Shown here: positions 1-64,000 of the stretch, in pieces
Numbering within the stretch: the first letter of the stretch is position 1
How the letters are laid out: each line of letters begins with the position of its first letter
Source of the DNA: Pandoraea fibrosis
GTDB lineage: Bacteria > Pseudomonadota > Gammaproteobacteria > Burkholderiales > Burkholderiaceae
DNA length: 64,000 nucleotides
NCBI RefSeq assembly: GCF_000807775.2
Contig: NZ_CP047385.1
Coordinates: forward strand, 5,528,066 to 5,592,065
Reading direction: 5' to 3'
Translations under genes and position numbers: made by a program
The notes under the pieces: generated by a model
The model's input: the letters and a program-made list of their open reading frames with translations, nothing else
The model's database searches: none
What the model was told of the DNA's origin: nothing

Positions 1-580
1 CGCCATTGGCCTTGACCACATCGGCCGTGGCCTTCTCCAGCGCGTGACCGAAGGCATAGTCGGCCGTCAGGAAGAACCACGACTTGCCGCCCGCCTTGAC
101 GACGGCCGAGCCCGTGCCGCGCGCCAGCGCGACGGTGTCATACGCGTAGTGCACGCCATACGGCTGGCACTGATCGTTGGTCAGGGCGTCCGAGCCGGCG
201 CCAACGTTGATGTAGACCTTCTTCTTCTCGGCGGAGACCTTGTTCATCGCCAGACCGGTACCCGAGTTGGTACCGCCGATGAGCATGTCGACACCGCCAC
301 GATCGAACCATTCGCGCGCCTTCGACGCGGCGACGTCCGCCTTGTTCTGGTGATCGGCGGTGACCAGTTCGACCGGCTTGCCGAGGACCTTGCCGCCGAA
401 GTCGGCGATGGCCATCTTGATGGCTTCCGCCCCCCCTTGCCCGTCGATGTCGGTGTACAGGCCCGACATATCGGTAATGAAACCGATCTTCACCGAATTG
501 CCATCGGCATGGGCCTGCGAGGCCATTGCCGCAAAACCGAACGCAGCCGCAACGGCCAACGCTTTCATCCGCATCGTCAT
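1..580 (-). CDS. Branched-chain amino-acid ABC transporter substrate-binding protein (partial)
   Basis: Periplasmic binding protein of the Leu/Ile/Val (LivJ/LivK-like) family that would deliver its ligand to the permease served by the adjacent LivG and LivF. The minus-strand frame opens with MTMRMKALAVAAAFGFAAMA and an Ala-rich Sec signal peptide ending at QAHA. Mature sequence follows with IGFITDMSGLYTDIDGQGG, typical of Peripla_BP_6 proteins. The start ATG at 580 has GGAG about 6 bases upstream. The frame is open to base 1, so about 193 residues are visible and the C-terminal half lies outside the window. It is encoded after livF on the same strand, 70 bp downstream, consistent with one operon. 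The exact substrate (amino acid, amide or aromatic acid) cannot be told from this part. Confidence 0.88.
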   Translation of the reverse strand, partial: MTMRMKALAVAAAFGFAAMASQAHADGNSVKIGFITDMSGLYTDIDGQGGAEAIKMAIADFGGKVLGKPVELVTADHQNKADVAASKAREWFDRGGVDMLIGGTNSGTGLAMNKVSAEKKKVYINVGAGSDALTNDQCQPYGVHYAYDTVALARGTGSAVVKAGGKSWFFLTADYAFGHALEKATADVVKANG

Positions 581-650
581 CTTCGTCTCCTTCGTGGATT
601 GGATCGCCTGGGTCCATCGCCCGGAACATCGACGCTCCGGGTAGCTCACC

Positions 651-1442
651 TCATACGCCTAACAACTCGTGCAGCACCGGCATCTTCGTCTCCAGCTCCT
701 GAGCGCCAAAGCGCTCCACGATCTTGCCGTGCTCCATCACATAGAAGCGATCGGCCAGCGGAGCCGCAAAACGGAAATTCTGTTCCACCATCACGATGGT
801 GTAGCCCCTCGCCTTGAGCGTGGTGATCATGCGCGCCAATGTCTGCACGATCACCGGTGCAAGACCTTCGGAGATCTCGTCGAGCAGCAACAGGTTGGCG
901 CCCGTGCGCAGAATGCGCGCCACGGCCAGCATTTGCTGCTCGCCACCCGACAGACGCGTGCCCTGACTGTGGCGCCGCTCCTTCAGGTTGGGGAACATGT
1001 CGTAGATCTCGTCGAGCGACATGCCGCGCCCACCGTCGTCGCGACGATTGCCGCTCATGCCGATATATGGCGGCAGCAGCAGGTTTTCCTCACATGACAG
1101 GCTCGCGAAAATACCGCGCTCTTCGGGGCAATAGCCCACGCCGTGATGCGCGACCTTGTACGTCGGCAAGTGAATGGTTTCTTCGCCGCCGATGCGGATC
1201 GACCCCTGACGCTGTCCGGTCAGGCCCATGATGGCGCGCAGTGTCGTGGTGCGTCCGGCGCCATTGCGCCCGAGCAGCGTGACGACTTCGCCACGCCCCA
1301 CCGTCAGGTCCACGCCGTGCAGGATGTGCGATTCGCCGTACCAGGCCTGAAGTCCTTCGACTTCGAGTGCCGGGATGTTCGCGTTGCCCTTGCCGTTACC
1401 GTTACCGTTGCCGCCCCCATTCCCGTACATAACCGTCCTCAC
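651..1442 (-). CDS. livF: Branched-chain amino-acid ABC transporter ATP-binding protein LivF
   Basis: Cytoplasmic ATPase subunit of a Liv-type importer. It has the Q-loop region, the ABC signature LSGGEQQ (within GTRLSGGEQQMLAVARIL) and Walker B LLLLDE. The Walker A is unusual: GRNGAGRTTT, with Arg where the nucleotide-binding Lys normally sits. The N-terminus holds a short Gly/Asn-rich run (GNGGGNGNGNGKGN) before the conserved ALEVEGLQAWYGESHILHGV. The GTG at 1442 overlaps the livG stop (GTGA), and an ATG at 1430 is an alternative start. About 263 residues, slightly long for LivF because of the Gly/Asn run. Co-transcribed with livG by overlap. Family assignment is firm; the substrate is inferred. 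Confidence 0.92.
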   Translation of the reverse strand: MRTVMYGNGGGNGNGNGKGNANIPALEVEGLQAWYGESHILHGVDLTVGRGEVVTLLGRNGAGRTTTLRAIMGLTGQRQGSIRIGGEETIHLPTYKVAHHGVGYCPEERGIFASLSCEENLLLPPYIGMSGNRRDDGGRGMSLDEIYDMFPNLKERRHSQGTRLSGGEQQMLAVARILRTGANLLLLDEISEGLAPVIVQTLARMITTLKARGYTIVMVEQNFRFAAPLADRFYVMEHGKIVERFGAQELETKMPVLHELLGV

Positions 1443-2218
1443 CCGTGGGCTCCCTGCATTTCACCGTCCGCGGTGCCCATATAGGCTTCCATCACCTGCG
1501 GATTCTTCGAGACTTCGTGATATGGCCCCTCGGCGAGCACCTCGCCGCGCTGAAGCACAGTGATGGTGTCGGAGATGCCCGCGATCACGTTCATGTTGTG
1601 CTCGACCATCAGGATCGTGCGGCCTGCCGACACCTTCTTGATGAGGGCTGTCACGCGATCGACGTCTTCGTGGCCCATGCCTTGCGTGGGTTCGTCGAGC
1701 AGCATTAGTTCGGGCTCCATAGCAAGCGTGGTTGCGATTTCGAGCGCGCGCTTGCGGCCGTATGGCAGCTCCACGGTCAGCGTATGGGCGAATTCGGTGA
1801 GACCGACCTCGGCGAGCAATGCCATCGCGCGTTCGTCGAGCTTGCGCAACGTGCGGCTGCTGCTCCAGAAGTGGAACGCGGTGCCCAGGTTGCGCTGCAG
1901 ACCGATGCGCACGTTCTCGAGCACGGTGAGGTGCGGGAACACGGCCGAGATCTGAAACGAACGGATGATGCCGCGTCGTGCAATTTGCGCAGGCGCTTCG
2001 CGGGTGATGTCGTCACCGTTGAAGGTAATCGTTCCCGCGCTGGGGACCAGGAACTTGGTGAGCAGGTTGAAGCAAGTGGTCTTGCCTGCGCCATTCGGTC
2101 CGATGAGTGCATGAATGGTGCCGCGCGCAACGCGCAGGTCGACCCCGTTCACGGCGGTGAAGCCACGAAACTCTTTCGTGAGTCCGCGGGTTTCGAGAAT
2201 GTAATCGTTGTTCGCCAT
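1439..2218 (-). CDS. livG: Branched-chain amino-acid ABC transporter ATP-binding protein LivG
   Basis: First ATPase subunit of the Liv-type importer, 259 residues. It begins MANNDYILETRGLTKEFRG and has Walker A GPNGAGKTTC and Walker B LMLLDEP. Its signature region is ELPYGRKRALEIA, the degenerate signature usual for LivG. The start at 2218 is chosen because AGGAG lies 4 to 8 bases upstream and the conserved domain starts immediately; the open frame continues 53 codons further up without family-like sequence. It overlaps livF by four bases. The permease genes livH and livM are not in the window, so either they lie to the left beyond the binding protein or this is a split locus. Confidence 0.93.
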   Translation of the reverse strand: MANNDYILETRGLTKEFRGFTAVNGVDLRVARGTIHALIGPNGAGKTTCFNLLTKFLVPSAGTITFNGDDITREAPAQIARRGIIRSFQISAVFPHLTVLENVRIGLQRNLGTAFHFWSSSRTLRKLDERAMALLAEVGLTEFAHTLTVELPYGRKRALEIATTLAMEPELMLLDEPTQGMGHEDVDRVTALIKKVSAGRTILMVEHNMNVIAGISDTITVLQRGEVLAEGPYHEVSKNPQVMEAYMGTADGEMQGAHG

Positions 2219-2820
2219 GTCTCCTGCCACATTCCTGGTTGGCGGTGCGAGGCAGGTATGCGCCACGGCACCATCGTCTGTGACAACCGCAAGGCAGGCA
2301 GATGACGCTCTGGTTTGCGTCGTCGGCGAGATGCCCCGCGTCCCGCACGTGGCGCCGAATTCTTGGTTCGGTCGCACATAGGGAATCGTTATTGTGTGTG
2401 GTTTGCTGCAACGCGATCATTGGGATTTGCACTTAGCTTCGCAGCCCCGGAAACACGCATGCTCACACGTGTTTCAGAACGTTCGGTCACATGCTTCATA
2501 GATGCCCGCAGCCCTTATGGCACAAGGCTTTTGCGGCACACGCAAATGCGCGGTCGATAGCTTTTTGCGATGAGCTTTCGTCGTTCGCGCAACCGACATT
2601 AGGTATTACTACGTAAGTTTTTGGCGACTTGTCCGGAATTCCGGAAGTCGCCATCGGCATTCCCGTTCGCTTTTTGACTTCGTCTTTTCGGTGCCGGGCC
2701 CAAATGCGGCAAGAAATCAGAAATTCTCCAAAGTCCTTTCCCCCATTCTCGTGCCACGATTTTTCAACCGCCATCGGCATGACAAGGTTGGCGTTCGGCT
2801 AACGATCCAGGGAGAGAAAA
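2219..2820. other. Intergenic region between livG and the PhyH operon
   Basis: About 600 bases without a convincing gene. Base composition drops in GC compared with the flanks, marking the left edge of the lower-GC island. It contains the dyad at 2623-2652 and a 12-base direct repeat, CGCCATCGGCAT, at about 2650 and again at about 2770. GGGAGAG just before 2821 serves as the ribosome binding site of the next gene. I could not assign a convincing -35/-10 pair. Confidence 0.5.
2623..2652. repeat. Imperfect 30-base dyad upstream of the PhyH operon
   Basis: The arms are GGCGACT and AGTCGCC, enclosing an inner palindrome TCCGGAATTCCGGA; a two-base bulge breaks perfect symmetry. No T-run follows on either strand, so it is more like an operator or a protected hairpin than a terminator. 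It lies about 170 bp upstream of the dioxygenase start. Function is inferred from position only. Confidence 0.45.
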
Positions 2821-3597
2821 ATGAGCCAGGAATTCGTTTACCAGTTCGATATCAATGGCTATATCGTTATTCCCGCAGCGATACCTCAACCTCATCTTCA
2901 ACGCCTGCAAAAATACTGGTGCAAGAACCTTATCGGGCACCCACTACACGACGTAAATTTCGACTGGGGCGACGATTGGCGCGGCCTTATCGATATTGAA
3001 TCCGTCTATTCGTTCCTGGATATCGTCTACAGATCGAAATTTCGACTGGACCATATGTTTTGTGCCGATGAGCGCTTCGTCAGCAGCGGCGGCCAACTGC
3101 ACCATCAGGCAGACATGTTCGACGAAGGCATCTATTACTGGGTGCGAAATCGACGCATTCACAGCGGCCTTGTCGCGGTTCAATACGCAATCTCGGACAT
3201 CGGGGCAACGACGAACCACTTCTGCTGCATTCCCGGGTCACATCGGGCCAACTTCCCGGTTCCGGACCGGTACCGAAACCTCTCGGAAAACCTGTTGCTA
3301 CGCCACGTCTATCTCCAAGCCGGGGACGCCGTGGTCTTCTCTGAAGCACTCGTTCACGGAACCTTCAGAGTCGCAAACTCAGGCCCGAGGCGAAGCGTGT
3401 TCGCTAGGTACATGAACAATCACTCCTACTTTAGAAGACCTCCTGCACATCGCGATATCGCCTCCCTCCCCCCCACGCCAAACCATTCCGCATCATCTGA
3501 AGCACAAATCTTCTCAACCAGCGATTTGACGCCCAGGCAGCGGCAACTGGTCGTTGAACCTGCCTACGCGCGGGGCCACGCACCCGTAAGGAGCTAA
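2821..3597 (+). CDS. Phytanoyl-CoA dioxygenase (PhyH)-like protein
   Basis: 258 residues, of the PhyH branch of Fe(II)/2-oxoglutarate oxygenases. Recognisable family features are RNRRIHSGLVAVQYAISD (109-126), the strongly PhyH-like FCCIPGSHRANFPVP (134-148), a distal His in EALVHGT (H179) and a candidate 2-oxoglutarate-binding Arg in GPRRSVFARY (R190/R191). The proximal metal motif is odd: the region reads LHHQADMF (93-100), and neither His is followed two residues later by Asp or Glu. The start ATG has GGGAGAG nearby. It is the first gene of a tight three-gene operon, six bases before the NUDIX-methyltransferase gene. Substrate unknown; hydroxylation, halogenation-like chemistry or loss of activity are all possible. 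Confidence 0.75.
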   Translation: MSQEFVYQFDINGYIVIPAAIPQPHLQRLQKYWCKNLIGHPLHDVNFDWGDDWRGLIDIESVYSFLDIVYRSKFRLDHMFCADERFVSSGGQLHHQADMFDEGIYYWVRNRRIHSGLVAVQYAISDIGATTNHFCCIPGSHRANFPVPDRYRNLSENLLLRHVYLQAGDAVVFSEALVHGTFRVANSGPRRSVFARYMNNHSYFRRPPAHRDIASLPPTPNHSASSEAQIFSTSDLTPRQRQLVVEPAYARGHAPVRS

Positions 3598-3603
3598 ACG
3601 AAT

Positions 3604-4818
3604 ATGGATCCAGTCAGCGTTAAAGCTGTCGTTCGGGGGCCTCAAGGAATCCTCTTCCTCAAAAATCCACGCAACGAACTTGAGTTGCCAGGAGGCAGAC
3701 CCGACCATGGAGAAACGCTTGAATCCGCCTTGACTCGGGAAATGGAGGAAGAATGCGGCCTCAGCATCACCTCGGCGACTTACATGGGAAGTCAATCCTG
3801 CGAAATCGTACCTGGGAGGAGCGTTCTGCTCGTTTTCTTTTACTGCACGCTCCCTGAAGGTCGCCTCGTACTGAGCGACGAGCATACCGCCTACGAATGG
3901 GTCGATCTCGATGCCGAGCCGCCCCACAACATGCCGAGCGTCTATTGGGAATTCTGCACTCAGCTGAGAAGTGGCCACAATGCGTCGGAATACGCTGGCG
4001 CGGCACGGCCCGAATACCCCCTGCACACCGGAGAAGCAGACAGGCAACGGCTTATGGTCACTGCGCAGGTGTACAACGCCGCCACGACCGAGTTCCTACG
4101 AAAGTTCTTGCCGAAAACCGGCCGCATCCTTGAGGTCGGCTGCGGCCACGGACAAATCGCTCAATGGCTTGCCTCCAACGTCCCCGACGCCACTGTCATC
4201 GGTCTCGACAACGATGCTGACCAAATCTCCCTCGCCAGATCGGCCGCTACAGCACACGGAATCACCAATCTTTCCTTTCGAGTCGGCGATCTGAATGATC
4301 TGGCAAGTCTCTCTCAATTCGAAAAAAAATTCGAACTCATAACCTGCCGGTTTACCCTCCTGCATATCGGGCAACGCCGCCCCGTTATAGAAGCACTACT
4401 CGATCTCTTAACGCCGTCCGGCATTTTGGTCGTCGAAGAGCCATCCCTCGGAAGCTTATTCTGCATGCCCCCCGTGGCAGGTTTCGAGCAAGCCAATGCG
4501 GCAATCAGCGCATATGGTGAAAGCAGAGGCGTCGACTACGACTGCATCGAAGATATTTGGTCAATCGTCACGAAGATGAACGTCCAAATCAGGGATGCCA
4601 GATTCAGTCAACCCACCGTCTGGAAAAAGGAGCACAAGGCGCTCGTCAAACTGTCATTTCAGCAGTTTTCGCCACAGCTCATTGCGCATGGAATACTCGA
4701 AAAGAATCAGGCGAGCCGTATCGAGCAGTCACTTGATAACGAGTACATGGACGACCTTGTGATTTCCGGAGGATTGCGAACGTTGCAGGTTGCCCTGTCG
4801 GTCAAGGGGCGGCGGTGA
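3604..4818 (+). CDS. NUDIX hydrolase-SAM methyltransferase fusion protein
   Basis: 404 residues with two domains. The N-terminal NUDIX domain (about 1-125) has a complete NUDIX box at 31-53 (GRPDHGE, then REMEEECGL), so it should hydrolyse a nucleoside-diphosphate-linked substrate using Mg2+. The C-terminal domain (about 145-400) is a class I SAM-dependent methyltransferase with motif I ILEVGCGHG (175-183), an acidic residue after VIGLD and a later ILVVEEP strand. The fusion suggests that one small molecule or nucleotide derivative is processed by both activities. It starts six bases after the dioxygenase stop, and its stop shares one base with the next ATG, so all three genes are probably co-translated. 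The substrate is not identifiable. Confidence 0.8.
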   Translation: MDPVSVKAVVRGPQGILFLKNPRNELELPGGRPDHGETLESALTREMEEECGLSITSATYMGSQSCEIVPGRSVLLVFFYCTLPEGRLVLSDEHTAYEWVDLDAEPPHNMPSVYWEFCTQLRSGHNASEYAGAARPEYPLHTGEADRQRLMVTAQVYNAATTEFLRKFLPKTGRILEVGCGHGQIAQWLASNVPDATVIGLDNDADQISLARSAATAHGITNLSFRVGDLNDLASLSQFEKKFELITCRFTLLHIGQRRPVIEALLDLLTPSGILVVEEPSLGSLFCMPPVAGFEQANAAISAYGESRGVDYDCIEDIWSIVTKMNVQIRDARFSQPTVWKKEHKALVKLSFQQFSPQLIAHGILEKNQASRIEQSLDNEYMDDLVISGGLRTLQVALSVKGRR

Positions 4819-5657
4819 TGAGATTCAATGTCGAGTCGATTTCGCAAGGCATTTATCAGGATATTCCGTGTGAAGACGTCGTCGGATACCTTCAGCGTGA
4901 GCGCTCAATTCTTGCATGGGCCATTGACGGCGCATCCACGCTCACCGAATCGCCATTCGCGACTTTCGATGGCATCTCAGATGCGGGATGGTTTGCACGA
5001 AGACTGGCCGACTTGCTGCGACAGCTCGATACCGCCGCCTTCTGCAAATCGACACTGCGTGATGGCCTGAATATGCTTCGACAAGCGTATTGTGCCGCGT
5101 CGAAACGCATCCCGCCCCTGGAAGAATGGCCGGTGGCAGCAGCCACCATCGTCGAAATAGATTGCAGCGTTGGCACAACGTTGACGCTCTCCATCTATCG
5201 TTATGCGGACTGCTTTGACCTGATTCATCAGGGGGCGCTCCCCCCTTCAAACCGAGACAAACCATCGGCGCCACAATGTCCGTCCTATGACCCATGGAAG
5301 CCCTGCTCAGGTTTCCGAGGACAACCCCTCGAGCAATTACGACAACGAAGGCGCCAACAGCAGCGAAACGAATTGAGTACCGCACTCACGTTAAACCCGA
5401 TAAGTGCCCTGAACGCCACGGAAGCACATCTGACAATCGGCACGCCTGCTCACATTCTCCTTGGCACCGATGGCCTCGCACGTGTATGGGAAACATACCA
5501 TCTGATGCCCCGGGAGCAAGCCATACCATTGATCGCAAGAACCGGGTTATCCACACTGCTCAAGATCCTGAGAGATCACGAGGCAACGATCCCTGCCGGC
5601 CAGACGAGCGACAAAAGAAGAGACGACGCTAGCGGCATCTCCATCTCTCTTCTTTAG
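4818..5657 (+). CDS. PP2C-like protein phosphatase domain protein
   Basis: 279 residues from ATG 4818, which overlaps the upstream stop as TGATG; a GTG at 4815 is also possible. PP2C-type features are WAIDGAS (34-40, metal-binding Asp-Gly), LLGTDGLARV near the C-terminal third and a late RRDDASG with the usual metal-binding Asp pair. The middle section is poorly conserved and charged. Predicted to be a cytoplasmic Mn/Mg-dependent phosphatase, on a protein or on a small phosphorylated molecule made by the neighbours. Lower GC than the flanking housekeeping genes suggests the three-gene unit was acquired together. Confidence 0.7.
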   Translation: MRFNVESISQGIYQDIPCEDVVGYLQRERSILAWAIDGASTLTESPFATFDGISDAGWFARRLADLLRQLDTAAFCKSTLRDGLNMLRQAYCAASKRIPPLEEWPVAAATIVEIDCSVGTTLTLSIYRYADCFDLIHQGALPPSNRDKPSAPQCPSYDPWKPCSGFRGQPLEQLRQRRRQQQRNELSTALTLNPISALNATEAHLTIGTPAHILLGTDGLARVWETYHLMPREQAIPLIARTGLSTLLKILRDHEATIPAGQTSDKRRDDASGISISLL

Positions 5658-5701
5658 AAACCAGCGTCGCCGTCGTCGAGCAACCTACCCTCGCACCTTC
5701 A

Positions 5702-7336
5702 TCACCGCCTGGCTTTGCGTGCCGCACGAATCATGTCGCTCGCGCGCTCGGCAATCATGATCGTCGGCGAGTTCGTGTTGCCCGAGGTGATCACCGGCAT
5801 GACGGACGCATCGACCACTCGCAGGTTCTGCACACCACGCACGCGCAACTGCGCGTCGACAACAGCATCGGGATCGTCGGCGCGACCCATGCGGCAGGTG
5901 CCGACCGGATGGAAGATCGTCGTGCCAATCTCGCCCGCCGCCCGCATCAGGTCTTCATCGCTCTGAAACGCGGGGCCCGGCAGATATTCACGCGGCTCGT
6001 AACGCGCAAATGCGGGTGCGCCCACGATACGACGCGTCAACTTGATGGCATCCGCCGCCACGCGCAAGTCCGCTTGCGTCGACAGATAGTGCGGTGCGAT
6101 GTTCGGCGCAACGCGTGCATCCGGCGATGTCAGATGCACATTGCCGCGCGACGTCGGTCGCAGATTGCACACCGACGCCGTGAACGCATTGAATTTGTGC
6201 AACGGCTCGCCGAAGCGATCGAGCGATAACGGCTGTACGTGATATTCGAGATCGGGACGCGTCATGTCGTCGCGACTGCGGGCGAACGCTCCCAATTGCG
6301 AGGGCGCCATGCTCATCGGCCCGCGCTGCGCGAACGCGTATTGCATGCCGATCTTGAGCTTGCCGAGCCAACTGTTGGCCGTGAGATTCAGTGTCGTGAC
6401 GCCGCGCAGTTTGTACACCGTGCGCAATTGCAGATGGTCCTGAAGGTTCTCGCCAACCCCCGGCAGATCGGCGACGACATCGATACCGAAACCCCGCAGA
6501 CGCTCGCCATTGCCGATGCCCGAAACCTCGAGCAAATGCGGCGAATTCACCGCGCCCGCCGCAAGAATCACCTCGGCGAGCGCAAGCGCCGTGAAGTCTT
6601 CGTTGCCGCCACGATAGGCCACGCCAGTGCAACGCGTGCCCTCGAACATCAGGCGGCTCACACTCGCGCCCGTGATCACCGTCAGATTCGGTCGCTGCGA
6701 AGCCGGGCGCAAGAAGCCTTTCGCCGCACTCCAGCGCACACCGCGTCGCTGGTTCACTTCGAAATAGCCAATGCCGAAGTTGTCACCTCGATTGAAGTCG
6801 TCGGTCTTGGGAATGCCGACCTGCTCGGCGGCGTCGGCGAACGAGTCGAGCACTCGCCACGACAGACGCTGTTTCTCGACGCGCCACTCGCCACCGCTTC
6901 CGTGAAACTCGGTGCTGCCCTTGTAGTGATCCTCGCTGCGCTTGAACAGCGGCAGCACGTTGTCCCACCGCCAGCCGTCGTCGCCCGTCGCGTCGGCCCA
7001 CACGTCGTAGTCCTCGCGCTGACCGCGCATATAGATCATGCCGTTGATCGACGAACTCCCGCCCAGCACCCGGCCACGCGGATACGCAAGCGAGCGGCCG
7101 CCGAGCCCCGCCTCCGGCTGCGTGCGATACAACCAGTCCGTGCGCGGATTGCCGATGCAATAGAGATAGCCGACGGGGATGTGAATCCAGTGGTAGTCGT
7201 CCTTGCCGCCCGCTTCGAGCAACAGCACGTTGACGTCGGGGTCCTGCGTGAGCCGATTGGCCAGCACGCATCCGGCCGAGCCGGCCCCCACGATGATGTA
7301 ATCGAAGCTTTCCTGCTTCGCTGCCTGCTTGCTCAT
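5702..7336 (-). CDS. GMC-family FAD oxidoreductase (choline dehydrogenase-like)
   Basis: 544 residues. The N-terminal FAD motif is DYIIVGAGSAGCVLANRL. GMC signature 1 is GRVLGGSSSINGMIYMRG and signature 2 is GAVNSPHLLEVSGIG. The C-terminal end has HPVGTCRMG and the NTNSPTIMIAERA motif with the catalytic His/Asn pair. It oxidises an alcohol to an aldehyde, passing electrons to FAD and then probably to the respiratory chain or oxygen. Start MSKQAAKQ at 7336 is preferred over the ten-codon longer frame because the FAD fold begins soon after and GGGA lies just upstream. It is divergent from a LysR gene, its likely regulator. Choline is only one candidate substrate; no betaine aldehyde dehydrogenase gene is adjacent. 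Confidence 0.87.
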   Translation of the reverse strand: MSKQAAKQESFDYIIVGAGSAGCVLANRLTQDPDVNVLLLEAGGKDDYHWIHIPVGYLYCIGNPRTDWLYRTQPEAGLGGRSLAYPRGRVLGGSSSINGMIYMRGQREDYDVWADATGDDGWRWDNVLPLFKRSEDHYKGSTEFHGSGGEWRVEKQRLSWRVLDSFADAAEQVGIPKTDDFNRGDNFGIGYFEVNQRRGVRWSAAKGFLRPASQRPNLTVITGASVSRLMFEGTRCTGVAYRGGNEDFTALALAEVILAAGAVNSPHLLEVSGIGNGERLRGFGIDVVADLPGVGENLQDHLQLRTVYKLRGVTTLNLTANSWLGKLKIGMQYAFAQRGPMSMAPSQLGAFARSRDDMTRPDLEYHVQPLSLDRFGEPLHKFNAFTASVCNLRPTSRGNVHLTSPDARVAPNIAPHYLSTQADLRVAADAIKLTRRIVGAPAFARYEPREYLPGPAFQSDEDLMRAAGEIGTTIFHPVGTCRMGRADDPDAVVDAQLRVRGVQNLRVVDASVMPVITSGNTNSPTIMIAERASDMIRAARKARR

Positions 7337-7574
7337 TCCCGCATGTCTCCGTCGATGGCGCGGCACTCGCCATGGTGCGGTGCCGGCTCTGGTGCGGCAC
7401 CCGACTGGGGTGGACTGTCGCCCACCGCTCCGGGTTCATTTTGTCCGCGACGCCGCAATATCAGCATCGCTCATGTTGATTCCCCCGACTCACGCCTGCC
7501 CGCTATTTGCCCGGCAGCACGTACCCCGGCAACACCAAGCGTACTGCGGGACACCGAGGCAAGCCAATGAGAAA

Positions 7575-7592
7575 TTATCAAAAGCAATATAA
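7575..7592. promoter_or_regulatory. Candidate LysR operator between the LysR and GMC genes
   Basis: TTAT-N10-ATAA dyad in the 311-bp region between the divergent GMC oxidoreductase and LysR genes. It has the AT-rich T...A symmetry seen in LysR-type sites and lies 56 bp upstream of the LysR ATG. No other strong signal was recognised in the rest of this intergenic region. Confidence 0.35.
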
Positions 7593-7647
7593 GATCGCCT
7601 TATGTTGCCCGGCCACCCATCGGGCAGCGCCTGCTCACGGCCGTCTC

Positions 7648-8523
7648 ATGGAACTTGCCCACCTTCGCGCTTTCGTCGCCATCGCCCACGAAGGCAACCT
7701 CACCCGCGCTGCGCAGCGACTGCACCTGACGCAACCGGCGGTCAGTCTGCAGGTCAGGGCGCTTCAGGAAGCGTTGCGCCTGACGCTCTTCACGCGCACC
7801 GCCCAGGGATTGGCGCTCACGCGTGACGCTCAGGCGCTCTTGCCGCTGGCCGAACGCATGCTCACGGCGCTTGCCGACCTTCAGCAGGCCGCCGGCGCGC
7901 TACGCGACACCGTGCGAGGACGACTGCGCATAGGCACGATACTCGATCCCGAGTTCACCCGGCTGGGGGCGTTTCTCAAGCGCCTCGTCGAGTCCTACCC
8001 GCAGATCGAGACGGCATTGCGCCACGGCATGTCCGGCTCCGTGCTGCAACAGTTGGGACGTGGCGAACTCGACGTCGGCTTCTATCTCGGCCGCCCCGAT
8101 CCGGAACGCTTCCACGCCATAACTCTCACGCCGTTCTCGTATCAGGTGCTGGCGCCCGCCGGCTGGCGGGAGCGGGTGGCCAGACGCGGCTGGCGCGAAC
8201 TCGCCGCGCTGCCCTGGATCTGGACACCGCCCGAGTCGGCCCACCATCGTCTACTCTCGGAATTGTTCGGCGCGCTGGGCGTGTCGCCCATCAAGGTCGC
8301 GGAAGTGGATCAGGAACCGTCGATGCTCGATCTGGTGAAGTCCGGTATCGGGCTGTCGCTCGTGCGCGACTCGATTGCCCTGCGCGAGGCCCGTGCCCAC
8401 GGTCTGGTCATCGCCGACGGCGTGGCGGTGCCGACCGAACTCACGTTCGTCACGCTGGCCGCGCGGCGCGACGAGCCCGCCATCGCGGCGGCCCTGCAAT
8501 TGGTCGCGGCCGTATGGGCCTGA
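7648..8523 (+). CDS. LysR-family transcriptional regulator
   Basis: 291 residues. The N-terminal winged helix-turn-helix is MELAHLRAFVAIAHEGNLTRAAQRLHLTQPAVSLQV, followed by a LysR substrate-binding domain. The start is placed at ATG 7648, where the LysR helix-turn-helix normally begins; the longer frame has 47 unrelated residues. Divergent from the GMC oxidoreductase gene and likely to control it in response to its substrate. The effector cannot be told. Confidence 0.85.
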   Translation: MELAHLRAFVAIAHEGNLTRAAQRLHLTQPAVSLQVRALQEALRLTLFTRTAQGLALTRDAQALLPLAERMLTALADLQQAAGALRDTVRGRLRIGTILDPEFTRLGAFLKRLVESYPQIETALRHGMSGSVLQQLGRGELDVGFYLGRPDPERFHAITLTPFSYQVLAPAGWRERVARRGWRELAALPWIWTPPESAHHRLLSELFGALGVSPIKVAEVDQEPSMLDLVKSGIGLSLVRDSIALREARAHGLVIADGVAVPTELTFVTLAARRDEPAIAAALQLVAAVWA

Positions 8524-8721
8524 GCCACGTGTGCGCTTGCGACTCCCCCGGATCACCATTCCGGCGCATAATCCATGCCTGCTCAGGCCGTCAGTTCACG
8601 ACATTCGAAATGGCCGCTCTCCTCGCAATACATGCCTACGTCATGGCGCGCCCCCGCTGCCCTGCCATGCCGGAACTCGTCTAACGCTCTAGAATTTAAT
8701 ACTCTCTTCGAGGAGTCGATC

Positions 8722-10110
8722 ATGTCTGTGAGAATGGAACGCGATACTTTCGGCGAAATTGCCGTGCCCGCCGATCGTCTGTGGGGTGCCCAAACGCAGC
8801 GCTCGCTGCAGAACTTCAAGATCTCCACCGAGAAGATGCCGCGCGAACTCGTGCGTGCGCTCGCTCGCGTGAAGCGCGCCGCAGCCGAGGTCAACAAGGA
8901 CCTGGGCGTGCTCGACGCCAAGAAGGCCGACGCCATCATCAAGGCCGCCGACGAAGTCATCGAAGGCAAGCATGACGACGAATTCCCGCTGGCCGTGTGG
9001 CAGACCGGCTCGGGCACGCAGTCGAACATGAACATGAACGAAGTGCTCGCGAATCGCGCCAGCGAACTGCTCGGCGGTGTGCGTGGCGAAGAGCGCAGCG
9101 TGCATCCCAACGACGACGTGAACAAGGGCCAGTCGTCGAACGACGTGTTCCCGACAGCCATGAGCGTCGCCGCACTCGACGCCCTCGTCAACCACCTCAA
9201 GCCCAGCGTCGGCCAGTTGCGCGATACGCTTGCCGCCAAGGCTCACGCCTACGACGACATCGTCAAGATCGGCCGCACCCACCTTCAGGACGCCACGCCG
9301 CTCACGCTCGGTCAGGAGATCTCGGGCTGGGTCGCGCAGATCGACCACAGCCTGAAGCACGTGGCCGACGCCCTGCCCCACGTGGCGGAACTCGCGCTCG
9401 GCGGCACGGCCGTTGGCACAGGCCTGAATGCCCATCCGGAGTTCGCAAAGAAGGTGGCCGACACGCTCGCGCGCGACACCGGCCTGCCGTTCGTTACCGC
9501 GCCCAACAAGTTTGAAGCCCTCGCGGCCAACGACGCCATCGTCAACGCACACGGCACGCTCAAGACGCTCGCCGCCAGCCTGATGAAGATTGCCAACGAC
9601 GTTCGCTGGCTGGCCAGCGGCCCGCGTTGCGGCATTGGCGAACTGACGATTCCGGAAAACGAACCGGGCAGCTCGATCATGCCGGGCAAGGTCAACCCGA
9701 CTCAGTGCGAGGCGATGACGATGCTGTGCTGCCAGGTGCTGGGGAACGACGTGGCAATCAACGTCGGCGGCTCGATGGGCAACTTCGAGCTGAACGTGTT
9801 CAAGCCGATGCTCATCCACAACTTCCTGCAAAGCGTGCGCGTGCTCGCCGACGGGGCCGTGAGCTTCAACGACAACTGCGCCATCGGTATCGAACCGAAC
9901 CGCGCCCGCATCGGCTCGCTGCTCGAAGAATCGCTCATGCTCGTGACGGCGCTCAACCCGCACATCGGCTACGACAAGGCCGCGCAGATCGCGAAAAAGG
10001 CGCACAAGGAAGGCACCACGCTCAAGGCAGCCGCCCTCGCGCTCGGCCACGTGACGAGCGAACAGTTCGACGCGTGGGTGCGCCCCGAGCAAATGGTCGG
10101 CAAACGCTGA
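8722..10110 (+). CDS. fumC: Fumarate hydratase, class II
   Basis: 462 residues, full length for the iron-independent tetrameric fumarase that interconverts fumarate and malate in the TCA cycle. Seen: [14 protein letters not shown], the FPTAMS segment, [16 protein letters not shown] and the fumarase/aspartase signature [11 protein letters not shown] at about 316-326. ATG 8722 is preceded by GAGGAG at 8710-8715; the 49 upstream codons of the open frame are not FumC-like. The following LysR gene starts only 14 bases after the stop, so some co-transcription is likely. As an oxygen-stable fumarase it is often induced under iron limitation or oxidative stress, which is family knowledge. Confidence 0.96.
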
Positions 10111-10124
10111 TCGCCCGCTAACGC

Positions 10125-11027
10125 ATGCCTATTTCGCCGTTACCTCCGCTGCATTGCCTGATCGCTTTCGACGCCGCCGTGCGGCACGCGAGCTTCACCC
10201 GGGCCGCAGCGGAGCTGAACCTCACGCAAAGCGCCGTGAGCCGGCAGATCGCGCAGCTCGAAGAGTTCCTCGGGCGCGCGCTCTTCACGCGCGAACATCG
10301 CACGCTGCGGCTGACCGTGGCCGGGCAACGCTACGCCGAGCAGATCCAGCGGCTGCTCGGCGAGTGCGCCGAAGCCACCGCCGATCTGATGAAGCGGCGC
10401 GGCGATCTCGAACTCACCGTGGCCTGTTCGTCGGGCGTGGCCGTGTTGTGGATGACGCCGCAACTCATGCGCTTTCGCGCGGCCCATCCCGACGTGAAGA
10501 TTCGCGTGATCGTGAAAGACGGCATCACATCGCTGTCCGCGTCGGAGTTCGATCTCGGCGTGTATTACGTGCGTAACGACCTGCCGCCGGACTTCGCCGG
10601 CCGGCGTCTCTTCGACGAGGATGTCTTCCCCGTCTGCTCCCCCGCGTATCTCAACGGACGCAAGCTCAAGCCCGCCGATCTCGTCAACGAGACGCTGCTG
10701 CTCATCGAAGACGGCCAGCGAAAGTGGATGTCGTGGCCCGACTGGTTCGAGTTGCAAGGCGTGAGCGCCCCGAAATTCCCGCGCATGGTGAGCGCCAATT
10801 ACTATCCGCTGCTGGTGCAGATGGCCATCGAAGGGGGTGGCATGGTGATGGGATGGCGTCACATGATCGATCCCTGTCTCGACGCCGGCCTGCTCGTTCG
10901 CGCCTGCGACGCGACCGCGAGTCTGGGCGGCGGCTACTATCTCGTGTGGCCTGCCGAGCGCCACGAGCATGCCGCAGCGCGAATTTTCCGCAATTGGATT
11001 TATTCGGAAACCCGTTTCCCATCATAG
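10125..11027 (+). CDS. LysR-family transcriptional regulator (GcvA-like)
   Basis: 300 residues. The N-terminal helix-turn-helix ASFTRAAAELNLTQSAVSRQI and the opening PLPPLHCLIAFDAAVRH resemble the GcvA/AmpR branch of LysR proteins. The C-terminal effector domain includes DLGVYYV and a VCSPAYL strand. It lies 14 bases after fumC and 238 bp before the MHS transporter gene on the same strand. It could regulate the transporter-amidohydrolase pair or fumC. A weak ribosome binding site suggests coupling to fumC translation or low expression. Confidence 0.82.
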   Translation: MPISPLPPLHCLIAFDAAVRHASFTRAAAELNLTQSAVSRQIAQLEEFLGRALFTREHRTLRLTVAGQRYAEQIQRLLGECAEATADLMKRRGDLELTVACSSGVAVLWMTPQLMRFRAAHPDVKIRVIVKDGITSLSASEFDLGVYYVRNDLPPDFAGRRLFDEDVFPVCSPAYLNGRKLKPADLVNETLLLIEDGQRKWMSWPDWFELQGVSAPKFPRMVSANYYPLLVQMAIEGGGMVMGWRHMIDPCLDAGLLVRACDATASLGGGYYLVWPAERHEHAAARIFRNWIYSETRFPS

Positions 11028-11048
11028 GGGTTACGTGATATTTCGAAA

Positions 11049-11075
11049 GTTGCCATGCGCTGCACGCATGGCAAC
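11049..11075. repeat. Perfect hairpin after the LysR gene
   Basis: An 11-base perfect stem (GTTGCCATGCG and its complement) with a five-base loop, starting 22 bases after the LysR stop. No clear T-run follows, so it may stabilise the mRNA end or act as a weak terminator, or it may be an operator for the downstream transporter. Confidence 0.5.
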
Positions 11076-11264
11076 ATGCGGAATTATCGTTTGGCCTGTC
11101 ATTTTGTCTGCACTATTTTGTGTTCCATCCGCACACGTGAATCGAGGCCGCCGGCGTGCTTTGCCCGGCTTCGGCGAACGTGATCCGACAAAAGCAGGCG
11201 TATTACCGGCATGACGTGAATGCAAAGCACGCGACGGACGCCACCCATCCTCCGGGAGACCCAG

Positions 11265-12545
11265 ATGCAGGCGACCTACGCAGTGCCTCAAGACAAAATG
11301 GCTCGTCAACGCCGTCACGCGATCGTGGCGACGGTGATCGGCAACGGTCTTGAATGGTTCGACTTCACCGTTTATAGCTTCTTCGCAGCCATCATCGCGA
11401 AGCAGTTCTTCCCCACCGGCGACGACCTGTCGTCGTTCCTGCTCGCTGTTGCAACCTTCGGCGTGGGCTTCTTCATGCGCCCGGTCGGCGGCATCGTGCT
11501 CGGAATCTATTCCGACCGCGTGGGCCGCAAGGCAGCGCTCTCGCTCACCATTCTGCTCATGGCCGCCGGCACCGCGATGATCGGTCTGGCCCCGACCTAC
11601 GATCAGATCGGTCTGGCCGCCCCCCTCATCATCGTGCTCGCGCGTTTGCTGCAAGGCTTTTCGGCCGGCGGCGAAATGGGCGGCGCCACGGCGTTCCTGA
11701 CCGAATATGCACCCGCCAATCAGCGCGCGTACTACTCCGCATGGATTCAATCGAGCATTGGCTTCGCGGTGTTGCTCGGCGCGGCCGTGGGCACGTTCGT
11801 CACGACCGAGCTGGACAAGGCATCGCTCGAATCGTGGGGCTGGCGTGTGCCGTTCATCGTCGGCATGCTGATCGGTCCGGTGGGGTTCTACATCCGTAAC
11901 AAGATCGACGAAACGCCGACGTTCCAACATGCCGAGAAGTCGGATACGCCATTGCGCGACGTGTTCTCGCAGTATCCGCGTGAGACGCTCGCCAGCTTCT
12001 CCATGGTCGTGCTGTGGACGATCTGCACCTACGTGTTGCTGTTCTACATGCCGACGTATGCCCAGCGCGTGCTCAAGCTGCCGGCGTCCAACGGCTTCAC
12101 GGCAGGCATGGTCGGCGGTGCGATGATTCTCGTGTTCGCACCGGTGGTGGGACGTCTCGCCGATCGCTACGGCCGCCGCCCGTTCCTGTCGGGTTCGGCG
12201 CTGCTGATCCTGCTGCTCGCATGGCCGATGTTCACCTACCTGAACGTGGCTCCGGGTCTGCCATCGCTGCTCACGTTCCAGATCGTCTTCGGTCTGCTCA
12301 TCGCCTGCTATACCGGCCCGATCCTCGCGGCGTTCGCCGAGTTGTTCCCGGCGAAAGTGCTCTCGACGGGTCTGTCGGTGGCGTACAACTTCGCCGTGAC
12401 GATCTTCGGCGGCTTCGCTGCCCTCATCATCACGTGGCTGATTGCCCGCACGGGCAGCAACATGGCCCCGGCGATCTACGTGATCATCGCCGCGACCATC
12501 AGCCTGATCGGTACGCGCTTCGTGAAGCCGCTGCCCAAGGCCTGA
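11265..12545 (+). CDS. MFS transporter, metabolite:H+ symporter (MHS) family
   Basis: 426 residues with about 12 hydrophobic segments. Diagnostic MHS motifs are GNGLEWFDFTVYSFFA near the N-terminus, the loop 2-3 motif SDRVGRKAAL and RLLQGFSAGGEMGGATAFLTEYAP. These place it with citrate, alpha-ketoglutarate and shikimate proton symporters in the inner membrane. The start ATG 11265 has GGGAG seven bases upstream; the frame extends 15 codons further without membrane-protein character. A perfect GC-rich hairpin lies just after the gene, before the amidohydrolase gene on the same strand. The natural substrate is probably the compound cleaved by that hydrolase, or its product. Confidence 0.88.
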   Translation: MQATYAVPQDKMARQRRHAIVATVIGNGLEWFDFTVYSFFAAIIAKQFFPTGDDLSSFLLAVATFGVGFFMRPVGGIVLGIYSDRVGRKAALSLTILLMAAGTAMIGLAPTYDQIGLAAPLIIVLARLLQGFSAGGEMGGATAFLTEYAPANQRAYYSAWIQSSIGFAVLLGAAVGTFVTTELDKASLESWGWRVPFIVGMLIGPVGFYIRNKIDETPTFQHAEKSDTPLRDVFSQYPRETLASFSMVVLWTICTYVLLFYMPTYAQRVLKLPASNGFTAGMVGGAMILVFAPVVGRLADRYGRRPFLSGSALLILLLAWPMFTYLNVAPGLPSLLTFQIVFGLLIACYTGPILAAFAELFPAKVLSTGLSVAYNFAVTIFGGFAALIITWLIARTGSNMAPAIYVIIAATISLIGTRFVKPLPKA

Positions 12546-12558
12546 GTTTTCTCTCATC

Positions 12559-12597
12559 AAGGCGCGCCCTCACCGGCGCGCCTTATGTCTTTTTGCA
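12559..12597 (+). terminator. Intrinsic terminator or attenuator after the MHS transporter gene
   Basis: Perfect 10-base stem AAGGCGCGCC / GGCGCGCCTT with a six-base loop, followed a few bases later by CTTTTT. It sits between the transporter stop and the amidohydrolase start (12610), so it may partly uncouple their expression. Confidence 0.7.
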
Positions 12598-12609
12598 AGG
12601 AACTCCCCC

Positions 12610-13839
12610 ATGTCCGTTACCCTGCTTCGCGGCGGCAATGTGCTCGATGCGGCCGCCGGCCGTCTGCTCGAGCGTCACGACGTCGCTATCGAGGACAATC
12701 GCATCGCCGCAGTCAGCGCCACACCGCTCGATATCGAGGGCGCCACGGTGATCGACGTCACCGGCAAGACCGTCATGCCCGGCATGATCGACTGCCACGT
12801 GCACGTGCTCGCCTCGCATCCCAACCTCGGCACCAACGCCAGTCAGCCGAACGTGCTCACCGTGCTCAAGTCGCTGCCGATCATGCAAGGCATGCTGAAC
12901 CGCGGCTTCACGACCGTGCGCGACGCTGGCGGCGCCGACTGGGCGCTGCAACAGGCCATCGAACAAGGCGTGATTCCCGGCCCGCGCATCTTCCCGTCGG
13001 GCAAGGCGCTCTCGCAAACGGGCGGTCATGGCGACTTCCGTCCGCGCAGCGATACGCTCGAACCGTGCTCGTGTGCGTTTCGCGCCGGGGCGATCGGCCG
13101 CGTGGTCGATGGCGTCGACCCGATCCGCCTCGCCGTGCGTGAAGAGATTCAGAAGGGGGCGACGCAGATCAAGCTGATGGCGTCGGGTGGCGTGGCCTCG
13201 CCGGTCGATCCCATCGCCAATACGCAGTACTCGGAAGACGAAATCCGCGCTGCGGTGGCCGAAGCCGAAGCGGCGCAAACCTACGTGATGGCGCACGCCT
13301 ACACGCCGCGCGCGATTGCGCGTGCCGTGCGTTGCGGTGTTCGCACCATCGAGCACGGCAATCTGTGCGACGCCGAAACGGCGAAGCTCATGGCCGAGAA
13401 AGGCGCATACGTGGTGCCCACGCTGGTCACCTACGACGCACTGGCCAAGGACGGCGCATCGCTGGGTCTGCCGCCGGAATCGGTGGCGAAGGTGGAGAGC
13501 GTGCAGCGCGCAGGGCGCGAATCGCTGTCGATCTACCGCGATGCGGGCGTGAAGATGGGCTTCGGCTCCGATCTGCTCGGCGACATGCACAAGTATCAGT
13601 CCGACGAACTGACGATTCGTGCCGACGTGCTGGGCACGGCCGACACGCTGCGCTCGGCGACGGTCATCGGCGCGGAAATTCTGAACCGTGTGGGTGAGCT
13701 GGGTGTGATCGCCCCGGGCGCCCTGGCCGACGTGCTCGTCGTCGACGGGAACCCGCTCGAATCGATCGAAGTGCTCACCGGTCAGGGCGAAGGCATCTGC
13801 TGGGTCTTCAAGGACGGCAAGATTGCCAAGCAACCGTAA
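12610..13839 (+). CDS. Metal-dependent amidohydrolase (imidazolonepropionase/prolidase-like)
   Basis: 409 residues, TIM-barrel amidohydrolase. Metal-binding motifs visible are MIDCHVHV (HxH), KLMASGG with the bridging Lys, VMAHAYTPRA (His), IEHGNL (His) and GFGSDLLGD (Asp). The flanking beta-sandwich has the TVMPGMIDCH entry and a C-terminal GALADVLVVDGNPL, both typical of the imidazolonepropionase-related and Xaa-Pro or Xaa-Arg dipeptidase branch. The start follows GGAACTCCCCC. The partner MHS transporter suggests import followed by hydrolysis of an amide, lactam or dipeptide. Substrate unassigned. A strong terminator ends the transcript. Confidence 0.85.
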   Translation: MSVTLLRGGNVLDAAAGRLLERHDVAIEDNRIAAVSATPLDIEGATVIDVTGKTVMPGMIDCHVHVLASHPNLGTNASQPNVLTVLKSLPIMQGMLNRGFTTVRDAGGADWALQQAIEQGVIPGPRIFPSGKALSQTGGHGDFRPRSDTLEPCSCAFRAGAIGRVVDGVDPIRLAVREEIQKGATQIKLMASGGVASPVDPIANTQYSEDEIRAAVAEAEAAQTYVMAHAYTPRAIARAVRCGVRTIEHGNLCDAETAKLMAEKGAYVVPTLVTYDALAKDGASLGLPPESVAKVESVQRAGRESLSIYRDAGVKMGFGSDLLGDMHKYQSDELTIRADVLGTADTLRSATVIGAEILNRVGELGVIAPGALADVLVVDGNPLESIEVLTGQGEGICWVFKDGKIAKQP

Positions 13840-13922
13840 TCTGCGGGAATCTGCGCGGCGGTAACGGGCACAGTCACGGACAAAGTCCCTTTACTTGCGC
13901 ACCGCAGCCGGATGCGATCCGC

Positions 13923-13963
13923 AAACGCCGCGATGCCTCGCACATCGCGGCGTTTCTTTATTT
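13923..13963 (+). terminator. Intrinsic terminator after the amidohydrolase gene
   Basis: Perfect 13-base stem AAACGCCGCGATG with its complement and a seven-base loop, followed by CTTTATTT. It lies 84 bases after the stop codon. The remainder of 13840-14092 shows no gene. Confidence 0.85.
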
Positions 13964-14092
13964 GCCGGGGATTTCACCACCGTTCAGGGCGCAACGGCAC
14001 CTCGTTTACGACAATCCGTAAAACGAATGAAAAGCGCACGGGGGTGACGCTGCCTAGACTCCAGAGAATGTTGTCGACGGAGGGTCCCCCCA

Positions 14093-15256
14093 ATGAAGCT
14101 CGTTCCGCAAAACTACATGCCGCTTGGCTTTGACGCCGTTGCTCCGCAATGGCCATCGGACAAGTCCACCTCATCAGCCGACTGGCGGCATGTCGTCGTT
14201 CGGCAACCTCCACCGATCCCTGGAGAATCATCGCCCCCCACCGATACCTCGCCCACCATCGAGTCCCTCCGCGAGGGCATTCTCGATAGCTTCGCGACGA
14301 TCAAGCGCGATTGGAACGTCGCCGCCAAGGCGATTGCCCCCGACGCGGTACGCGGGAAACTCTCGGACGAATACGGCGTCATTTTTCGACTGTCCGAAAC
14401 GGTCGCCACACATCAGGCCTCCGATATTCTCGGCATCGACGGACTGATCGAACTGTTCGACAGCGCCGTCGAAAGGCTGTGCAACGCGCGCGATATTTCC
14501 TTCTCGAAGTTCACGATCAAGAGTGTCGACTCGCAACGCTCGATCTCCGACCCGGAGCAATTGATGCCGAAAGCGCGGGCGGCACTCGATGCGCTGGGCA
14601 ACCTGAAAGCAGCGCTCGACACCATGGTCTGCGCGTCTTCGGCACGGCAGTTGCTGGAAGACAAGCGACAGGCGCTGGACGGCGCAAAAATGACGCCGCA
14701 GGCGCTCAAACAGGCCAAGGCGGAGTTGCATGCGGCCTTCGAAGTCACGGGCAACCTGCTCAGCAAGACCGAGCCGCTGGTTCATCACTATCTGACGCAG
14801 GCGCAGCTCGCCATTCCGGCAGAGAAGCGACGATGGAAAACGAAAATCGCGATCCTCGTCACGTTCCTCGTCATCACGGTATCGCTGGGGGTCGCATCGA
14901 TCGTGGCGCCGCCACTGCTTCCTGCCCTCACGGGCCTCGCCCTAGGGCTGAAGATCGCCACGACGGGGATGAGCATCGTGACGGCAACCAACGGCATCTT
15001 CAACGTCTTCGCCTACGCACGCAATCGCGGCTGGAGTCAGTTATCGACAGAAATCACGGCGGTGAAAAATTTGAATGACGCCGTCAATCGCGGCATCGAA
15101 GCCAGGCACGGGATTCACCAATCCGGCGCGACGACGCAGATGCAAGAGCGCCTCGACGGGATCAATCACGACGTCACTCACGCCACGCGCAATCAAGACA
15201 CGCTCAATCGGAAACTCAGGAATTTCGACCACGTTCCCATGAAAACCCGACTTTGA
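14093..15256 (+). CDS. Hypothetical protein with two hydrophobic segments, secreted-translocator-like
   Basis: 387 residues, no family recognised with confidence. The N-terminus (1-60) is rich in Pro, Ser and Thr, with no Sec signal. Residues 60-245 are helical and coiled-coil-like (for example ARAALDALGNLKAALDTMV). Two long hydrophobic stretches follow at about 251-274 (KIAILVTFLVITVSLGVASI) and 277-308. The C-terminal 80 residues are polar and helical. This order, an unstructured start, coiled coil, paired hydrophobic helices and a helical tail, resembles type III secretion translocators or membrane-acting effectors, but no secretion genes are in view. GGAGGG is upstream of the ATG. Followed after 54 bp by a small gene in the same direction. 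Confidence 0.6.
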   Translation: MKLVPQNYMPLGFDAVAPQWPSDKSTSSADWRHVVVRQPPPIPGESSPPTDTSPTIESLREGILDSFATIKRDWNVAAKAIAPDAVRGKLSDEYGVIFRLSETVATHQASDILGIDGLIELFDSAVERLCNARDISFSKFTIKSVDSQRSISDPEQLMPKARAALDALGNLKAALDTMVCASSARQLLEDKRQALDGAKMTPQALKQAKAELHAAFEVTGNLLSKTEPLVHHYLTQAQLAIPAEKRRWKTKIAILVTFLVITVSLGVASIVAPPLLPALTGLALGLKIATTGMSIVTATNGIFNVFAYARNRGWSQLSTEITAVKNLNDAVNRGIEARHGIHQSGATTQMQERLDGINHDVTHATRNQDTLNRKLRNFDHVPMKTRL

Positions 15257-15310
15257 CTGCGGGCCGAGGGTTCGAACGCGGAACATTCACCAAGAGGAGA
15301 TAAACCCAGC

Positions 15311-15622
15311 ATGCTGCCTACCAACAATCCACCTTTCGCGCCAGTGTCGAATCCGGGGCAAAGCTATTTCGCGATGGCCGCCCAGGGACGGATGAGCGAC
15401 GCCATCACCGAGGTCGAAACCGGACTGGCCGAACTTCTGAGAATGCAAAATGCCGCGCTCGCGCGCATCGATCATCTCATCGCCCGATCGGAAACACGCA
15501 CAGTGACGCGCGCGGCCTCGGCCGACAACGCTCAATCGCTGGCGAGTATTGAATCGATGAGAAGCGACATCACACGATGCCGGTCGTGCGGCAATATCGA
15601 AACGATCACCACGCAACTCTGA
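15311..15622 (+). CDS. Small hypothetical protein, partner of the preceding gene
   Basis: 103 residues. Residues 26-60 form a predicted amphipathic helix or coiled coil (SDAITEVETGLAELLRMQNA). The C-terminal part has a Cys pair in RCRSCGN. No signal peptide or membrane segment. A strong AGGAGA lies 10 bases before the ATG. It probably shares a transcript with the 387-residue protein and ends at a bidirectional terminator. A chaperone-like or anti-partner role is possible but is only suggested by size and position. Confidence 0.6.
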   Translation: MLPTNNPPFAPVSNPGQSYFAMAAQGRMSDAITEVETGLAELLRMQNAALARIDHLIARSETRTVTRAASADNAQSLASIESMRSDITRCRSCGNIETITTQL

Positions 15623-15642
15623 GACACCCACCACGCGACAAC

Positions 15643-15677
15643 AAAAAAGCAGCCCTGATGGGCTGCTTTTTCTTTAC
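15643..15677. terminator. Bidirectional intrinsic terminator
   Basis: Stem AAAAAGCAGCCC / GGGCTGCTTTTT with a TGAT loop; A-run on one side and T-run on the other. It serves the plus-strand unknown pair and the minus-strand trpS, which converge here. Confidence 0.88.
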
Positions 15678-15730
15678 CGCCGACGTCCGATACGTCCGAT
15701 ACGTCGATCCGTCCGCCTTTCGGCGCGACC

Positions 15731-16759
15731 TTACTTCTTCCAGCCCGGCGTGACGAAGACCGAGCGCACATCGTCGAGCGTTTGCGAGACCGTCTCGCGC
15801 GCGCGTTCGGTGCCCGCACGCAGCATGTCCCAGACGAAGTCCGGCTGCTTGGCATACGCTTCGCGACGCTCGCGCATCGGGCGCAGCATCTCCTGCAAAC
15901 GCTCTTCCAGACGCGCCTTCACCTTCGAGTCGGCCAGACCGCCGCGCACATAGTGATCCTTGAGCGCCTGCAAGCCTTCCTTGTCTTCGTCGAAAGCATC
16001 GAGATAGGCGAACGCGACATTGCCTTCAAGGTGCCCCGGGTCCTCCACTTTCAGATGCAGCGGGTCGGTGTAGCACTTCTTCACCGCCGCTCGGATCTCG
16101 TCAGGCGTCGACGAAATGTTGATCACGTTGCCCAGCGACTTGCTCATCTTGGCCTTGCCGTCGATGCCCGGCAGACGTCCGATCGGCGGCACGAGCGCCT
16201 TCGTTTCGACGAGAATCTCGCGATCGGCCAGCCGATTCAGGCGACGCACGATTTCGTTGGTCTGCTCGATCATCGGCAACTGATCTTCGCCGACCGGCAC
16301 GAGCGTGGCGCGAAACGCCGTGATGTCTGCCGCCTGGCTCACCGGATACGTGAGGAAGCCGGCCGGAATGTCGCGCTCGAAATTACGCAGACCGATCTCC
16401 TGCTTGACCGTCGGATTGCGCTCCAGACGCGCCACCGTCACCAGATTCAGATAGTAGAACGTGAGTTCGGTCAGCTCGGGCAGCCACGTCTGCACGCAGA
16501 TGGTCGTCACCGTCGGATCGATGCCGACGGCCAGATAGTCGAGCGCCACTTCCGAAACGTTGCGATGCACCTTGCCGCGATCGTCCGTGTTATCGGTCAA
16601 TGCCTGGGCATCGGCGACCAGAATGAACTGCTTGTACTCGTGCTGATACGCCACGCGGTTTTTCAGACTGCCGACGTAGTGACCCAGATGCAGCGGACCC
16701 GTCGGGCGGTCACCCGTGAGGATCACCTTGCGATCCGCAGGTGCCTTCGAAACACTCAT
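15731..16759 (-). CDS. trpS: Tryptophan--tRNA ligase
   Basis: 342 residues, class I aminoacyl-tRNA synthetase that charges tRNA-Trp. The HIGH-type motif is [13 protein letters not shown] and the second motif is KMSKS near residue 203. [14 protein letters not shown] and PVGEDQ are characteristic of TrpRS. Start [12 protein letters not shown] at 16759 has GGAGAGGAAA immediately upstream; the longer frame is not conserved-looking. Housekeeping gene, monocistronic here, ending near a bidirectional terminator. Confidence 0.96.
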
Positions 16760-16968
16760 TTTCCTCTCCGTAATCAAGCGCTTATGGCAATCCCCGACGC
16801 CGTCCGGGCGGTGGACGGCTTCCCGTCGTCGCGCCATCGTCGGCCTCCGGTTCACCCAGTTGCGTCAACCGTAACCCCCGAATGGTAGCGCGTCGGCCCG
16901 ATGACGGTATGAAAAACGCGAGCGTCGCGTACCGGCAAGTCCTGCCGGGCGAGAGACTGGCGCCCATG

Positions 16969-16991
16969 AAAAACGGGGGCCGTAGCCCCCG
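16969..16991 (-). terminator. Intrinsic terminator of the indolepyruvate oxidoreductase gene
   Basis: Read on the minus strand: CGGGGGC, a four-base loop, GCCCCCG, then TTTTTC. It lies 38 bases after the oxidoreductase stop codon at 17029. Confidence 0.85.
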
Positions 16992-17028
16992 CTTTCGCAT
17001 GCTTCAACGATTCTACGCAGCCCGACTC

Positions 17029-20000
17029 TCAGCGCGTCGTCACCACCGGAATCCCCTTGAGCGACTTGCCGCTGCTGCGCGCATGCGCCAGCGCTTGCTC
17101 GACAGCGTCGCCGGTTGCGGGCGTCACATCGAGTCGCGCGGCAATCGTCGCCTCGACACGTTTGGCCATCGCCAGATTCGCGAGCTTCACATGACCGTAG
17201 CCGCGAATCTTCGCCGGGGCTTCCGCCAGGGCGATCACGTCGGCCAGCGTGTCGGCCGTCAGGACAGCCAGCGCGCGTTCGATCGTTGTGCGGTAGTCCA
17301 CGATCAACTGACGCTCCATACGGCGCTCCAGCGTGTAGCCGAAAACATCGAGCGCACCGCCGCGCAACCCACGCAGCTTCGCCATGCCACGCAGCACCGG
17401 CCACAGCCACGGCCCGATCGTCACCTTCTTCGGCACGCCACCGTCCTTGCCGCGCGCGATGAGCGGGGGCGCCATGTGGAACTCGAGTCGGAAGTCGCGG
17501 CCCGGCTTGCCTTCGAACGTCTCGCCCAGTGAATCGGCGAACGCCGTCTGCGCATACAGACGCGCCACTTCGTACTCGTCCTTGTACGCCATCAGACGCG
17601 ACAGTTGCTGGGCGACGGCACGCGACAGTCGGCCCGGTGCGCCCGACACACGCGTCTCGGCATCGGCGACCTGCTTCACGAAGCGCGCGAACTGCGCGGC
17701 ATACCCGGCGCTCTGGTACTGTGTGAGCAGATCCACGCGATGGGCGACGAGGGCGTCGAACGTCATGTCGTCGGCGACCGGGGCATGTACCGGCGCATGC
17801 GCCGACTTCGCCGTCGTCTCGGTCAACGCAGCCGGATCGCCCGCGGCCAACCGTCCGATGGCCAACGCCAACTGGTTCATCGGCACCGCCACGTTGTTCA
17901 GTTCGATGGCACGTTGCAGCGCGTGCAGCGACACCGGCACCAGTCCCAGTTGCCATGCGAAGCCGAGCATGATGATGTTCGCACCCATCGTGTCGCCGAG
18001 GAAACGCTGCGCGAGCGCTTGCGCGTCGCAGGCGTCGAGCTTGGCGTTGCCAGCAGCGTGATGCATCTTCGCCAGCAGTGCGTCGGCATGGAGATTCGCG
18101 TCGGGGTTCTGCACGAACGTCGCGTTCGGGATCGCGTGCGTGTTGACAACCACGCGCGTGCGGTCGCGGCGCACGGTTTGCAGCGCGTCGGCGCTGGCGC
18201 CCACGACCATGTCGCAGGCGAGCAGCACATCGGCCTGTTGCGTGTCGATACGCACCTGATTGAGCGCTTGCGGCGTGTTGGCGAAGCGCACGAACGACAG
18301 CACGGCGCCGCCCTTCTGTGCAAAGCCCATGAAGTCGAGCACCGAAGCGCTCTTGCCTTCGAGATGCGCGGCCATCGTGATAAGGGCGCCGATCGTCACC
18401 ACACCGGTGCCGCCCACGCCCGTGACCATGATGTCGAATGGTGCGTCGCCGGCGAGTGCGGTCGGTTGCGGCAGCGCGTTCAGACGCCCTTCGAATGCCG
18501 CCTGATCGAATGCGGCGGCCAGCGCCTTCTTCAACTGCGCGCCCTTGACCGACACGAAGCTCGGACAGAAGCCGTTCACGCAGGAGAAGTCCTTGTTGCA
18601 CGACGATTGGTCGATGCGGCGCTTGCGCCCCATCGCCGTTTCCACCGGCTCGACCGACAGGCAGTTCGACGCCACGCCGCAGTCACCACAACCTTCACAC
18701 ACGGCTTCGTTGATGAACAGACGGCGATCCGGATTCGGGAATTCGTTTTTCTTCCGACGGCGACGCTTCTCGGCCGCACACGTCTGATCGTAGATGAGCA
18801 CGGTCGCGCCGGGAATCTCGCGCAATTCGCGCTGCACGGCGTCGAGTTCGCTACGGTGATGGAACGTCGTGCCCTTCGGGAACTGCCCTTCGTGACCGAT
18901 GTACTTCTCGGGTTCGTCGCTCACCACCACGAGTTTCGCGATGCCTTCGGCCTCGACCTGACGCGCAATCTGGGGCACCGAAATCGAGCCGTCCACCGGC
19001 TGGCCGCCGGTCATCGCCACGGCGTCGTTGTAGAGAATCTTGTAGGTGATGTTCGCCTTCGACGCCACCGCCTGACGAATTGCCAGCAGACCGGAGTGGA
19101 AGTACGTGCCGTCACCCAGATTCTGGAAGACGTGCGCACGTTTGGTGAAATGCGAATGCGCGGCCCAATCCACCCCTTCGCCGCCCATCTGAATCAGCCC
19201 CGTGGTGTCGCGGTCCATCCACGACGCCATGAAGTGGCAGCCGATGCCCGCTTGCGCGATGGAGCCTTCCGGCACCTTCGTCGACGTGTTGTGCGGACAG
19301 CCCGAACAGAAATACGGCACACGACGCACGCCGTCTGCCGCATTCGACAGGATCTCGTGCGCCACGAGATCGACCACGCGTTCGCGACGATCCAGCGCCG
19401 GACGATGCTTCGCCAGCCACTCGGCGAATACCGGCAATACGCGCGACGGACGCAGCTCGCCCAATGCGGAGAGCAGCGCACGGCCGTCGGCGTCGGTCTT
19501 GCCCAGCACGATCGGACGCGTGCCCGTGGTGCGGTTGTAGAGGTACTGCTTGACCTGCTGCTCGACGACCGGGCCCTTCTCCTCGATCACGAGAATTTCC
19601 TTCAGACCGGCGACGAAGGTGTCCAGACGCGACATGTCGAGCGGGAACGACAACCCCACCTTGTAGATGCGCACACCGGCCGCGGCGAGATCGTCGACGG
19701 TGATATCCAGACGGCGCAGCGTCTCCATCAGGTCGAGATGCGCCTTGCCGCACGTCACGATACCGATGTCGGCGTCCGGCGCCGGGGCGATCCACTTGTC
19801 GATGCTGTTCACGCGGGAGAAGGCACGCACGGCTTCGAGCTTGTCGGCCAGACGCGCCTCCAGTGCGAGGCTCGGCAGATCGGGCCAGCGGTTGTGCAAG
19901 CCGCCTGCGGGCGCAACGTAATCGAGCGGCTCGACCCAGTCCGTGCGAATCTTGTCGAGATCGACGGTACCGCGCGACTCGACCGTCTCGGAGATCGCCT

Positions 20001-20646
20001 TGAGGCCCGCCCAGGCGCCCGAGAAACGCGACAGCGCATAGCCGTAGAGCCCGAATTCGACGAGTTCGCCAATGTCGGCCGGATTGAGCACGGGCATGCT
20101 CCACGACATCATCGTGAAGTCGCTCTGATGGGGCATCGACGACGACACGCAGCCGTGATCGTCACCCGCCACCACCAGCACCCCGCCGTGACGGGAGGCA
20201 CCGTAGGCGTTGCCATGCTTGAGTGCATCGCCTGCACGGTCTACGCCCGGGCCTTTGCCGTACCACATGCCGAATACGCCCTCGACAGTGCGCTCAGGGT
20301 CGGCTTCCACGCGTTGCGTGCCCATCACGGCCGTGCCGCCCAACTCTTCGTTGATCGCCGGCAGGAACTTGACGTTGGCCGCATCGAGCAGCTTCTTCGC
20401 CTTCCACAACTGCTGATCGACACCCCCGAGCGGCGAGCCGCGATACCCGCTGATGAAACCCGCCGTGTTCATGCCGCGCGCAGCATCGAGCTGGTGCTGC
20501 ATCAGCAGAATGCGCACGAGCGCCTGCGTGCCGGTGAGGAAAATCTGACCTCGACTGGCCGTGAGCGCGTCGGAGAGCTGGTAGTCGGGATGGGCCAGCG
20601 GGTTGGCCGTCGGCGTCGCAAGCGCGGCGCGCATGGGGGCATTCAT
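17029..20646 (-). CDS. Indolepyruvate ferredoxin oxidoreductase, fused alpha and beta subunits
   Basis: 1205 residues. The N-terminal part is the TPP-dependent alpha subunit (IorA), with GFISGYRGSPLGG and the TPP/Mg region QNLGDGTYFHSG. The centre carries a Cys-rich [4Fe-4S] segment with CEGCGDCG and downstream Cys residues. The C-terminal part is the gamma/beta-type domain (IorB), beginning near DIMVTGVGGTGVVTIGAL. The fused protein oxidatively decarboxylates aryl or branched 2-oxo acids from amino-acid transamination to acyl-CoA, reducing ferredoxin. This fused, oxygen-tolerant type is common in Proteobacteria. Start MNAPMRAALA at 20646 has AGGAG upstream. An Lrp/AsnC regulator is divergent, consistent with amino-acid control. 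Confidence 0.93.
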   Translation of the reverse strand: MNAPMRAALATPTANPLAHPDYQLSDALTASRGQIFLTGTQALVRILLMQHQLDAARGMNTAGFISGYRGSPLGGVDQQLWKAKKLLDAANVKFLPAINEELGGTAVMGTQRVEADPERTVEGVFGMWYGKGPGVDRAGDALKHGNAYGASRHGGVLVVAGDDHGCVSSSMPHQSDFTMMSWSMPVLNPADIGELVEFGLYGYALSRFSGAWAGLKAISETVESRGTVDLDKIRTDWVEPLDYVAPAGGLHNRWPDLPSLALEARLADKLEAVRAFSRVNSIDKWIAPAPDADIGIVTCGKAHLDLMETLRRLDITVDDLAAAGVRIYKVGLSFPLDMSRLDTFVAGLKEILVIEEKGPVVEQQVKQYLYNRTTGTRPIVLGKTDADGRALLSALGELRPSRVLPVFAEWLAKHRPALDRRERVVDLVAHEILSNAADGVRRVPYFCSGCPHNTSTKVPEGSIAQAGIGCHFMASWMDRDTTGLIQMGGEGVDWAAHSHFTKRAHVFQNLGDGTYFHSGLLAIRQAVASKANITYKILYNDAVAMTGGQPVDGSISVPQIARQVEAEGIAKLVVVSDEPEKYIGHEGQFPKGTTFHHRSELDAVQRELREIPGATVLIYDQTCAAEKRRRRKKNEFPNPDRRLFINEAVCEGCGDCGVASNCLSVEPVETAMGRKRRIDQSSCNKDFSCVNGFCPSFVSVKGAQLKKALAAAFDQAAFEGRLNALPQPTALAGDAPFDIMVTGVGGTGVVTIGALITMAAHLEGKSASVLDFMGFAQKGGAVLSFVRFANTPQALNQVRIDTQQADVLLACDMVVGASADALQTVRRDRTRVVVNTHAIPNATFVQNPDANLHADALLAKMHHAAGNAKLDACDAQALAQRFLGDTMGANIIMLGFAWQLGLVPVSLHALQRAIELNNVAVPMNQLALAIGRLAAGDPAALTETTAKSAHAPVHAPVADDMTFDALVAHRVDLLTQYQSAGYAAQFARFVKQVADAETRVSGAPGRLSRAVAQQLSRLMAYKDEYEVARLYAQTAFADSLGETFEGKPGRDFRLEFHMAPPLIARGKDGGVPKKVTIGPWLWPVLRGMAKLRGLRGGALDVFGYTLERRMERQLIVDYRTTIERALAVLTADTLADVIALAEAPAKIRGYGHVKLANLAMAKRVEATIAARLDVTPATGDAVEQALAHARSSGKSLKGIPVVTTR

Positions 20647-20870
20647 TGGGTATCTCCTGATCCCCGTGACCGGTACGTCACCCATGGCGATCGTGCGTCG
20701 GCCGTGCTTCGGGGGCATTTGTTCTGTTCGTCTCAACGCACTTGCCGCATAGCGCGGGCACGCATTGGTATGCAAGCAGTGTATGGGGAGGCAGGAGAAA
20801 GATTTTTACTATTTCACTCCGTTTGGCGCACAATAAGAAACGTTCATTTCGCAAAAGGCGATTTTAAGAA

Positions 20871-21332
20871 ATGGAATTACTCGATAACTTTGCCCGGCAG
20901 ATCTTGCGTCTGTTACAGATCGACTCGCGCCGCTCGGCGCAGGAACTCTCCGAAAACGTGGGCCTATCGGCCACCCCCTGCTGGCGGCGCATCAAGGACA
21001 TGGAACAAAGCGGCGTGATCCAGCGCTACACGGTACTGCTCGACCGGGAAAAGCTGGGCCTGCACGTGTGCGCGTTGGCGCATGTGCAACTCACGCGCCA
21101 CACCGAAGGCGGCACGGAACAGTTCGAGCGGGAAATCCGCACCTGCCCGGAAGTGACCGAGTGCTACAGCACCACGGGCGAAGCCGACTACATCCTCAAG
21201 ATCGTGGCGCCGGACATCAAAGCCTACGACGCGTTTCTGCACGAACACATCTTCCGCTTGCCCGCCGTCGCCAACGTGAAAACGAGCGTCGTGCTGCGCG
21301 AAATCAAGTTCGATACCAGCCTGCCGATCTGA
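20871..21332 (+). CDS. Lrp/AsnC-family transcriptional regulator
   Basis: 153 residues. N-terminal winged helix-turn-helix RQILRLLQIDSRRSAQELSENVGLSATPCWRRI, then the RAM ligand-binding domain with EVTECYSTTGEADYILKI. Divergent from the indolepyruvate oxidoreductase gene with 224 bp between, so it likely senses an aromatic or branched amino acid and controls that gene and itself. The AT-rich stretch before the ATG (20810-20870) is the probable promoter and binding region. Family assignment is clear; target and effector are inferred. Confidence 0.9.
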   Translation: MELLDNFARQILRLLQIDSRRSAQELSENVGLSATPCWRRIKDMEQSGVIQRYTVLLDREKLGLHVCALAHVQLTRHTEGGTEQFEREIRTCPEVTECYSTTGEADYILKIVAPDIKAYDAFLHEHIFRLPAVANVKTSVVLREIKFDTSLPI

Positions 21333-21382
21333 TGCGATCCTTTCCCCACATTCCCAATTGTTGACATTGCACGACGACCCAC

Positions 21383-21411
21383 TTGACGTGCCGGTCTTTC
21401 TCCCGTAAAAA
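21383..21411 (+). promoter_or_regulatory. Promoter of the heme uptake operon
   Basis: -35 TTGACG (21383-21388), a 17-base spacer and -10 TAAAAA (21406-21411). Transcription would start near 21418, about 180 bases before the receptor start. The Fur-like box immediately follows the -10. Confidence 0.65.
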
Positions 21412-21412
21412 T

Positions 21413-21431
21413 GCAAATGATTCTCATTTAA
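21413..21431. promoter_or_regulatory. Fur box
   Basis: GCAAATGATTCTCATTTAA matches the 19-base Fur consensus GATAATGATAATCATTATC at most positions and keeps the inverted symmetry AATGA-N-TCATT. It abuts the -10 element of the heme receptor promoter, so iron-loaded Fur would block transcription. Confidence 0.8.
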
Positions 21432-21596
21432 GTTCTTCGTCCCAAGGCCGAATATCCGCGGCCGGGTGGCACGAGATTTTTCGCCAGCCGCGCCTGCCAG
21501 CGTGTTCGTCAGCGTCGATCACGACGCTGCCTACACGCCGATTGCTACGAGCGCTCGCCAGCCAGAAACGGGGTTTTCTAGTACTGGGAGCCAGCA

Positions 21597-24059
21597 GTGA
21601 AGCAGTCGTCGAGCGGCGGGGGCCGCGCCTTTGTCATGTCCACGCGCCGGGAATACGGCGCCAACGGTTCGATCCGCGCCATGCGTGGCAACGGAAATCG
21701 GGCCGAAGACTCGCAACGCCAATCGGCGCGCGAGCCACGTCGGCGTCTGCACCCGCTTGCAGGCGCGGTGCTTGCCGCGTTCTGGTTGCCTGCCGCGTTT
21801 GCTCAGCAGGCGCCGGTCGAGGGCTCTACGCCACCGGTCCAACCGGTCAAACAGACCCAGACGCTCCAACTCGCGCAGCTATCGCCCGGCGCACCGTTGC
21901 AGCTCGCCGAAGCCAATCTTCGTGAGGTGAACGTGACGGCGACGCGCACGCCCACCGAGGCGGAACGCACACCGGCGTCCATTTCGGTCATTACCGATCA
22001 GGATCTCGAGGAGCAGCAGGCGCAAGACATCAAGGAAGCGCTGCGCTACGAGCCGGGCGTCACGGTGCGTCGCGCGCCGTATCGCCCCGCGTCGGCCGCC
22101 GCCGGTGGCGGTCGCGACGGCAATTCGAGCATCAATATCCGTGGCCTCGAAGGCAACCGCGTGGCGCTGTTCGAAGACGGCATCCGGATGCCCTCCTCGT
22201 ACTCGTTCGGCCCGCTCGAAGCCGGCCGTGGCGACTACATGAGCATGGACCTGCTGCGCCGCATCGAAATCCTGCGCGGCCCGGCATCGTCGCTGTACGG
22301 CAGCGACGGCCTCACCGGTGTCGTCAACTTCCTCACCAAAGACCCGCAAGACCTGCTCGACGTGTTCGGCAAGTCGACCTACTTCTCGCTGCGCCCGTAC
22401 TACAACTCCATGGACCGGAGCTTCGGCACCACCGCGCAGGCAGCGTGGGGGGGCGAGCAGTGGCAGGGCATGGTGATCATCGACGGCAACAAGGGACACG
22501 AACTCGACGGCAAGGGCACCAACAACTCGGCCAGCACGTCGCGCACGACCGCCAACCCTCAGGACAGCAACGGCGACTCGGTGCTCGGCAAACTGGTCTT
22601 CAAGGCCACGCCAAGCTCGACGTTCAAACTCACGGGCGAGACCGTGCGCCGCCGCGTGGACTCCAACGTGCTGTCGGCCGTCAACCCGCCAACGACGCTG
22701 GGTCTGAACACGAGCGACCGTCTCGAGCGTAATCGCGTCAGCCTCGATTACGACTTCAACGACGCCACGCAGACCTACGTCCAGAACGCGCACGCCCTGC
22801 TGTACTTCCAGGACGCGAAGAACAGCCAGTACGCCTACGAGAAACGCACCGCAGGGGACCGCACGCGCGACAACACGTACAAGGAGCGCACGGTCGGCGG
22901 CTCGCTGCAAGCGCAAAGCAACTTCGCGACCGGCCCGCTCACGCACAAGCTCGTGTACGGCACCGACGCGAGCCTCGCGTACATCACCAGCTATCGCAAC
23001 GGCACCGTGCCGGGGGTGGGCGAATCGTTCCCGAACAAGGCGTTCCCCGACACCGACTACACCCTGTTCGGCGCGTATTTGCAGGACGAGATTCGCTACG
23101 GCGCGCTCACGGTGACGCCGGGCATTCGCTACGACGCCTACTGGCTCTCGCCGAAGCAGAACGATCCGCTGTACGTTTCCCAAACCAGCTCGGGCGCCCG
23201 TGTTCAACCGACGTCGTCGAACGACTCGGCGTTCTCGCCGCGTCTGGCGATCATGTACGAGATCGCGCCGTCGCTGATTCCGTATGTGCAATACGCACGC
23301 GGCTTCCGCACGCCGACGCCGGATCAGGTCAACAACGGCTTCTCGAATCCGATCTTCGGCTACATGTCGATCGCGAATCCGAACCTCAAGCCCGAGACGA
23401 GCGACACGTTCGAACTGGGGCTGCGCGGACGCCTGGCCACCACGCTCGGCCCGGTCACGTACAGCACGGCAGTCTTCGCGGGTAACTACCGCAACTTCAT
23501 CTCGCAGCAGAACATCAGCGGCTCGGGCCGTCCGAACGATCCGCTCATCTATCAGTACGTGAACTTCAGCCGTGCCCGGATTCAGGGCTGGGAAGGCCGC
23601 GCCACGTGGGCCCTCAAGGGCGGCGTGACGTTGCGCACCGCCATGGCCTACACGCATGGCACCACGCAGGACAACGGCGGCGCCGATCAGCCGCTCAATA
23701 CCGTCAACCCGTTCTCGATGGTGCTCGGCGTGCGTTACGAGCCGAACAGCACGTGGTTCGCGCAAGCCGATCTGCTCTTCCAGGCCGCCAAGTCGCAAGG
23801 TCAGATCGCGAAGACCTGCACGTCGGGCACGCAGCAGAACCAGAACTGCTGGGCCCCCCCGTCGTCGATCGTGCTCGATCTGTCGGGCGGCTATCACATC
23901 AACAAGAACGCCACGCTTTACGCGGGCGTCTACAACGTGTTCGACCGCAAGTACTGGAACTGGTCGGATGTGCGCAACATCGCCGATAACTCGACCGTCA
24001 AGGACGCGTATTCGGCACCGGGCCGCAGCGTGGCTGTGAGCCTGAAGCTCCAGTACTGA
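21597..24059 (+). CDS. hmuR: TonB-dependent heme/hemoglobin outer-membrane receptor
   Basis: 820 residues. After a long basic N-terminus a Sec signal peptide (LAGAVLAAFWLPAAFAQQ) leads to the mature protein. A TonB-box-like LREVNVTATRTP is followed by the plug domain (SVITDQDLEEQ, NINIRGLEGNRVALFEDGIR, RGPASSLYGSDGLTGVVNF). A 22-strand barrel follows, with the receptor signatures FRTPTPDQVNNGF and NPNLKPETSDTFELG, ending in the aromatic C-terminus LKLQY typical of outer-membrane proteins. It binds heme or hemoglobin and imports heme using TonB energy. The GTG at 21597 has GGGAG at a good distance; ATG 21636 is a weaker alternative. First gene of the Fur-controlled hmuRSTUV unit. Confidence 0.92.
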   Translation: MKQSSSGGGRAFVMSTRREYGANGSIRAMRGNGNRAEDSQRQSAREPRRRLHPLAGAVLAAFWLPAAFAQQAPVEGSTPPVQPVKQTQTLQLAQLSPGAPLQLAEANLREVNVTATRTPTEAERTPASISVITDQDLEEQQAQDIKEALRYEPGVTVRRAPYRPASAAAGGGRDGNSSINIRGLEGNRVALFEDGIRMPSSYSFGPLEAGRGDYMSMDLLRRIEILRGPASSLYGSDGLTGVVNFLTKDPQDLLDVFGKSTYFSLRPYYNSMDRSFGTTAQAAWGGEQWQGMVIIDGNKGHELDGKGTNNSASTSRTTANPQDSNGDSVLGKLVFKATPSSTFKLTGETVRRRVDSNVLSAVNPPTTLGLNTSDRLERNRVSLDYDFNDATQTYVQNAHALLYFQDAKNSQYAYEKRTAGDRTRDNTYKERTVGGSLQAQSNFATGPLTHKLVYGTDASLAYITSYRNGTVPGVGESFPNKAFPDTDYTLFGAYLQDEIRYGALTVTPGIRYDAYWLSPKQNDPLYVSQTSSGARVQPTSSNDSAFSPRLAIMYEIAPSLIPYVQYARGFRTPTPDQVNNGFSNPIFGYMSIANPNLKPETSDTFELGLRGRLATTLGPVTYSTAVFAGNYRNFISQQNISGSGRPNDPLIYQYVNFSRARIQGWEGRATWALKGGVTLRTAMAYTHGTTQDNGGADQPLNTVNPFSMVLGVRYEPNSTWFAQADLLFQAAKSQGQIAKTCTSGTQQNQNCWAPPSSIVLDLSGGYHINKNATLYAGVYNVFDRKYWNWSDVRNIADNSTVKDAYSAPGRSVAVSLKLQY

Positions 24060-24168
24060 TGCCACGCATCGATTGTCAGAACCGCGCCGGCGCGCCCGTA
24101 CTTCGTCAGTTCGACGCCCGCCGGCGCATGCCAGCCACTGCCAGCAAACCCGCAACAAAGGACTCGCC

Positions 24169-25287
24169 ATGATGAACGCTCAAAACGCCACCTCCGCCGC
24201 CCGTCCGGCATTCCCCGCGCTCGCCGATGTCACCCGTCTGCGCAGCGAATTCCAACGTGTCAAGACCGAACAGAACCTGCGCGACCGTGATGCCGCCGCC
24301 GCGCTGGGGGTGTCCGAAGGCGAGACGGTTGCCGCTTTCGTCGGCGAGCACGTTGTGCGTCTGCGCCCGGAATTCACCGAGATCGTCGAAGCACTGCCCG
24401 CACTCGGCCGCGTCATGGCGCTCACGCGCAACAACGCTGCGGTTCACGAAAAGGATGGTCAGTACGAGAAGCTCTCGCACACCGGCACGATCGGCCTCGG
24501 TCTGGGCAAGGACCTCGACCTGCGCATCTTCTATCACCAGTGGGCCTTCGGTTACGCCGTCGAGACGCCTGCGGAAAACGGCCCGCGCCGCTCGTTGCAA
24601 TTCTTCGACAAGGCCGGCACGGCGGTGCACAAGATGTTCCTGCGCGAGCACAGCGATGTCGCGGCGTTCGAGGCACTCGTGGCGCGTTTTCGTGCCGATG
24701 ATCAGACTCCCGGTGAGCACGTTGTCGCGGCCGGTGCGCCCAAGGCGGAAACGCCCGACGCCGACATCGATGTCGCCGGGTTCCAGCGCGACTGGCTCGC
24801 CATGACTGACACGCATCAGTTCTTCGACATGCTCAAGCGTTACGGCGTGTCGCGTGCGCAGGCCTTGCGTCTGGCGCCCGGAGGTCATGCCCGCAAGGTG
24901 CCTGCCGCTTCCGTGCGCACGTTGCTTGACGACGCTGCAGGCACCGGTCTGCCGATCATGGTGTTCGTAGGTAACGCCGGCATGATTCAGATCCACACCG
25001 GCCCCGTCAAAAACATTCGCGTGATGGGGCCGTGGGTCAATGTGCTCGATCCGGGCTTCAACCTGCATCTGCGCGAAGACCTCGTCGACACGGCGTGGGT
25101 CGTGCGCAAGCCGACGTCTGACGGCATCGTCTCGTCGCTCGAACTGCTCGACACCTCGGGCATGGTCATCGCCATGTTCTTCGGTGAGCGCAAGCCGGGT
25201 CAGGCCGAACGCGAAGACTGGCGCGAGACGCTGGTGCGCGTGGAGGGTGCCGCAGGTTCGGATGACGTAGCGGAGGCAACGGCGTGA
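24169..25287 (+). CDS. hmuS: Hemin-degrading factor / heme chaperone HmuS (HemS family)
   Basis: 372 residues with the duplicated HemS/ChuX fold. It has LGVSEGETVAAF in the first half, and GTIGLGLGKDLDLRIFYHQWAFGYAVE, GNAGMIQIHTGPVKNIRVMGPWVNVLDPGFNLHLR-type motifs across the two repeats. HemS-family proteins carry imported heme in the cytoplasm, and some degrade it to release iron. ATG 24169 is chosen after AAAGGA; the longer open frame starts 32 codons earlier with non-conserved sequence. The stop overlaps the hmuT GTG start. No separate heme oxygenase gene is in the cluster, so HmuS may itself be the heme-degrading step. Confidence 0.92.
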   Translation: MMNAQNATSAARPAFPALADVTRLRSEFQRVKTEQNLRDRDAAAALGVSEGETVAAFVGEHVVRLRPEFTEIVEALPALGRVMALTRNNAAVHEKDGQYEKLSHTGTIGLGLGKDLDLRIFYHQWAFGYAVETPAENGPRRSLQFFDKAGTAVHKMFLREHSDVAAFEALVARFRADDQTPGEHVVAAGAPKAETPDADIDVAGFQRDWLAMTDTHQFFDMLKRYGVSRAQALRLAPGGHARKVPAASVRTLLDDAAGTGLPIMVFVGNAGMIQIHTGPVKNIRVMGPWVNVLDPGFNLHLREDLVDTAWVVRKPTSDGIVSSLELLDTSGMVIAMFFGERKPGQAEREDWRETLVRVEGAAGSDDVAEATA

Positions 25288-26249
25288 ACGAGCCATACAA
25301 GCCACTCGAGACATTCGGCATGCGCGGCACTTCGCGTCGCGCGCTGCTGAGCGGGGGCGCTGCGCTGGCCGCTGGCGCGTGGCTGGGCACGCTCGTGCCG
25401 GCGACGCTGGCCAACGCGGCCAATGCTGACACCTCGGGCAAGACGGCCAAGTCCGATCAGAACGGCCCCAGACGCGTGGTCGTCGCCGGCGGCGCGCTCA
25501 CCGAGATCGTGTATGCGCTCGGTGCACAGGACCGTGTGATCGCCAACGATCTGACCAGCCTGTATCCGGAGGCCGCCACCAAGCTGCCGAAGATCGGCTA
25601 TCTGCGCACGCTCTCGGCGGAGGGCGTGTTGTCGCTGCATCCCGATCTGCTGCTGGCGGGCGCGGAAGCCGGCCCACCCAACGTGCTGTCGCAGATCGCG
25701 GCGGCCGGGGTTCCGGTCAAGCGCTTCACACACGGCTACACCGCCGAACTGGTGCGCGACAACATTCGCGACGTGGCCGCAGCGCTGCGTATCAGCGACG
25801 CCGGTGTTCGCGTCACGAACCGCTTTACGTCGGACTGGCTGCGGATTCGCGACCAGATCGAACAACGCTACGGCATCCAGCGACGTCCGCGCGTGCTGTT
25901 CATCCTCGGCCATACGGGCAATCAGGTGATGGTCGCGGGGCAGGACACCGCGGCCGACGCCATGCTCGCGTATGCCGGTGCCGAAAACGCGTTGCGCGGC
26001 TTCAACGGCTACCGCCCGCTCACGGCGGAAGCCGCCGTCGCGGCGCAGCCCGACGTGCTGCTCACGACCACGACCGGCCCGTCGTCCGCCGACCCTACGG
26101 CAGCCCTGCTCGCGCAGCCGGGCCTGGCGAACACGCCCGCAGGACGCGCCAAACGCGTGGTGAGCTTCGACGCGCTGTATCTGCTCGGCTTCGGTCCGCG
26201 CCTGCCGCAGGCGGTGGCCGATCTCGCGCAGCGCGTGCACACCGCGTAA
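25284..26249 (+). CDS. hmuT: Heme ABC transporter periplasmic binding protein HmuT
   Basis: 321 residues, class III periplasmic binding protein (TroA-like fold). N-terminal SRRALLSGGAALAAGAWLG carries a twin-Arg pair and a hydrophobic core; export may be by Tat or Sec. The mature part starts with RRVVVAGGALTEIVYALG and contains a Tyr in IGYLRTLSAEG of the kind used to ligate heme, inferred from the family. The GTG start overlaps the hmuS stop by four bases (GTGA), so translation is coupled. The stop is adjacent to the permease start. It passes heme from the outer-membrane receptor to HmuUV. Confidence 0.92.
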   Translation: MNEPYKPLETFGMRGTSRRALLSGGAALAAGAWLGTLVPATLANAANADTSGKTAKSDQNGPRRVVVAGGALTEIVYALGAQDRVIANDLTSLYPEAATKLPKIGYLRTLSAEGVLSLHPDLLLAGAEAGPPNVLSQIAAAGVPVKRFTHGYTAELVRDNIRDVAAALRISDAGVRVTNRFTSDWLRIRDQIEQRYGIQRRPRVLFILGHTGNQVMVAGQDTAADAMLAYAGAENALRGFNGYRPLTAEAAVAAQPDVLLTTTTGPSSADPTAALLAQPGLANTPAGRAKRVVSFDALYLLGFGPRLPQAVADLAQRVHTA

Positions 26250-27443
26250 ATGCACCCGGGCCGTCCAGAAACCCGCCTTTCGCCAGTGAACGAAGACATG
26301 TCAGCCGCTCCTCCGATTCCGAAGTCGTTGCCGTCCAGCCGCACCGAGACGGCGAACGCCTCGGCCACCGCCGCCGCATCGGCACACTCCGGCGCGGCGC
26401 GCCGCCGCCCTGCGCGATGGATCGTCATGACGGCGCTGGTCGGATTACTCGCTGTTGCCGTGCTTGCCGCGTTGTGCGGCGGGGCATATCGCATTGCGCC
26501 GGGCGACGCCATCGTCGCGTTGTTCCGTGGCGCCACGGGAGACTTCGCGCAGGATCAGGCACGCAACGTCATGTTGCAGATCCGGCTGCCGCGCATTGTC
26601 CTCGGCATTCTGGTGGGTGCCGGATTCGGTGCCGCCGGTGCGGCGTTGCAAGCCCTCTTTCGCAATCCGCTCGCCGACCCCGGCCTGATCGGCGTGGCCA
26701 GCGGCGCGGCACTCGGTGCGGCGGGCGTCATTGTGCTGGGCGGGGTCATGCTGCCCGCGGCGCTCGCTGCGTCGCTCGGGATATGGATGCTGCCCATCGC
26801 CGCGTTCGTGGGCGCGCTTGGCGTCACTGCGCTCGTCTATCGGCTGGCGGCAGGACGCGGACGTCTCGCGTTGCCCCTCCTGTTACTCGCAGGCATCGCC
26901 ATCAATGCGGTTTCGGGGGCCGCGATCGGCCTGCTCACCTACCTCGCCAACGATACGCAGTTGCGCACGCTCACGTTCTGGACGCTCGGCAGCCTCGGCG
27001 GCGCGCAATGGTCGATGCTGGCCATCATCGTGTGGCCGGTCGTGCTGGGGGTGATCGCACTCGCCACGCAGTGCCGCTCTCTCAACGCGTTGTTGCTGGG
27101 CGAAGCGGAAGCGTTGCATCTCGGCGTTGCCGTGCAATCGGTCAAGCGGCGCGTGATGGTGGCGTGTGCGCTGTGTGTCGGCGCCCTCATCGCGTCGAGC
27201 GGCATGATCGGTTTCATCGGTCTCATCGCGCCCCATATCGTGCGTCTGGTGGTCGGTCCCGACCCGCGCGCGGTGCTGCCGGCCGCGGCGCTCTTCGGCG
27301 CGATCCTGACACTACTCGCCGACCTCGTCGCGCGCACCTGGGTGGCGCCGGCCGAGCTGCCGCTGGGCATTCTCACGGCACTGCTCGGTGCCCCGTTCTT
27401 CCTCATGCTGCTGTGGCGACGCCGCGGACAGTTCGGGCTGTGA
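26250..27443 (+). CDS. hmuU: Heme ABC transporter permease HmuU (FecCD/BtuC family)
   Basis: 397 residues with about 9-10 hydrophobic segments after a polar Ser/Ala/Pro-rich N-terminus of about 55 residues, longer than usual. FecCD motifs: RLPRIVLGILVGAGFGAAGAA and NPLADPGLIGVASGAALGA; the cytoplasmic coupling helix lies near LNALLLGEAEALHLGV. The end is TALLGAPFFLMLLWRRRGQFG, as in heme permeases. ATG 26250 directly follows the hmuT stop; a later ATG at 26298 would shorten the N-terminus. Works as an inner-membrane dimer with HmuV. Confidence 0.92.
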   Translation: MHPGRPETRLSPVNEDMSAAPPIPKSLPSSRTETANASATAAASAHSGAARRRPARWIVMTALVGLLAVAVLAALCGGAYRIAPGDAIVALFRGATGDFAQDQARNVMLQIRLPRIVLGILVGAGFGAAGAALQALFRNPLADPGLIGVASGAALGAAGVIVLGGVMLPAALAASLGIWMLPIAAFVGALGVTALVYRLAAGRGRLALPLLLLAGIAINAVSGAAIGLLTYLANDTQLRTLTFWTLGSLGGAQWSMLAIIVWPVVLGVIALATQCRSLNALLLGEAEALHLGVAVQSVKRRVMVACALCVGALIASSGMIGFIGLIAPHIVRLVVGPDPRAVLPAAALFGAILTLLADLVARTWVAPAELPLGILTALLGAPFFLMLLWRRRGQFGL

Positions 27444-27474
27444 TCACACCGGACCGACGATTCAGGACATCGCT

Positions 27475-28329
27475 ATGCTCAGTGCACACGACCTCACGAT
27501 TGCTCACACCGATTCGCCCGTGCTCGACGGCTTGTCGCTCGATATTCGTCCCGGTGAATTGCTGGTGCTGCTCGGGCGAAACGGCGCAGGCAAAAGCACC
27601 TTGCTCAAGGCGCTCGCCGGGGAGCCGCTGCCACCGCGCGCCCATCTGAGCGGCCCCATCACGCTCAACGGTGCGCTGCTCTCGCAATACAGCACGGCGG
27701 CGCTGGCGCGTCTGCGCGCCGTGCTGCCGCAAACCGCGCAGTTGTCGTTTCCGTTCAGCGCACTCGAAATCGTGTCGATGGGGCGGTTGCCCTTCCCGAG
27801 ATCGCGCAGACGTGGCGATACGGGCAAACCGCAGAAAAGCGACACGGAGATCGCAACACTTGCGCTGGAACGGGCAGGCGCACTGCCGTTGCTGCATCGC
27901 GACGTGATGACGCTCTCGGGAGGCGAATGGGCGCGGGTGCAATTCGCGCGCGTGCTGGCGCAGTTGTGGCCTGACGATGCCCAGGCCCCTTCGGTGCCGC
28001 GCTATCTGCTGCTCGACGAACCGACGGCGGCGCTCGACCTCGCGCATCAGCATCACCTGCTCTCGCTCACGCGCGAACTTGCCAGAACGTGGGGGTTGGG
28101 GGCGATGGCGATCGTGCACGACGTGAATCTCGCGGCACGCCACGCAGACCGCATGGCATTGCTCGCCAACGGACGCATTCTCGCTACCGGCACACCGCGC
28201 GACGTGATGCGCGCCGACCTCATCGAGACAACGCTGGGCTTGCCGGTCCATGTGATCACACCCGAGACATCGGGCCTGCCCAGGCTTGCCGGCGCTTCGG
28301 CAGGCGTACCCTTCGCGCTACCCGCCTGA
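27475..28329 (+). CDS. hmuV: Heme ABC transporter ATP-binding protein HmuV
   Basis: 284 residues. Walker A GRNGAGKSTLLKALAG, signature LSGGEWARVQFARVLAQL and Walker B YLLLDEPTAALD, with an H-loop in MAIVHDVNLAARHADRM. The start MLSAHDLTIAH at 27475 has AGGA nine bases upstream; the open frame overlaps hmuU but has no conserved sequence there. Energises heme import through HmuU. Last gene of the operon, followed by a strong hairpin. Confidence 0.93.
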   Translation: MLSAHDLTIAHTDSPVLDGLSLDIRPGELLVLLGRNGAGKSTLLKALAGEPLPPRAHLSGPITLNGALLSQYSTAALARLRAVLPQTAQLSFPFSALEIVSMGRLPFPRSRRRGDTGKPQKSDTEIATLALERAGALPLLHRDVMTLSGGEWARVQFARVLAQLWPDDAQAPSVPRYLLLDEPTAALDLAHQHHLLSLTRELARTWGLGAMAIVHDVNLAARHADRMALLANGRILATGTPRDVMRADLIETTLGLPVHVITPETSGLPRLAGASAGVPFALPA

Positions 28330-28335
28330 GCAGAC

Positions 28336-28367
28336 AACGCGGTTCACGCGTCTGCGTGATCCGCGTT
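28336..28367. terminator. Hairpin between convergent hmuV and the ketimine reductase gene
   Basis: 14-base stem (AACGCGGTTCACGC against its complement with one mismatch) and a GTCT loop, seven bases after the hmuV stop. No T-run follows, so termination efficiency is uncertain; it may protect transcript ends. Confidence 0.55.
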
Positions 28368-28410
28368 GCGTCAGAGGGTCATTGGCGTCGTGTGCAACGC
28401 AAGTGTTGTC

Positions 28411-29382
28411 TTACGACGCCGGCACGCCATCCTTCGCGAGATTGGCGCGTGCGCACAGCACGGCGGCCAGATCCCACAGCGCATATCCCACGCTCTTGAA
28501 AAGCACGGGGCCGCTCGACCGGAAACGATCGGGCGTGATGATCGCATCGAGAAGGGGTGCGGCGCGGCCCCAGTCGATGGCTGCGTGCAGCAGATCGCCG
28601 GCTTCGTGCTTGACCTCCCACGTATCGACGACGAGCGTGCCGCGCACAGCGGCGTCGCGGCATAACTGCGGCGGCAACTCGCGCATGTCGGGGCGGAACG
28701 CGCCCACGCCCGCCACGAAGATGTCGTCGCGCCAGCGATGCACATCGCTATCGGGTAACACTGGCTCGCTGCTGGTCGTCGCGGTAATCACGATGCTCAC
28801 CGTGCTCAACACCGGTTCGATGGCATCGATCACGGTGGCCTCGACGCCAAGGGTGGCAGCGTGATCGGCGAGCGCATGCGCGCGCTCCGGACTACGCGAG
28901 AAGATCATGAAGTGACGTGTCCCCATCCCGGCGGCAAAGGCTTCGAGATGCGCGCGCGCCTGCACCCCCGCGCCAACGATCAGCACGGGGCCTTTGGGAC
29001 GCGGTGCAAATTTGCGTGCGGCGAACAGCGTGACGGCGGCGGTGCGACGCCCCGTAATGGTCGGTCCATCGAGCAGCATCAGACGCTCGCCCGTGTGCGG
29101 ATCGAACACCATCACCTCGCCGATGATGGACGGTTTGCCGGCGCGGCAATTCTCGGGATGCACGGTGATGTGCTTGGTCATCGCGACGTCGCGATTGGCC
29201 GCGGGCATCACAAGCAACACGCCGCCCCGGCGGCCACGTTCATGTTCGGTCAGGGAAAAATGCAGGCGCTCAGGCGCGCGCGCGGTGCCCGAGCGCATCT
29301 CCATGAGCATGGCTTCGATACCGTCGGCCAACTGAGGATAAGGCAGCAACTGCGCGGTTTGGCGCGCGTCCAGCGTGATCAT
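28411..29382 (-). CDS. Ornithine cyclodeaminase/mu-crystallin family protein (probable ketimine reductase)
   Basis: 323 residues. Rossmann nucleotide-binding motif LIVGAGVQARAHLEAFAAG in the centre, preceded by TGRRTAAVTLFAARK and the MTKHITVHPENC region. The sequence is closer to the proteobacterial delta1-pyrroline-2-carboxylate/delta1-piperideine-2-carboxylate reductases than to true ornithine cyclodeaminases (judged by recalled motifs). Likely reaction: NAD(P)H-dependent reduction of a cyclic imino acid to proline or pipecolate, in D-amino acid, hydroxyproline or lysine breakdown. GGAGACATATCG precedes the ATG. It is convergent with the heme operon and 171 bp from pbpC, so probably independent of both. 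Confidence 0.8.
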   Translation of the reverse strand: MITLDARQTAQLLPYPQLADGIEAMLMEMRSGTARAPERLHFSLTEHERGRRGGVLLVMPAANRDVAMTKHITVHPENCRAGKPSIIGEVMVFDPHTGERLMLLDGPTITGRRTAAVTLFAARKFAPRPKGPVLIVGAGVQARAHLEAFAAGMGTRHFMIFSRSPERAHALADHAATLGVEATVIDAIEPVLSTVSIVITATTSSEPVLPDSDVHRWRDDIFVAGVGAFRPDMRELPPQLCRDAAVRGTLVVDTWEVKHEAGDLLHAAIDWGRAAPLLDAIITPDRFRSSGPVLFKSVGYALWDLAAVLCARANLAKDGVPAS

Positions 29383-29553
29383 CGATATGTCTCCGCTCCG
29401 GGGCGTGCGCTATCGACGGCAGGGTTTTGCACTCGTCGCCGTCACATCGCGTCACGCATTGCCAAGTCTGATTTCAGTGTAGCGCGCATCGCGTGGACGC
29501 GTCTGCCACATCAAAAATTATTCCTGACAAAATCGCCTCGCGCGCACATGCGC

Positions 29554-31830
29554 TCAGCGACTCGCATTGCGCATGCGCTTGCCGTCGGCCAGCGTCGCAC
29601 CGCGTACCTCGAAGCGAATGCTGTCGCGAACGGCACCGGCCGCGTCGACGAGTTCAAGCGTATGCCGCCCCGGCCAAGGCAACCATCCCACGCGCGCGCC
29701 ACCGGCGAGCGGTTTGCCGTCGAGCCGCCACGCGGCCCCCTTGGGCCATGCGGCCGCCACCTGGAACCACAGGCGCTGATTGGCGGGCGGGATGTCGGGA
29801 TCCAGGGCCACGATGGTGCCGTCGGCCGGACCGGCAATCCGCCAGAGGGGGCCGCCCGGCGCTTTGGTCGCGAGCGCAGACAGCGCAATCGTACGCTGCG
29901 ATGTACCGGGGAGAAACCACTCTTCGCGTGTGGGTTCCACATGCTCGGCATACTGCACTGCGACATGTTCGAGACCCGGCGGCGGAGCCGGTGGCAGACT
30001 CGCCGTGCGGCGATGGAGGTAGTCCATCACGCGATGCCAGATGGGCGCTGCGCCCGACACGCCGGAGACGTCCCACATCGGCGCACCGTCGGCGTTGCCG
30101 ACCCACACCCCCACCGTGTATCGCCGCGAGAATCCGACGGCCCAGTTGTCGCGCATGTCCTTGCTGGTGCCGGTCTTGACTGCCGTCCAGTAACGGGTGG
30201 AGAGCGGACTGTCGAGACCGAACGTGCGCGTGCGGGCCTGCCGGTCGGCGATCATGTCCGACACGATGAAACTTACCTGCGGCGAAAAGACGGTCGTGGG
30301 CGCATTGGCCTGCGCACTTCCCTTTGCCTTATCGCCACTGCGCGGCGGCATCGTTTCCGGCATGCGCTCGTTCACCTTGCTGGCGGCGCCACCGTTGGCC
30401 AGCGCGCGATATGCGTTCGTCAGCGAAAGCAGTGTGACGTCCGCGCTGCCCAGCGCGAGGCTGTATCCGTAGTAGTCGCCGCTCTGCGTGAGCGGCAAGC
30501 CAAGGGCGACGAGCGTTTGCGCGAAGCGGCGCGGCGTGACCATTACGAGCGTGCGCACGGCGGGCACGTTCAATGAAGAGCCGAGCGCCGTGCGCGCGCT
30601 CACCCATCCCTTGAAATGGCGATCGTAGTTCTGCGGAATGTACAGACCGCCGCCCGTGGGCAGATCGATGGGCGAATCGTCGAGAAGTGACGCTGCCGTT
30701 AAACGCTGCTCCGCGATCGCCTGTGCGTAGAGAAATGGCTTGAGTGTCGAACCCGCCTGCCGCAACGATGTCACGCCGTCCACCTGTGCGGCGGACGACA
30801 AGGCCCCCGACGATCCCACCCAGGCGAGAATGTCGCCGCTGGCGTTATCGATGACGACGATGGCGCCATCCTGCACATTGCGCGAACGTCCCGGCGTGCC
30901 GAGTTCACGCAGCGTTTGCTGCAACGTGGCGACGGCCACGCGCTGCAAATTCACGTCCAGCGTACTGGTGATGCGCGTGCCCGCAGGCGGTCGGCTCGCG
31001 CTGAAGACGCGACGCGCAAAGTGTGGCGCGAGGTTCACCGCGTCGCGCGTTGTCATCACGTTGGCCGGCCGGGAAAACACGAGTTGCGCGTAGCCGTCGA
31101 GCCCGGTGCATTCTGCCCCCTGCCCCATGTCGCGCAGAATGCCGCAAGCGCGTTGCGCCACTCGATTGGCAGCGGCATTCGGGGCCCGCAACAGCGCAAC
31201 GGCCAGTGCCGATTCGCGTGCGTCCAGCCCGATGGGCAGCTTGCCGAAGAGCGTCTGCGCGACAGCCGAGATACCGACGAGTTCGCCGCGAAACGGCACG
31301 AGGTTCAGGTACGCCTCGAGAATCTGATCCTTGCGCCAGCGCTGCTCCAGCCATACTGCCGTGGCGGCCTGACCGATTTTCTGTGTGACGGAACGATTGC
31401 GCGCACTGGGGCGAAGATCGTCGTCGAGCAGTCCCGCCAACTGCATCGTCAGTGTGGACGCCCCACGTGTGCGCGAGTGCCAGAGATTCCCCCATGCGGC
31501 AGCGGCTACACCTCGCCAGTCGACGCCGCTGTGCTCATAGAAGCGTTTGTCTTCCGAGACGATCAACGCCTGACGAAACGCTGGCGACACCTCCGCAAGC
31601 GTCACCCAGTCGCCGCGCTGCGCCTGCATATCGGCGCGCAGCCGCTGCAACGGTTCGCCATGCCGGTCCAGAAGCATCCAGTCCGACGCCCGCCAGTCCT
31701 GCCGCACTTCGTCGAACGACGGCACCGCGCGCGCGGGTGCCGACGCCAGAAGCCACCCGAGCGCCAACCCGACGCTCAGCAGAACATGACGCGCTCTCCT
31801 CCACCGACGAACCTCAGGCACTACGCACAT
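29554..31830 (-). CDS. pbpC: Penicillin-binding protein 1C
   Basis: 758 residues from ATG 31830. The N-terminal membrane anchor is ARHVLLSVGLALGWLLAS. The glycosyltransferase-51 domain has SEDKRFYEHSGVDWRGV, TLTMQLAGLL and ILEAYLNLVPF. The transpeptidase domain carries the SxxK motif (STLKPF), SSLN and KTGTSKD. A BiPBP_C beta domain closes the protein from about residue 670 (WRIAGPADGTIV). It polymerises and cross-links peptidoglycan in the periplasm. GAGGAC is upstream of ATG 31830; a start at 31863 is also open. It overlaps yhhN and is transcribed after the alpha-2-macroglobulin gene, the same pairing as yfhM-pbpC in E. coli, where the protease trap is proposed to protect cells whose wall is breached. 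Confidence 0.93.
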   Translation of the reverse strand: MCVVPEVRRWRRARHVLLSVGLALGWLLASAPARAVPSFDEVRQDWRASDWMLLDRHGEPLQRLRADMQAQRGDWVTLAEVSPAFRQALIVSEDKRFYEHSGVDWRGVAAAAWGNLWHSRTRGASTLTMQLAGLLDDDLRPSARNRSVTQKIGQAATAVWLEQRWRKDQILEAYLNLVPFRGELVGISAVAQTLFGKLPIGLDARESALAVALLRAPNAAANRVAQRACGILRDMGQGAECTGLDGYAQLVFSRPANVMTTRDAVNLAPHFARRVFSASRPPAGTRITSTLDVNLQRVAVATLQQTLRELGTPGRSRNVQDGAIVVIDNASGDILAWVGSSGALSSAAQVDGVTSLRQAGSTLKPFLYAQAIAEQRLTAASLLDDSPIDLPTGGGLYIPQNYDRHFKGWVSARTALGSSLNVPAVRTLVMVTPRRFAQTLVALGLPLTQSGDYYGYSLALGSADVTLLSLTNAYRALANGGAASKVNERMPETMPPRSGDKAKGSAQANAPTTVFSPQVSFIVSDMIADRQARTRTFGLDSPLSTRYWTAVKTGTSKDMRDNWAVGFSRRYTVGVWVGNADGAPMWDVSGVSGAAPIWHRVMDYLHRRTASLPPAPPPGLEHVAVQYAEHVEPTREEWFLPGTSQRTIALSALATKAPGGPLWRIAGPADGTIVALDPDIPPANQRLWFQVAAAWPKGAAWRLDGKPLAGGARVGWLPWPGRHTLELVDAAGAVRDSIRFEVRGATLADGKRMRNASR

Positions 31831-32563
31831 GCGCCTCGTCCTCTTGCGCCAGGCGCGGCCCACGCACTGCCATGATGCCGGCCGTCAGCAACAATTGCGC
31901 GAGCGCGTAGAGAATCCAGATCGCGTACTCCTGCGCCGGAATTGTGCCAACGAAGCGCGTGGTGCCGATCAGGGCGTCCGAGATCGTGAAGAGCAGCGCA
32001 CCGACGGCGACCCACTCTCCGCGAACGTCGGCAAGCAGCGCCGCCGACGCCATCATGGCCAGCACAATCACGTAGCACGCCACAGGCGCCTTGAGTTCCC
32101 CCATGCCGGGCCAATACATCGCATACGCAAGCGCCGCCGTGACCCACACGAGCACGATCGCAACGCGATGCCAGCCGGGCACCTGCGCCCATGGCCGACG
32201 CACCCGCCAGAAGAGCACGAAGTAAGCGAGGTGGGCGAGCAGAAAGGCCCCCAGTCCCAGCACAAAGCCTTGCGTCAATGCCGGCAAGGCCAGCAAGACA
32301 TCGCCCGCTCCCGAAAAGATCAGCGCGGCGTGCAACCACACGCGCTCGCGCTGCACGCGGTGATATAAAGACGCGAACAGCAGTAGCGCGCACAACAAAG
32401 CCTTCGCGACAGCCTGGTCGGCATACGGCGCCCCGCGCAACGCGAGCGCATAGGCCGCGCCCGCGATGGCGGCGAGCCACCAGAAACGCCGCGCCTCGCG
32501 GGGCAGCGCCGCCGCCGGTGCAAAGAAGTTCGACGTCATGTCAGTGCGACTCTCCTTCGTCAT
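31814..32563 (-). CDS. YhhN family membrane protein (lysoplasmalogenase-like)
   Basis: 249 residues with about 8 hydrophobic segments, TMEM86/YhhN family. Family-like stretches are LIFSGAGDVLLALP and LFTISDALIGTTRF, each with the Asp residues conserved in lysoplasmalogenases. It would hydrolyse lysoplasmalogen or a related ether lipid in the inner membrane; in bacteria lacking plasmalogens the true role is unclear. The ATG overlaps the alpha-2-macroglobulin stop (ATGA), and its own end overlaps pbpC, so the three are one translationally coupled unit. Its insertion between the macroglobulin and pbpC genes is less usual than a direct pairing. Confidence 0.82.
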   Translation of the reverse strand: MTKESRTDMTSNFFAPAAALPREARRFWWLAAIAGAAYALALRGAPYADQAVAKALLCALLLFASLYHRVQRERVWLHAALIFSGAGDVLLALPALTQGFVLGLGAFLLAHLAYFVLFWRVRRPWAQVPGWHRVAIVLVWVTAALAYAMYWPGMGELKAPVACYVIVLAMMASAALLADVRGEWVAVGALLFTISDALIGTTRFVGTIPAQEYAIWILYALAQLLLTAGIMAVRGPRLAQEDEAHVRSA

Positions 32564-35500
32564 GGCTTCGCAGGTACCACTTGCACGGGCGCGTTCGGCG
32601 TCTCGCCATACATCGCCGGCTCATACATCGCTTCGACGCGCGTGGGCGGCGTTGCGAACTTGCCCACGTTGTTCAGACGCACCGTGTACTCGATCCGATG
32701 CTGCCCCTTTGGCAGGTAGTCGTAATACGCACGATAGGCGTCTTGCGCTCTTTCCTCAAAGGCTGGCATGGCGCCTTCGCTCTTTTCGCCTTGCGTGGCA
32801 ATAACGGAGTCACGTCCCAGCCCGCCCCCCAGCACCGTCGCCCCGCCGGGCAGCGGATCGCTCACCACGACCCAGCGCATATCGGCTTGCGCGTCGATAT
32901 CCAGACGCACACGCAATACGGCACCACGCACGAAACTGTCACCCGAGCGCTCCGCGGCGTCTTGCACCTGCACGCTGCGCGTCACCCGATAACCGGCCGC
33001 GAACGGTGCCTTGAGCGGAACGGCGGCCAGACTCTGGATCGTCGCCCACGGTTTGCCCGCCCCGGTTTGCTCGAGACGCAAGACATCGCGCGCACTGTCC
33101 GTTCCGGCAGCGGCATGGCTCAGCCACGGCAGCGAGACGGCCGGCGGTACGGTGCCAGCCTTGAGCTTGTCCCAGTCGACCGTTTGCACACCGCCGTTCG
33201 TCTGGTTGTCACGCTGCCACTGGATGGCGGTCTGCCCCGTCGGCGTGTCACGCTCGAATCGCGCAGAGAACCGATCCACCGCCAATCCACCCCACACATT
33301 GGCCGTGGTCGTCGACCACGCCCCGCGCGATTGCAGCCCCAACAACCCGATCACCAGACGCGGCATCTCGTCCTTCCAGGCCGGATTCGCGTTCATCAGC
33401 AATGCCAGACGCGCGGCGTTCGTCTCGGGGCCGACCATCAGCCACCAGAGTCCGTCGCTCCCCTGCGTTGAGAAGCCCACCCGCGTGCCCTGATACGACA
33501 ATCGCGCACGCAGGATCTGCTCGGCTTGCGCCAACCGCTCGGCGCGTTGTGGCGCGTCGGGCAAACGTTGCAGGATCGCGTACCAGTCGATGACTGCCGA
33601 TGTTGGCCAATCGTTCGGGGCGATAGTGAGCGCACTGAGCATGCGCGCGTTTGCCCGACCATAACGCGACAACGCTTCGATCGCGGTGAGCTTGCGCAAC
33701 GTCAGGTCGTCGCGCGGCGCCCAGAAGCGACGCGTGAGACGCCCTTCCACGAACGCCGTCAGGCCGTCCTCCATGCGCGCCAGCGCGTCGTCCGGCAGCA
33801 CGTATGCCGGATCGAGCGCCTTCGCTTCATTGCTGACGGCCAACAGATAAGCGGTGAGCGTGTCGCTGCCCTGATTCGCGAAGCCTTCTTGCGGCGGGAA
33901 GTAGCTCGCCAGGCCGTCTTCGTCGAGATACGACGGCAGCATGCCCGTCACCCGCTTCCACTGTGCGACATCGCGCAAGCCAAGTGCTTTCGACGCTTGC
34001 TGCTCCAGACAGGCATACGGATACAGCTCGAACCAGCGCTTCACGCCCGGCAATCCCTGCGACAAACGCGGTTGCATGCTGATGCGTACCCCGCCTCTGA
34101 GCTTGCCGGTGCTGTCGGCCACAGCGCCCGCCGGGGGTGCCATCGGCAAGGTGAGACTGCCTTCGACCTGCGTCAGCACCGATTGCTGAACACTCGCCGG
34201 CAACGACGGCTGGATGTCCTGCCCCACCTTGATCGCGTCGCTCGCCGCAGGTGCGCCACCGGCCGCCGGGGCCTGCGCACTGACCTCCCACAACAATCGT
34301 TGAGCGCGCGTGTCGGCCAGCCCGGCAGGCGCCGTAACCTCCCACGCCACTTCACGCGACTCGCCTGCCGGCACATCGACGCGTTGCGGTGCCAAGGTCA
34401 GTTGGGTTACCCGGGCGGTCAACTGCACCTGCATGGCGTGTTGGGTGGTATTACGCACGGTGAACTGGGCACGATAGTTGTCGCCCTCGCGCACCAGGGG
34501 CGGCAATCCCGAGATCAGTTGCAGATCCTGCGTGGTGCGAATGGTCGCCGTGCCCGTGCCGAACCAACCCAGCGCTTGCGCACCCGGTCTGCCGTCATCG
34601 GCCACCGCCACGATGCGGAAGCTGGACAGCGAGTCGTTGAGCGGCACATCGACACTCGCCTCCCCCTTATCGTCGAGCACAACGCGCGGCTGCCAGAGCA
34701 ATAGCGTGTCGAACAGCTCGCGCGTCGGACTCTTGCCCCCGCCGCCGCCCGCTGGCACCGCCTTGCGGCCGTAATGCCGGCGCCCGATGATTTCCATCTG
34801 CGCAGTTGCGGTGGTCACGCTGTAGCTACGGCGTTGCCACATGGCATCGAGCAAGGCCCAACTCGTGTTCGGCGCCAGTTCGAGCAGTGCCTCGTCAACC
34901 GCGGCAACGGCCACTTCCGAACCTGCCGCGACGGGCTTGCCATCCGGTTGTGTCACTTTGATGCGCACCTTCGCATGACCTCGTACCGGGTACGTCGGGG
35001 CATCGGGTTTCACTTCCACCCCCAGACGCTGCCCGGCCGTGCCCACGCGTAATTCGGTCAATCCGAAGCGATAGGCCGGCTTGCCCAGATCCACCAGTCC
35101 CGTCGGCGCCTGATACTCCCGGCCCTCGTACCAGAAGGCCCGGAACCACTCCATCGGCTGCTTCCAGCCCCACTGGAAGAACGAATACCAGGGCACTTCA
35201 TGGATACGGCCTCGCACCGCCAGCACCGACACATAGACGTTCGGTCCCCACGACGAATCGACCTTCAGGGAAATGTTCGGGTCCTTGCCCGAGATCTCCA
35301 TCGTGCGCGTCTCCATCACGCCTTCGCGCTCGATCGCCACCAGCGCGGTCGCCGAGCGGAACGGCATGCGCACCTGCAACTTGGCCGTCTCGCCCGGCTC
35401 ATACGCGCGGCGCTCCGGCAACACGTCCATGCGGTCAGTGTTGTCACCGCCGAACCAGACCTCACCGCGTCCGGTCACCCACACACTCGTGGTCGAGGTG

Positions 35501-38500
35501 CTGAGATTGCCCTTGTCGTCTTTGGCCTGAGCCACGAGCGTGATCTCGCCCGGCTGTGAAAGCGAGACGTCGCACGAGAGCAGACCATGCTCGTCCGTCT
35601 TGCCGCTGCACACGTTTCCGAGATCCTTCACCTCGGTACGATTGTCGTAGGCGTAGAAGCCCCCCACCATGCGCTTGCGGCTACTGGTGGTAATGCGCGC
35701 CTCGGCACGCACATCCATGGCGACGCCGGCCTTCGGCTTTCCCTGCAAATCGAGCGCAAGCGCCTTCACGGGCAGCTTGTTCGTGACCGATACCCAGCTC
35801 TCGCTGCGAACGCCCGTTATCAAATTCGCAGGCCAAAGGGTGGCGTTACCGCGTAGCGTCTGAATCTCGCCATTCGGGTCTGCGAAGCTCGCTTCAAGCA
35901 CCAGGTCGCTCGGTCGCTCGACCTTCGGCAAATCCTTGAGCGTCAGACTGCCCGCCCCGTTCCGATCCAGTACCAGTCGTTGCTTGTCGGCCACCAGTTT
36001 CTGGTCGCTCGACCCCGAACTCTCGTCATTGCCCTGATCGTCGTCATCGGCCCCCGCCTGTGCCGACGGCGGACGATAGGGGGTAAAGCTGAAGTCGTCG
36101 TATCCGTCGAACGTCATATCGCGCACACGCAACAGCGCAGAGACGCGTACTGGCAAATTCCCGGCAGGGCCCCCTGCCACATAGTTCACCTGCACGTTGA
36201 CCGGCGCTTCCGTCTTGTTGATAAGCGGCGCCTTCACCGCATCGCGCACGCCGATCGATCCGGCCAACACCGGCAGGCGGAATGCCTCCACACGGAAGTG
36301 CCCGGCGTCCAGAGACGACGGATAGGTCTTCGGCCTCGAATCGGTATCGGTGTAGTCGAGCGTTACCGCATACTCGCCGAGCTTCGCGCCCGGCGGAATC
36401 TGGAAGCTGTTCTCGGCCAACCGTCCGTTGCGCCACTTGATCGGCTGTGTGTAGGTTTGCCCAGAGCCCTGATGCGTGATCGTCAGTTGAGACGGCAGGC
36501 TCGCCGGCAGTGCCAGCCCTTGCATCGTCTCCTGACGAATGAAGTGCTTCATCGACACCGTTTCTCCCACGCGGAACAGCATGCGATCAAAGACTGTCTG
36601 TGCACGCACGGTCGGGCTGCTACCCCCATCGGTCGGTACATGGAAGCGCCACGGCTCGATGCCGCGATCCCAGTCGGACGACACGAACGCCATGTCGGGA
36701 TCACTCCCTTGGGTGCGGGCGACAACGAAATAGCCCGAGCGCATGGTCTTCTCGCAATACCGGTATCGCTCGAGCGCCTTGTCGATCTTCGCCACGCCCG
36801 TCTTGTCCGTCACCGCGCTGGCAACCTCGGTACCGTCGCAATCGAGCACCCGCACCTTCGCATTGGCGACCGGCTGGCCTTTGTCGAGCGTCGTCACCCA
36901 TGCCACGGCATTCTCACGGCCCATCTTGAAATGCACGCCGAGATTCGTGACCAGCACCGTGGTACGCACGTACATTGGCAGCGACTTGCCGAGCAGCGCC
37001 GCCCCGAGCGACGGCGAAGCCAGTTCCACGACATAGAAGCCCGGCTTCTGGAATGGAATACCGACCACCTCGAAGGGACGCGGGTCCTTCTCCTTGGGCA
37101 CAGGCAAAGTCAACGCCTGAACGCCCTGCAATCCCGACAGCAACGACAGGCTGCGCGTGTCGTAACGCGTAACCTTGTCCTCGACGATGACCGCCGCATT
37201 CGGCCCGAAGGTGTCTTTCGCCGCCGGCGCACTCAGAATCGACGGCATCTCCTGCGCAATCTGCTTGCGCGTCATCGTCGTTTCATCGAAGCGACGCACG
37301 CGCGACATCCAGTTCATGACCTCGGCATCGTCATCCACACGCAACTGCAACGTGCGGCCGCTCTCGCCCGCCTTGGCCGCCTCGCCAGCGACACCCAATC
37401 CATTGATCTGCAATGCGGGCTCGACCTTGCGCAACGTGACCGGCAACATGGGCGGCATGCCGGGCTCGGCAAAACGCTCCACGATCCCGAACGGTGCGGC
37501 CGCAAACTTGGCCAGCGGCGGCATGGTCGCGGTCTTCGTCTTCAAAGGGAATTCGCTGGCGTTGTCGAGCGCACGGCCGCTGTCGTCCGCGAATCCCTTC
37601 GGCAGGGCAATCGTCAACTCGGCTTTTTCGGGAAACGGCGCGTCGAAGGTGACCTCGCTCACGCTTGAGGTGCGGTCCGAATCGCTGAACTTGGGCGAGC
37701 GCTCCGCCCCGGCGCCCTGCACACGAATCTTGGCCGCCATGTCTCGGGCGACCGGCGAGTTGAACGTCAGACGCAGCGGACGCAGCGGCGTGCACGGCGC
37801 GTTGGCGTTTTCACGCTCGCAACTGAAGCTTGCGGTAAACAGCTCGCGCACGTCGTACTCGAAGCGTCGCGCCTGCTTGGTCGGCACGCCCGACGGCGTG
37901 CTGATGCCCGCGCCCCACACCAGGTGCATCTTCGTCCCCGCAGCCAGTGTGCGGTTGCATTGCAGCATGACCACACGGGCGGCCTGCTTGTCGAGATTGA
38001 ATCGCTTGATGAGCGCGGTGCGCGTATCGCCTTCGATCCATTTCACGCCGATACGCTCGCCCACCCCTTCCGTTTCGCACCAAGCATTCTGACGCACGCT
38101 GGCGGGGGTGGCCGCGCCGTTCAGCGTGAGGATGAAGATCTGGTTTTCGTCGATGGCACCATACGACGGACGGATAGACGTGACGGCCGGGCCGCCCGTG
38201 TTGAACGCATAGCGAGTGGTGCCCGACAGCGCCGTGCCGGAGACGGCAGACAAACCGCTGCGCATCTCGACCGAACACTTCGCGCCCGGTGGCAGCGATT
38301 GCTTGAAGTCATAGACCCAGATCTTCGGTTCGAGCCAGTGACCATCGCCGGTGAGCGCGGTATCGGAGCACCTCACGGTGGCCGGTGCCTGCGCGCGCGG
38401 ATCGCCCGCCGGGACGATGGCTTCGTCGAATTTGACGACCACCTGATCTACGCTGGCGACCTCCCCCTGCGGACTCACGCTCACAACACGCGCCGCTTGA

Positions 38501-38586
38501 GCAGGCGATGTCACGAGCATTCCAAGACACAGCGCCGCCCACGCCATCGGCGCGGTCAGCCAGACGTGTTGTGTTCGGCTATGCAT
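32560..38586 (-). CDS. Bacterial alpha-2-macroglobulin family protein (YfhM/MG2-domain protease trap)
   Basis: 2008 residues. Sec signal peptide MAWAALCLGMLVTSPAQA with no proper lipobox, unlike the lipoprotein of E. coli. It has repeated macroglobulin beta domains and an MG2-like region around 550-650. The alpha-2-macroglobulin domain around 1230-1330 contains LLWQPRVVLDDKGEASVDVPLNDSLSSF. The reactive thioester motif CLEQ (Cys at 1526) is intact, followed by the helical thioester domain and a C-terminal receptor-like domain. It should trap attacking proteases covalently in the periplasm. Co-transcribed with yhhN and pbpC, supporting a wall-defence and repair role. Start ATG 38586 has GGAGGAG about 8 bases upstream. 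Confidence 0.93.
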   Translation of the reverse strand: MHSRTQHVWLTAPMAWAALCLGMLVTSPAQAARVVSVSPQGEVASVDQVVVKFDEAIVPAGDPRAQAPATVRCSDTALTGDGHWLEPKIWVYDFKQSLPPGAKCSVEMRSGLSAVSGTALSGTTRYAFNTGGPAVTSIRPSYGAIDENQIFILTLNGAATPASVRQNAWCETEGVGERIGVKWIEGDTRTALIKRFNLDKQAARVVMLQCNRTLAAGTKMHLVWGAGISTPSGVPTKQARRFEYDVRELFTASFSCERENANAPCTPLRPLRLTFNSPVARDMAAKIRVQGAGAERSPKFSDSDRTSSVSEVTFDAPFPEKAELTIALPKGFADDSGRALDNASEFPLKTKTATMPPLAKFAAAPFGIVERFAEPGMPPMLPVTLRKVEPALQINGLGVAGEAAKAGESGRTLQLRVDDDAEVMNWMSRVRRFDETTMTRKQIAQEMPSILSAPAAKDTFGPNAAVIVEDKVTRYDTRSLSLLSGLQGVQALTLPVPKEKDPRPFEVVGIPFQKPGFYVVELASPSLGAALLGKSLPMYVRTTVLVTNLGVHFKMGRENAVAWVTTLDKGQPVANAKVRVLDCDGTEVASAVTDKTGVAKIDKALERYRYCEKTMRSGYFVVARTQGSDPDMAFVSSDWDRGIEPWRFHVPTDGGSSPTVRAQTVFDRMLFRVGETVSMKHFIRQETMQGLALPASLPSQLTITHQGSGQTYTQPIKWRNGRLAENSFQIPPGAKLGEYAVTLDYTDTDSRPKTYPSSLDAGHFRVEAFRLPVLAGSIGVRDAVKAPLINKTEAPVNVQVNYVAGGPAGNLPVRVSALLRVRDMTFDGYDDFSFTPYRPPSAQAGADDDDQGNDESSGSSDQKLVADKQRLVLDRNGAGSLTLKDLPKVERPSDLVLEASFADPNGEIQTLRGNATLWPANLITGVRSESWVSVTNKLPVKALALDLQGKPKAGVAMDVRAEARITTSSRKRMVGGFYAYDNRTEVKDLGNVCSGKTDEHGLLSCDVSLSQPGEITLVAQAKDDKGNLSTSTTSVWVTGRGEVWFGGDNTDRMDVLPERRAYEPGETAKLQVRMPFRSATALVAIEREGVMETRTMEISGKDPNISLKVDSSWGPNVYVSVLAVRGRIHEVPWYSFFQWGWKQPMEWFRAFWYEGREYQAPTGLVDLGKPAYRFGLTELRVGTAGQRLGVEVKPDAPTYPVRGHAKVRIKVTQPDGKPVAAGSEVAVAAVDEALLELAPNTSWALLDAMWQRRSYSVTTATAQMEIIGRRHYGRKAVPAGGGGGKSPTRELFDTLLLWQPRVVLDDKGEASVDVPLNDSLSSFRIVAVADDGRPGAQALGWFGTGTATIRTTQDLQLISGLPPLVREGDNYRAQFTVRNTTQHAMQVQLTARVTQLTLAPQRVDVPAGESREVAWEVTAPAGLADTRAQRLLWEVSAQAPAAGGAPAASDAIKVGQDIQPSLPASVQQSVLTQVEGSLTLPMAPPAGAVADSTGKLRGGVRISMQPRLSQGLPGVKRWFELYPYACLEQQASKALGLRDVAQWKRVTGMLPSYLDEDGLASYFPPQEGFANQGSDTLTAYLLAVSNEAKALDPAYVLPDDALARMEDGLTAFVEGRLTRRFWAPRDDLTLRKLTAIEALSRYGRANARMLSALTIAPNDWPTSAVIDWYAILQRLPDAPQRAERLAQAEQILRARLSYQGTRVGFSTQGSDGLWWLMVGPETNAARLALLMNANPAWKDEMPRLVIGLLGLQSRGAWSTTTANVWGGLAVDRFSARFERDTPTGQTAIQWQRDNQTNGGVQTVDWDKLKAGTVPPAVSLPWLSHAAAGTDSARDVLRLEQTGAGKPWATIQSLAAVPLKAPFAAGYRVTRSVQVQDAAERSGDSFVRGAVLRVRLDIDAQADMRWVVVSDPLPGGATVLGGGLGRDSVIATQGEKSEGAMPAFEERAQDAYRAYYDYLPKGQHRIEYTVRLNNVGKFATPPTRVEAMYEPAMYGETPNAPVQVVPAKP

Positions 38587-38793
38587 GCCGGACTCCTCCC
38601 GAATTCTGGTGAGGCGATTCTAACCCGCGATCTTTGGCAATTCGAACCGTTTCTCTTCAGACCGGCATCCGTTGTGTGGTTCGGCACGATATTTCGGATT
38701 GACGATGCGGGCGTGTCGGAATCGTCTGCGTTGGGTTTGCGAAGCCGCCTATGTCACACTGGCATCTTCCTGCGTTCGCACCGTACATGCCTC

Positions 38794-39309
38794 ATGTCCA
38801 TCGCCTTTCTCCATCCGAAAAAGAACGCGCTGGTCTATCTGATCAAGATTCTCAGCGGTTCGCTGATCGTCTGGTTCGGCCTGCGTGCCGCGGGCTTCCC
38901 CGAGCCGTACTGGGCGATGATCTCGCTGATCATCGTGACGGAACCCGACCCGTTGCAGGCGCGCAGCAATTTCCGGGCGCGCTCGATCAACACGATCACC
39001 GGCGCCATCGTGGCCTGTATCGTCTTGCTGCTCATAGGACCGGGATTGCTTGCGATGCTCGTGGGCATCACCATCGCCACACTGGCCGCCATGCTGGTGC
39101 AGAACTACCCGGCCAACTGGCGTCTGGGGCCGGCAACGGTGGTGATTCTGATGTCGGCGGCGCTAAGCGGACAGGGGCAAGGGCTGCACGAAGAACTGAG
39201 CCTCGCCATGCTGCGCGTGATTGAAGTGCTGGTCGGCTCCACCGTCGCGCTGATCCAGTCGTTGATCTACGGACGTTTCGTGAAGCCCTGGCTGATGCCC
39301 GCCGACTGA
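38794..39309 (+). CDS. FUSC/aromatic acid exporter-like membrane protein
   Basis: 171 residues with about four hydrophobic segments: NALVYLIKILSGSLIVWFGL, YWAMISLIIVTEPDPLQAR, INTITGAIVACIVLLLIG and MLVGITIATLAAMLV. The pattern and the TEPD...ARSNFRARSINTITGAI stretch match the FUSC membrane-domain family, but this protein is a single small domain without the usual cytoplasmic half. It may form oligomers. Start MSIAFLHPKKN is chosen because the membrane domain begins directly; the ribosome binding site is poor and the open frame runs 290 codons upstream antisense to the macroglobulin gene. Not part of a clear operon. Confidence 0.75.
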   Translation: MSIAFLHPKKNALVYLIKILSGSLIVWFGLRAAGFPEPYWAMISLIIVTEPDPLQARSNFRARSINTITGAIVACIVLLLIGPGLLAMLVGITIATLAAMLVQNYPANWRLGPATVVILMSAALSGQGQGLHEELSLAMLRVIEVLVGSTVALIQSLIYGRFVKPWLMPAD

Positions 39310-39467
39310 CTCGAACGGATCGGAACGGGCTAATGCCCCCTTGGCCCACCGTGCATTGCATCGGTCAGGCGTATGGGCGGTGGCCGACAAGCCGGGTCGG
39401 TCCGGAATGCCAGGCAAAATAAGCGAAATAGCGAGGTGGCGCAGCAAAGCGGCGCGCCGCCGCCGCC

Positions 39468-39959
39468 TCAACGTTGCGTTTGCTTAGGTACCACGTAGTG
39501 CAGCGGCAGGGCATTGCTGCGCTTGAACGCGCTCAACACAATGTTCGAGCGCACATTCTCCACGCCGGGCACCTGCATCAGCCGTTTCATCACGAACGTC
39601 GACAAGGCGTTCAGATCCGGCACCACGATGCGCAACAGGTAATCGGCCTCGCCAACCACCGCGTGACATTCGAGCACTTCAGGCAGCAGATCGATCTGCT
39701 CCTGAAATTTCTCGATGGCCTGATCGCCGTGATGTTTCAGACGCAGCGAGGTGAATGCCGTCACCGCCAGGCCCAATGCCTCGGGCTTCAGAACCACGCG
39801 ATACCCCTCGATGATCCCGTCCGACTCAAGTCTTTGCAGGCGGCGACCGATCTGCGACGGTGAGAGCGCCACGCGCTCCGCCAACTGGTGATGCGTTTCC
39901 CGACCGTTCCTCTGCAACTCGTGCAGCAGAGCCAAATCGAACTGATCCAGATCAACCAT
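39468..39959 (-). CDS. Lrp/AsnC-family transcriptional regulator (probable phenylalanine-responsive)
   Basis: 163 residues. Winged helix-turn-helix HQLAERVALSPSQIGRRLQRL and RAM domain with VLECHAVVGEADYLLRIVVPD. Start MVDLDQFDLALL at 39959 has CGGAGAA upstream; the six-codon longer form is less likely. Divergent from phhA, whose product consumes phenylalanine, so this protein probably senses phenylalanine or tyrosine and regulates phhAB and itself. Candidate operator arms lie between the genes. Confidence 0.9.
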   Translation of the reverse strand: MVDLDQFDLALLHELQRNGRETHHQLAERVALSPSQIGRRLQRLESDGIIEGYRVVLKPEALGLAVTAFTSLRLKHHGDQAIEKFQEQIDLLPEVLECHAVVGEADYLLRIVVPDLNALSTFVMKRLMQVPGVENVRSNIVLSAFKRSNALPLHYVVPKQTQR

Positions 39960-39977
39960 GACGATTCTCCGCAACAA

Positions 39978-40045
39978 AGTATATTTTTATGCGAAATTCA
40001 CGCAAACGTCTTTCACCACAGGCGCATTATGCGCCCATTTCGCAT
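39978..40045. promoter_or_regulatory. Regulatory region between the lrp-type gene and phhA
   Basis: A perfect nine-base inverted repeat, ATGCGAAAT (39989-39997) and ATTTCGCAT (40037-40045), with centres 48 bp apart. On the minus strand, -10 TATACT (39978-39983) with a 17-base spacer fits a promoter for the regulator, and the first arm lies inside that spacer. The second arm lies just upstream of a possible phhA -10 (TACACT, 40057-40062). The layout suits an Lrp octamer looping DNA and controlling both genes. Confidence 0.55.
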
Positions 40046-40100
40046 GCGATGCGCACTACACTTTTCATCATTACCACTGCTTGAATGAGTCGTTCGTATC

Positions 40101-40946
40101 ATGTCCACTACCGCCATGCTCAAGGAGCAATTCGACGCCGGTCTCACGACCCGGCCCGACTTCACCATCGATCAGCCCGTAGCGCAATACGGCGCGATCG
40201 ATCATGCGGTGTGGCAACAACTCTACGCGCGACAAACGGCCATGCTTCCGGGCCGCGTGTGCGATGCCTTCATGGACGGCATTCGCGCTCTCGACATGGA
40301 CGCGCATCGCGTGCCCGAGTTCGCCCGTCTGAATGAAAAACTGATGGCGGCAACCGGCTGGCAAGTGGTGGCAGTGCCCGGTCTCGTGCCGGACGAGGTC
40401 TTCTTCGACCATCTCGCCAATCGCCGCTTCCCGGCCACCTGGTGGATGCGCCGTCCCGATCAACTCGACTACCTGCAAGAACCCGATTGCTTCCACGATG
40501 TCTTCGGTCACGTGCCGTTGCTCGTCAATCCGGTGTTCGCCGACTTCATGCAAGCCTACGGCAAGGCCGGCAAGGTCGCTCAGTCGCTGGGGGCATTGCC
40601 GCTACTCGCACGTCTGTACTGGTACACGGTCGAATTCGGTCTGATGCGTGACGGCGACGGCCTGCGCATCTACGGCGCCGGCATCGTCTCAAGCCGCGGC
40701 GAGACCGAGTTCTCGCTGACGTCGCGCGAGCCGAATCGCATCGGCTTTTCGCTCGAACGCGTCCTTCGCACGCAATACCGCATCGACACTTTTCAGCAGA
40801 CCTACTTCGTGATCGACGACTTCGCCCAATTGTTCGACGCCATGCGCGCCGACCTGCCCACGCTGTTCAAGACGTTCGCCGAGCAGCAGGCATTCGAGGC
40901 CAATGCCCGTCGTCCCGAAGACACGCAAATTCTGTTGACGGCATGA
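40101..40946 (+). CDS. phhA: Phenylalanine 4-monooxygenase
   Basis: 281 residues, monomeric bacterial type. It hydroxylates phenylalanine to tyrosine using tetrahydropterin and O2 at a non-heme iron. The iron ligands are visible: H132 and H137 in DCFHDVFGHVPLL and E178 in YTVEFGL. The pterin-binding region precedes them. Start ATG 40101 fits the family N-terminus. The pterin dehydratase phhB follows 290 bp downstream on the same strand, completing cofactor recycling. Controlled most likely by the divergent Lrp regulator. Confidence 0.96.
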   Translation: MSTTAMLKEQFDAGLTTRPDFTIDQPVAQYGAIDHAVWQQLYARQTAMLPGRVCDAFMDGIRALDMDAHRVPEFARLNEKLMAATGWQVVAVPGLVPDEVFFDHLANRRFPATWWMRRPDQLDYLQEPDCFHDVFGHVPLLVNPVFADFMQAYGKAGKVAQSLGALPLLARLYWYTVEFGLMRDGDGLRIYGAGIVSSRGETEFSLTSREPNRIGFSLERVLRTQYRIDTFQQTYFVIDDFAQLFDAMRADLPTLFKTFAEQQAFEANARRPEDTQILLTA

Positions 40947-41236
40947 TGGCATGGCCCGGTTCGCGCCGGGCTATGCCGTCCCTTTCGCCCGTCCCCCATC
41001 TGATTTCGCGCAATTCGTCGTTTGCGCATCGCGCTTTCAGATAGGGCTCACGCACACACGACGCCCGCCTGTGGAACAATAGCCCGAATGAACCGGCAAC
41101 CCTGCCGATTCATGGGCACTGTGCCCGGCTCAGCCGATCATCCTCCTGACGCCGCGCACAGTCATCGCTGACGCCAGTCCGGCGCCAGCGGACTCGAATC
41201 TGCCCGATTTGCACTGAACGCTTTGAAAGGAATGCC

Positions 41237-41542
41237 ATGACAACACGACTCTCATCCGAGGCACGCGCCAGCCTGACCGAAGTGCTGCCCGAGTGGCACC
41301 AGGTGGTCGGACGCGACGCCATCCAACGCAGCTTCACGTTTCACGACTTCAACGAGGCCTTTGGCTTCATGGCACAGGTCGCGCTCAAGGCCGAGAAGAT
41401 GAACCATCATCCGGAGTGGTTCAACGTCTACAACCGTGTGGACATCACCCTCTCGACGCACGACGCCGACGGATTGACGCAACGCGACGTCGACCTGGCA
41501 CTGGCCATCGATCAGTTCGCGGGCGATCGCGCCTCAAGCTGA
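41237..41542 (+). CDS. phhB: 4a-hydroxytetrahydrobiopterin dehydratase (pterin-4a-carbinolamine dehydratase)
   Basis: 101 residues, normal length. Active-site motif with the catalytic histidines in [24 protein letters not shown]. It dehydrates the 4a-carbinolamine formed by PhhA so that the pterin can be reduced again. AAAGGAATGCC precedes the ATG. It is 290 bp after phhA; no terminator was recognised between them, so co-transcription is possible. No gene was seen in the 167 bp that follow. Confidence 0.94.
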
Positions 41543-41709
41543 CCCCCGCCTGACGTCTTGCTGCCCCCAAGTCACCGAATTCGGGGCATATCCCTCAGCA
41601 TCGGACGGCATCGCGGCCAGCCATCACGCGACGGCCCGATCCGCACCGATGCCGACATTCCGCGCCCGGTCATCCCTGTTCCCTATGCCGCCGATCCTGC
41701 CCGACGCGC

Positions 41710-42162
41710 TTAGCGCTTCGGCGCGAGCAGCGTGCCGCGGCACGCCTTGCTACCACAGTGGCAGGCGTATTCGCGTTTGAGTTTCTTTGTGTAACGAGCG
41801 TCGATCACCAGACCGTAATCGTAGAACAGCTCTTCGCCCGGCTCGATCTCGCGCGTGGCGTAGATATAGACACGCTCGCCTTCCTCGCGCGCTTCGCAGT
41901 TCGGCGAGCAGGCATGATTGATCCAGCGGGCATTGTTGCCGTCGACCTTGCCGTCGATGCAACGACCGTCTTCCAGACTGAAATAGAAGGTGTGTGTCGG
42001 GTGCGCCGGATCATGAGGATGGCGGCGCAGGGCCTCGCGCCACGAAATGATCTCGCCCTTGTATTCGATCACGCGATCCCCTTTCTTGAGACGCTTGACC
42101 GCATACACTCCCTTACCGTGGACGCCGGACTTCCTGACTTCGATTCTGCGCTTGGCTGCCAT
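41710..42162 (-). CDS. SET-domain protein (putative protein lysine methyltransferase)
   Basis: 150 residues, almost only a SET domain. Seen in order: IEVRKSGVHGKGVYA (SET-I start), NHACSPNCEA with the SAM-binding NHxC (82-91), ELFYDYG (111-117, catalytic Tyr) and a post-SET Cys cluster CHCGSKACRGTLL (134-146) that with Cys89 would bind zinc. Such proteins methylate lysines; bacterial targets are mostly unknown, with ribosomal and nucleoid-associated proteins as possibilities. It may have been acquired from a eukaryote-associated lineage long ago, though codon use looks native. Alone in its operon, convergent to phhB. Confidence 0.88.
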   Translation of the reverse strand: MAAKRRIEVRKSGVHGKGVYAVKRLKKGDRVIEYKGEIISWREALRRHPHDPAHPTHTFYFSLEDGRCIDGKVDGNNARWINHACSPNCEAREEGERVYIYATREIEPGEELFYDYGLVIDARYTKKLKREYACHCGSKACRGTLLAPKR

Positions 42163-42243
42163 CTCTATGCGACGAGGTTTCGTGGATACAAAAAAGCGCA
42201 GTGTACAGGCACGCGACGTTCATGTGCATGACAACGCGCGACG

Positions 42244-42275
42244 AAAAAAAACGTCACCCGGTACCGGATGACGTT
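42244..42275 (-). terminator. Intrinsic terminator of the MarR gene
   Basis: On the minus strand, GAACGTCATCCGG, a short TA turn and CCGGGTGACGTT pair with one mismatch, followed by eight T. It lies 50 bases after the MarR stop at 42325. Confidence 0.88.
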
Positions 42276-42324
42276 CTCCCCCCTCGTTCGCGCCGATTGT
42301 GCGTGACGAATGCCGGTCGGTTGC

Positions 42325-42966
42325 TCAGACTTTGCTGTACAGCTTCCAGACCTTGCGTTGTGTAGCGATGTCGGCTTCCTCGTGCGCGTTGCAGTCGAGC
42401 GGAAGACGCGAATCGTCATACGTCGCGTTGAAGTGATTGCAGTGATATTGACCTTTGCCGCGCGCCGACACCTCGAAGTGGCTGCACGTCAGGCACATGC
42501 GCTGCGGCGGCATGTCGCCCCGCTCCTGCATCGTGAAGATCAGTTTGACGAGTGTGCGATAGAGCGAAGCACATTCCTTCTCACCGAGCGAGTCCGACGC
42601 CGAGGTCAGGAAATTCGGCCATTGCGACGCCTTCTTGGCGGCCGTCTTGCCGCGTGCCGTCAAACGCAGCGCCAGGGCGCGACCGTCGTTGGCATCGCGC
42701 CGTTTCTCGACAAGCCCTTTACTTTCCAATGTGCTCACGGCCTCGCTGACCGTGGCCGATGTGAGTGCGGCATCCTCCGCAATCTCGCCCAATCGCATCG
42801 GCACGCCGCGCATGAGCAGGAGCGTCAGAATCTCGCCCTGCGTCGGCGTCAATCCAGCCATTGCCGCGCCCTCCCAGGCGTGGCTCCGTAACGCGGTTCC
42901 CATGCGCAACAAACCTGCTGTTACGCGCTTGGACAGCGCTTCATCTAGTGGGGTCGGAGTAGCCAT
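42325..42966 (-). CDS. MarR-family regulator with a C-terminal Cys/His cluster
   Basis: 213 residues. The winged-helix domain covers about 1-145 (GLTPTQGEILTLLLMRG, LTSATVSEAVSTLESKGLV). It continues into an extra C-terminal segment, not part of standard MarR proteins: C158-x2-C161-x-H163, H175-C176-x-H178 and C192-x2-H195. The spacing suggests a metal (zinc) or iron-sulfur site, so the protein could sense a metal or oxidants. It has its own strong promoter (TTGACA...TATAGT) and terminator, and almost no ribosome binding site. It faces a long gene-free region containing DnaA boxes. Target genes unknown. Confidence 0.85.
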   Translation of the reverse strand: MATPTPLDEALSKRVTAGLLRMGTALRSHAWEGAAMAGLTPTQGEILTLLLMRGVPMRLGEIAEDAALTSATVSEAVSTLESKGLVEKRRDANDGRALALRLTARGKTAAKKASQWPNFLTSASDSLGEKECASLYRTLVKLIFTMQERGDMPPQRMCLTCSHFEVSARGKGQYHCNHFNATYDDSRLPLDCNAHEEADIATQRKVWKLYSKV

Positions 42967-42989
42967 GATTTTCGTTAGGATTTCTAAAA

Positions 42990-43017
42990 ACTATACGTCA
43001 GTAAAACAGCTTGTCAA
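42990..43017 (-). promoter_or_regulatory. Strong promoter of the MarR gene
   Basis: Minus strand: -35 TTGACA (43012-43017), a 16-base spacer and -10 TATAGT (42990-42995). Transcription would begin near 42983, leaving a leader of under 20 bases without a clear Shine-Dalgarno, so translation may be nearly leaderless. Confidence 0.75.
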
Positions 43018-43288
43018 ATAAACTCACGGGCGGTGCATCACACGTCTGCATATTGCTTTCCCTTCATTTCGGCGCCCCGCCCGGGGGAAACCCTAAGCCA
43101 CTTCCGTGTTGATACGCGACGGCGAGTCGCTGTTGAACCCGCCGTCCCACCTTGATTCCATTGTGTGTTCTGAGTTGAATTTTGGCGTATCAGTTCTTGT
43201 ACTGATCTCCCAAATCCTACTCACGATGTTTACAAAATATTGGTGTCCTGCGCACTCGTGGTGCGAAGCGTTATCTCTCGAAAAATAT

Positions 43289-43305
43289 TTCGCATCCCAT
43301 GCGAA
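43289..43305. repeat. 17-base palindrome in the gene-free region
   Basis: TTCGCAT-CCC-ATGCGAA, a seven-base perfect inverted repeat with a three-base centre. The same heptamer arms occur in the phhA-lrp operator region. Possibly a protein-binding site; nothing else in 43020-43800 was recognised as a gene. Confidence 0.4.
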
Positions 43306-43809
43306 TTACACCGGGCGCTGAACAGGTGTAACGCTCAGCCGCCTCTCGAACCGCGTCGCACCCCACATCATTTCGCTCGACGCCCGCAAAGCCCCGCAGG
43401 CGCTCGCTCGCAGACCGTCACACCGCGTTGCATCCATCTCGGGCTCGCTTTCCGCCTTCCGGAAATTCCCTCGATCTTCGAGATATTCCTTCGCGTTGCA
43501 CGCTCACCCTACCCGCGCCATCGCCTTTCCGCGTTTCGGATAGAACGCAAATGATTTGAAACACAACCGCCAGTCGTCATCGGCCGGTGGCAGAGTTGCG
43601 CAAAAAAGTTGGGGGAAAACGCTTCGGCACGTCCGCAGGTGACACCTTCGGGACACGCGAATTGAAGAATTTGACGGTATCGGCGATTTCGCTCGTTACG
43701 GCCAACAAAACCGGCATCAGTCACTTCTTGCACCACATGCGGTAAGTCACACATCAGGGTGGGCGAGATTGTAGCCGCGAACCCATCGCCCCACGCAAGA
43801 ACATCAAAA

Positions 43810-44105
43810 TTATCCACAAAACCCCGTTTTCGGGGGTGTCTTGCACAAAATTTAGGCGCCTGTGGATAACTTTCTGGATAACTTATCGGACTACATGTGC
43901 ATGGGTTCGGGATAACTTGCGAATCTTTCCACAGGGGGTCAAAACTGTTCAGAGTTGTTCCTGGGATACCCGCTGTTTTTCCATCCAGTTTTCATTCGGG
44001 CAACTTTCTGTTTACACGGCGTTAACTGTGGTTATCCACAGGAATGGGCTGCCTTTGTTAACTACTACTATGTATACATACAGTAAACCTATTAAAACCT
44101 TAAAA
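43810..44105. other. DnaA-box cluster with AT-rich segment (origin-like)
   Basis: Three perfect DnaA boxes TTATCCACA: 43810-43818 (plus), 43861-43869 (minus) and 44032-44040 (plus). A fourth with one mismatch is at 43873-43881 (minus), and weaker matches lie near 43911 and 43926. An AT-rich block follows at about 44056-44105 (TTAACTACTACTATGTATAC...), like a DNA unwinding element. The stretch 43020-44280 has no convincing gene. The arrangement looks like a replication origin or a DnaA-titration/regulation site. The other DnaA-box region in the window is the rpmH-dnaA gap 19 kb away. Confidence 0.65.
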
Positions 44106-44285
44106 CCTGGCTACGAGCGACGCGAAAACCGGAAAACCTGCTTCGCCTGAACAGTGGAAAACGCAGCGCTCGCGATGCGTAATCCGGGCCTTGCCAAGGG
44201 GTTCTGGCCGGTTTGCGGCATTCACCGCGAAGGTTGTCGGCCAAATGCCTCAAAACCCGGTGCTACAAACCGTGCAGGCAATAAA

Positions 44286-44307
44286 AAACCCCGCCAAGGC
44301 GGGGTTT
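44286..44307 (-). terminator. Intrinsic terminator of the GCS2-family ligase gene
   Basis: On the minus strand AAACCCCGCC, AA/TT turn, GGCGGGGTTT followed by TTTATT. It lies 79 bases after the ligase stop at 44386 and separates that transcript from the DnaA-box cluster. Confidence 0.88.
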
Positions 44308-44385
44308 CCAAACACCGATCGCATAACAACGGGCATTGCCAAAAGCAAACGGCCCGAATATGGCGCCGTTTGCCGTGGCCTCAGG

Positions 44386-45501
44386 TCATGCGGCCCATCG
44401 CAAGCATTGCTGCCGAACCATTTCGTTGAGAGACTTCGCGTCGGCGTTTACCTCGCGCAGCCACACGGCGTCGTTCTTCCCGGAAGCCACGAGCTGACGA
44501 ATCTCTTCGCAGGCCACTTCGGCCTCCAGCACGGCAGCATGCGGCTTGATAGTCTCAAGCGTTTGCGCCACGTGCTGCCCCAATGTGGTGCGTTCACCCG
44601 TCTGCGGGTCCACGTAAGCACCGTCCAGACCGAAACGGCAGGCCTCAAAGCGATTGAACGTGTAGACGAGGTAATCGTCTTCGCTCAGCACAAACGGACG
44701 CTCCTCGAGCAGATAACGGGCCAAGGATTGGATGTAGCAGGCGATGGCGGCCGCGCGGTCGACCGACAAGGGGGTATCCATGACTCGCACTTCGATCGTC
44801 CCAAAACCCGGTTTAGGACGGATATCCCAGTAGAAGTCCTTCATGCTTTCGACAACGCCGGTTTTCACCATCTTGTCGAAGTACGTCTCGAAGTCTTCCC
44901 ACTTCAGCACGAACGGCGCACGGCCCGAGAGCGGGAACGCGAACACAGAGTTGAGCCGCGCCGAGTGAAAGCCCGTGTCAACGCCCTGCACATACGGCGA
45001 AGACGCCGATAGCGCAATAAAGTGCGGGATATAGCGAGACATTGCATGAAGCAGATACAACGCGCTGTCCGGGTCCGGGCAACCAATGTGGACGTGCTGA
45101 CCAAACACCGTGAACTGCTTGGCGAGGTAGCCGTAAAGCTCGGACAGGAAGTGGAAACGCGGCGAGTCGTAGATCGTGCGTTCGCTCCAGCGCTGGAAGG
45201 CGTGTGTGCCGCCACCGCACAGGCCGACGTTGAGTTGCTCGCTCGCTGCCACCAGCACATCGCGAACCCGCCGTAGCTGGGTGACGGCATCGCTGTGATG
45301 GTGGCAGATGTCCGTCGACAACTCGATCATGCTTTCGGTCATTTCCGGCTTGATCTCGCCCGGATGTGTCTCCTTGGCCACGAGCCGCATCAGATCGGCC
45401 GCCGCTTTCGTCAGATCGTAATCGTGACGATTGACGAGTTGCATCTCCAGCTCAACGCCGAAAGTACACGGCTTCGAGGGAATGAATTCTTCTAATGACA
45501 T
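44386..45501 (-). CDS. ybdK: Carboxylate-amine ligase YbdK / glutamate-cysteine ligase GCS2 family
   Basis: 371 residues. GCS2 features: [11 protein letters not shown] at the start (metal-binding Glu residues), [11 protein letters not shown], the [10 protein letters not shown] region, [11 protein letters not shown] and [10 protein letters not shown]. It forms a gamma-glutamyl-type bond using ATP, classically weak glutamate-cysteine ligation. [12 protein letters not shown] opens at ATG 45501 and ends the frame cleanly. It begins three bases after the stop of the antiporter gene, so the two are co-transcribed. Antiporters of this family are often gated by glutathione or related thiols, which makes the pairing functionally suggestive. 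Confidence 0.88.
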
Positions 45502-45504
45502 GGC

Positions 45505-46710
45505 TTAATCCTTCCGTTCACCGACAAGGGCCAATGCCCAATAGACCACCAGCGGCCCAACCAGTTGCAGTACGGCAATGGCACACATCACCACGGCCTT
45601 GAGCATCGGGTCGAACTGCGGATAGATGTCGTAAGTGTCGGCAACGAGTACGAACGCGAGACTGGCCATCGGGCACAACGACAACCCGAGCGCGATGGCC
45701 TGCTTGTAACTGATACCTGCCTGATGGGCGACGGCAACCGTGCCCACCACCTTGGCAAGCGAGCGCACGACGATGATCGCCAGCGCCGCCAACCCGCCGA
45801 TCACGAGGTATTCCCACTGGAACGCCAACGAGGTCAGCACGAACAGCACGACCGCAAGCAACCAGCCTGCCGTGCCGAAGTACGCGGGCCAAAGCTGCGG
45901 ACGTTCCTCGACATTGCGGAAAATGATCCCGGCGAGGAGCAGCGTGAGCGAATTCGGCAGCTTGAGCATATGGACGAGCGCGACCATCAGCATGATCAGG
46001 CCGATGAGCACCACGAAAGCGTGATGGTCCTGGCTGCCGAACTTGCGAAACACCAGATTGCATGCCTTCGCCAGAACGAACGCCAGCACGATCGAGCCGA
46101 TCAGCAGATACAACGGGTGGAACAGCACGACCCAGAAGCTCGAGTGATAGGCCTGGTGCATCCAGCCGTAGACCAGCTTCACCGCCACGACCGCGTACAC
46201 ACTGTTGAGTGCGGCGAGCGCCAGCAAACGCTCCGTCACCTGCCCTTCGGCACGCAATTCGTTTTTAAGCTGGATCACCACGGCGGGCGATGTCGCCATA
46301 CTGATCGAGGCGATCAGCACCGCCGTCAGGGGCGAGACGCTGAAGACTCGTAGCACGGCATACACCGCCACGAACGTGAGCAAGGCTTCAAGCGCACTGG
46401 TGACGATGATCCACGGGTTCGCCCGCATCCATTTCAGATTGAGGCGACTACCCAATTCGAACAACAGCAGGCCCAGCGCCAGGTCGATCAACAGCCGAAT
46501 GGCCGCGCTCGTTTGCGCGTCCAACATCGAGGAAAGACCCAGGGTGCCACCGACCAGCCCGACCACGGCGTAACCGGTAATGCGCGGCAGGCGCAATTTC
46601 CGGAAACAGATTTCCCCGGCGAGTCCGGCAAATACCAATGCCAGCCCGGCGAAGAAAACGGGATCGGGCGCCGGCGGCCAGCCCGGGAAAAGGGACAGTT
46701 CCGACGTCAT
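45505..46710 (-). CDS. Monovalent cation:proton antiporter (CPA2, KefB/NhaP-like membrane domain)
   Basis: Start MTSELSLFPGWPP at 46710 gives about 401 residues and 12 hydrophobic segments; an in-frame start at 46794 would add 28 polar residues. Family-like features: GYAVVGLVGGTLGLS, LLLFELGSRLNL (the CPA2 motif with the buried Glu), SMATSPAVVIQLKNE and a polar pair in TM5-6. No RCK/KTN domain is attached, so it is the transport domain alone. It exchanges K+ or Na+ for H+ across the inner membrane. Paired with the YbdK-like ligase downstream. Confidence 0.82.
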   Translation of the reverse strand: MTSELSLFPGWPPAPDPVFFAGLALVFAGLAGEICFRKLRLPRITGYAVVGLVGGTLGLSSMLDAQTSAAIRLLIDLALGLLLFELGSRLNLKWMRANPWIIVTSALEALLTFVAVYAVLRVFSVSPLTAVLIASISMATSPAVVIQLKNELRAEGQVTERLLALAALNSVYAVVAVKLVYGWMHQAYHSSFWVVLFHPLYLLIGSIVLAFVLAKACNLVFRKFGSQDHHAFVVLIGLIMLMVALVHMLKLPNSLTLLLAGIIFRNVEERPQLWPAYFGTAGWLLAVVLFVLTSLAFQWEYLVIGGLAALAIIVVRSLAKVVGTVAVAHQAGISYKQAIALGLSLCPMASLAFVLVADTYDIYPQFDPMLKAVVMCAIAVLQLVGPLVVYWALALVGERKD

Positions 46711-47218
46711 TAATGCTCGCTTTGCGCCGCTTGACGGCGCATCAAGTGGTGAAAAGGAAAGAATGTCGCGCGCGGGGTTGCAGATGAAGGACAAATGCGC
46801 GACGAACCCGAAGGGTTGGGTTCATTTTGCCACACTCGGTTTCTGACGATTTCAAACGGCCGTCCCGTTCGCTTCAAGCCCGCCGCACGGGCATGCTCGC
46901 GCAAGGAGGGTTTCGCTGCCTGCTGAACAAGGAGACCCCGGGTTTTGGTGGCTGGGTATCCGGAAGGGGGCGGAAAGTACGGGGGCAAGCGCCAGAGGCG
47001 CGTCGCCCCCGCATGGGGCGGGCCTTTGACCCATATAGGGTCAGATTCGAATTGTTAAGCCGTCCCCACTTTTCGGAGTTGGACGGCATCTGCCCTTTCG
47101 GGCACAGGCAAGCGGGAACGTGGATTACGGTGACGGGGGTTTTGACTGCCAATCCGGGGCCAGGCAGTCGCAGCGCGGCAAGGGATGAAACGCGCCAGCA
47201 CGCTGGCTGTCGGCCCAG
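46711..47218. other. Intergenic region between the antiporter and mnmC genes
   Basis: About 500 bases, locally very GC-rich (46970-47030), with short inverted segments such as GCCC-TTTC-GGGC near 47095. Open frames here start without ribosome binding sites and show no family similarity. It may be a degraded or structured element; I see no definite feature. A minus-strand promoter for the antiporter gene probably lies in 46720-46830. Confidence 0.35.
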
Positions 47219-49225
47219 TCAGCCTTTACGTAGTGAGTGCATCAGGTAACGCGCGGGATCGATGGCATCGGCCAGATCGGCGCCAATAGGCCACGGCTCG
47301 CCCTCGATCTGGCTGGCAACGAGTTCCGCACACAGCGATGCGAATACCAGTCCCCGAGAACCGAACGCAAAGCTCGCGTACAGGCCTTCCAGACGCGGCA
47401 GGTCCCGCAGGTGCCCCCCGGTCAACCGGCGCCGTAGCGGCTCGATGGCGGCCATATCGGGCAATGGCCCCGCCATCGGCAGACGGTCGGGCATCAACGA
47501 ACGGAATGCCGTGCGCCCGCCAAGCTCGGCGGCGGCGCTCGCGCTCGCCAGTCCGGCGTCGCCGAACACATCGGTATGGGCCGGCAGCAGCGAGGCGAGA
47601 CGTCGCAGATTGGCCTGATGGTCGGTCACGCGCACTTCCTCCGCTGGATCGTCGAAGCCATAGGTGGCTCCCGTGATCGGCCCGGCCCCGCCCAGCAGCG
47701 ACGGCGCGACATAGCCATCGCCGCAAACCGGTACGCGCAGATTGGGCAACGTGTCCGGCGGCAAAAAGGTCAATTGCCCGCGCACTCGCTTGACGGGGAG
47801 GAACTCGGGCGCGAGATATGGTGCGAGCAGCGTCTGCGAGACGTCGGCTGCCGTCACGACGGCGACATCGGCCTCGGCAAGCACGCGGCCCGTCTCATCG
47901 ATCGCCGCCCAGCGGCCGTCGCGACGTTCGAGCCGTTCCACACTCACGCCGTAGCGTGCGTCGAGCGACGGGCCCGCCGCGACCAGTTCCGTGCGGCACA
48001 GCATGGCCGGCGCGAGCCAGCCGCCCTCGGGGAACCAGATACCGCCGTGGGCGAGCGTCTCGCCGGAAAGCGCCGATGCCTGCGCCTCGTCGACCCACTT
48101 CGCATACGTCTCGGGATATTCGTGCGCGGCGACGAGTTGCCGCATGGCCTGGGCTTCTGCATCGGTCATGGCGACTTGCAGCAAACCGTCGGCGTGTCCG
48201 GGCAGTCCGCCCGGTAGCGTTCGCCACTGAGAGAGGGCGAACAGAAAGCCCGCGCGGGTCAGGCGCGACAACACGTTGTCATCGGCCGAGAGTTGCGGAT
48301 GAAAGACGCCTGCCGGATTGCCCGACGCGGCAGTTCCTGGCGCCTGCGCCCGTTCGAACAGACGCACGCGCCAGCCGCGAGCGATGAGTCGTCGCGCCAT
48401 CGCCGCACCCGCCATGCCGGCGCCGACGACAATCGCCTCGCGGGCACGTGGCGCGGGCGCCGGCGGCGGATCGTAGCGTCGCATCCGGTACTGCGGTGCG
48501 TATTGGCCCGCGAGCATGTGGCGCTTGTAGCCATAGCCCGGCCGGCGTGCCGTGGCGAAGCCGGCCGCGACGAGATCGCGCCGCACCTGTCCGGCAGACG
48601 TATAGGTGGAGAGCGTCGCACCGTCGCGCGCGAGGCGGCCGAGGGCCTTGAAGACGTTCGGCGTCCACATGTCGGGATTCTTGGCCGGGGAGAAGCCGTC
48701 GAGATAGAAGGCGTCTGCGCCGGCGCGCAACGACGGCATCAGGTCGAAAAAGTCGCCGAAACCGACGCTCAAGACCATGCCCGGCGCTACCTCCAGCCGG
48801 TGCCAGCCTGCCACCGGTAACGGCCAGACATCGCACAGGCGCTGCACGAGCGGCGCCAGTTCTGTCATGCCGGGCAACACGAGCATCGACTCGAGCACGC
48901 GCCGCAGATCCTGCGCGCGGAACGGATACTTCTCCACCGAGACGAAATGCAGCCGCGCGGGACGCTGTGGATCGTCTCGCCATGCCGCCCACGTGGCGAG
49001 GAAATTCAGGCCCAGACCGAAGCCGGTCTCGACGATCACAAATTGCTCGCGGCCACGCCAGCGCTCGGGAAGATCGTTGCCGCCGAGAAAGACGTGACGC
49101 GCCTGCCCTAACGCCCCGTTGACGCTGTGATACACGTCGTCGTACACCGTCGAGTAAGGCGTGCCGTCCGTGGCGGTGGCCGGTTCTGCCGGCTGGATGG
49201 GATTCGGGCCCGGTCGATGACTCAT
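47219..49225 (-). CDS. mnmC: Bifunctional tRNA 5-methylaminomethyl-2-thiouridine biosynthesis protein MnmC
   Basis: 668 residues. The N-terminal MnmC2 methyltransferase domain (about 1-250) has TPYSTVYDDVYHS, FVIVETGFGLGLNFLATWAAW with the SAM motif, and DAFYLDGFSPAKNPDMW. The C-terminal MnmC1 FAD oxidoreductase domain starts at AIVVGAGMAGAAMARRL (GxGxxG). It completes mnm5s2U34 in the wobble position of several tRNAs, the same pathway as MnmE at the right end of this window. ATG 49225 overlaps the ClC channel stop (ATGA), so the two are coupled. Confidence 0.95.
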   Translation of the reverse strand: MSHRPGPNPIQPAEPATATDGTPYSTVYDDVYHSVNGALGQARHVFLGGNDLPERWRGREQFVIVETGFGLGLNFLATWAAWRDDPQRPARLHFVSVEKYPFRAQDLRRVLESMLVLPGMTELAPLVQRLCDVWPLPVAGWHRLEVAPGMVLSVGFGDFFDLMPSLRAGADAFYLDGFSPAKNPDMWTPNVFKALGRLARDGATLSTYTSAGQVRRDLVAAGFATARRPGYGYKRHMLAGQYAPQYRMRRYDPPPAPAPRAREAIVVGAGMAGAAMARRLIARGWRVRLFERAQAPGTAASGNPAGVFHPQLSADDNVLSRLTRAGFLFALSQWRTLPGGLPGHADGLLQVAMTDAEAQAMRQLVAAHEYPETYAKWVDEAQASALSGETLAHGGIWFPEGGWLAPAMLCRTELVAAGPSLDARYGVSVERLERRDGRWAAIDETGRVLAEADVAVVTAADVSQTLLAPYLAPEFLPVKRVRGQLTFLPPDTLPNLRVPVCGDGYVAPSLLGGAGPITGATYGFDDPAEEVRVTDHQANLRRLASLLPAHTDVFGDAGLASASAAAELGGRTAFRSLMPDRLPMAGPLPDMAAIEPLRRRLTGGHLRDLPRLEGLYASFAFGSRGLVFASLCAELVASQIEGEPWPIGADLADAIDPARYLMHSLRKG

Positions 49226-50997
49226 TCGCCGCCCCGCTCTTCGGTCACGATCTCGATGAGCCCCGGCAGTGAGACGACCCCCAGCCACTTCCCTTGCGCA
49301 CCGGCCACGGGCACCCAGTCCGCATGCATCGTGCCGACGGCGCGCAGGGCGCTGACCAGCGCCATCTCGCCATCGAGCGCCTTGCACGGCGTGACCACCT
49401 CAGTCCATTGTTCCGGCTTGCCGGTGGCCTGGCGCTGCCACCAGTGCGCAGCGTCCAGCGTGCCGATGAGACGTCCGTCCGGCGCACGCACCACGAGGTT
49501 GCGGTAGCCGGTGGCGATGAACCGTTCCCCGATCGCCTCCAAGGTATCGGCGGCGCTCACCACGGCGTCGTTGTCCACCGCCAGCGACGACAGACGCATT
49601 TCGCTGCCTCCGCTCGTCATCGACAACCAGCGGCCGGCGACCTGATTGCGCCGCAGCGACTTCGCGTACACCGAGTCGGCACGCAGCGTCTGAGCGGTGA
49701 GATACGCCGTCACGCAAGCCAGCATCAGGGGCAGCACCACCTGATAGCTCAGCGTCATCTCGAAGATCATCAGAATCGACATCAATGGCGCATACGTCGT
49801 GGCGGCCAGAAACGCGCCCATGCCGACCACGGCGTAGCTGCTGGCGACCGAGGCGGTCGCCGGCGCGAGCGCGTTCATCGCCAGACCGTAGAGGCTGCCC
49901 AGGGCTGCGCCGACGAAAAGCGTTGGCGTGAACACGCCGCCCACCGCGCCGGAGCCCGCCGACGACGCGGTCGCCAGCACCTTGAACACCAGCACCATCG
50001 CCAGCGCCTGCCAGGCCCAGTGCGTGTGCAGGATCGAGTTGACCACGCTGTATCCGTTGCCCCAGACCTGCGGCACTTGCAACGACAGCACGCCCACCAC
50101 GAGCCCGCCCAGCGCCAGACGCAGGAACAGCGGCACGGGCAAGGCACTGAAGCGCTGCTTGGCGGTGTCGAGCAGGCGCAGGAACAGCGGCGCGAGCACC
50201 CCGGCGAGGATGCCGAGGCCCACGTAGAAGAAGACTTCCCAACCGGACACGAAGTCGAAGCGCGGCATTTGGTAGACCGCCTCGTAGCCGAGGAACTGGC
50301 GGATGACGATGTTCGCGATGACCGAGGCCACGACGAGGGGCCCCAGCGTTGCCGTCGATATCGAGCCGTAGACGATCTCGGAGATGAACAGCGCGCCGGC
50401 GATCGGGGCGTTGTAGGCCGACGTGATGCCGGCCGTCGCGCCACACGCGACAAGCAGGCGCAGGCGCTCAGGCGGAAACGCGAGAATGCGGCCGACGAGC
50501 GACGCGAACATCGCGGCGAGCTGCACCATCGGCCCTTCCCGGCCGATCGATGCCCCCGAAGCCACCGAGCACAGCGACGAGAGGCTCTTGACCAGCGTCT
50601 GACGCAGGCTGAGCACGCCGGTGCCGATCGCAATGGCTTCCATATAGTCGTCGGCGCCCTTTTTCGGCACCCACAACGTGGCGTATTGAAGGATCAGTCC
50701 GGCGATCAGGCCGCCGGCGGTGGGCAGCAACAGGCGCTGCCACCAGTTGAGGTTCTGCGCCAGTTCGACCATGCCGCTGCGGTGTCCGGCGAGCAGGAAT
50801 TGCAGCCCCGACAGCGCTTCGCGAAACGCCACGGTCGCCAACGCCCCCAGCAGACCGACGATGCCGGCCAGCAGCAACGTGATTTGCAGGGTGTTCGGTG
50901 CGAACTGACGCCGCACCCACACAACGACGGGCAATTTTGCCCAGGCGGATACTGCTGACACGGATAGGAGACGGTCGTGATCGAAATTGGGTCTCAT
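49222..50997 (-). CDS. ClC-family chloride channel/antiporter with CBS domains
   Basis: 591 residues. The ClC membrane domain covers about 1-450, with GASIGREGPMVQ (the gating glutamate in GREGP), GSGAVGGVFTPTLFVGAALG, and a Tyr in TTYAPLMS. The usual GSGIP selectivity motif is replaced by a looser GTGVLSLRQ. C-terminal CBS pair at about 470-590, with RLIGTLDAAHWW and KWLGVVSLPGLIEIV. It moves Cl- (or F-/NO3-) in the inner membrane, perhaps in acid resistance, and the CBS pair may bind a nucleotide. Start ATG 50997. It is upstream of mnmC with a four-base overlap. Confidence 0.92.
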   Translation of the reverse strand: MRPNFDHDRLLSVSAVSAWAKLPVVVWVRRQFAPNTLQITLLLAGIVGLLGALATVAFREALSGLQFLLAGHRSGMVELAQNLNWWQRLLLPTAGGLIAGLILQYATLWVPKKGADDYMEAIAIGTGVLSLRQTLVKSLSSLCSVASGASIGREGPMVQLAAMFASLVGRILAFPPERLRLLVACGATAGITSAYNAPIAGALFISEIVYGSISTATLGPLVVASVIANIVIRQFLGYEAVYQMPRFDFVSGWEVFFYVGLGILAGVLAPLFLRLLDTAKQRFSALPVPLFLRLALGGLVVGVLSLQVPQVWGNGYSVVNSILHTHWAWQALAMVLVFKVLATASSAGSGAVGGVFTPTLFVGAALGSLYGLAMNALAPATASVASSYAVVGMGAFLAATTYAPLMSILMIFEMTLSYQVVLPLMLACVTAYLTAQTLRADSVYAKSLRRNQVAGRWLSMTSGGSEMRLSSLAVDNDAVVSAADTLEAIGERFIATGYRNLVVRAPDGRLIGTLDAAHWWQRQATGKPEQWTEVVTPCKALDGEMALVSALRAVGTMHADWVPVAGAQGKWLGVVSLPGLIEIVTEERGGE

Positions 50998-51059
50998 GGT
51001 ATCGACCGACGCCTTTTTTTGAAAGCGCGTGAGCCGGTGGACGATGGACGCCCAAAAAA

Positions 51060-51434
51060 CTGAGTTTTGCTCAGGTAACGCCTTTTTGCCGGCGTTTTTC
51101 GGTCGATGGCAGTTCGCACCGTCGAGGGCCGGGGTATCGGTTGTGACTCGCCATCAAATGACGGCGATTTCGCAGCCGAGCTTTTCACTATTCCGAATTC
51201 GGCGCCCGACTCAGCGTTTCGCCGTCAATGCCTCCGACATCGATCTTGTTGTCGAAGAAACTGAGAGGTGCTCAGATAAGGTGTTTTTGTGCGGTGTCGA
51301 CAGTGCGCCGCCCCTCGTTTCGGGCGATTGCGACGCAGCGCGTGCTTTCCCTCGCTCCTGCCTCTTTTCGAGTTTTCTACGCCATAGGTTCGGGATATGG
51401 TTTTCGCCGTGGGCAGTTTCTGAACGTCATTCAG
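51060..51434. repeat. Three related small hairpins in a gene-free region
   Basis: Each has a five-base stem and five-base loop: CTGAG-TTTTG-CTCAG (51060-51074), CTGAG-AGGTG-CTCAG (51261-51275) and CTGAA-CGTCA-TTCAG (51420-51434). Each is preceded by an A/T-rich hexamer and followed by GTAA or ATAAxG. The third copy changes both sides of one base pair (G-C to A-T), so pairing is kept. Spacing is 201 and 159 bases. The 780-base region 50998-51776 has no other clear gene. After the first hairpin a second one (AACGCC/GGCGTT) with a T-run could be a terminator. Confidence 0.5.
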
Positions 51435-51776
51435 ATAAAGGTAAATTTGCACGGCTACGCGCCACATTGAAGTGGTGCTGCCAGCCGTTTTTCGGGAGCG
51501 CATCGCCCGCAATGAGGATGTCGCCCGATACCATCGATCTTGCGAGCGCAATTTTTATAGCCCCTTGCTACGGGTCGCCGAGGCACCATTGCGCTCAACG
51601 GGACGACCCCGTGTGGAGAGACCCGCCCGCTGTGGCCGTCCGACTCGCATCTCATGCACGTCCTCACAAAAATGCTGATGCCGAGCGTCTCAAGGATCGA
51701 CTTTCGAACTGGTCACATTCCATGCGGTGAAATAGAATGGCGCGCAATTGAATAGGAACTGAAAAGTAATACCCGA

Positions 51777-52232
51777 ATGGCAGTCAGAAAAAAAGTCGCA
51801 CAAAAAACACCCATGCCTCTGGAAGAGCAGTTGGGTTTCGCGTTGTACTCGGCATCGCTTGCCATGACAAAAGCGCATAAGCCGATGCTCGACAGACTCG
51901 GCCTGACGTACTCGCAATATCTTGCGATGGTCGTGCTTTGGGAGCAGGACGATATCGCCGTCAATCAGTTGGGGGCACGTCTCGGACTCGATTCCGGCAC
52001 ACTCACGCCGTTGCTGAAAAGACTGGAAACCATGGGGCTTTTGACGCGTCGGCGTGGCGAAGCCGACGAGCGTCAGGTGTTCATCGATCTGACGTCGCGG
52101 GGGATGAGTCTGCGTCGTGAGGCGCGTCAGGTGCCAGCGCAGGTACAGGCCGCGACCGGCCAATCCGATGCGGCACAAAAGACGTTGCGCACGCTGCTTC
52201 TGCAATTGCGCGAAGCCCTCAACGAGGCATGA
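51777..52232 (+). CDS. OhrR-like MarR-family regulator lacking the redox cysteine
   Basis: 151 residues. The sequence LEEQLGFALYSASLAMTKAHKPMLDRLGLTYSQYL and LDSGTLTPLLKRLETMGLLTRRR closely follow the OhrR organic-peroxide sensor family. In OhrR the reactive Cys lies in the motif QLCFALYS; here the position is Gly (G20) and the whole protein has no cysteine. It therefore cannot sense peroxide by the known mechanism. No ohr gene is adjacent. AATAGGAACTG-type sequence precedes the ATG. Possible roles: constitutive repressor, partner of another OhrR, or binder of a different ligand. Confidence 0.85.
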   Translation: MAVRKKVAQKTPMPLEEQLGFALYSASLAMTKAHKPMLDRLGLTYSQYLAMVVLWEQDDIAVNQLGARLGLDSGTLTPLLKRLETMGLLTRRRGEADERQVFIDLTSRGMSLRREARQVPAQVQAATGQSDAAQKTLRTLLLQLREALNEA

Positions 52233-52313
52233 TCCACAGCAAGACGCGCGCTTCCTTACGGATCAGCGCGCGTCATTCAGTGGTGCGCAATGCATCGCGC
52301 TAATCACGGAAAC

Positions 52314-53261
52314 TCAAGACGCCGGGACAAGCATGTCGAAGCCGTCGATTTTCTGTACGGTGTAGCCCGCATCTCGCCAGGCGTCGAGTCCGCCGAGCAG
52401 CGGACGCACTTCGGCAAAACCCTGCGCACGCAGTTGCTGCGCCAGACGCGCGGCCGTCACCTCGTTCGGACACGCACAAAACACCACGATCCGGCGATCG
52501 CGGGGAATATCCCGCAGTTTCTCCGCGATGTCTTCCGGCTCGATGGCAAGCGAGCCGGGGATCGTGAACGGATCGATCGCCCGGCGGGCGGCGGAACGCA
52601 CGTCGATCACCACTGGCGTGATCTCGTCCTTCATCCAGGTTTCGAGCGTTTGAACGCCGATACGCGCCATGCGCAGCGAGCGCAGCAGGCGGTAACGGTT
52701 GAGCCAGCGATTGAGCAGATACAGCACGAAGACGAGCGCAACCAGCCACAGCACGCCACGGCCGAGCGTATCGAAGGCGTCGAGCACCGCCACGATGTGC
52801 GACGCGAAGCCGAACCCGAGGGCGACAGCCACGCCCGACCAGAGGACGGCGCCGATGGCGTCGTACATCAGGAACTTGCGCCAGGGCACGCCGAGCGCCC
52901 CCGCCATTGGCACCGACAGCGCGGATAGACCCGGCACGAAGCGGGCAAACATCAGCACGCGCACGCCGTGACGCCCCATCGCGCCTTCCGTGCGGCTCAC
53001 ACAGGTATCCGGCGAGATCGACAGGCGGCACATCAGCCGCAGGATATGGTGGCCATAGCGGCGTCCGGCGAGAAACCAGAGGGCGTCACCGAGCAGCGCG
53101 GCGAATACCGCAAGCGCGACGATCAGCGCCGGCGGGAAGAGCGACGTCGATGCCGTGACAATGAGTGTGGGATACGCCGGCAACGGCAGCCCCAACGCCT
53201 GTCCGAAGATATTCAGAAAGACCAGCCAGAGCCCGTAGCGGGCGATCAGATCGAACAGCAT
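52314..53261 (-). CDS. DedA-family membrane protein fused to a rhodanese domain
   Basis: 315 residues. The DedA/SNARE-associated domain covers about 1-200: GQALGLPLPAYPTLIVTAST, GDALWFLAGRRYG and FARFVPGLSALSVPMAGALG, the conserved Arg-Pro-Gly motif of lipid flippases. The rhodanese domain (about 205-315) has VVIDVRSA and the active-site loop FCACPNEVTAAR (Cys262), and ends in LLGGLDAWRDAGY. The N-terminal part probably moves phospholipid or undecaprenyl carriers across the inner membrane; the C-terminal part transfers sulfur or binds a sulfur or phosphate donor. Convergent with the OhrR-like gene. The architecture is known in Proteobacteria. Confidence 0.9.
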   Translation of the reverse strand: MLFDLIARYGLWLVFLNIFGQALGLPLPAYPTLIVTASTSLFPPALIVALAVFAALLGDALWFLAGRRYGHHILRLMCRLSISPDTCVSRTEGAMGRHGVRVLMFARFVPGLSALSVPMAGALGVPWRKFLMYDAIGAVLWSGVAVALGFGFASHIVAVLDAFDTLGRGVLWLVALVFVLYLLNRWLNRYRLLRSLRMARIGVQTLETWMKDEITPVVIDVRSAARRAIDPFTIPGSLAIEPEDIAEKLRDIPRDRRIVVFCACPNEVTAARLAQQLRAQGFAEVRPLLGGLDAWRDAGYTVQKIDGFDMLVPAS

Positions 53262-53390
53262 GCCGGGTACCTGTTGGCAAATGAACGCAATACGGCATGT
53301 TAGCCCCGGCGCATGACGACCAGAAGCCAGAATGTCGGGAAGTCATGTTGCTTTTCTGGAACAATCGCCCCCGCCGCGAGAACGCGGATG

Positions 53391-54956
53391 TCAGTGGCCG
53401 ACGGCCGCTTTCACGCCCCGCTTGGGTCGGGTCAGCCAGACGAGTGCCGCCATGGCGAGAAAGACATATCCCGACAGGTGAAAGATGTCATTCGTGGCCA
53501 GCATGAAGGACTGACGGGTGACGAGATCGTTGAGCATGCCGAAGTCGGCCCCGTTCGCCAGCCCCAGTCCCTGTCGCAACTGGTCGAGATAGCTTGTCGT
53601 GGCGTCGGAATAAGGGGTGATGTTCTCCGCGAGCCGGGCGTGGTGATAAATCGCCCGGTCTTCCCACATCGTCGTGCTCACTGCGGTGCCGATGGCGCCG
53701 GAGAGTGTCCGGAAAAAGTTCGACAGCCCCGAGGCTGCGGCGAGCCGGTCGTCTGAAATGCTCGAGAGCGTGATGGTCGTGACAGGCACGAAGAAGCATG
53801 CAATGCCGATGCCCTGAACCAGCCGGGGTTCGATGACCTTCGCGAATGACAGATTCAGCGCGAAGTGGGAATTCCAGAACGATACCCCGGCGAACACGAA
53901 GAACGCGAACGAGGCCACGGCGCGCAGATTCAGCCGGTTCATGTTCTGCCCGATGAGTGGCGAGAGCACGAGCGCGAGCAGGCCGACCGGCGCCGTTGCC
54001 AGTCCGGCTTTGCCCGCCGTGTAATCCATCACCGTTTGCAGCCACAGCGGGAAGATGACCACCGAGGCGAAGAACGTCATGAAGCCGAACGAAATCACCA
54101 CAACGCCCAGGGCGAAGTTGCGGTCCTTGAACAGCGTCAGGTCGACGATGGGCTTATCGGACGTGAGCTCCCACAGGATCAGGAACGACAGGCAGATCGC
54201 GGCGGTCAGCGCGAGCGTCACGATCATGCTGTTGTTGAACCAGTCGCGATCCTTGCCGAGGTCGAGCATCATCTGCAACGACCCCACGCCAATGGCGAGC
54301 AGCGCCAGACCGACCAGATCGATGGGCAGCTTTTGCGTCTTGGTTTCGTGCCCGCGCAACAGGACGAAACAGGACGCGGCGGAGAAGATCCCGACGGGCA
54401 CATTGATGTAGAAGATCCACGGCCATGTGTAGTTGTCCGTAATCCACCCGCCCACGACGGGGCCGAAGATCGGCGCGACGATCACGGTCATTGCCCACAG
54501 TCCGAGGGCAAGGCCGCGTTTTTTCTCGGGGAAACTGCGCAGCAGAATGGTTTGCGAAAGCGGCACCATCGGGCCGGACACGAGACCCTGCAACAACCGG
54601 AAGAAAACGAGGGCTTCCATATTGGGCGCCAGACCGCACAGCATGGAAGCTACCGTGAATGCCGTGACCGACGCCACGAACAACTTCGCCTCGCCAACGC
54701 GCCGCGCCAGCCAGCCGGTAAGCGGCACGGCGATGGCGGCGGCCACCGCATAGGAGCTGATGACCCACGTGCCCTGACTGTTCGACACCCCTACGCTCCC
54801 CGCGATGGTCGGCACGGCCACGTTGGCGATGGACGTGTCGAGTACCTCCATGAAGGTGCCGAGCGCAAGGCCCACCGTGAGGATCGCCAGTCGCGCGCCG
54901 GTCAGCGGCGCCCCTTGGGGCGCGGCGGTGGCGTTTGCCGTGGCGGCGTCTGCCAT
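53391..54956 (-). CDS. DHA2-family multidrug MFS exporter (EmrB/QacA type)
   Basis: 521 residues with 14 predicted hydrophobic segments. DHA2 features: FMEVLDTSIANVAVPTIAG, GTWVISSYAVAAAIAVPLTGWLA, RLLQGLVSGPMVPLSQTIL and the motif C region APIFGPVVGGWITDNYTWPWIF. It exports hydrophobic toxic compounds in exchange for protons, usually with an EmrA periplasmic adaptor and TolC-type channel; none of these is adjacent. CAGGGAG precedes the ATG by 9 bases. No regulator is adjacent on the left side; the gap 54957-55377 holds a promoter-like element for the next gene only. Confidence 0.92.
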   Translation of the reverse strand: MADAATANATAAPQGAPLTGARLAILTVGLALGTFMEVLDTSIANVAVPTIAGSVGVSNSQGTWVISSYAVAAAIAVPLTGWLARRVGEAKLFVASVTAFTVASMLCGLAPNMEALVFFRLLQGLVSGPMVPLSQTILLRSFPEKKRGLALGLWAMTVIVAPIFGPVVGGWITDNYTWPWIFYINVPVGIFSAASCFVLLRGHETKTQKLPIDLVGLALLAIGVGSLQMMLDLGKDRDWFNNSMIVTLALTAAICLSFLILWELTSDKPIVDLTLFKDRNFALGVVVISFGFMTFFASVVIFPLWLQTVMDYTAGKAGLATAPVGLLALVLSPLIGQNMNRLNLRAVASFAFFVFAGVSFWNSHFALNLSFAKVIEPRLVQGIGIACFFVPVTTITLSSISDDRLAAASGLSNFFRTLSGAIGTAVSTTMWEDRAIYHHARLAENITPYSDATTSYLDQLRQGLGLANGADFGMLNDLVTRQSFMLATNDIFHLSGYVFLAMAALVWLTRPKRGVKAAVGH

Positions 54957-55222
54957 GTGGATCGTCTCCCTGAATGATGGCCGGCGGATGAACCGGGGCC
55001 GAAGTCATTTTCCGGATGGTGCCGCAGAACGGCAATCGTGTGCGACGCGGGTTTGGAATTTCCTTTCTAAATCGTCAGGAAAGACTTTGATGGGCGTTGT
55101 GTATCGGTGGTCACTGCGCGAATCACGCGTCCTGCAAGGGTTTCCGACGACACCATGTCGTTGCGTGCAATTCACATGCGGCAAATCAACTTCGTCTTGC
55201 GAACGTCAGACGCTTTTCCCCC

Positions 55223-55251
55223 TTGACGCGAGTGGGCGGGCGAGATTGAAT
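55223..55251 (+). promoter_or_regulatory. Candidate promoter of the MHYT-domain gene
   Basis: TTGACG (55223-55228), a 17-base spacer and TTGAAT (55246-55251). The strong -35 and weak -10 lie about 125 bases before the start codon. The rest of the 420-base gap 54957-55377 showed nothing definite. Confidence 0.35.
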
Positions 55252-55377
55252 CGCCGCTGACGCCCGACGTGTGCGATGCCACGTCGAAGTCCCCTGGGGG
55301 TCGTCGTGCAGGCTCAATAACGTTATCTCGTCGGCGCTCCCGGCGCCTCGGCGACAGCAAAAACACAGGATAAGCCC

Positions 55378-56173
55378 ATGCAGCCAGGTAGCGTCGTTCC
55401 CCTTCAATACAGTGAGTTTCTGGTTCTGCTTTCCTTCGTGATATCGGCACTGGGGGCCTATGTCGCGTTGGTGGCCGCGTCGCGGATTCGTGACGACGAC
55501 GGACGCATCAGTCCGGGGTATCTCGTGGTGTCGGCGCTAGCCTTGGGGGGGCATCGGCATCTGGGGCATGCACTTCATCGGTATGGCTGCGCAACGTCTG
55601 CCCTTCCCCGTGTCCTATTCGCTTTGGCCGACGCTTGGCAGTCTGGCGCTGGCGGTCGTGGTTTCGGGGGTGGCGCTCTGGTATGTCGCCCGTGCGCCGT
55701 ATCGCAACGCGCTGCAATGTGTGGTTGCAGGTATTGCCGGCGGGCTGGGTGTGGCAGGCATGCACTACCTCGGCATGAGTGCGGTGCGCACGCAGGCCTA
55801 TTTCGAATGGGACACGACGATCGTTGCGCTGTCGATCCTCATTGCCATCGTGGCGGCGAGTGTGGCGCTGTGGTTGGCGTTCCATTTGCAGACCGCGTTG
55901 CAACGCGCGCTGGCGTCGCTGGTCATGGCGGTAGCGGTGTGCGGCATGCATTACACGGGCATGCGTGCCGGCACGATTATTTGCACGGCGGAGACGCGTG
56001 CGCAGATCAGCATTCGCGTGCACGGCGATACGCTGCCATATGGCGTTTTCCTTATCGCGTGCGTGGTGTTGCTTGCCATGGGCGTGCTGCTGTATCGCAC
56101 ATCGCGCAGACGTCGCGAGCGCATGGCGGCGCGGCTCGACGCACTCATGCGTCAGCGCGCGGGACACGTCTGA
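55378..56173 (+). pseudogene. MHYT-domain membrane sensor protein, frameshifted in a run of seven G
   Basis: The first 59 codons of one frame read MQPGSVVPLQYSEFLVLLSFV...VSALALGG, and the normal continuation (IGIWGMHFIGMAAQRL) is found in the next frame. The break is at GGGGGGG (55545-55551); six G would join the frames into a 264-residue protein. The joined protein has three MHYT-type repeats (MHFIGM, MHYLGM and MHYTGM), each with the conserved Met-His, in a seven-helix membrane domain that is thought to bind copper or sense gases. There is a short basic C-terminus and no GGDEF or EAL domain. Could be a true pseudogene, a phase-variable tract or a sequencing error. Confidence 0.8.
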
Positions 56174-56289
56174 GATTTCCAGGGCCGACGCCGTTCGGCC
56201 TGTCCAAAAAGCAATACGCCGGTCCGTCGAAAGACGGGCCGGCGTTTTCATATGGGCATATCTGAGCGCCTGGCGGCGCCGCACACTAT

Positions 56290-56505
56290 TCAGTGCAGGA
56301 TGGGGCTTCCCCCGACAGGCATCACATCCCCTGTTTCGATCAGGTCGACAATGAAGAACGGTTCGGTGTTGAGTTGTTTCGATGCACCGGGCTGGCCGGA
56401 ATACCAGCACACCATCGCCATGTCTCCCAGCATCCGGGTGACGATTCCCATGGCACCGTGGGGTACTGCGATGTGATTGGATTTGACGATCGATCCGACT
56501 TGCAC
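56290..56505 (-). CDS. Small conserved-looking hypothetical protein
   Basis: 71 residues, starting at GTG 56505 with AGGAGG-like GGGAGG seven bases upstream. It opens with QVGSIVKSNHIAVPHGAMGI, has a hydrophobic core with Trp-Tyr (MAMVCWYSGQPG) and ends VGGSPILH. Such a compact fold with a strong ribosome binding site argues for a real protein, possibly an SH3-like barrel. It lies between the MHYT gene and thpR, on the same strand as thpR, 53 bases after its stop. Function unknown; no signal peptide or membrane segment. Confidence 0.65.
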   Translation of the reverse strand: MQVGSIVKSNHIAVPHGAMGIVTRMLGDMAMVCWYSGQPGASKQLNTEPFFIVDLIETGDVMPVGGSPILH

Positions 56506-56558
56506 TTGAGCCTCCCGCGAATGACGAAAAACCGATGCACCAACCGGTCGGCGCATCG

Positions 56559-57143
56559 TCATCCGACTATACCGTATTGCGTTGTGACGATCGCCGAATT
56601 CTCCGTCGGCGTTGAGAAAAATCCATCGGATTGGCCACTGCGATGCTCTGCGAGCACACGGTAATGCGGGCCGCGTGGCGTGCGTACCGAGTGCACGAGA
56701 ACGTAGCCGTCGCATTGCCAGACGAGCGGGCGAGGATAGGGGTCTGACGGTGCCCGGCGCGCATGGCGCAGCAGCGTGACGTGCGGGCGAAACGATTGCG
56801 TGAGCACGCGCGCGCCCGTTGCGCGCCATTGAGACAGCAAGGTGTCGCGCGTGGCGACGAGGCTCTCGGGAACGCCCGGCGCACCCGCCCAGACGATCTT
56901 GCGATCGGACCAGTAGCCGAGATGATCGAACGTCAGCGTGCAGGGTGCGAGCGGTGTGCGCTGCATGAGCGCGAGCAACGTCGGGAGACGGGCGGGATCG
57001 ACCTCGTCGAGAAAGGCGAGCGTCAGATGGAGGGTCTGGGCGCGCAGCACACGTCCACCGCATTCCGCGTGAGCCGAGACGGCCCACGTGTGAAGCAGCT
57101 CGCGCACACCCGGCCCGGGCCACAGGGCAAGGAAAAGTCGCAT
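56559..57143 (-). CDS. thpR: RNA 2',3'-cyclic phosphodiesterase (ThpR/LigT)
   Basis: 194 residues, 2H phosphoesterase family. Both catalytic motifs are visible: HLTLAFL (HxT) after RAQTL and HVTLLRH (HxT) in the C-terminal half. It opens 2',3'-cyclic phosphates at RNA ends (tRNA halves) and can join them in vitro. Start MRLFLALWPG at 57143 suits the family; the frame continues upstream without similarity, and the ribosome binding site is weak. Upstream of the small 71-residue gene on the same strand. Confidence 0.9.
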   Translation of the reverse strand: MRLFLALWPGPGVRELLHTWAVSAHAECGGRVLRAQTLHLTLAFLDEVDPARLPTLLALMQRTPLAPCTLTFDHLGYWSDRKIVWAGAPGVPESLVATRDTLLSQWRATGARVLTQSFRPHVTLLRHARRAPSDPYPRPLVWQCDGYVLVHSVRTPRGPHYRVLAEHRSGQSDGFFSTPTENSAIVTTQYGIVG

Positions 57144-57289
57144 GAGAACACCAGGGGTTGGGTCCTGCTGATGATTCTCATAGTAGACGGGCGATTGCGC
57201 GAATGCCAGCCGGTGCGAGGGGAATATGCGCTCTGCCGAAGGCGTGCCCGCGCGAGCCAACGCTGCCCGGCGGTGGACGACTGAGTGCG

Positions 57290-57700
57290 TCAGTTCGTCG
57301 AGATACCGGGGGTGATGCCGCGACGATTGCGGCGCGGCGTCTCGGCCGGCTTGTCTTCCGATTTGGCCTGCACGGGCGCTCGCATGATGCTGTTCCAGTT
57401 GTTCTGGATGGCGGCGTCGGTGGTGTCGCGCGATACGGCGCGCGAAATGTCGGCGCTCGGATTGAAAGCGCCCGAACCCGTAGCACCCGCTGCGCCTGCT
57501 GCACCGGCGGCATTGCCCGAGGTGGCCGGTGCGGGAGTATTTTGCGCGTGCGCCTGCGGCGTGAGTACGAGCACGGCGGCGAGGGTGCCGGGTAGCATCA
57601 CCCACAGCCATTTGCGCAGGGAAGCGGTGTTGCGGGCGGAGCGGACAATCGAATGGTGGGTCATGGGTGTCTCGGGCGATACGACGCCAGTCGCCGACAT
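57290..57700 (-). CDS. Small exported hypothetical protein
   Basis: 136 residues from ATG 57700, which follows GGGGAGAACG; ATG 57664 is an alternative that would give 124 residues and a shorter signal peptide. Signal peptide core WLWVMLPGTLAAVLVLTPQAHA|Q, then a low-complexity Ala/Gly/Pro/Thr stretch and a short conserved-looking tail (RDTTDAAIQNNWNSIM, RRNRRGITPG). Periplasmic or secreted. Same strand as the next gene upstream, 44 bases after its stop. Confidence 0.55.
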   Translation of the reverse strand: MSATGVVSPETPMTHHSIVRSARNTASLRKWLWVMLPGTLAAVLVLTPQAHAQNTPAPATSGNAAGAAGAAGATGSGAFNPSADISRAVSRDTTDAAIQNNWNSIMRAPVQAKSEDKPAETPRRNRRGITPGISTN

Positions 57701-57744
57701 CGTTCTCCCCACGGGGCAATGTCGGCGTGACGTCTTATGTGGGA

Positions 57745-58335
57745 TCAGTAGCTGCCGGGAGGCGGCTTCCAGCCCGGGGGCGGAGGCGGCGGCGGAGCAT
57801 AGCGGGGCGCCGGCTGCGACGACACCATGTCGCCACGAACGGGCACGCGATTGCCATACGCGTACATGCACTGAACGTAGGCCTGATCATAGCGGCTTTG
57901 CGTCAGATATGCAGACGACTGGGCGTTGCCCATGCCCACGGCGCTGCCTGCGAGCAGACCTGCACCGGCGCCGATGGCCGCCCCCGAGCCGCCACCGAAT
58001 GCCGCGCCTGCTGCGGCGCCGATAGCCGTGCCGATCACGGCGCTACCCACGGCACTCGTGTTGGCGGCGCTGGCGGTATCGAGACCGCCGTTCGTGCCCG
58101 AGGCATATTGGCGGCAGTTGAAATCGTCCTGACGGAACTGATCGAAGGACTTATTGGTGCCGGGCAACGCCATCAGGCTTGGACCGGTGGGCACGACGGC
58201 ACATCCGGCGAGCGTGGCGGCAGCGATGACGATGGCCACGGGCGCCGCAAGCCGACGGGTGGCGCGTGCGGTACGTCCGACACGGGCTGTCGACGGCGGG
58301 ATCGCCTGGGAGACGACGGACGACTCAGATGACAT
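57745..58335 (-). CDS. Glycine-zipper lipoprotein
   Basis: 196 residues. Lipobox LAGC after a basic N-terminus and hydrophobic stretch, so a lipoprotein probably of the outer membrane. The centre is a glycine-zipper (AAAGAAFGGGSGAAIGAGAGL), followed by SRYDQAYVQCMYAYGN, a motif seen in small envelope lipoproteins of this group, and a Pro-rich C-terminus. GGAGACGCACC precedes the ATG. Part of a run of small envelope proteins, all minus strand. Function unknown; glycine-zipper proteins may interact with membranes or anchor the envelope. Confidence 0.75.
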   Translation of the reverse strand: MSSESSVVSQAIPPSTARVGRTARATRRLAAPVAIVIAAATLAGCAVVPTGPSLMALPGTNKSFDQFRQDDFNCRQYASGTNGGLDTASAANTSAVGSAVIGTAIGAAAGAAFGGGSGAAIGAGAGLLAGSAVGMGNAQSSAYLTQSRYDQAYVQCMYAYGNRVPVRGDMVSSQPAPRYAPPPPPPPGWKPPPGSY

Positions 58336-58349
58336 GGTGCGTCTCCAGA

Positions 58350-58697
58350 TCAGTTTGCCGGTTGCGCGGGCACTTCACGCCATCCGGCCGGACACGTTTT
58401 CACGTAGGGATAGTAGGCACCCGCTTTGTCGCAGTAGTACCAGGTGTCGCTATTGGCACCGGGCTGAGCATTCTGCGCGCCGGGTTGCGGCTGCTCGACA
58501 TACTGCTGAGGCTGGCTGGGAACCACGACAACGGGGGGCGCGTAATAGCTGGGCCCGTAATACGGATAGGCGTAGGGATAGGGGTAGTAACCGGGACCGA
58601 CCCAGACACGCACGCCGCCTCGCCAGGCGAAGGCGCTGCCACTGATCAGAGCAGCCGCCACGGCAACGAAGCCGATGACAACAGGAAGACGTTTCAC
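58350..58697 (-). CDS. Small exported Tyr/Pro-rich hypothetical protein
   Basis: 115 residues from GTG 58697 with GAGG upstream; ATG 58718 would add seven residues. Clear signal peptide MKRLPVVIGFVAVAAALISGSAFA|W. Mature part contains a Tyr/Pro-rich repeat (YYPYPYAYPYYGPSYYAPP), then Gln/Pro-rich sequence, and ends with a small Cys pair (YYCDKAGAYYPYVKTCPAGW). The Cys-rich end is similar to envelope proteins common in Burkholderiales. First gene of the small run; about 200 bp of non-coding DNA precede it. Confidence 0.65.
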   Translation of the reverse strand: MKRLPVVIGFVAVAAALISGSAFAWRGGVRVWVGPGYYPYPYAYPYYGPSYYAPPVVVVPSQPQQYVEQPQPGAQNAQPGANSDTWYYCDKAGAYYPYVKTCPAGWREVPAQPAN

Positions 58698-58933
58698 GAC
58701 ACAGACCTCGAAGAACAAACTCCGGGCGCGGTGGATTCCGCCTCGCGCACGCGCGTCGCAACGAGGGAGATGTCCCCCAACTGTGCCGCAACGCCGCCCT
58801 GGAGCTGACGCTTCCGAGTCTAGGCCCGTCCCCCCTCCCGGAGCAATTACGATGCGTGTTAGAAGTGTTTCAAAGCATTACGCTTTTTACGGGAAAGCGG
58901 AGGGATTTCGGGGGACGTGCCAAGGCGTTTGCC

Positions 58934-60328
58934 TCACTTCCCGATACAGAAGCGGCTGAAAATCACGCCTAGCAAGTCGTCCGACGTGAACTCGCCGGTG
59001 ATCGTGCTGAGTTGCTCCTGCGCGAGGCGCAGTTCCTCGGCGAAGAGGTCGAGCGCGCTCGCGTTTTGGCGCGCATGTGCGTCCGCCATCTCGATATGAT
59101 CGCGGGCCGCCCGCAATGCCGACAAATGCCGTTCGCGCGCGAGAAATACGCCTTCGCTGCCCGCTTGCCAGCCGGCGATCTTGAGCAGCTCTGCACGCAG
59201 CAAATCGATGCCCTGCCCGCCTTTCGCCGACAGGCGCACGCCCAGCGGCGAGGTGCCTTCTTCGGGCAGAATCGTCGCCGGTTCGCCCGCCAGATCCGTC
59301 TTGTTGTACACACGCACGATAGGCACATGTTTGGGCAACTGCTTCGCGATGTCCTCGTCTTCCGGCGTCATGCCCGAACGCGTGTCGAGCAGATGCAGCA
59401 CGGCGTCGGCCTTGGCGATCTCGCTCCAGCTACGCGCGATGCCAATACGTTCGACTTCGTCCTCCGTGTCTCGCAGCCCCGCCGTATCGATGATATGCAA
59501 CGGGATACCGTCGATCTGAATCGTCTGCTGTACCTTGTCGCGCGTGGTGCCGGCAATGGGCGTGACGATGGCCAGCTCGGCCCCGGCCAAGGCATTGAGC
59601 AACGACGATTTGCCCACGTTCGGTTGCCCCGCCAGCACCACGTTGATCCCCTCGCGCAGCAACGCTCCCTGCTTTGCCTGAGAGAGCACCTGTGCCAGTT
59701 GCGCGCGAATCCGCTCGAGTTGCCCGAAGGCGTCGGCTGCCTCCAGAAAGTCGATTTCCTCTTCCGGGAAGTCGAGCGTCGCTTCCACCAGCATGCGCAG
59801 ATGAATCACCAGATCCACCAGCGAATGAATCTCGCGCGAGAAGGCACCGTCCAGCGAACGGCTCGCCGAGCGCGCCGCCGCTTCGGTGCTCGCTTCGATC
59901 AGATCGGCCACGGCCTCGGCTTGCGCCAGATCGAGCTTGTCGTTCAGAAACGCACGATGGGTAAATTCGCCCGGCTCCGCCAGTCGTACTCCCAGTTCCG
60001 CACCTTCGTCGATGCATCGCTGCAACAGCAATTGCAGGACGATGGGACCGCCGTGACCCTGAAGTTCGAGCACGTCCTCGCCGGTGTAGGAATTCGGCCC
60101 GGGGAAGTACAGCGCGATGCCGCGATCCAAGGCCTCGCCGGCAGCGTCGAGAAACGGCAGATACGACGCATGACGCGGTTTGAGCGGTTGCCCGACCAGA
60201 CGCGCGATCACTTGCTGCACGGCGTCGCCGCGGTGCTTGCCGAAGGACACGCGCACCACACCGATGCCACCGCGTCCGGGGGCGGTGGCAATGGCAGCGA
60301 TCGGAACAGTCGAGACGGTGGCGCTCAT
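58934..60328 (-). CDS. mnmE: tRNA modification GTPase MnmE
   Basis: 464 residues. The N-terminal folate-binding domain ([24 protein letters not shown]) leads to helical segments and a G domain: [14 protein letters not shown] (P-loop), IAGTTRD (G2), [16 protein letters not shown] (G3) and NKTDL (G4). The C-terminal CIGK carries the conserved Cys. With MnmG it forms the cmnm5U34 wobble modification, the step before MnmC at 47-49 kb. Start [12 protein letters not shown] at 60328 fits the family. It is the last gene of the origin-proximal operon and is separated from yidC by a strong terminator, so it may have its own promoter near 60330-60430. Confidence 0.96.
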
Positions 60329-60371
60329 GGAACGATTCTTTGAAAAACAGGGGCTTATTTTGACATGCACC

Positions 60372-60404
60372 AAACAAAACCGCCCGCGAGAGACTCGCGG
60401 GCGG
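60372..60404 (-). terminator. Intrinsic terminator of yidC
   Basis: Minus strand: CCGCCCGCGAG, a TCT loop, CTCGCGGGCGG, then TTTTGTTTG. Perfect 11-base stem, 32 bases after the yidC stop at 60436. Confidence 0.9.
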
Positions 60405-60435
60405 CTGTGCCAATCAGACGGTCAGACCTGAATCG

Positions 60436-62091
60436 TCAGGCCGCCTTTTCCTTCTTCTTGGTCCCGAGCATCCGGTTGATCGACCATTGCTGTGCGATCG
60501 ACAACGTGTTGTTGACCACGTAGTACAGCACCAGGCCCGACGGCAGGAAGAGGAACATGACCGAGAAAATCAGCGGCATGAACATCATCATCTTGGCCTG
60601 CATCGGGTCCGGCGGCGTCGGGTTCAGCTTGGTCTGGATGAACATCGACACGGCCATCAGCACCGGCAGGATGTAATACGGATCCTGCGTCGAGAGGTCA
60701 TGAATCCAGCCCAGCCACGGCGCACCGCGCATTTCCACCGACGACAACAGCACCCAGTACAGCGCAATGAACACCGGAATCTGAATCACGATCGGGATAC
60801 AGCCGCCGAACGGATTGACCTTCTCGGTCTTGTACAGCTCCATGAGGGCCGCGTTCATCTTCTGCGGATCGCTCTTGTAGCGCTCGCGCAGCGCTTGCAT
60901 GCGAGGCGTGATTTCCTTCATGCGCGCCATCGACTTGTAGCTTGCCGCCGACAACGGGAAGAACACCAGCTTGATGATCACGGTCACGGCGATGATCGCC
61001 CAACCCCAGTTACCGATCAGCCCGTGCAGCTTCGAGAGCAGCCAGAACAGCGGCTTGGCGAGGATCGTGAAGTAACCGTAATCCTTCGTCAGCTCCAGGC
61101 CCGGCGCAATCTGCTCGAGCATGTGCTCTTCCTGCGGACCGGCGAACAGACGTGCATCCACCGTTTCCGTGCCACCGGCCGGAATGCTCGCGAGCGGCTC
61201 TTTCACGCCCACACGGTACAGGCCGTTATCCAGCTTGCCGATGTAGTTGTCGCGTGTTGCACCTTCCTTCGGAATCCAGGCCGTGGCGAAGTAATGCTGC
61301 ACCATGCCGATCCAGCCATCGCTCGACTGCTTGACGTATTTCGCCTTGTCCTTGTCGATGTCGCTGAACGTGATCTTCTGGAATTTCTCGTCGCTGCTGT
61401 AGACCGTCGGGCCCGTGAACGTGTGCGAGAACTTCGCGCCGCTGATTTCACGACCGTCACGCACCAGTTCCATGTACAGCGTCGGCTTGATGGCGGCGTC
61501 GGTCTTGTTGACGATCGTATTCGACACGTCGATCACGTAGCTGCCGCGATGGAACGTGTAAGCACGCACCAACTGCAAGCCGCCCTTGACCGGCGATTCG
61601 AACTTCACGGTCAGCGAGTCGCCCGTGAGCGTGGTCGGCCCCGGCACTTGCGTGAAGATGTCGTTGTGGTTCGGGTAGTCGCCACCGATCAGACCCGTGC
61701 GAGCGAAGTACTGATGGCTCGGGGTGTTGTCGAACAGCACGACATGCTTGTCGGCTTCGTCGGCGTCGGGCCACTTGGTCAGCGCGAGGAACGACAGCGT
61801 GCCGCCTTGCGTGCTGATGTCGGCTTCGTAGACGTCCGTCGTGATGCGCACCTTCTGCGCAGCAGCAGCGGCCGGCGCATTGCCCGGTGCACTACCCGCA
61901 GCGGCAGCGGCGTTGGCAGCTTGCGGCAGGTCGTTGGCTGGCGTCTGGTTTGCGCCCGTGGCAGCCGGGGTCGAAACCTCAGCGGACGGGAAGAACAACG
62001 ACGAATGGCCATTGCCGCGTTGCCAGTTGTCGAAAAGCATCACGACAGACAGCGCGAAAATGACCCAGAGTACGGTGCGTTTGATGTCCAT
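60436..62091 (-). CDS. yidC: Membrane protein insertase YidC
   Basis: 551 residues. N-terminal anchor [21 protein letters not shown], a low-complexity Ala-rich linker and a large periplasmic beta domain. The five-helix insertase core has [30 protein letters not shown] (the conserved hydrophilic-groove Arg lies in the helix region), [36 protein letters not shown] and a basic C-terminal tail. Helps insert and fold inner-membrane proteins with or without SecYEG. Encoded between yidD and mnmE in the usual order. Confidence 0.97.
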
Positions 62092-62115
62092 GCGGTAACT
62101 CGTGGTGGACGAAAC

Positions 62116-62472
62116 TCAAGAATGGCCCGGCGCGCGGCGCGTAACTGCCGATGCGGCCGCGGGCCCGGACGAGACCGTCTGCCTGACTCGCGACGTGTCG
62201 CTTCCGGCGGCCTTTTCGGCGCCTTCGGCGGTGTGATCGGGAGCGTTACAGACGTGTCGAGCCGGCGGAACGGGATCGAAACCGCCGGGATGAAACGGAT
62301 GACAGCGGCATAGACGCCGGGCCGCGAGATAAGTGCCGTAACCGGCACCATGCTCGACGATGGCCTCGCGCGCGTAGTCGGAGCAGCTCGGATGAAAGCG
62401 GCAACGGTTCCCCAGCCAGGGACTGATCACCAGCTTGTAACCGCGCAGGAGCAACAACAGCACGCTTCGCAT
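62116..62472 (-). CDS. yidD: Membrane protein insertion efficiency factor YidD
   Basis: 118 residues. Characteristic sequence [33 protein letters not shown] and a Cys motif ([15 protein letters not shown]). The C-terminal tail (after about residue 75) is long and polar, beyond the usual 80-90 residues. A short peripheral inner-membrane protein that helps YidC-dependent insertion. Encoded between rnpA and yidC with 78 bases before it. Confidence 0.94.
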
Positions 62473-62550
62473 CTCGATTCCGCCTGTCAGTCCGGCCGTG
62501 ATGGCCGGGTGGGCGGCGCATGCCCGGGGTCGGGCGCTACCGTTTGGGGA

Positions 62551-62988
62551 CTAACTACCTTCCGTCTTGTCGTCGGTCGTGCGGCGCTTGCGGGCGGCTT
62601 TCTCAGCCGCGTCGAAGAGCTGTACGAACTCGGCCTGAACCAGCGTGTTCAACACCGGTGCCGCCGCCGCAGTGTACGTCCCCTTGTCGAAGCGCCGGGT
62701 CAGTCGCAGCACGAAGTCCCAGCCGGCCAGCGTGGCGCGGCGCTGACGGAACATCTCGCGGGCCTGACGCTTGATCAGGTTGCGAGTGACCGCACGGGGC
62801 GCGTGCTTCTTGCCGACGACAATGCCGATGCGGCCTTCATCAGGCGTGGCATCGACAGGGGTGTCCGGCGCAGTTTCACGCCGGCGCATGTACAACACGA
62901 AGTGCGCGCTGCGACGCAGGGGGCGCAAACTAAAAACGGATGAAAACTCATCCGTTTTGAGAAGTCGCGCAGCTTTGGGAAACCCCAT
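62551..62988 (-). CDS. rnpA: Ribonuclease P protein component
   Basis: 145 residues from MGFPKAARLLKTDEF at 62988. The family signature APRAVTRNLIKRQAREMFR (RNR motif) and the FVLYMRRRE and GWDFVLRLTRRF segments are present. The basic protein assists the RNase P RNA in maturing tRNA 5' ends. It starts 61 bases after the rpmH stop and is co-transcribed with it. A longer frame upstream overlaps rpmH antisense and is not used. Confidence 0.95.
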   Translation of the reverse strand: MGFPKAARLLKTDEFSSVFSLRPLRRSAHFVLYMRRRETAPDTPVDATPDEGRIGIVVGKKHAPRAVTRNLIKRQAREMFRQRRATLAGWDFVLRLTRRFDKGTYTAAAAPVLNTLVQAEFVQLFDAAEKAARKRRTTDDKTEGS

Positions 62989-63049
62989 TGCCGGGACTTC
63001 GCGCCTTGCGGATTTGACGCGCAAACCGCGGTACGACCGACAACCGCGA

Positions 63050-63184
63050 TTAAACGGCCAGGCGCTTGCGGCCCTTGGCGCGACGAGCGGCGATGACCTT
63101 GCGGCCACCACGCGTCTTCATGCGGACCAGGAAGCCATGGGTGCGCTTGCGGCGCGTCACGGAAGGCTGAAAAGTACGTTTCAT
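63050..63184 (-). CDS. rpmH: 50S ribosomal protein L34
   Basis: 44 residues, [20 protein letters not shown]... ending GRKRLAV, identical in length and pattern to bacterial L34. Strongly basic. First gene of the operon; a strong promoter lies upstream at 63336-63364. In this gene group rpmH-rnpA lies beside dnaA and the origin of replication. Confidence 0.97.
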
Positions 63185-63335
63185 GATGCACTCACTGTGT
63201 GAAAAAATTCCCGCGCAGCAGCATCGTGAAACGCCACATGGACACCGTGAAAACCTGCAAATTCAAGGACTTTCACGCGCGGCCCAGCCGTCGGGAGTTG
63301 GATAAGAATCCGGTTATCTTTCTAACGAACCCGCT

Positions 63336-63364
63336 ATTTAATCGGCTTTTCCGTTGTGTGTCAA
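63336..63364 (-). promoter_or_regulatory. Promoter of rpmH
   Basis: Minus strand: perfect -35 TTGACA (63359-63364), a 17-base spacer and -10 TTAAAT (63336-63341). This gives a leader of about 145 bases before rpmH. Confidence 0.75.
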
Positions 63365-63446
63365 TAGGTTAGCCGTCGCCCGTGACGCGCGTCCCCACGG
63401 GTGGCGGCGTCGACGTCCTGGAATCGGGACCTGGCGGACTTTCGGT

Positions 63447-63723
63447 TGTGGATAATGGCAGAAATTGCCCATCCATTCAGATTCCGTCGGTGGATAAATG
63501 TCCGGCGAGGAAGATATCCCGGCGCTCGCGGCAAATCGTCGCAATTGCTGGGCATTTGCGCAGCACTCGCGCAAAGTCAGGCCGGTTAACGCGGCGAGCC
63601 CGCCCGGAGACGCCGGTGCTGTGGGCATTCCTGTGGATAACTCGCTTTGCCGACGCTTTGGCGTTAAAATCCCCCATCAATTTTTTTCCCAGCAGAGTAC
63701 CGGTGACGCCGCCATGTGGATAG
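63447..63723. other. DnaA-box region upstream of dnaA (probable chromosomal origin region)
   Basis: Perfect DnaA boxes (minus orientation TGTGGATAA) at 63447-63455 and 63632-63640. One-mismatch boxes at 63489-63497 and 63715-63723. AT-rich tracts at 63310-63365 and around 63664-63690. The 816 bases from rpmH to the window end hold no convincing gene; dnaA is expected just beyond base 64000. The rpmH-dnaA gap is the usual site of oriC in many bacteria. Confidence 0.75.
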
Positions 63724-64000
63724 CGCGCCGGGTTTTGTCGTCTGCGCGCGCCGAAGCCGGCTGCACGCGCGAGCCAAAACCCGAACGCAGCGCCATGGTT
63801 CGTGTGTCTCCGGACGTCTGCATTGCGCCGCCGGTCTGACTCGACCTCGGCCGGAAGCCCGTCCGAACCCTGTTTGGGAACGGGGGTAACCGGCTTGGTT
63901 TGCGACGTTCTGCCCCCATATCTGATGTAACGGATAGTGGACGGCAAGAGCGCCAACCGAAGCAGTCGGATGGGTTCCGCGCCACCTGGACACACGCTGC

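What the first reader, a model, noticed from the sequence alone, without database searches (positions are those of the whole stretch)
2821..5657. Compact dioxygenase / NUDIX-methyltransferase / PP2C operon in a lower-GC island
Seen: three genes with spacings of six bases and a one-base overlap, base composition lower than the flanks, and no transposase nearby. Known: PhyH proteins oxidise carbon centres, NUDIX enzymes cleave nucleoside-diphosphate linkages, class I methyltransferases add methyl groups, PP2C enzymes remove phosphate. Inferred: together they could build or remodel a modified nucleotide-linked small molecule, or act as a signalling or defence module; I know of no described system with this trio.
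Basis: partly seen in the sequence, partly recalled or inferred. Interest (0 to 1): 0.75.

Follow-up and report, generated by a model that had tools for sequence, protein, structure and literature searches.

The report
Mobile oxygenase, NUDIX-methyltransferase, PP2C gene cassette
A small mobile block of three bacterial genes, carrying four enzyme activities that usually trim and decorate small phosphate-bearing molecules, is real and kept together in several genera, but its molecule is not known.

Summary
The trio is real. It lies in an insert (about 2652-5701) at an intergenic cargo site of a Pandoraea chromosome; close relatives have a short site there. Trios also occur in other Pandoraea, Cupriavidus (some near a DUF3363 gene) and Stenotrophomonas. 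Among 398 genomes of the family, all 9 with the PhyH have NUDIX and PP2C genes beside it; 5 of 14 with a PP2C orthologue lack partners nearby. The PP2C label, invisible to Pfam, holds by model and conserved residues. The PhyH is nearest HygX of hygromycin B synthesis and lacks Asp at the H-x-D position. Remote PP2C relatives lie in amino-sugar clusters, one with a NUDIX gene, but others near sigma-factor or unrelated genes. Best reading (0.42): a mobile small-molecule tailoring or detoxification cassette for a phosphorylated or nucleotide-linked substrate, still unknown. PP2C outlives its partners in decayed loci, so self-protection stays open. I saw no description in the listings.

The parts
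2652..5701 (.). Insert (islet), 54.8% GC, in place of the short site of related Pandoraea genomes; edges approximate, since the empty sites hold some tens of bases there that do not align (87 in L087)
   Evidence: Of 11 site segments compared, 8 match the window up to 2646-2652 and again from 5702-5712; L089 and L092 up to 2621/2624 and from 5715; divergent L107 only in pieces. No repeats of 14 bp or more in 2500-5800
2821..3597 (+). PhyH-superfamily oxygenase, 258 aa, HygX-like
   Evidence: Pfam PF05721 9.2e-10; AF2 pLDDT 86.6; PDB profile hit HygX 8e-17; Foldseek rows 1-16 are HygX
3604..4818 (+). NUDIX hydrolase - class I SAM methyltransferase fusion, 404 aa
   Evidence: Pfam; G31, E37, R45, E46, E49, E50 of the NUDIX box and G179, G181, G183 of methyltransferase motif I invariant in 16 of 16 aligned sequences
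3610..3948 (+). NUDIX domain (residues 3-115)
   Evidence: PF00293 1.3e-14
4120..4449 (+). Methyltransferase core (residues 173-282)
   Evidence: PF13847 1e-21
4815..5657 (+). PP2C/PPM-fold phosphatase, 280 aa from GTG (ATG at 4818)
1442..2377 (-). Left flank: branched-chain amino-acid type ABC ATPase (conserved part begins at 2212)
5702..7366 (-). Right flank: GMC oxidoreductase, convergent with the trio

Best explanation
A horizontally mobile, four-activity small-molecule tailoring or detoxification cassette. The PhyH (HygX-like Fe/2-oxoglutarate oxygenase) oxidises a carbon of a sugar-like or nucleoside substrate; the NUDIX domain splits a nucleoside-diphosphate or related phosphoanhydride link; the fused methyltransferase adds a methyl group; the PP2C, acting as a small-molecule phosphatase, removes the remaining phosphate and is the core member. 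There is no scaffold-building or transport gene in the block, so the substrate must come from host metabolism or the surroundings. Shown here: gene set, folds or families, conserved catalytic residues of NUDIX, methyltransferase and PP2C, linkage, insertion at a cargo site, purifying selection. Inferred: substrate class, order of steps, and that PP2C acts on a small molecule and not on a protein.
For: Gene order kept in Pandoraea, Cupriavidus and Stenotrophomonas; 9 of 9 PhyH genomes in a draw of 398. dN/dS 0.11, 0.15 and 0.20 for PhyH, NUDIX-MT and PP2C against the G018 copy. PhyH nearest solved structure is HygX by profile and by Foldseek. Remote PP2C relatives sit in a Cupriavidus-type operon NUDIX - NTP_transferase - epimerase - DegT aminotransferase - 339 aa - PP2C - MATE (L135 by Pfam; L133 has ORFs in the same order, with Pfam run only on its DegT) and, in another genome of the class (L143), with DegT, Gfo/Idh/MocA and sulfotransferase-like genes, and on sphingomonad plasmids beside anhydroMurNAc kinase, NagA and SIS genes. 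NUDIX, monophosphatase and methyltransferase together are described for puromycin/cystocin (passages of PMC11641026) and a tailoring NUDIX for tubercidin (passages of PMC6112128).
Against: No substrate is tested. The amino-sugar contexts belong to remote relatives: the L135 PP2C is 21% identical to ours, and the sphingomonad copies were found with the L135 and L143 proteins as queries, while our own PP2C found only two Cupriavidus records among the plasmids. Other remote relatives lie beside unrelated genes or, in 4 of 6 actinobacterial plasmid regions viewed, behind a sigma-factor gene, which suits a regulatory phosphatase. PP2C lacks the partners nearby in 5 of 14 carriers, so it cannot depend on them there. 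The Cupriavidus operon's NUDIX is only weakly similar to ours (profile 1.9e-5 and 4.3e-5).
Confidence: 0.42

Rival explanations
1. The PP2C is a protein phosphatase of a partner-switch or stress pathway, and the oxygenase and NUDIX-methyltransferase make or remove the signal that it answers to.
For: Closest folds are protein phosphatases (PppA, PstP, Stp1). Remote relatives follow sigma-factor genes in 4 of 6 actinobacterial plasmid regions viewed.
Against: No kinase, anti-sigma or STAS gene was noticed in the trio loci, but only selected neighbours were scanned with Pfam; the rest are ORF listings. The sigma-paired relatives are remote.
Confidence: 0.22
2. The PhyH and NUDIX-methyltransferase make an antimetabolite, and PP2C is the producer's self-protection, which persists as an orphan immunity gene after the rest is lost.
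For: PP2C is intact in decayed loci: G012 and G022 (PP2C only), the C. necator C39 plasmid (PhyH cut to 207 aa, only a short NUDIX remnant), G019 (PhyH interrupted by a DDE_3 transposase gene, NUDIX-MT intact), G786 (methyltransferase absent). Pandoraea solos nest among trio carriers, and a Pseudoxanthomonas-like solo pairs with the Stenotrophomonas trio. The puromycin NUDIX Pur7 is listed among resistance-mediating enzymes (passage of PMC11641026).
Against: PP2C is the last gene and next to the stable flank, so 5'-side losses would spare it anyway. G717 keeps only a PP2C fragment. No exporter gene lies in the insert; the nearest one seen, an MFS gene, is 5.5 kb away behind four other genes. 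The pairing with Stenotrophomonas is not strongly supported (90/87) and the inner order around the Pandoraea solos is open.
Confidence: 0.14
3. Anti-phage or anti-plasmid defence module.
For: Sporadic distribution, mobile carriage in Cupriavidus, site shared with other cargo. NUDIX-methyltransferase domain-level PADLOC hits.
Against: PADLOC finds nothing for PhyH or PP2C; no phage-record match for PP2C or NUDIX-MT and none in viral contigs for NUDIX-MT; none of the four domain families is a nuclease, NADase or pore-former.
Confidence: 0.1
4. Three genes with unrelated roles that merely travel together.
For: PP2C is often alone; the methyltransferase domain can be absent.
Against: PhyH without NUDIX and PP2C was not seen in the draw of 398 genomes (0 of 9); order and tight spacing are kept across genera.
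Confidence: 0.08

Closest known systems
Puromycin / cystocin tailoring genes (Pur7 NUDIX, Pur3 monophosphatase, methyltransferases); tubercidin NUDIX TubG
   Same: NUDIX step, phosphate removal and methylation in one cluster (passages of PMC11641026); tailoring NUDIX (passages of PMC6112128)
   Different: Those clusters build the nucleoside (and tubercidin's carries an MFS transporter gene); here there is no scaffold gene, NUDIX and methyltransferase are fused, the phosphatase is PP2C-fold and the oxidising enzyme is a PhyH-type oxygenase. Homology to these proteins was not tested
HygX, 2-oxoglutarate oxygenase of hygromycin B synthesis (4xc9, 4xca, 4xcb, 4zpi)
   Same: Best profile match (8e-17) and best Foldseek match of the PhyH; in the profile alignment both have His without Asp two residues on
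Cupriavidus-type amino-sugar operon with NUDIX, PP2C and MATE genes (L133, L135)
   Same: A NUDIX gene and a member of the same wider PP2C family in one operon
   Different: PP2C 21% identical to ours; has nucleotidyltransferase, epimerase, aminotransferase and exporter genes; no PhyH or fused methyltransferase match in the 15-kb stretches
Bacterial PPM/PP2C phosphatases (PppA, PstP, Stp1, tPphA)
   Same: Fold and metal-binding acidic residues
   Different: No Pfam PP2C match; 7-16% identity in the structural alignments shown

Membership tests
PP2C / PPM phosphatase | PP2C fold | tested here: met
PP2C / PPM phosphatase | Conserved metal-binding Asp residues (motifs recalled: ED, DG, DG, DD) | tested here: met
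   E20, D21, D38, G39, D219, G220 invariant; D270, D271 in at least 90% of 20 rows, one row being truncated
PP2C / PPM phosphatase | Phosphatase activity | not testable with these tools
   Needs protein
NUDIX hydrolase | G-x5-E-x7-R-E-U-x-E-E-x-G-U box | tested here: met
   Box present; G31, E37, R45, E46, E49, E50 invariant in 16 rows; PF00293
Class I SAM methyltransferase | Rossmann SAM motif I (G-x-G-x-G) | tested here: met
   G179, G181, G183 invariant in 16 rows; PF13847
PhyH Fe/2-oxoglutarate oxygenases | Oxygenase fold of the family | tested here: met
PhyH Fe/2-oxoglutarate oxygenases | Canonical H-x-D ... H iron ligands and Arg for 2-oxoglutarate (motif recalled) | tested here: inconclusive
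   H94, H179, R190 in 33 of 33 rows; at two residues after H94: Q 11, G 10, E 6, H 2, F 2, R 1, P 1, Asp 0 of 33. The profile alignment to human PhyH is low-confidence there and sets its HQD a few residues further on; no coordinates were available
Nucleoside antibiotic (puromycin-type) cluster | Nucleoside-building genes in the cluster | tested here: not met
   None in the insert or among seven Pfam-scanned flanking genes
Known anti-phage systems (PADLOC-DB 2.0.0) | Matches to the proteins of a listed system | tested here: inconclusive
   Only domain-level hits for NUDIX-MT; none for PhyH and PP2C. A library of 2023
Integrative conjugative element cargo | Linked conjugation genes | tested here: not met
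   None among seven flanking genes here. In Cupriavidus a DUF3363 gene lies next to or near the cassette in the four loci compared, L016, L018, L046, L047; G667 was not compared

The most novel reading that the evidence does not exclude
A mobile antimetabolite module of Gram-negative bacteria: a HygX-type oxygenase without the usual carboxylate iron ligand plus a NUDIX-methyltransferase turn a common phosphorylated or nucleotide-linked metabolite into a toxic or signalling compound, and the PP2C is a small-molecule phosphatase that gives immunity, persisting as an orphan resistance gene after the producing genes are lost.
Probability: 0.12. Interest if true: 0.8.

Novelty: new variant of a known kind. 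Interest (0 to 1): 0.5.

Why it matters
PP2C proteins are usually filed as protein phosphatases. A PP2C tied to a NUDIX-methyltransferase and a HygX-like oxygenase, with remote relatives in amino-sugar clusters, gives a testable case for a small-molecule PP2C. The block is short (3 kb, three genes), also present in Cupriavidus, and naturally occurs in partial forms, so each activity's contribution can be tested directly.

Tried and rejected
Defence reading: PADLOC, phage records and viral contigs gave little support. Known RNA over 2000-6000: no Rfam match up to E 0.1. Promoter scan of 2200-5800: one site, inside the PP2C gene, fewer than in shuffles (mean 2.2). Repeats of the insert: none. 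PP2C against PDB sequences: two chance-level hits, E 0.28. Genome-contig scan with the PP2C alone found nothing; with the NUDIX-MT alignment it gave 20 loci, 3 matched over the whole protein (L015, L016, L017) and the rest over the NUDIX part only. In the plasmid records NUDIX-MT matched 196 records but only 1 over at least 80% of its length; PP2C and PhyH matched 2 each, all Cupriavidus. Stand-alone NUDIX relatives in six Pandoraea genomes, B. cenocepacia and Dyella share only the NUDIX domain and showed no trio partner in the stretches checked; I treated them as ordinary homologues.

The apparent MT-PP2C fusion P0032 was not used: both ends are truncated, so an artefact is likely. Halogenase-type iron site: considered because H-x-G occurs in Fe/2OG halogenases (recalled), but HygX, an oxygenase, has HGG too, so it is not argued. 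That the HygX paper reports a variant metal coordination is recalled; that paper is not held.

Literature: one search found 0 papers with all five terms; one search listed 20 of 25 papers with at least four of five terms; one search listed 2; one search listed 10 of 62. I saw titles and starts of abstracts there, and passages only of PMC11796379 (a NUDIX gene changed in expression, not relevant), PMC6112128, PMC11641026, PMC8987622, PMC8748661 and PMC8234114. The library holds open-licence papers only.

Limits: the NUDIX-MT protein search scored only the 7993 best candidates, so divergent partners may be missed, for instance in Burkholderia ambifaria, where PhyH and PP2C hits share a contig length and no NUDIX-MT was listed. 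Neighbours of PhyH relatives in B. oklahomensis and Caballeronia were not examined. Co-occurrence counts come from even draws, not a census. Genus and family names of G handles are inferred from named hits with the same sequences, coordinates or contig lengths.
Full report

Composition and insertion. The trio is 54.8% GC in a 62.9% window, with GC3 of 57-63% against 78-80% for three flanking genes. Names of close protein matches place the genome in Pandoraea (for example P0004, P0009-P0011). I examined the site between the ABC ATPase and the GMC gene in 32 genomes of the genus. Two have no ABC match at the threshold used. Seven carry the trio or its PP2C. The other 23 genomes gave 24 stretches: 16 with a gap of 452-650 bases, 2 divergent ones with 308, 5 with a longer gap of 1.67-2.24 kb, and 1 without the GMC gene. 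Of 11 site segments aligned to the window, 8 match up to 2646-2652 and again from 5702-5712, so about 3.05 kb stand where the empty site has some tens of unmatched bases (87 in L087). Other cargo at the site includes a nitroreductase-domain protein (L095) and an MFS protein (L096). No repeats mark the ends.

Distribution. In Pandoraea four genomes have the whole trio (window, G018, G008, G031); G019 has the PhyH interrupted by a DDE_3 transposase gene, with NUDIX-MT and PP2C open; G012 and G022 have PP2C only. In Cupriavidus, trios lie on plasmid pBB1 of C. necator N-1 (with an OrfB_IS605/TNB-type gene between NUDIX-MT and PP2C), in L016 (= G633) and in G667; L018 (= G786) has a 121-aa NUDIX without methyltransferase; the C39 plasmid has a 207-aa PhyH, an RRXRR/HNH gene, a short NUDIX remnant, an intact PP2C and a stray PP2C N-terminal piece. 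A DUF3363 gene lies next to or near PP2C in the four loci compared (L016, L018, L046, L047), with a RovC-type gene in three of them, which suggests carriage by conjugative elements (inference). Stenotrophomonas rhizophila L017 has the trio.

Linkage counts. In 398 genomes drawn from the family, the PhyH (E up to 1e-20) is in 9. All 9 have a PP2C orthologue and a NUDIX gene beside the PhyH, in 8 of them fused to the methyltransferase (G742 read through L046, the record with the same coordinates). In G019 the PhyH itself is broken, and in G742 a TnpB-type gene separates PP2C. PP2C gives 18 of 398: 14 orthologues (E below 1e-100), 3 distant, 1 fragment. Five of the 14 lack the partners nearby: G012, G022 and three Burkholderia-like genomes. 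An even draw of 369 genomes of the class gave 2, one of them the window's own. A wider PP2C profile gave 16 of 398 in the phylum draw: the window's own, one close (G1062, PP2C without partners among the neighbouring ORFs listed) and 14 distant. PhyH relatives in B. oklahomensis and Caballeronia were listed but their neighbours were not examined.

Evolution. Against G018, dN/dS is 0.11 (PhyH), 0.15 (NUDIX-MT) and 0.20 (PP2C), against 0.02 for the ABC and GMC flanks: purifying but looser selection. In a 24-row PP2C tree the Pandoraea solos lie in a five-row group with three trio carriers (98/99, inner order open), and a Pseudoxanthomonas-like solo pairs with the Stenotrophomonas trio (90/87, below the program's strong-support mark). 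This suggests, without proving, loss of the partners more than once with PP2C kept. Position is a caveat: PP2C is the last gene, next to the stable flank, and G717 keeps only a PP2C fragment.

Where relatives of the PP2C live. In L135 (Cupriavidus-type) a remote PP2C sits in the order NUDIX, NTP_transferase, epimerase, DegT aminotransferase (seen whole in L133), a 339-aa protein, PP2C, MATE exporter. In L143, a genome of the same class, it sits with a DegT-type protein, a Gfo/Idh/MocA oxidoreductase and a sulfotransferase-like protein. On two sphingomonad plasmids it lies beside anhydro-N-acetylmuramic acid kinase, NagA and SIS genes, and in L176 beside BadF-type and NagA-type genes. Against this, 4 of 6 actinobacterial plasmid regions viewed have it behind a sigma-factor gene, and other copies in the phylum draw have unrelated neighbours (by eye). 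The plasmid relatives were found with the L135 and L143 proteins, not with ours. The sugar theme is a lead from remote relatives, not proof.

Mechanism. NUDIX, phosphatase and methyltransferase together recall puromycin and cystocin tailoring (Pur7, Pur3; passages read in PMC11641026, where Pur7 is also counted among resistance-mediating enzymes) and the tailoring NUDIX TubG of tubercidin (passages of PMC6112128). The cassette has no scaffold-building or transport gene, so it should act on a molecule made or met elsewhere. I commit to small-molecule tailoring or detoxification, with 0.42 confidence. Two Cupriavidus trios also have a DUF218-type gene upstream: directly before the PhyH in L140, about 0.95 kb before it in L141 (Pfam on the L140 copy), a possible fourth partner.

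Novelty. Each enzyme is of a known family; I saw no description of the combination in the listings (open-licence library only). I rate it a new variant of a known kind, interest 0.5.

Noticed in passing
L133, L135 (Cupriavidus-type genomes): Remote PP2C relative inside an amino-sugar type operon with NUDIX, nucleotidyltransferase, epimerase, DegT aminotransferase (whole only in L133) and MATE exporter genes; I did not look for it in print.
   Followed up: partly
window 2212-5702 and the same site in L095, L096, L104, L013, L014: The ABC-GMC intergenic stretch is a cargo site: other Pandoraea genomes hold a nitroreductase-domain protein, an MFS protein, or PP2C plus an MFS-like ORF there.
   Followed up: partly
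L140:6096-6713, L141:11845-12459: A DUF218-domain protein gene (Pfam on L140; L141 copy 79% identical) lies upstream of the PhyH in two Cupriavidus trios; possible fourth member.
   Followed up: partly
L046:8859-10094, L047:8393-9796, L141:12488-13864: TnpB-like (OrfB_IS605/TNB) and RRXRR/HNH (IscB-like, label recalled) genes are inserted in or near three Cupriavidus copies of the cassette.
   Followed up: no
L162, L163, L164, L166, L167, L168: On six actinobacterial plasmids a remote PP2C relative follows a sigma-factor gene (4) or an unnamed gene of similar size (2); two of the PP2C genes are annotated 'integrase'.
   Followed up: no
L177, L178: PP2C-family gene beside what looks by eye like a 2-oxoacid dehydrogenase E2 gene, recalling (from memory) the PP2C phosphatase of human BCKDH.
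   Followed up: no
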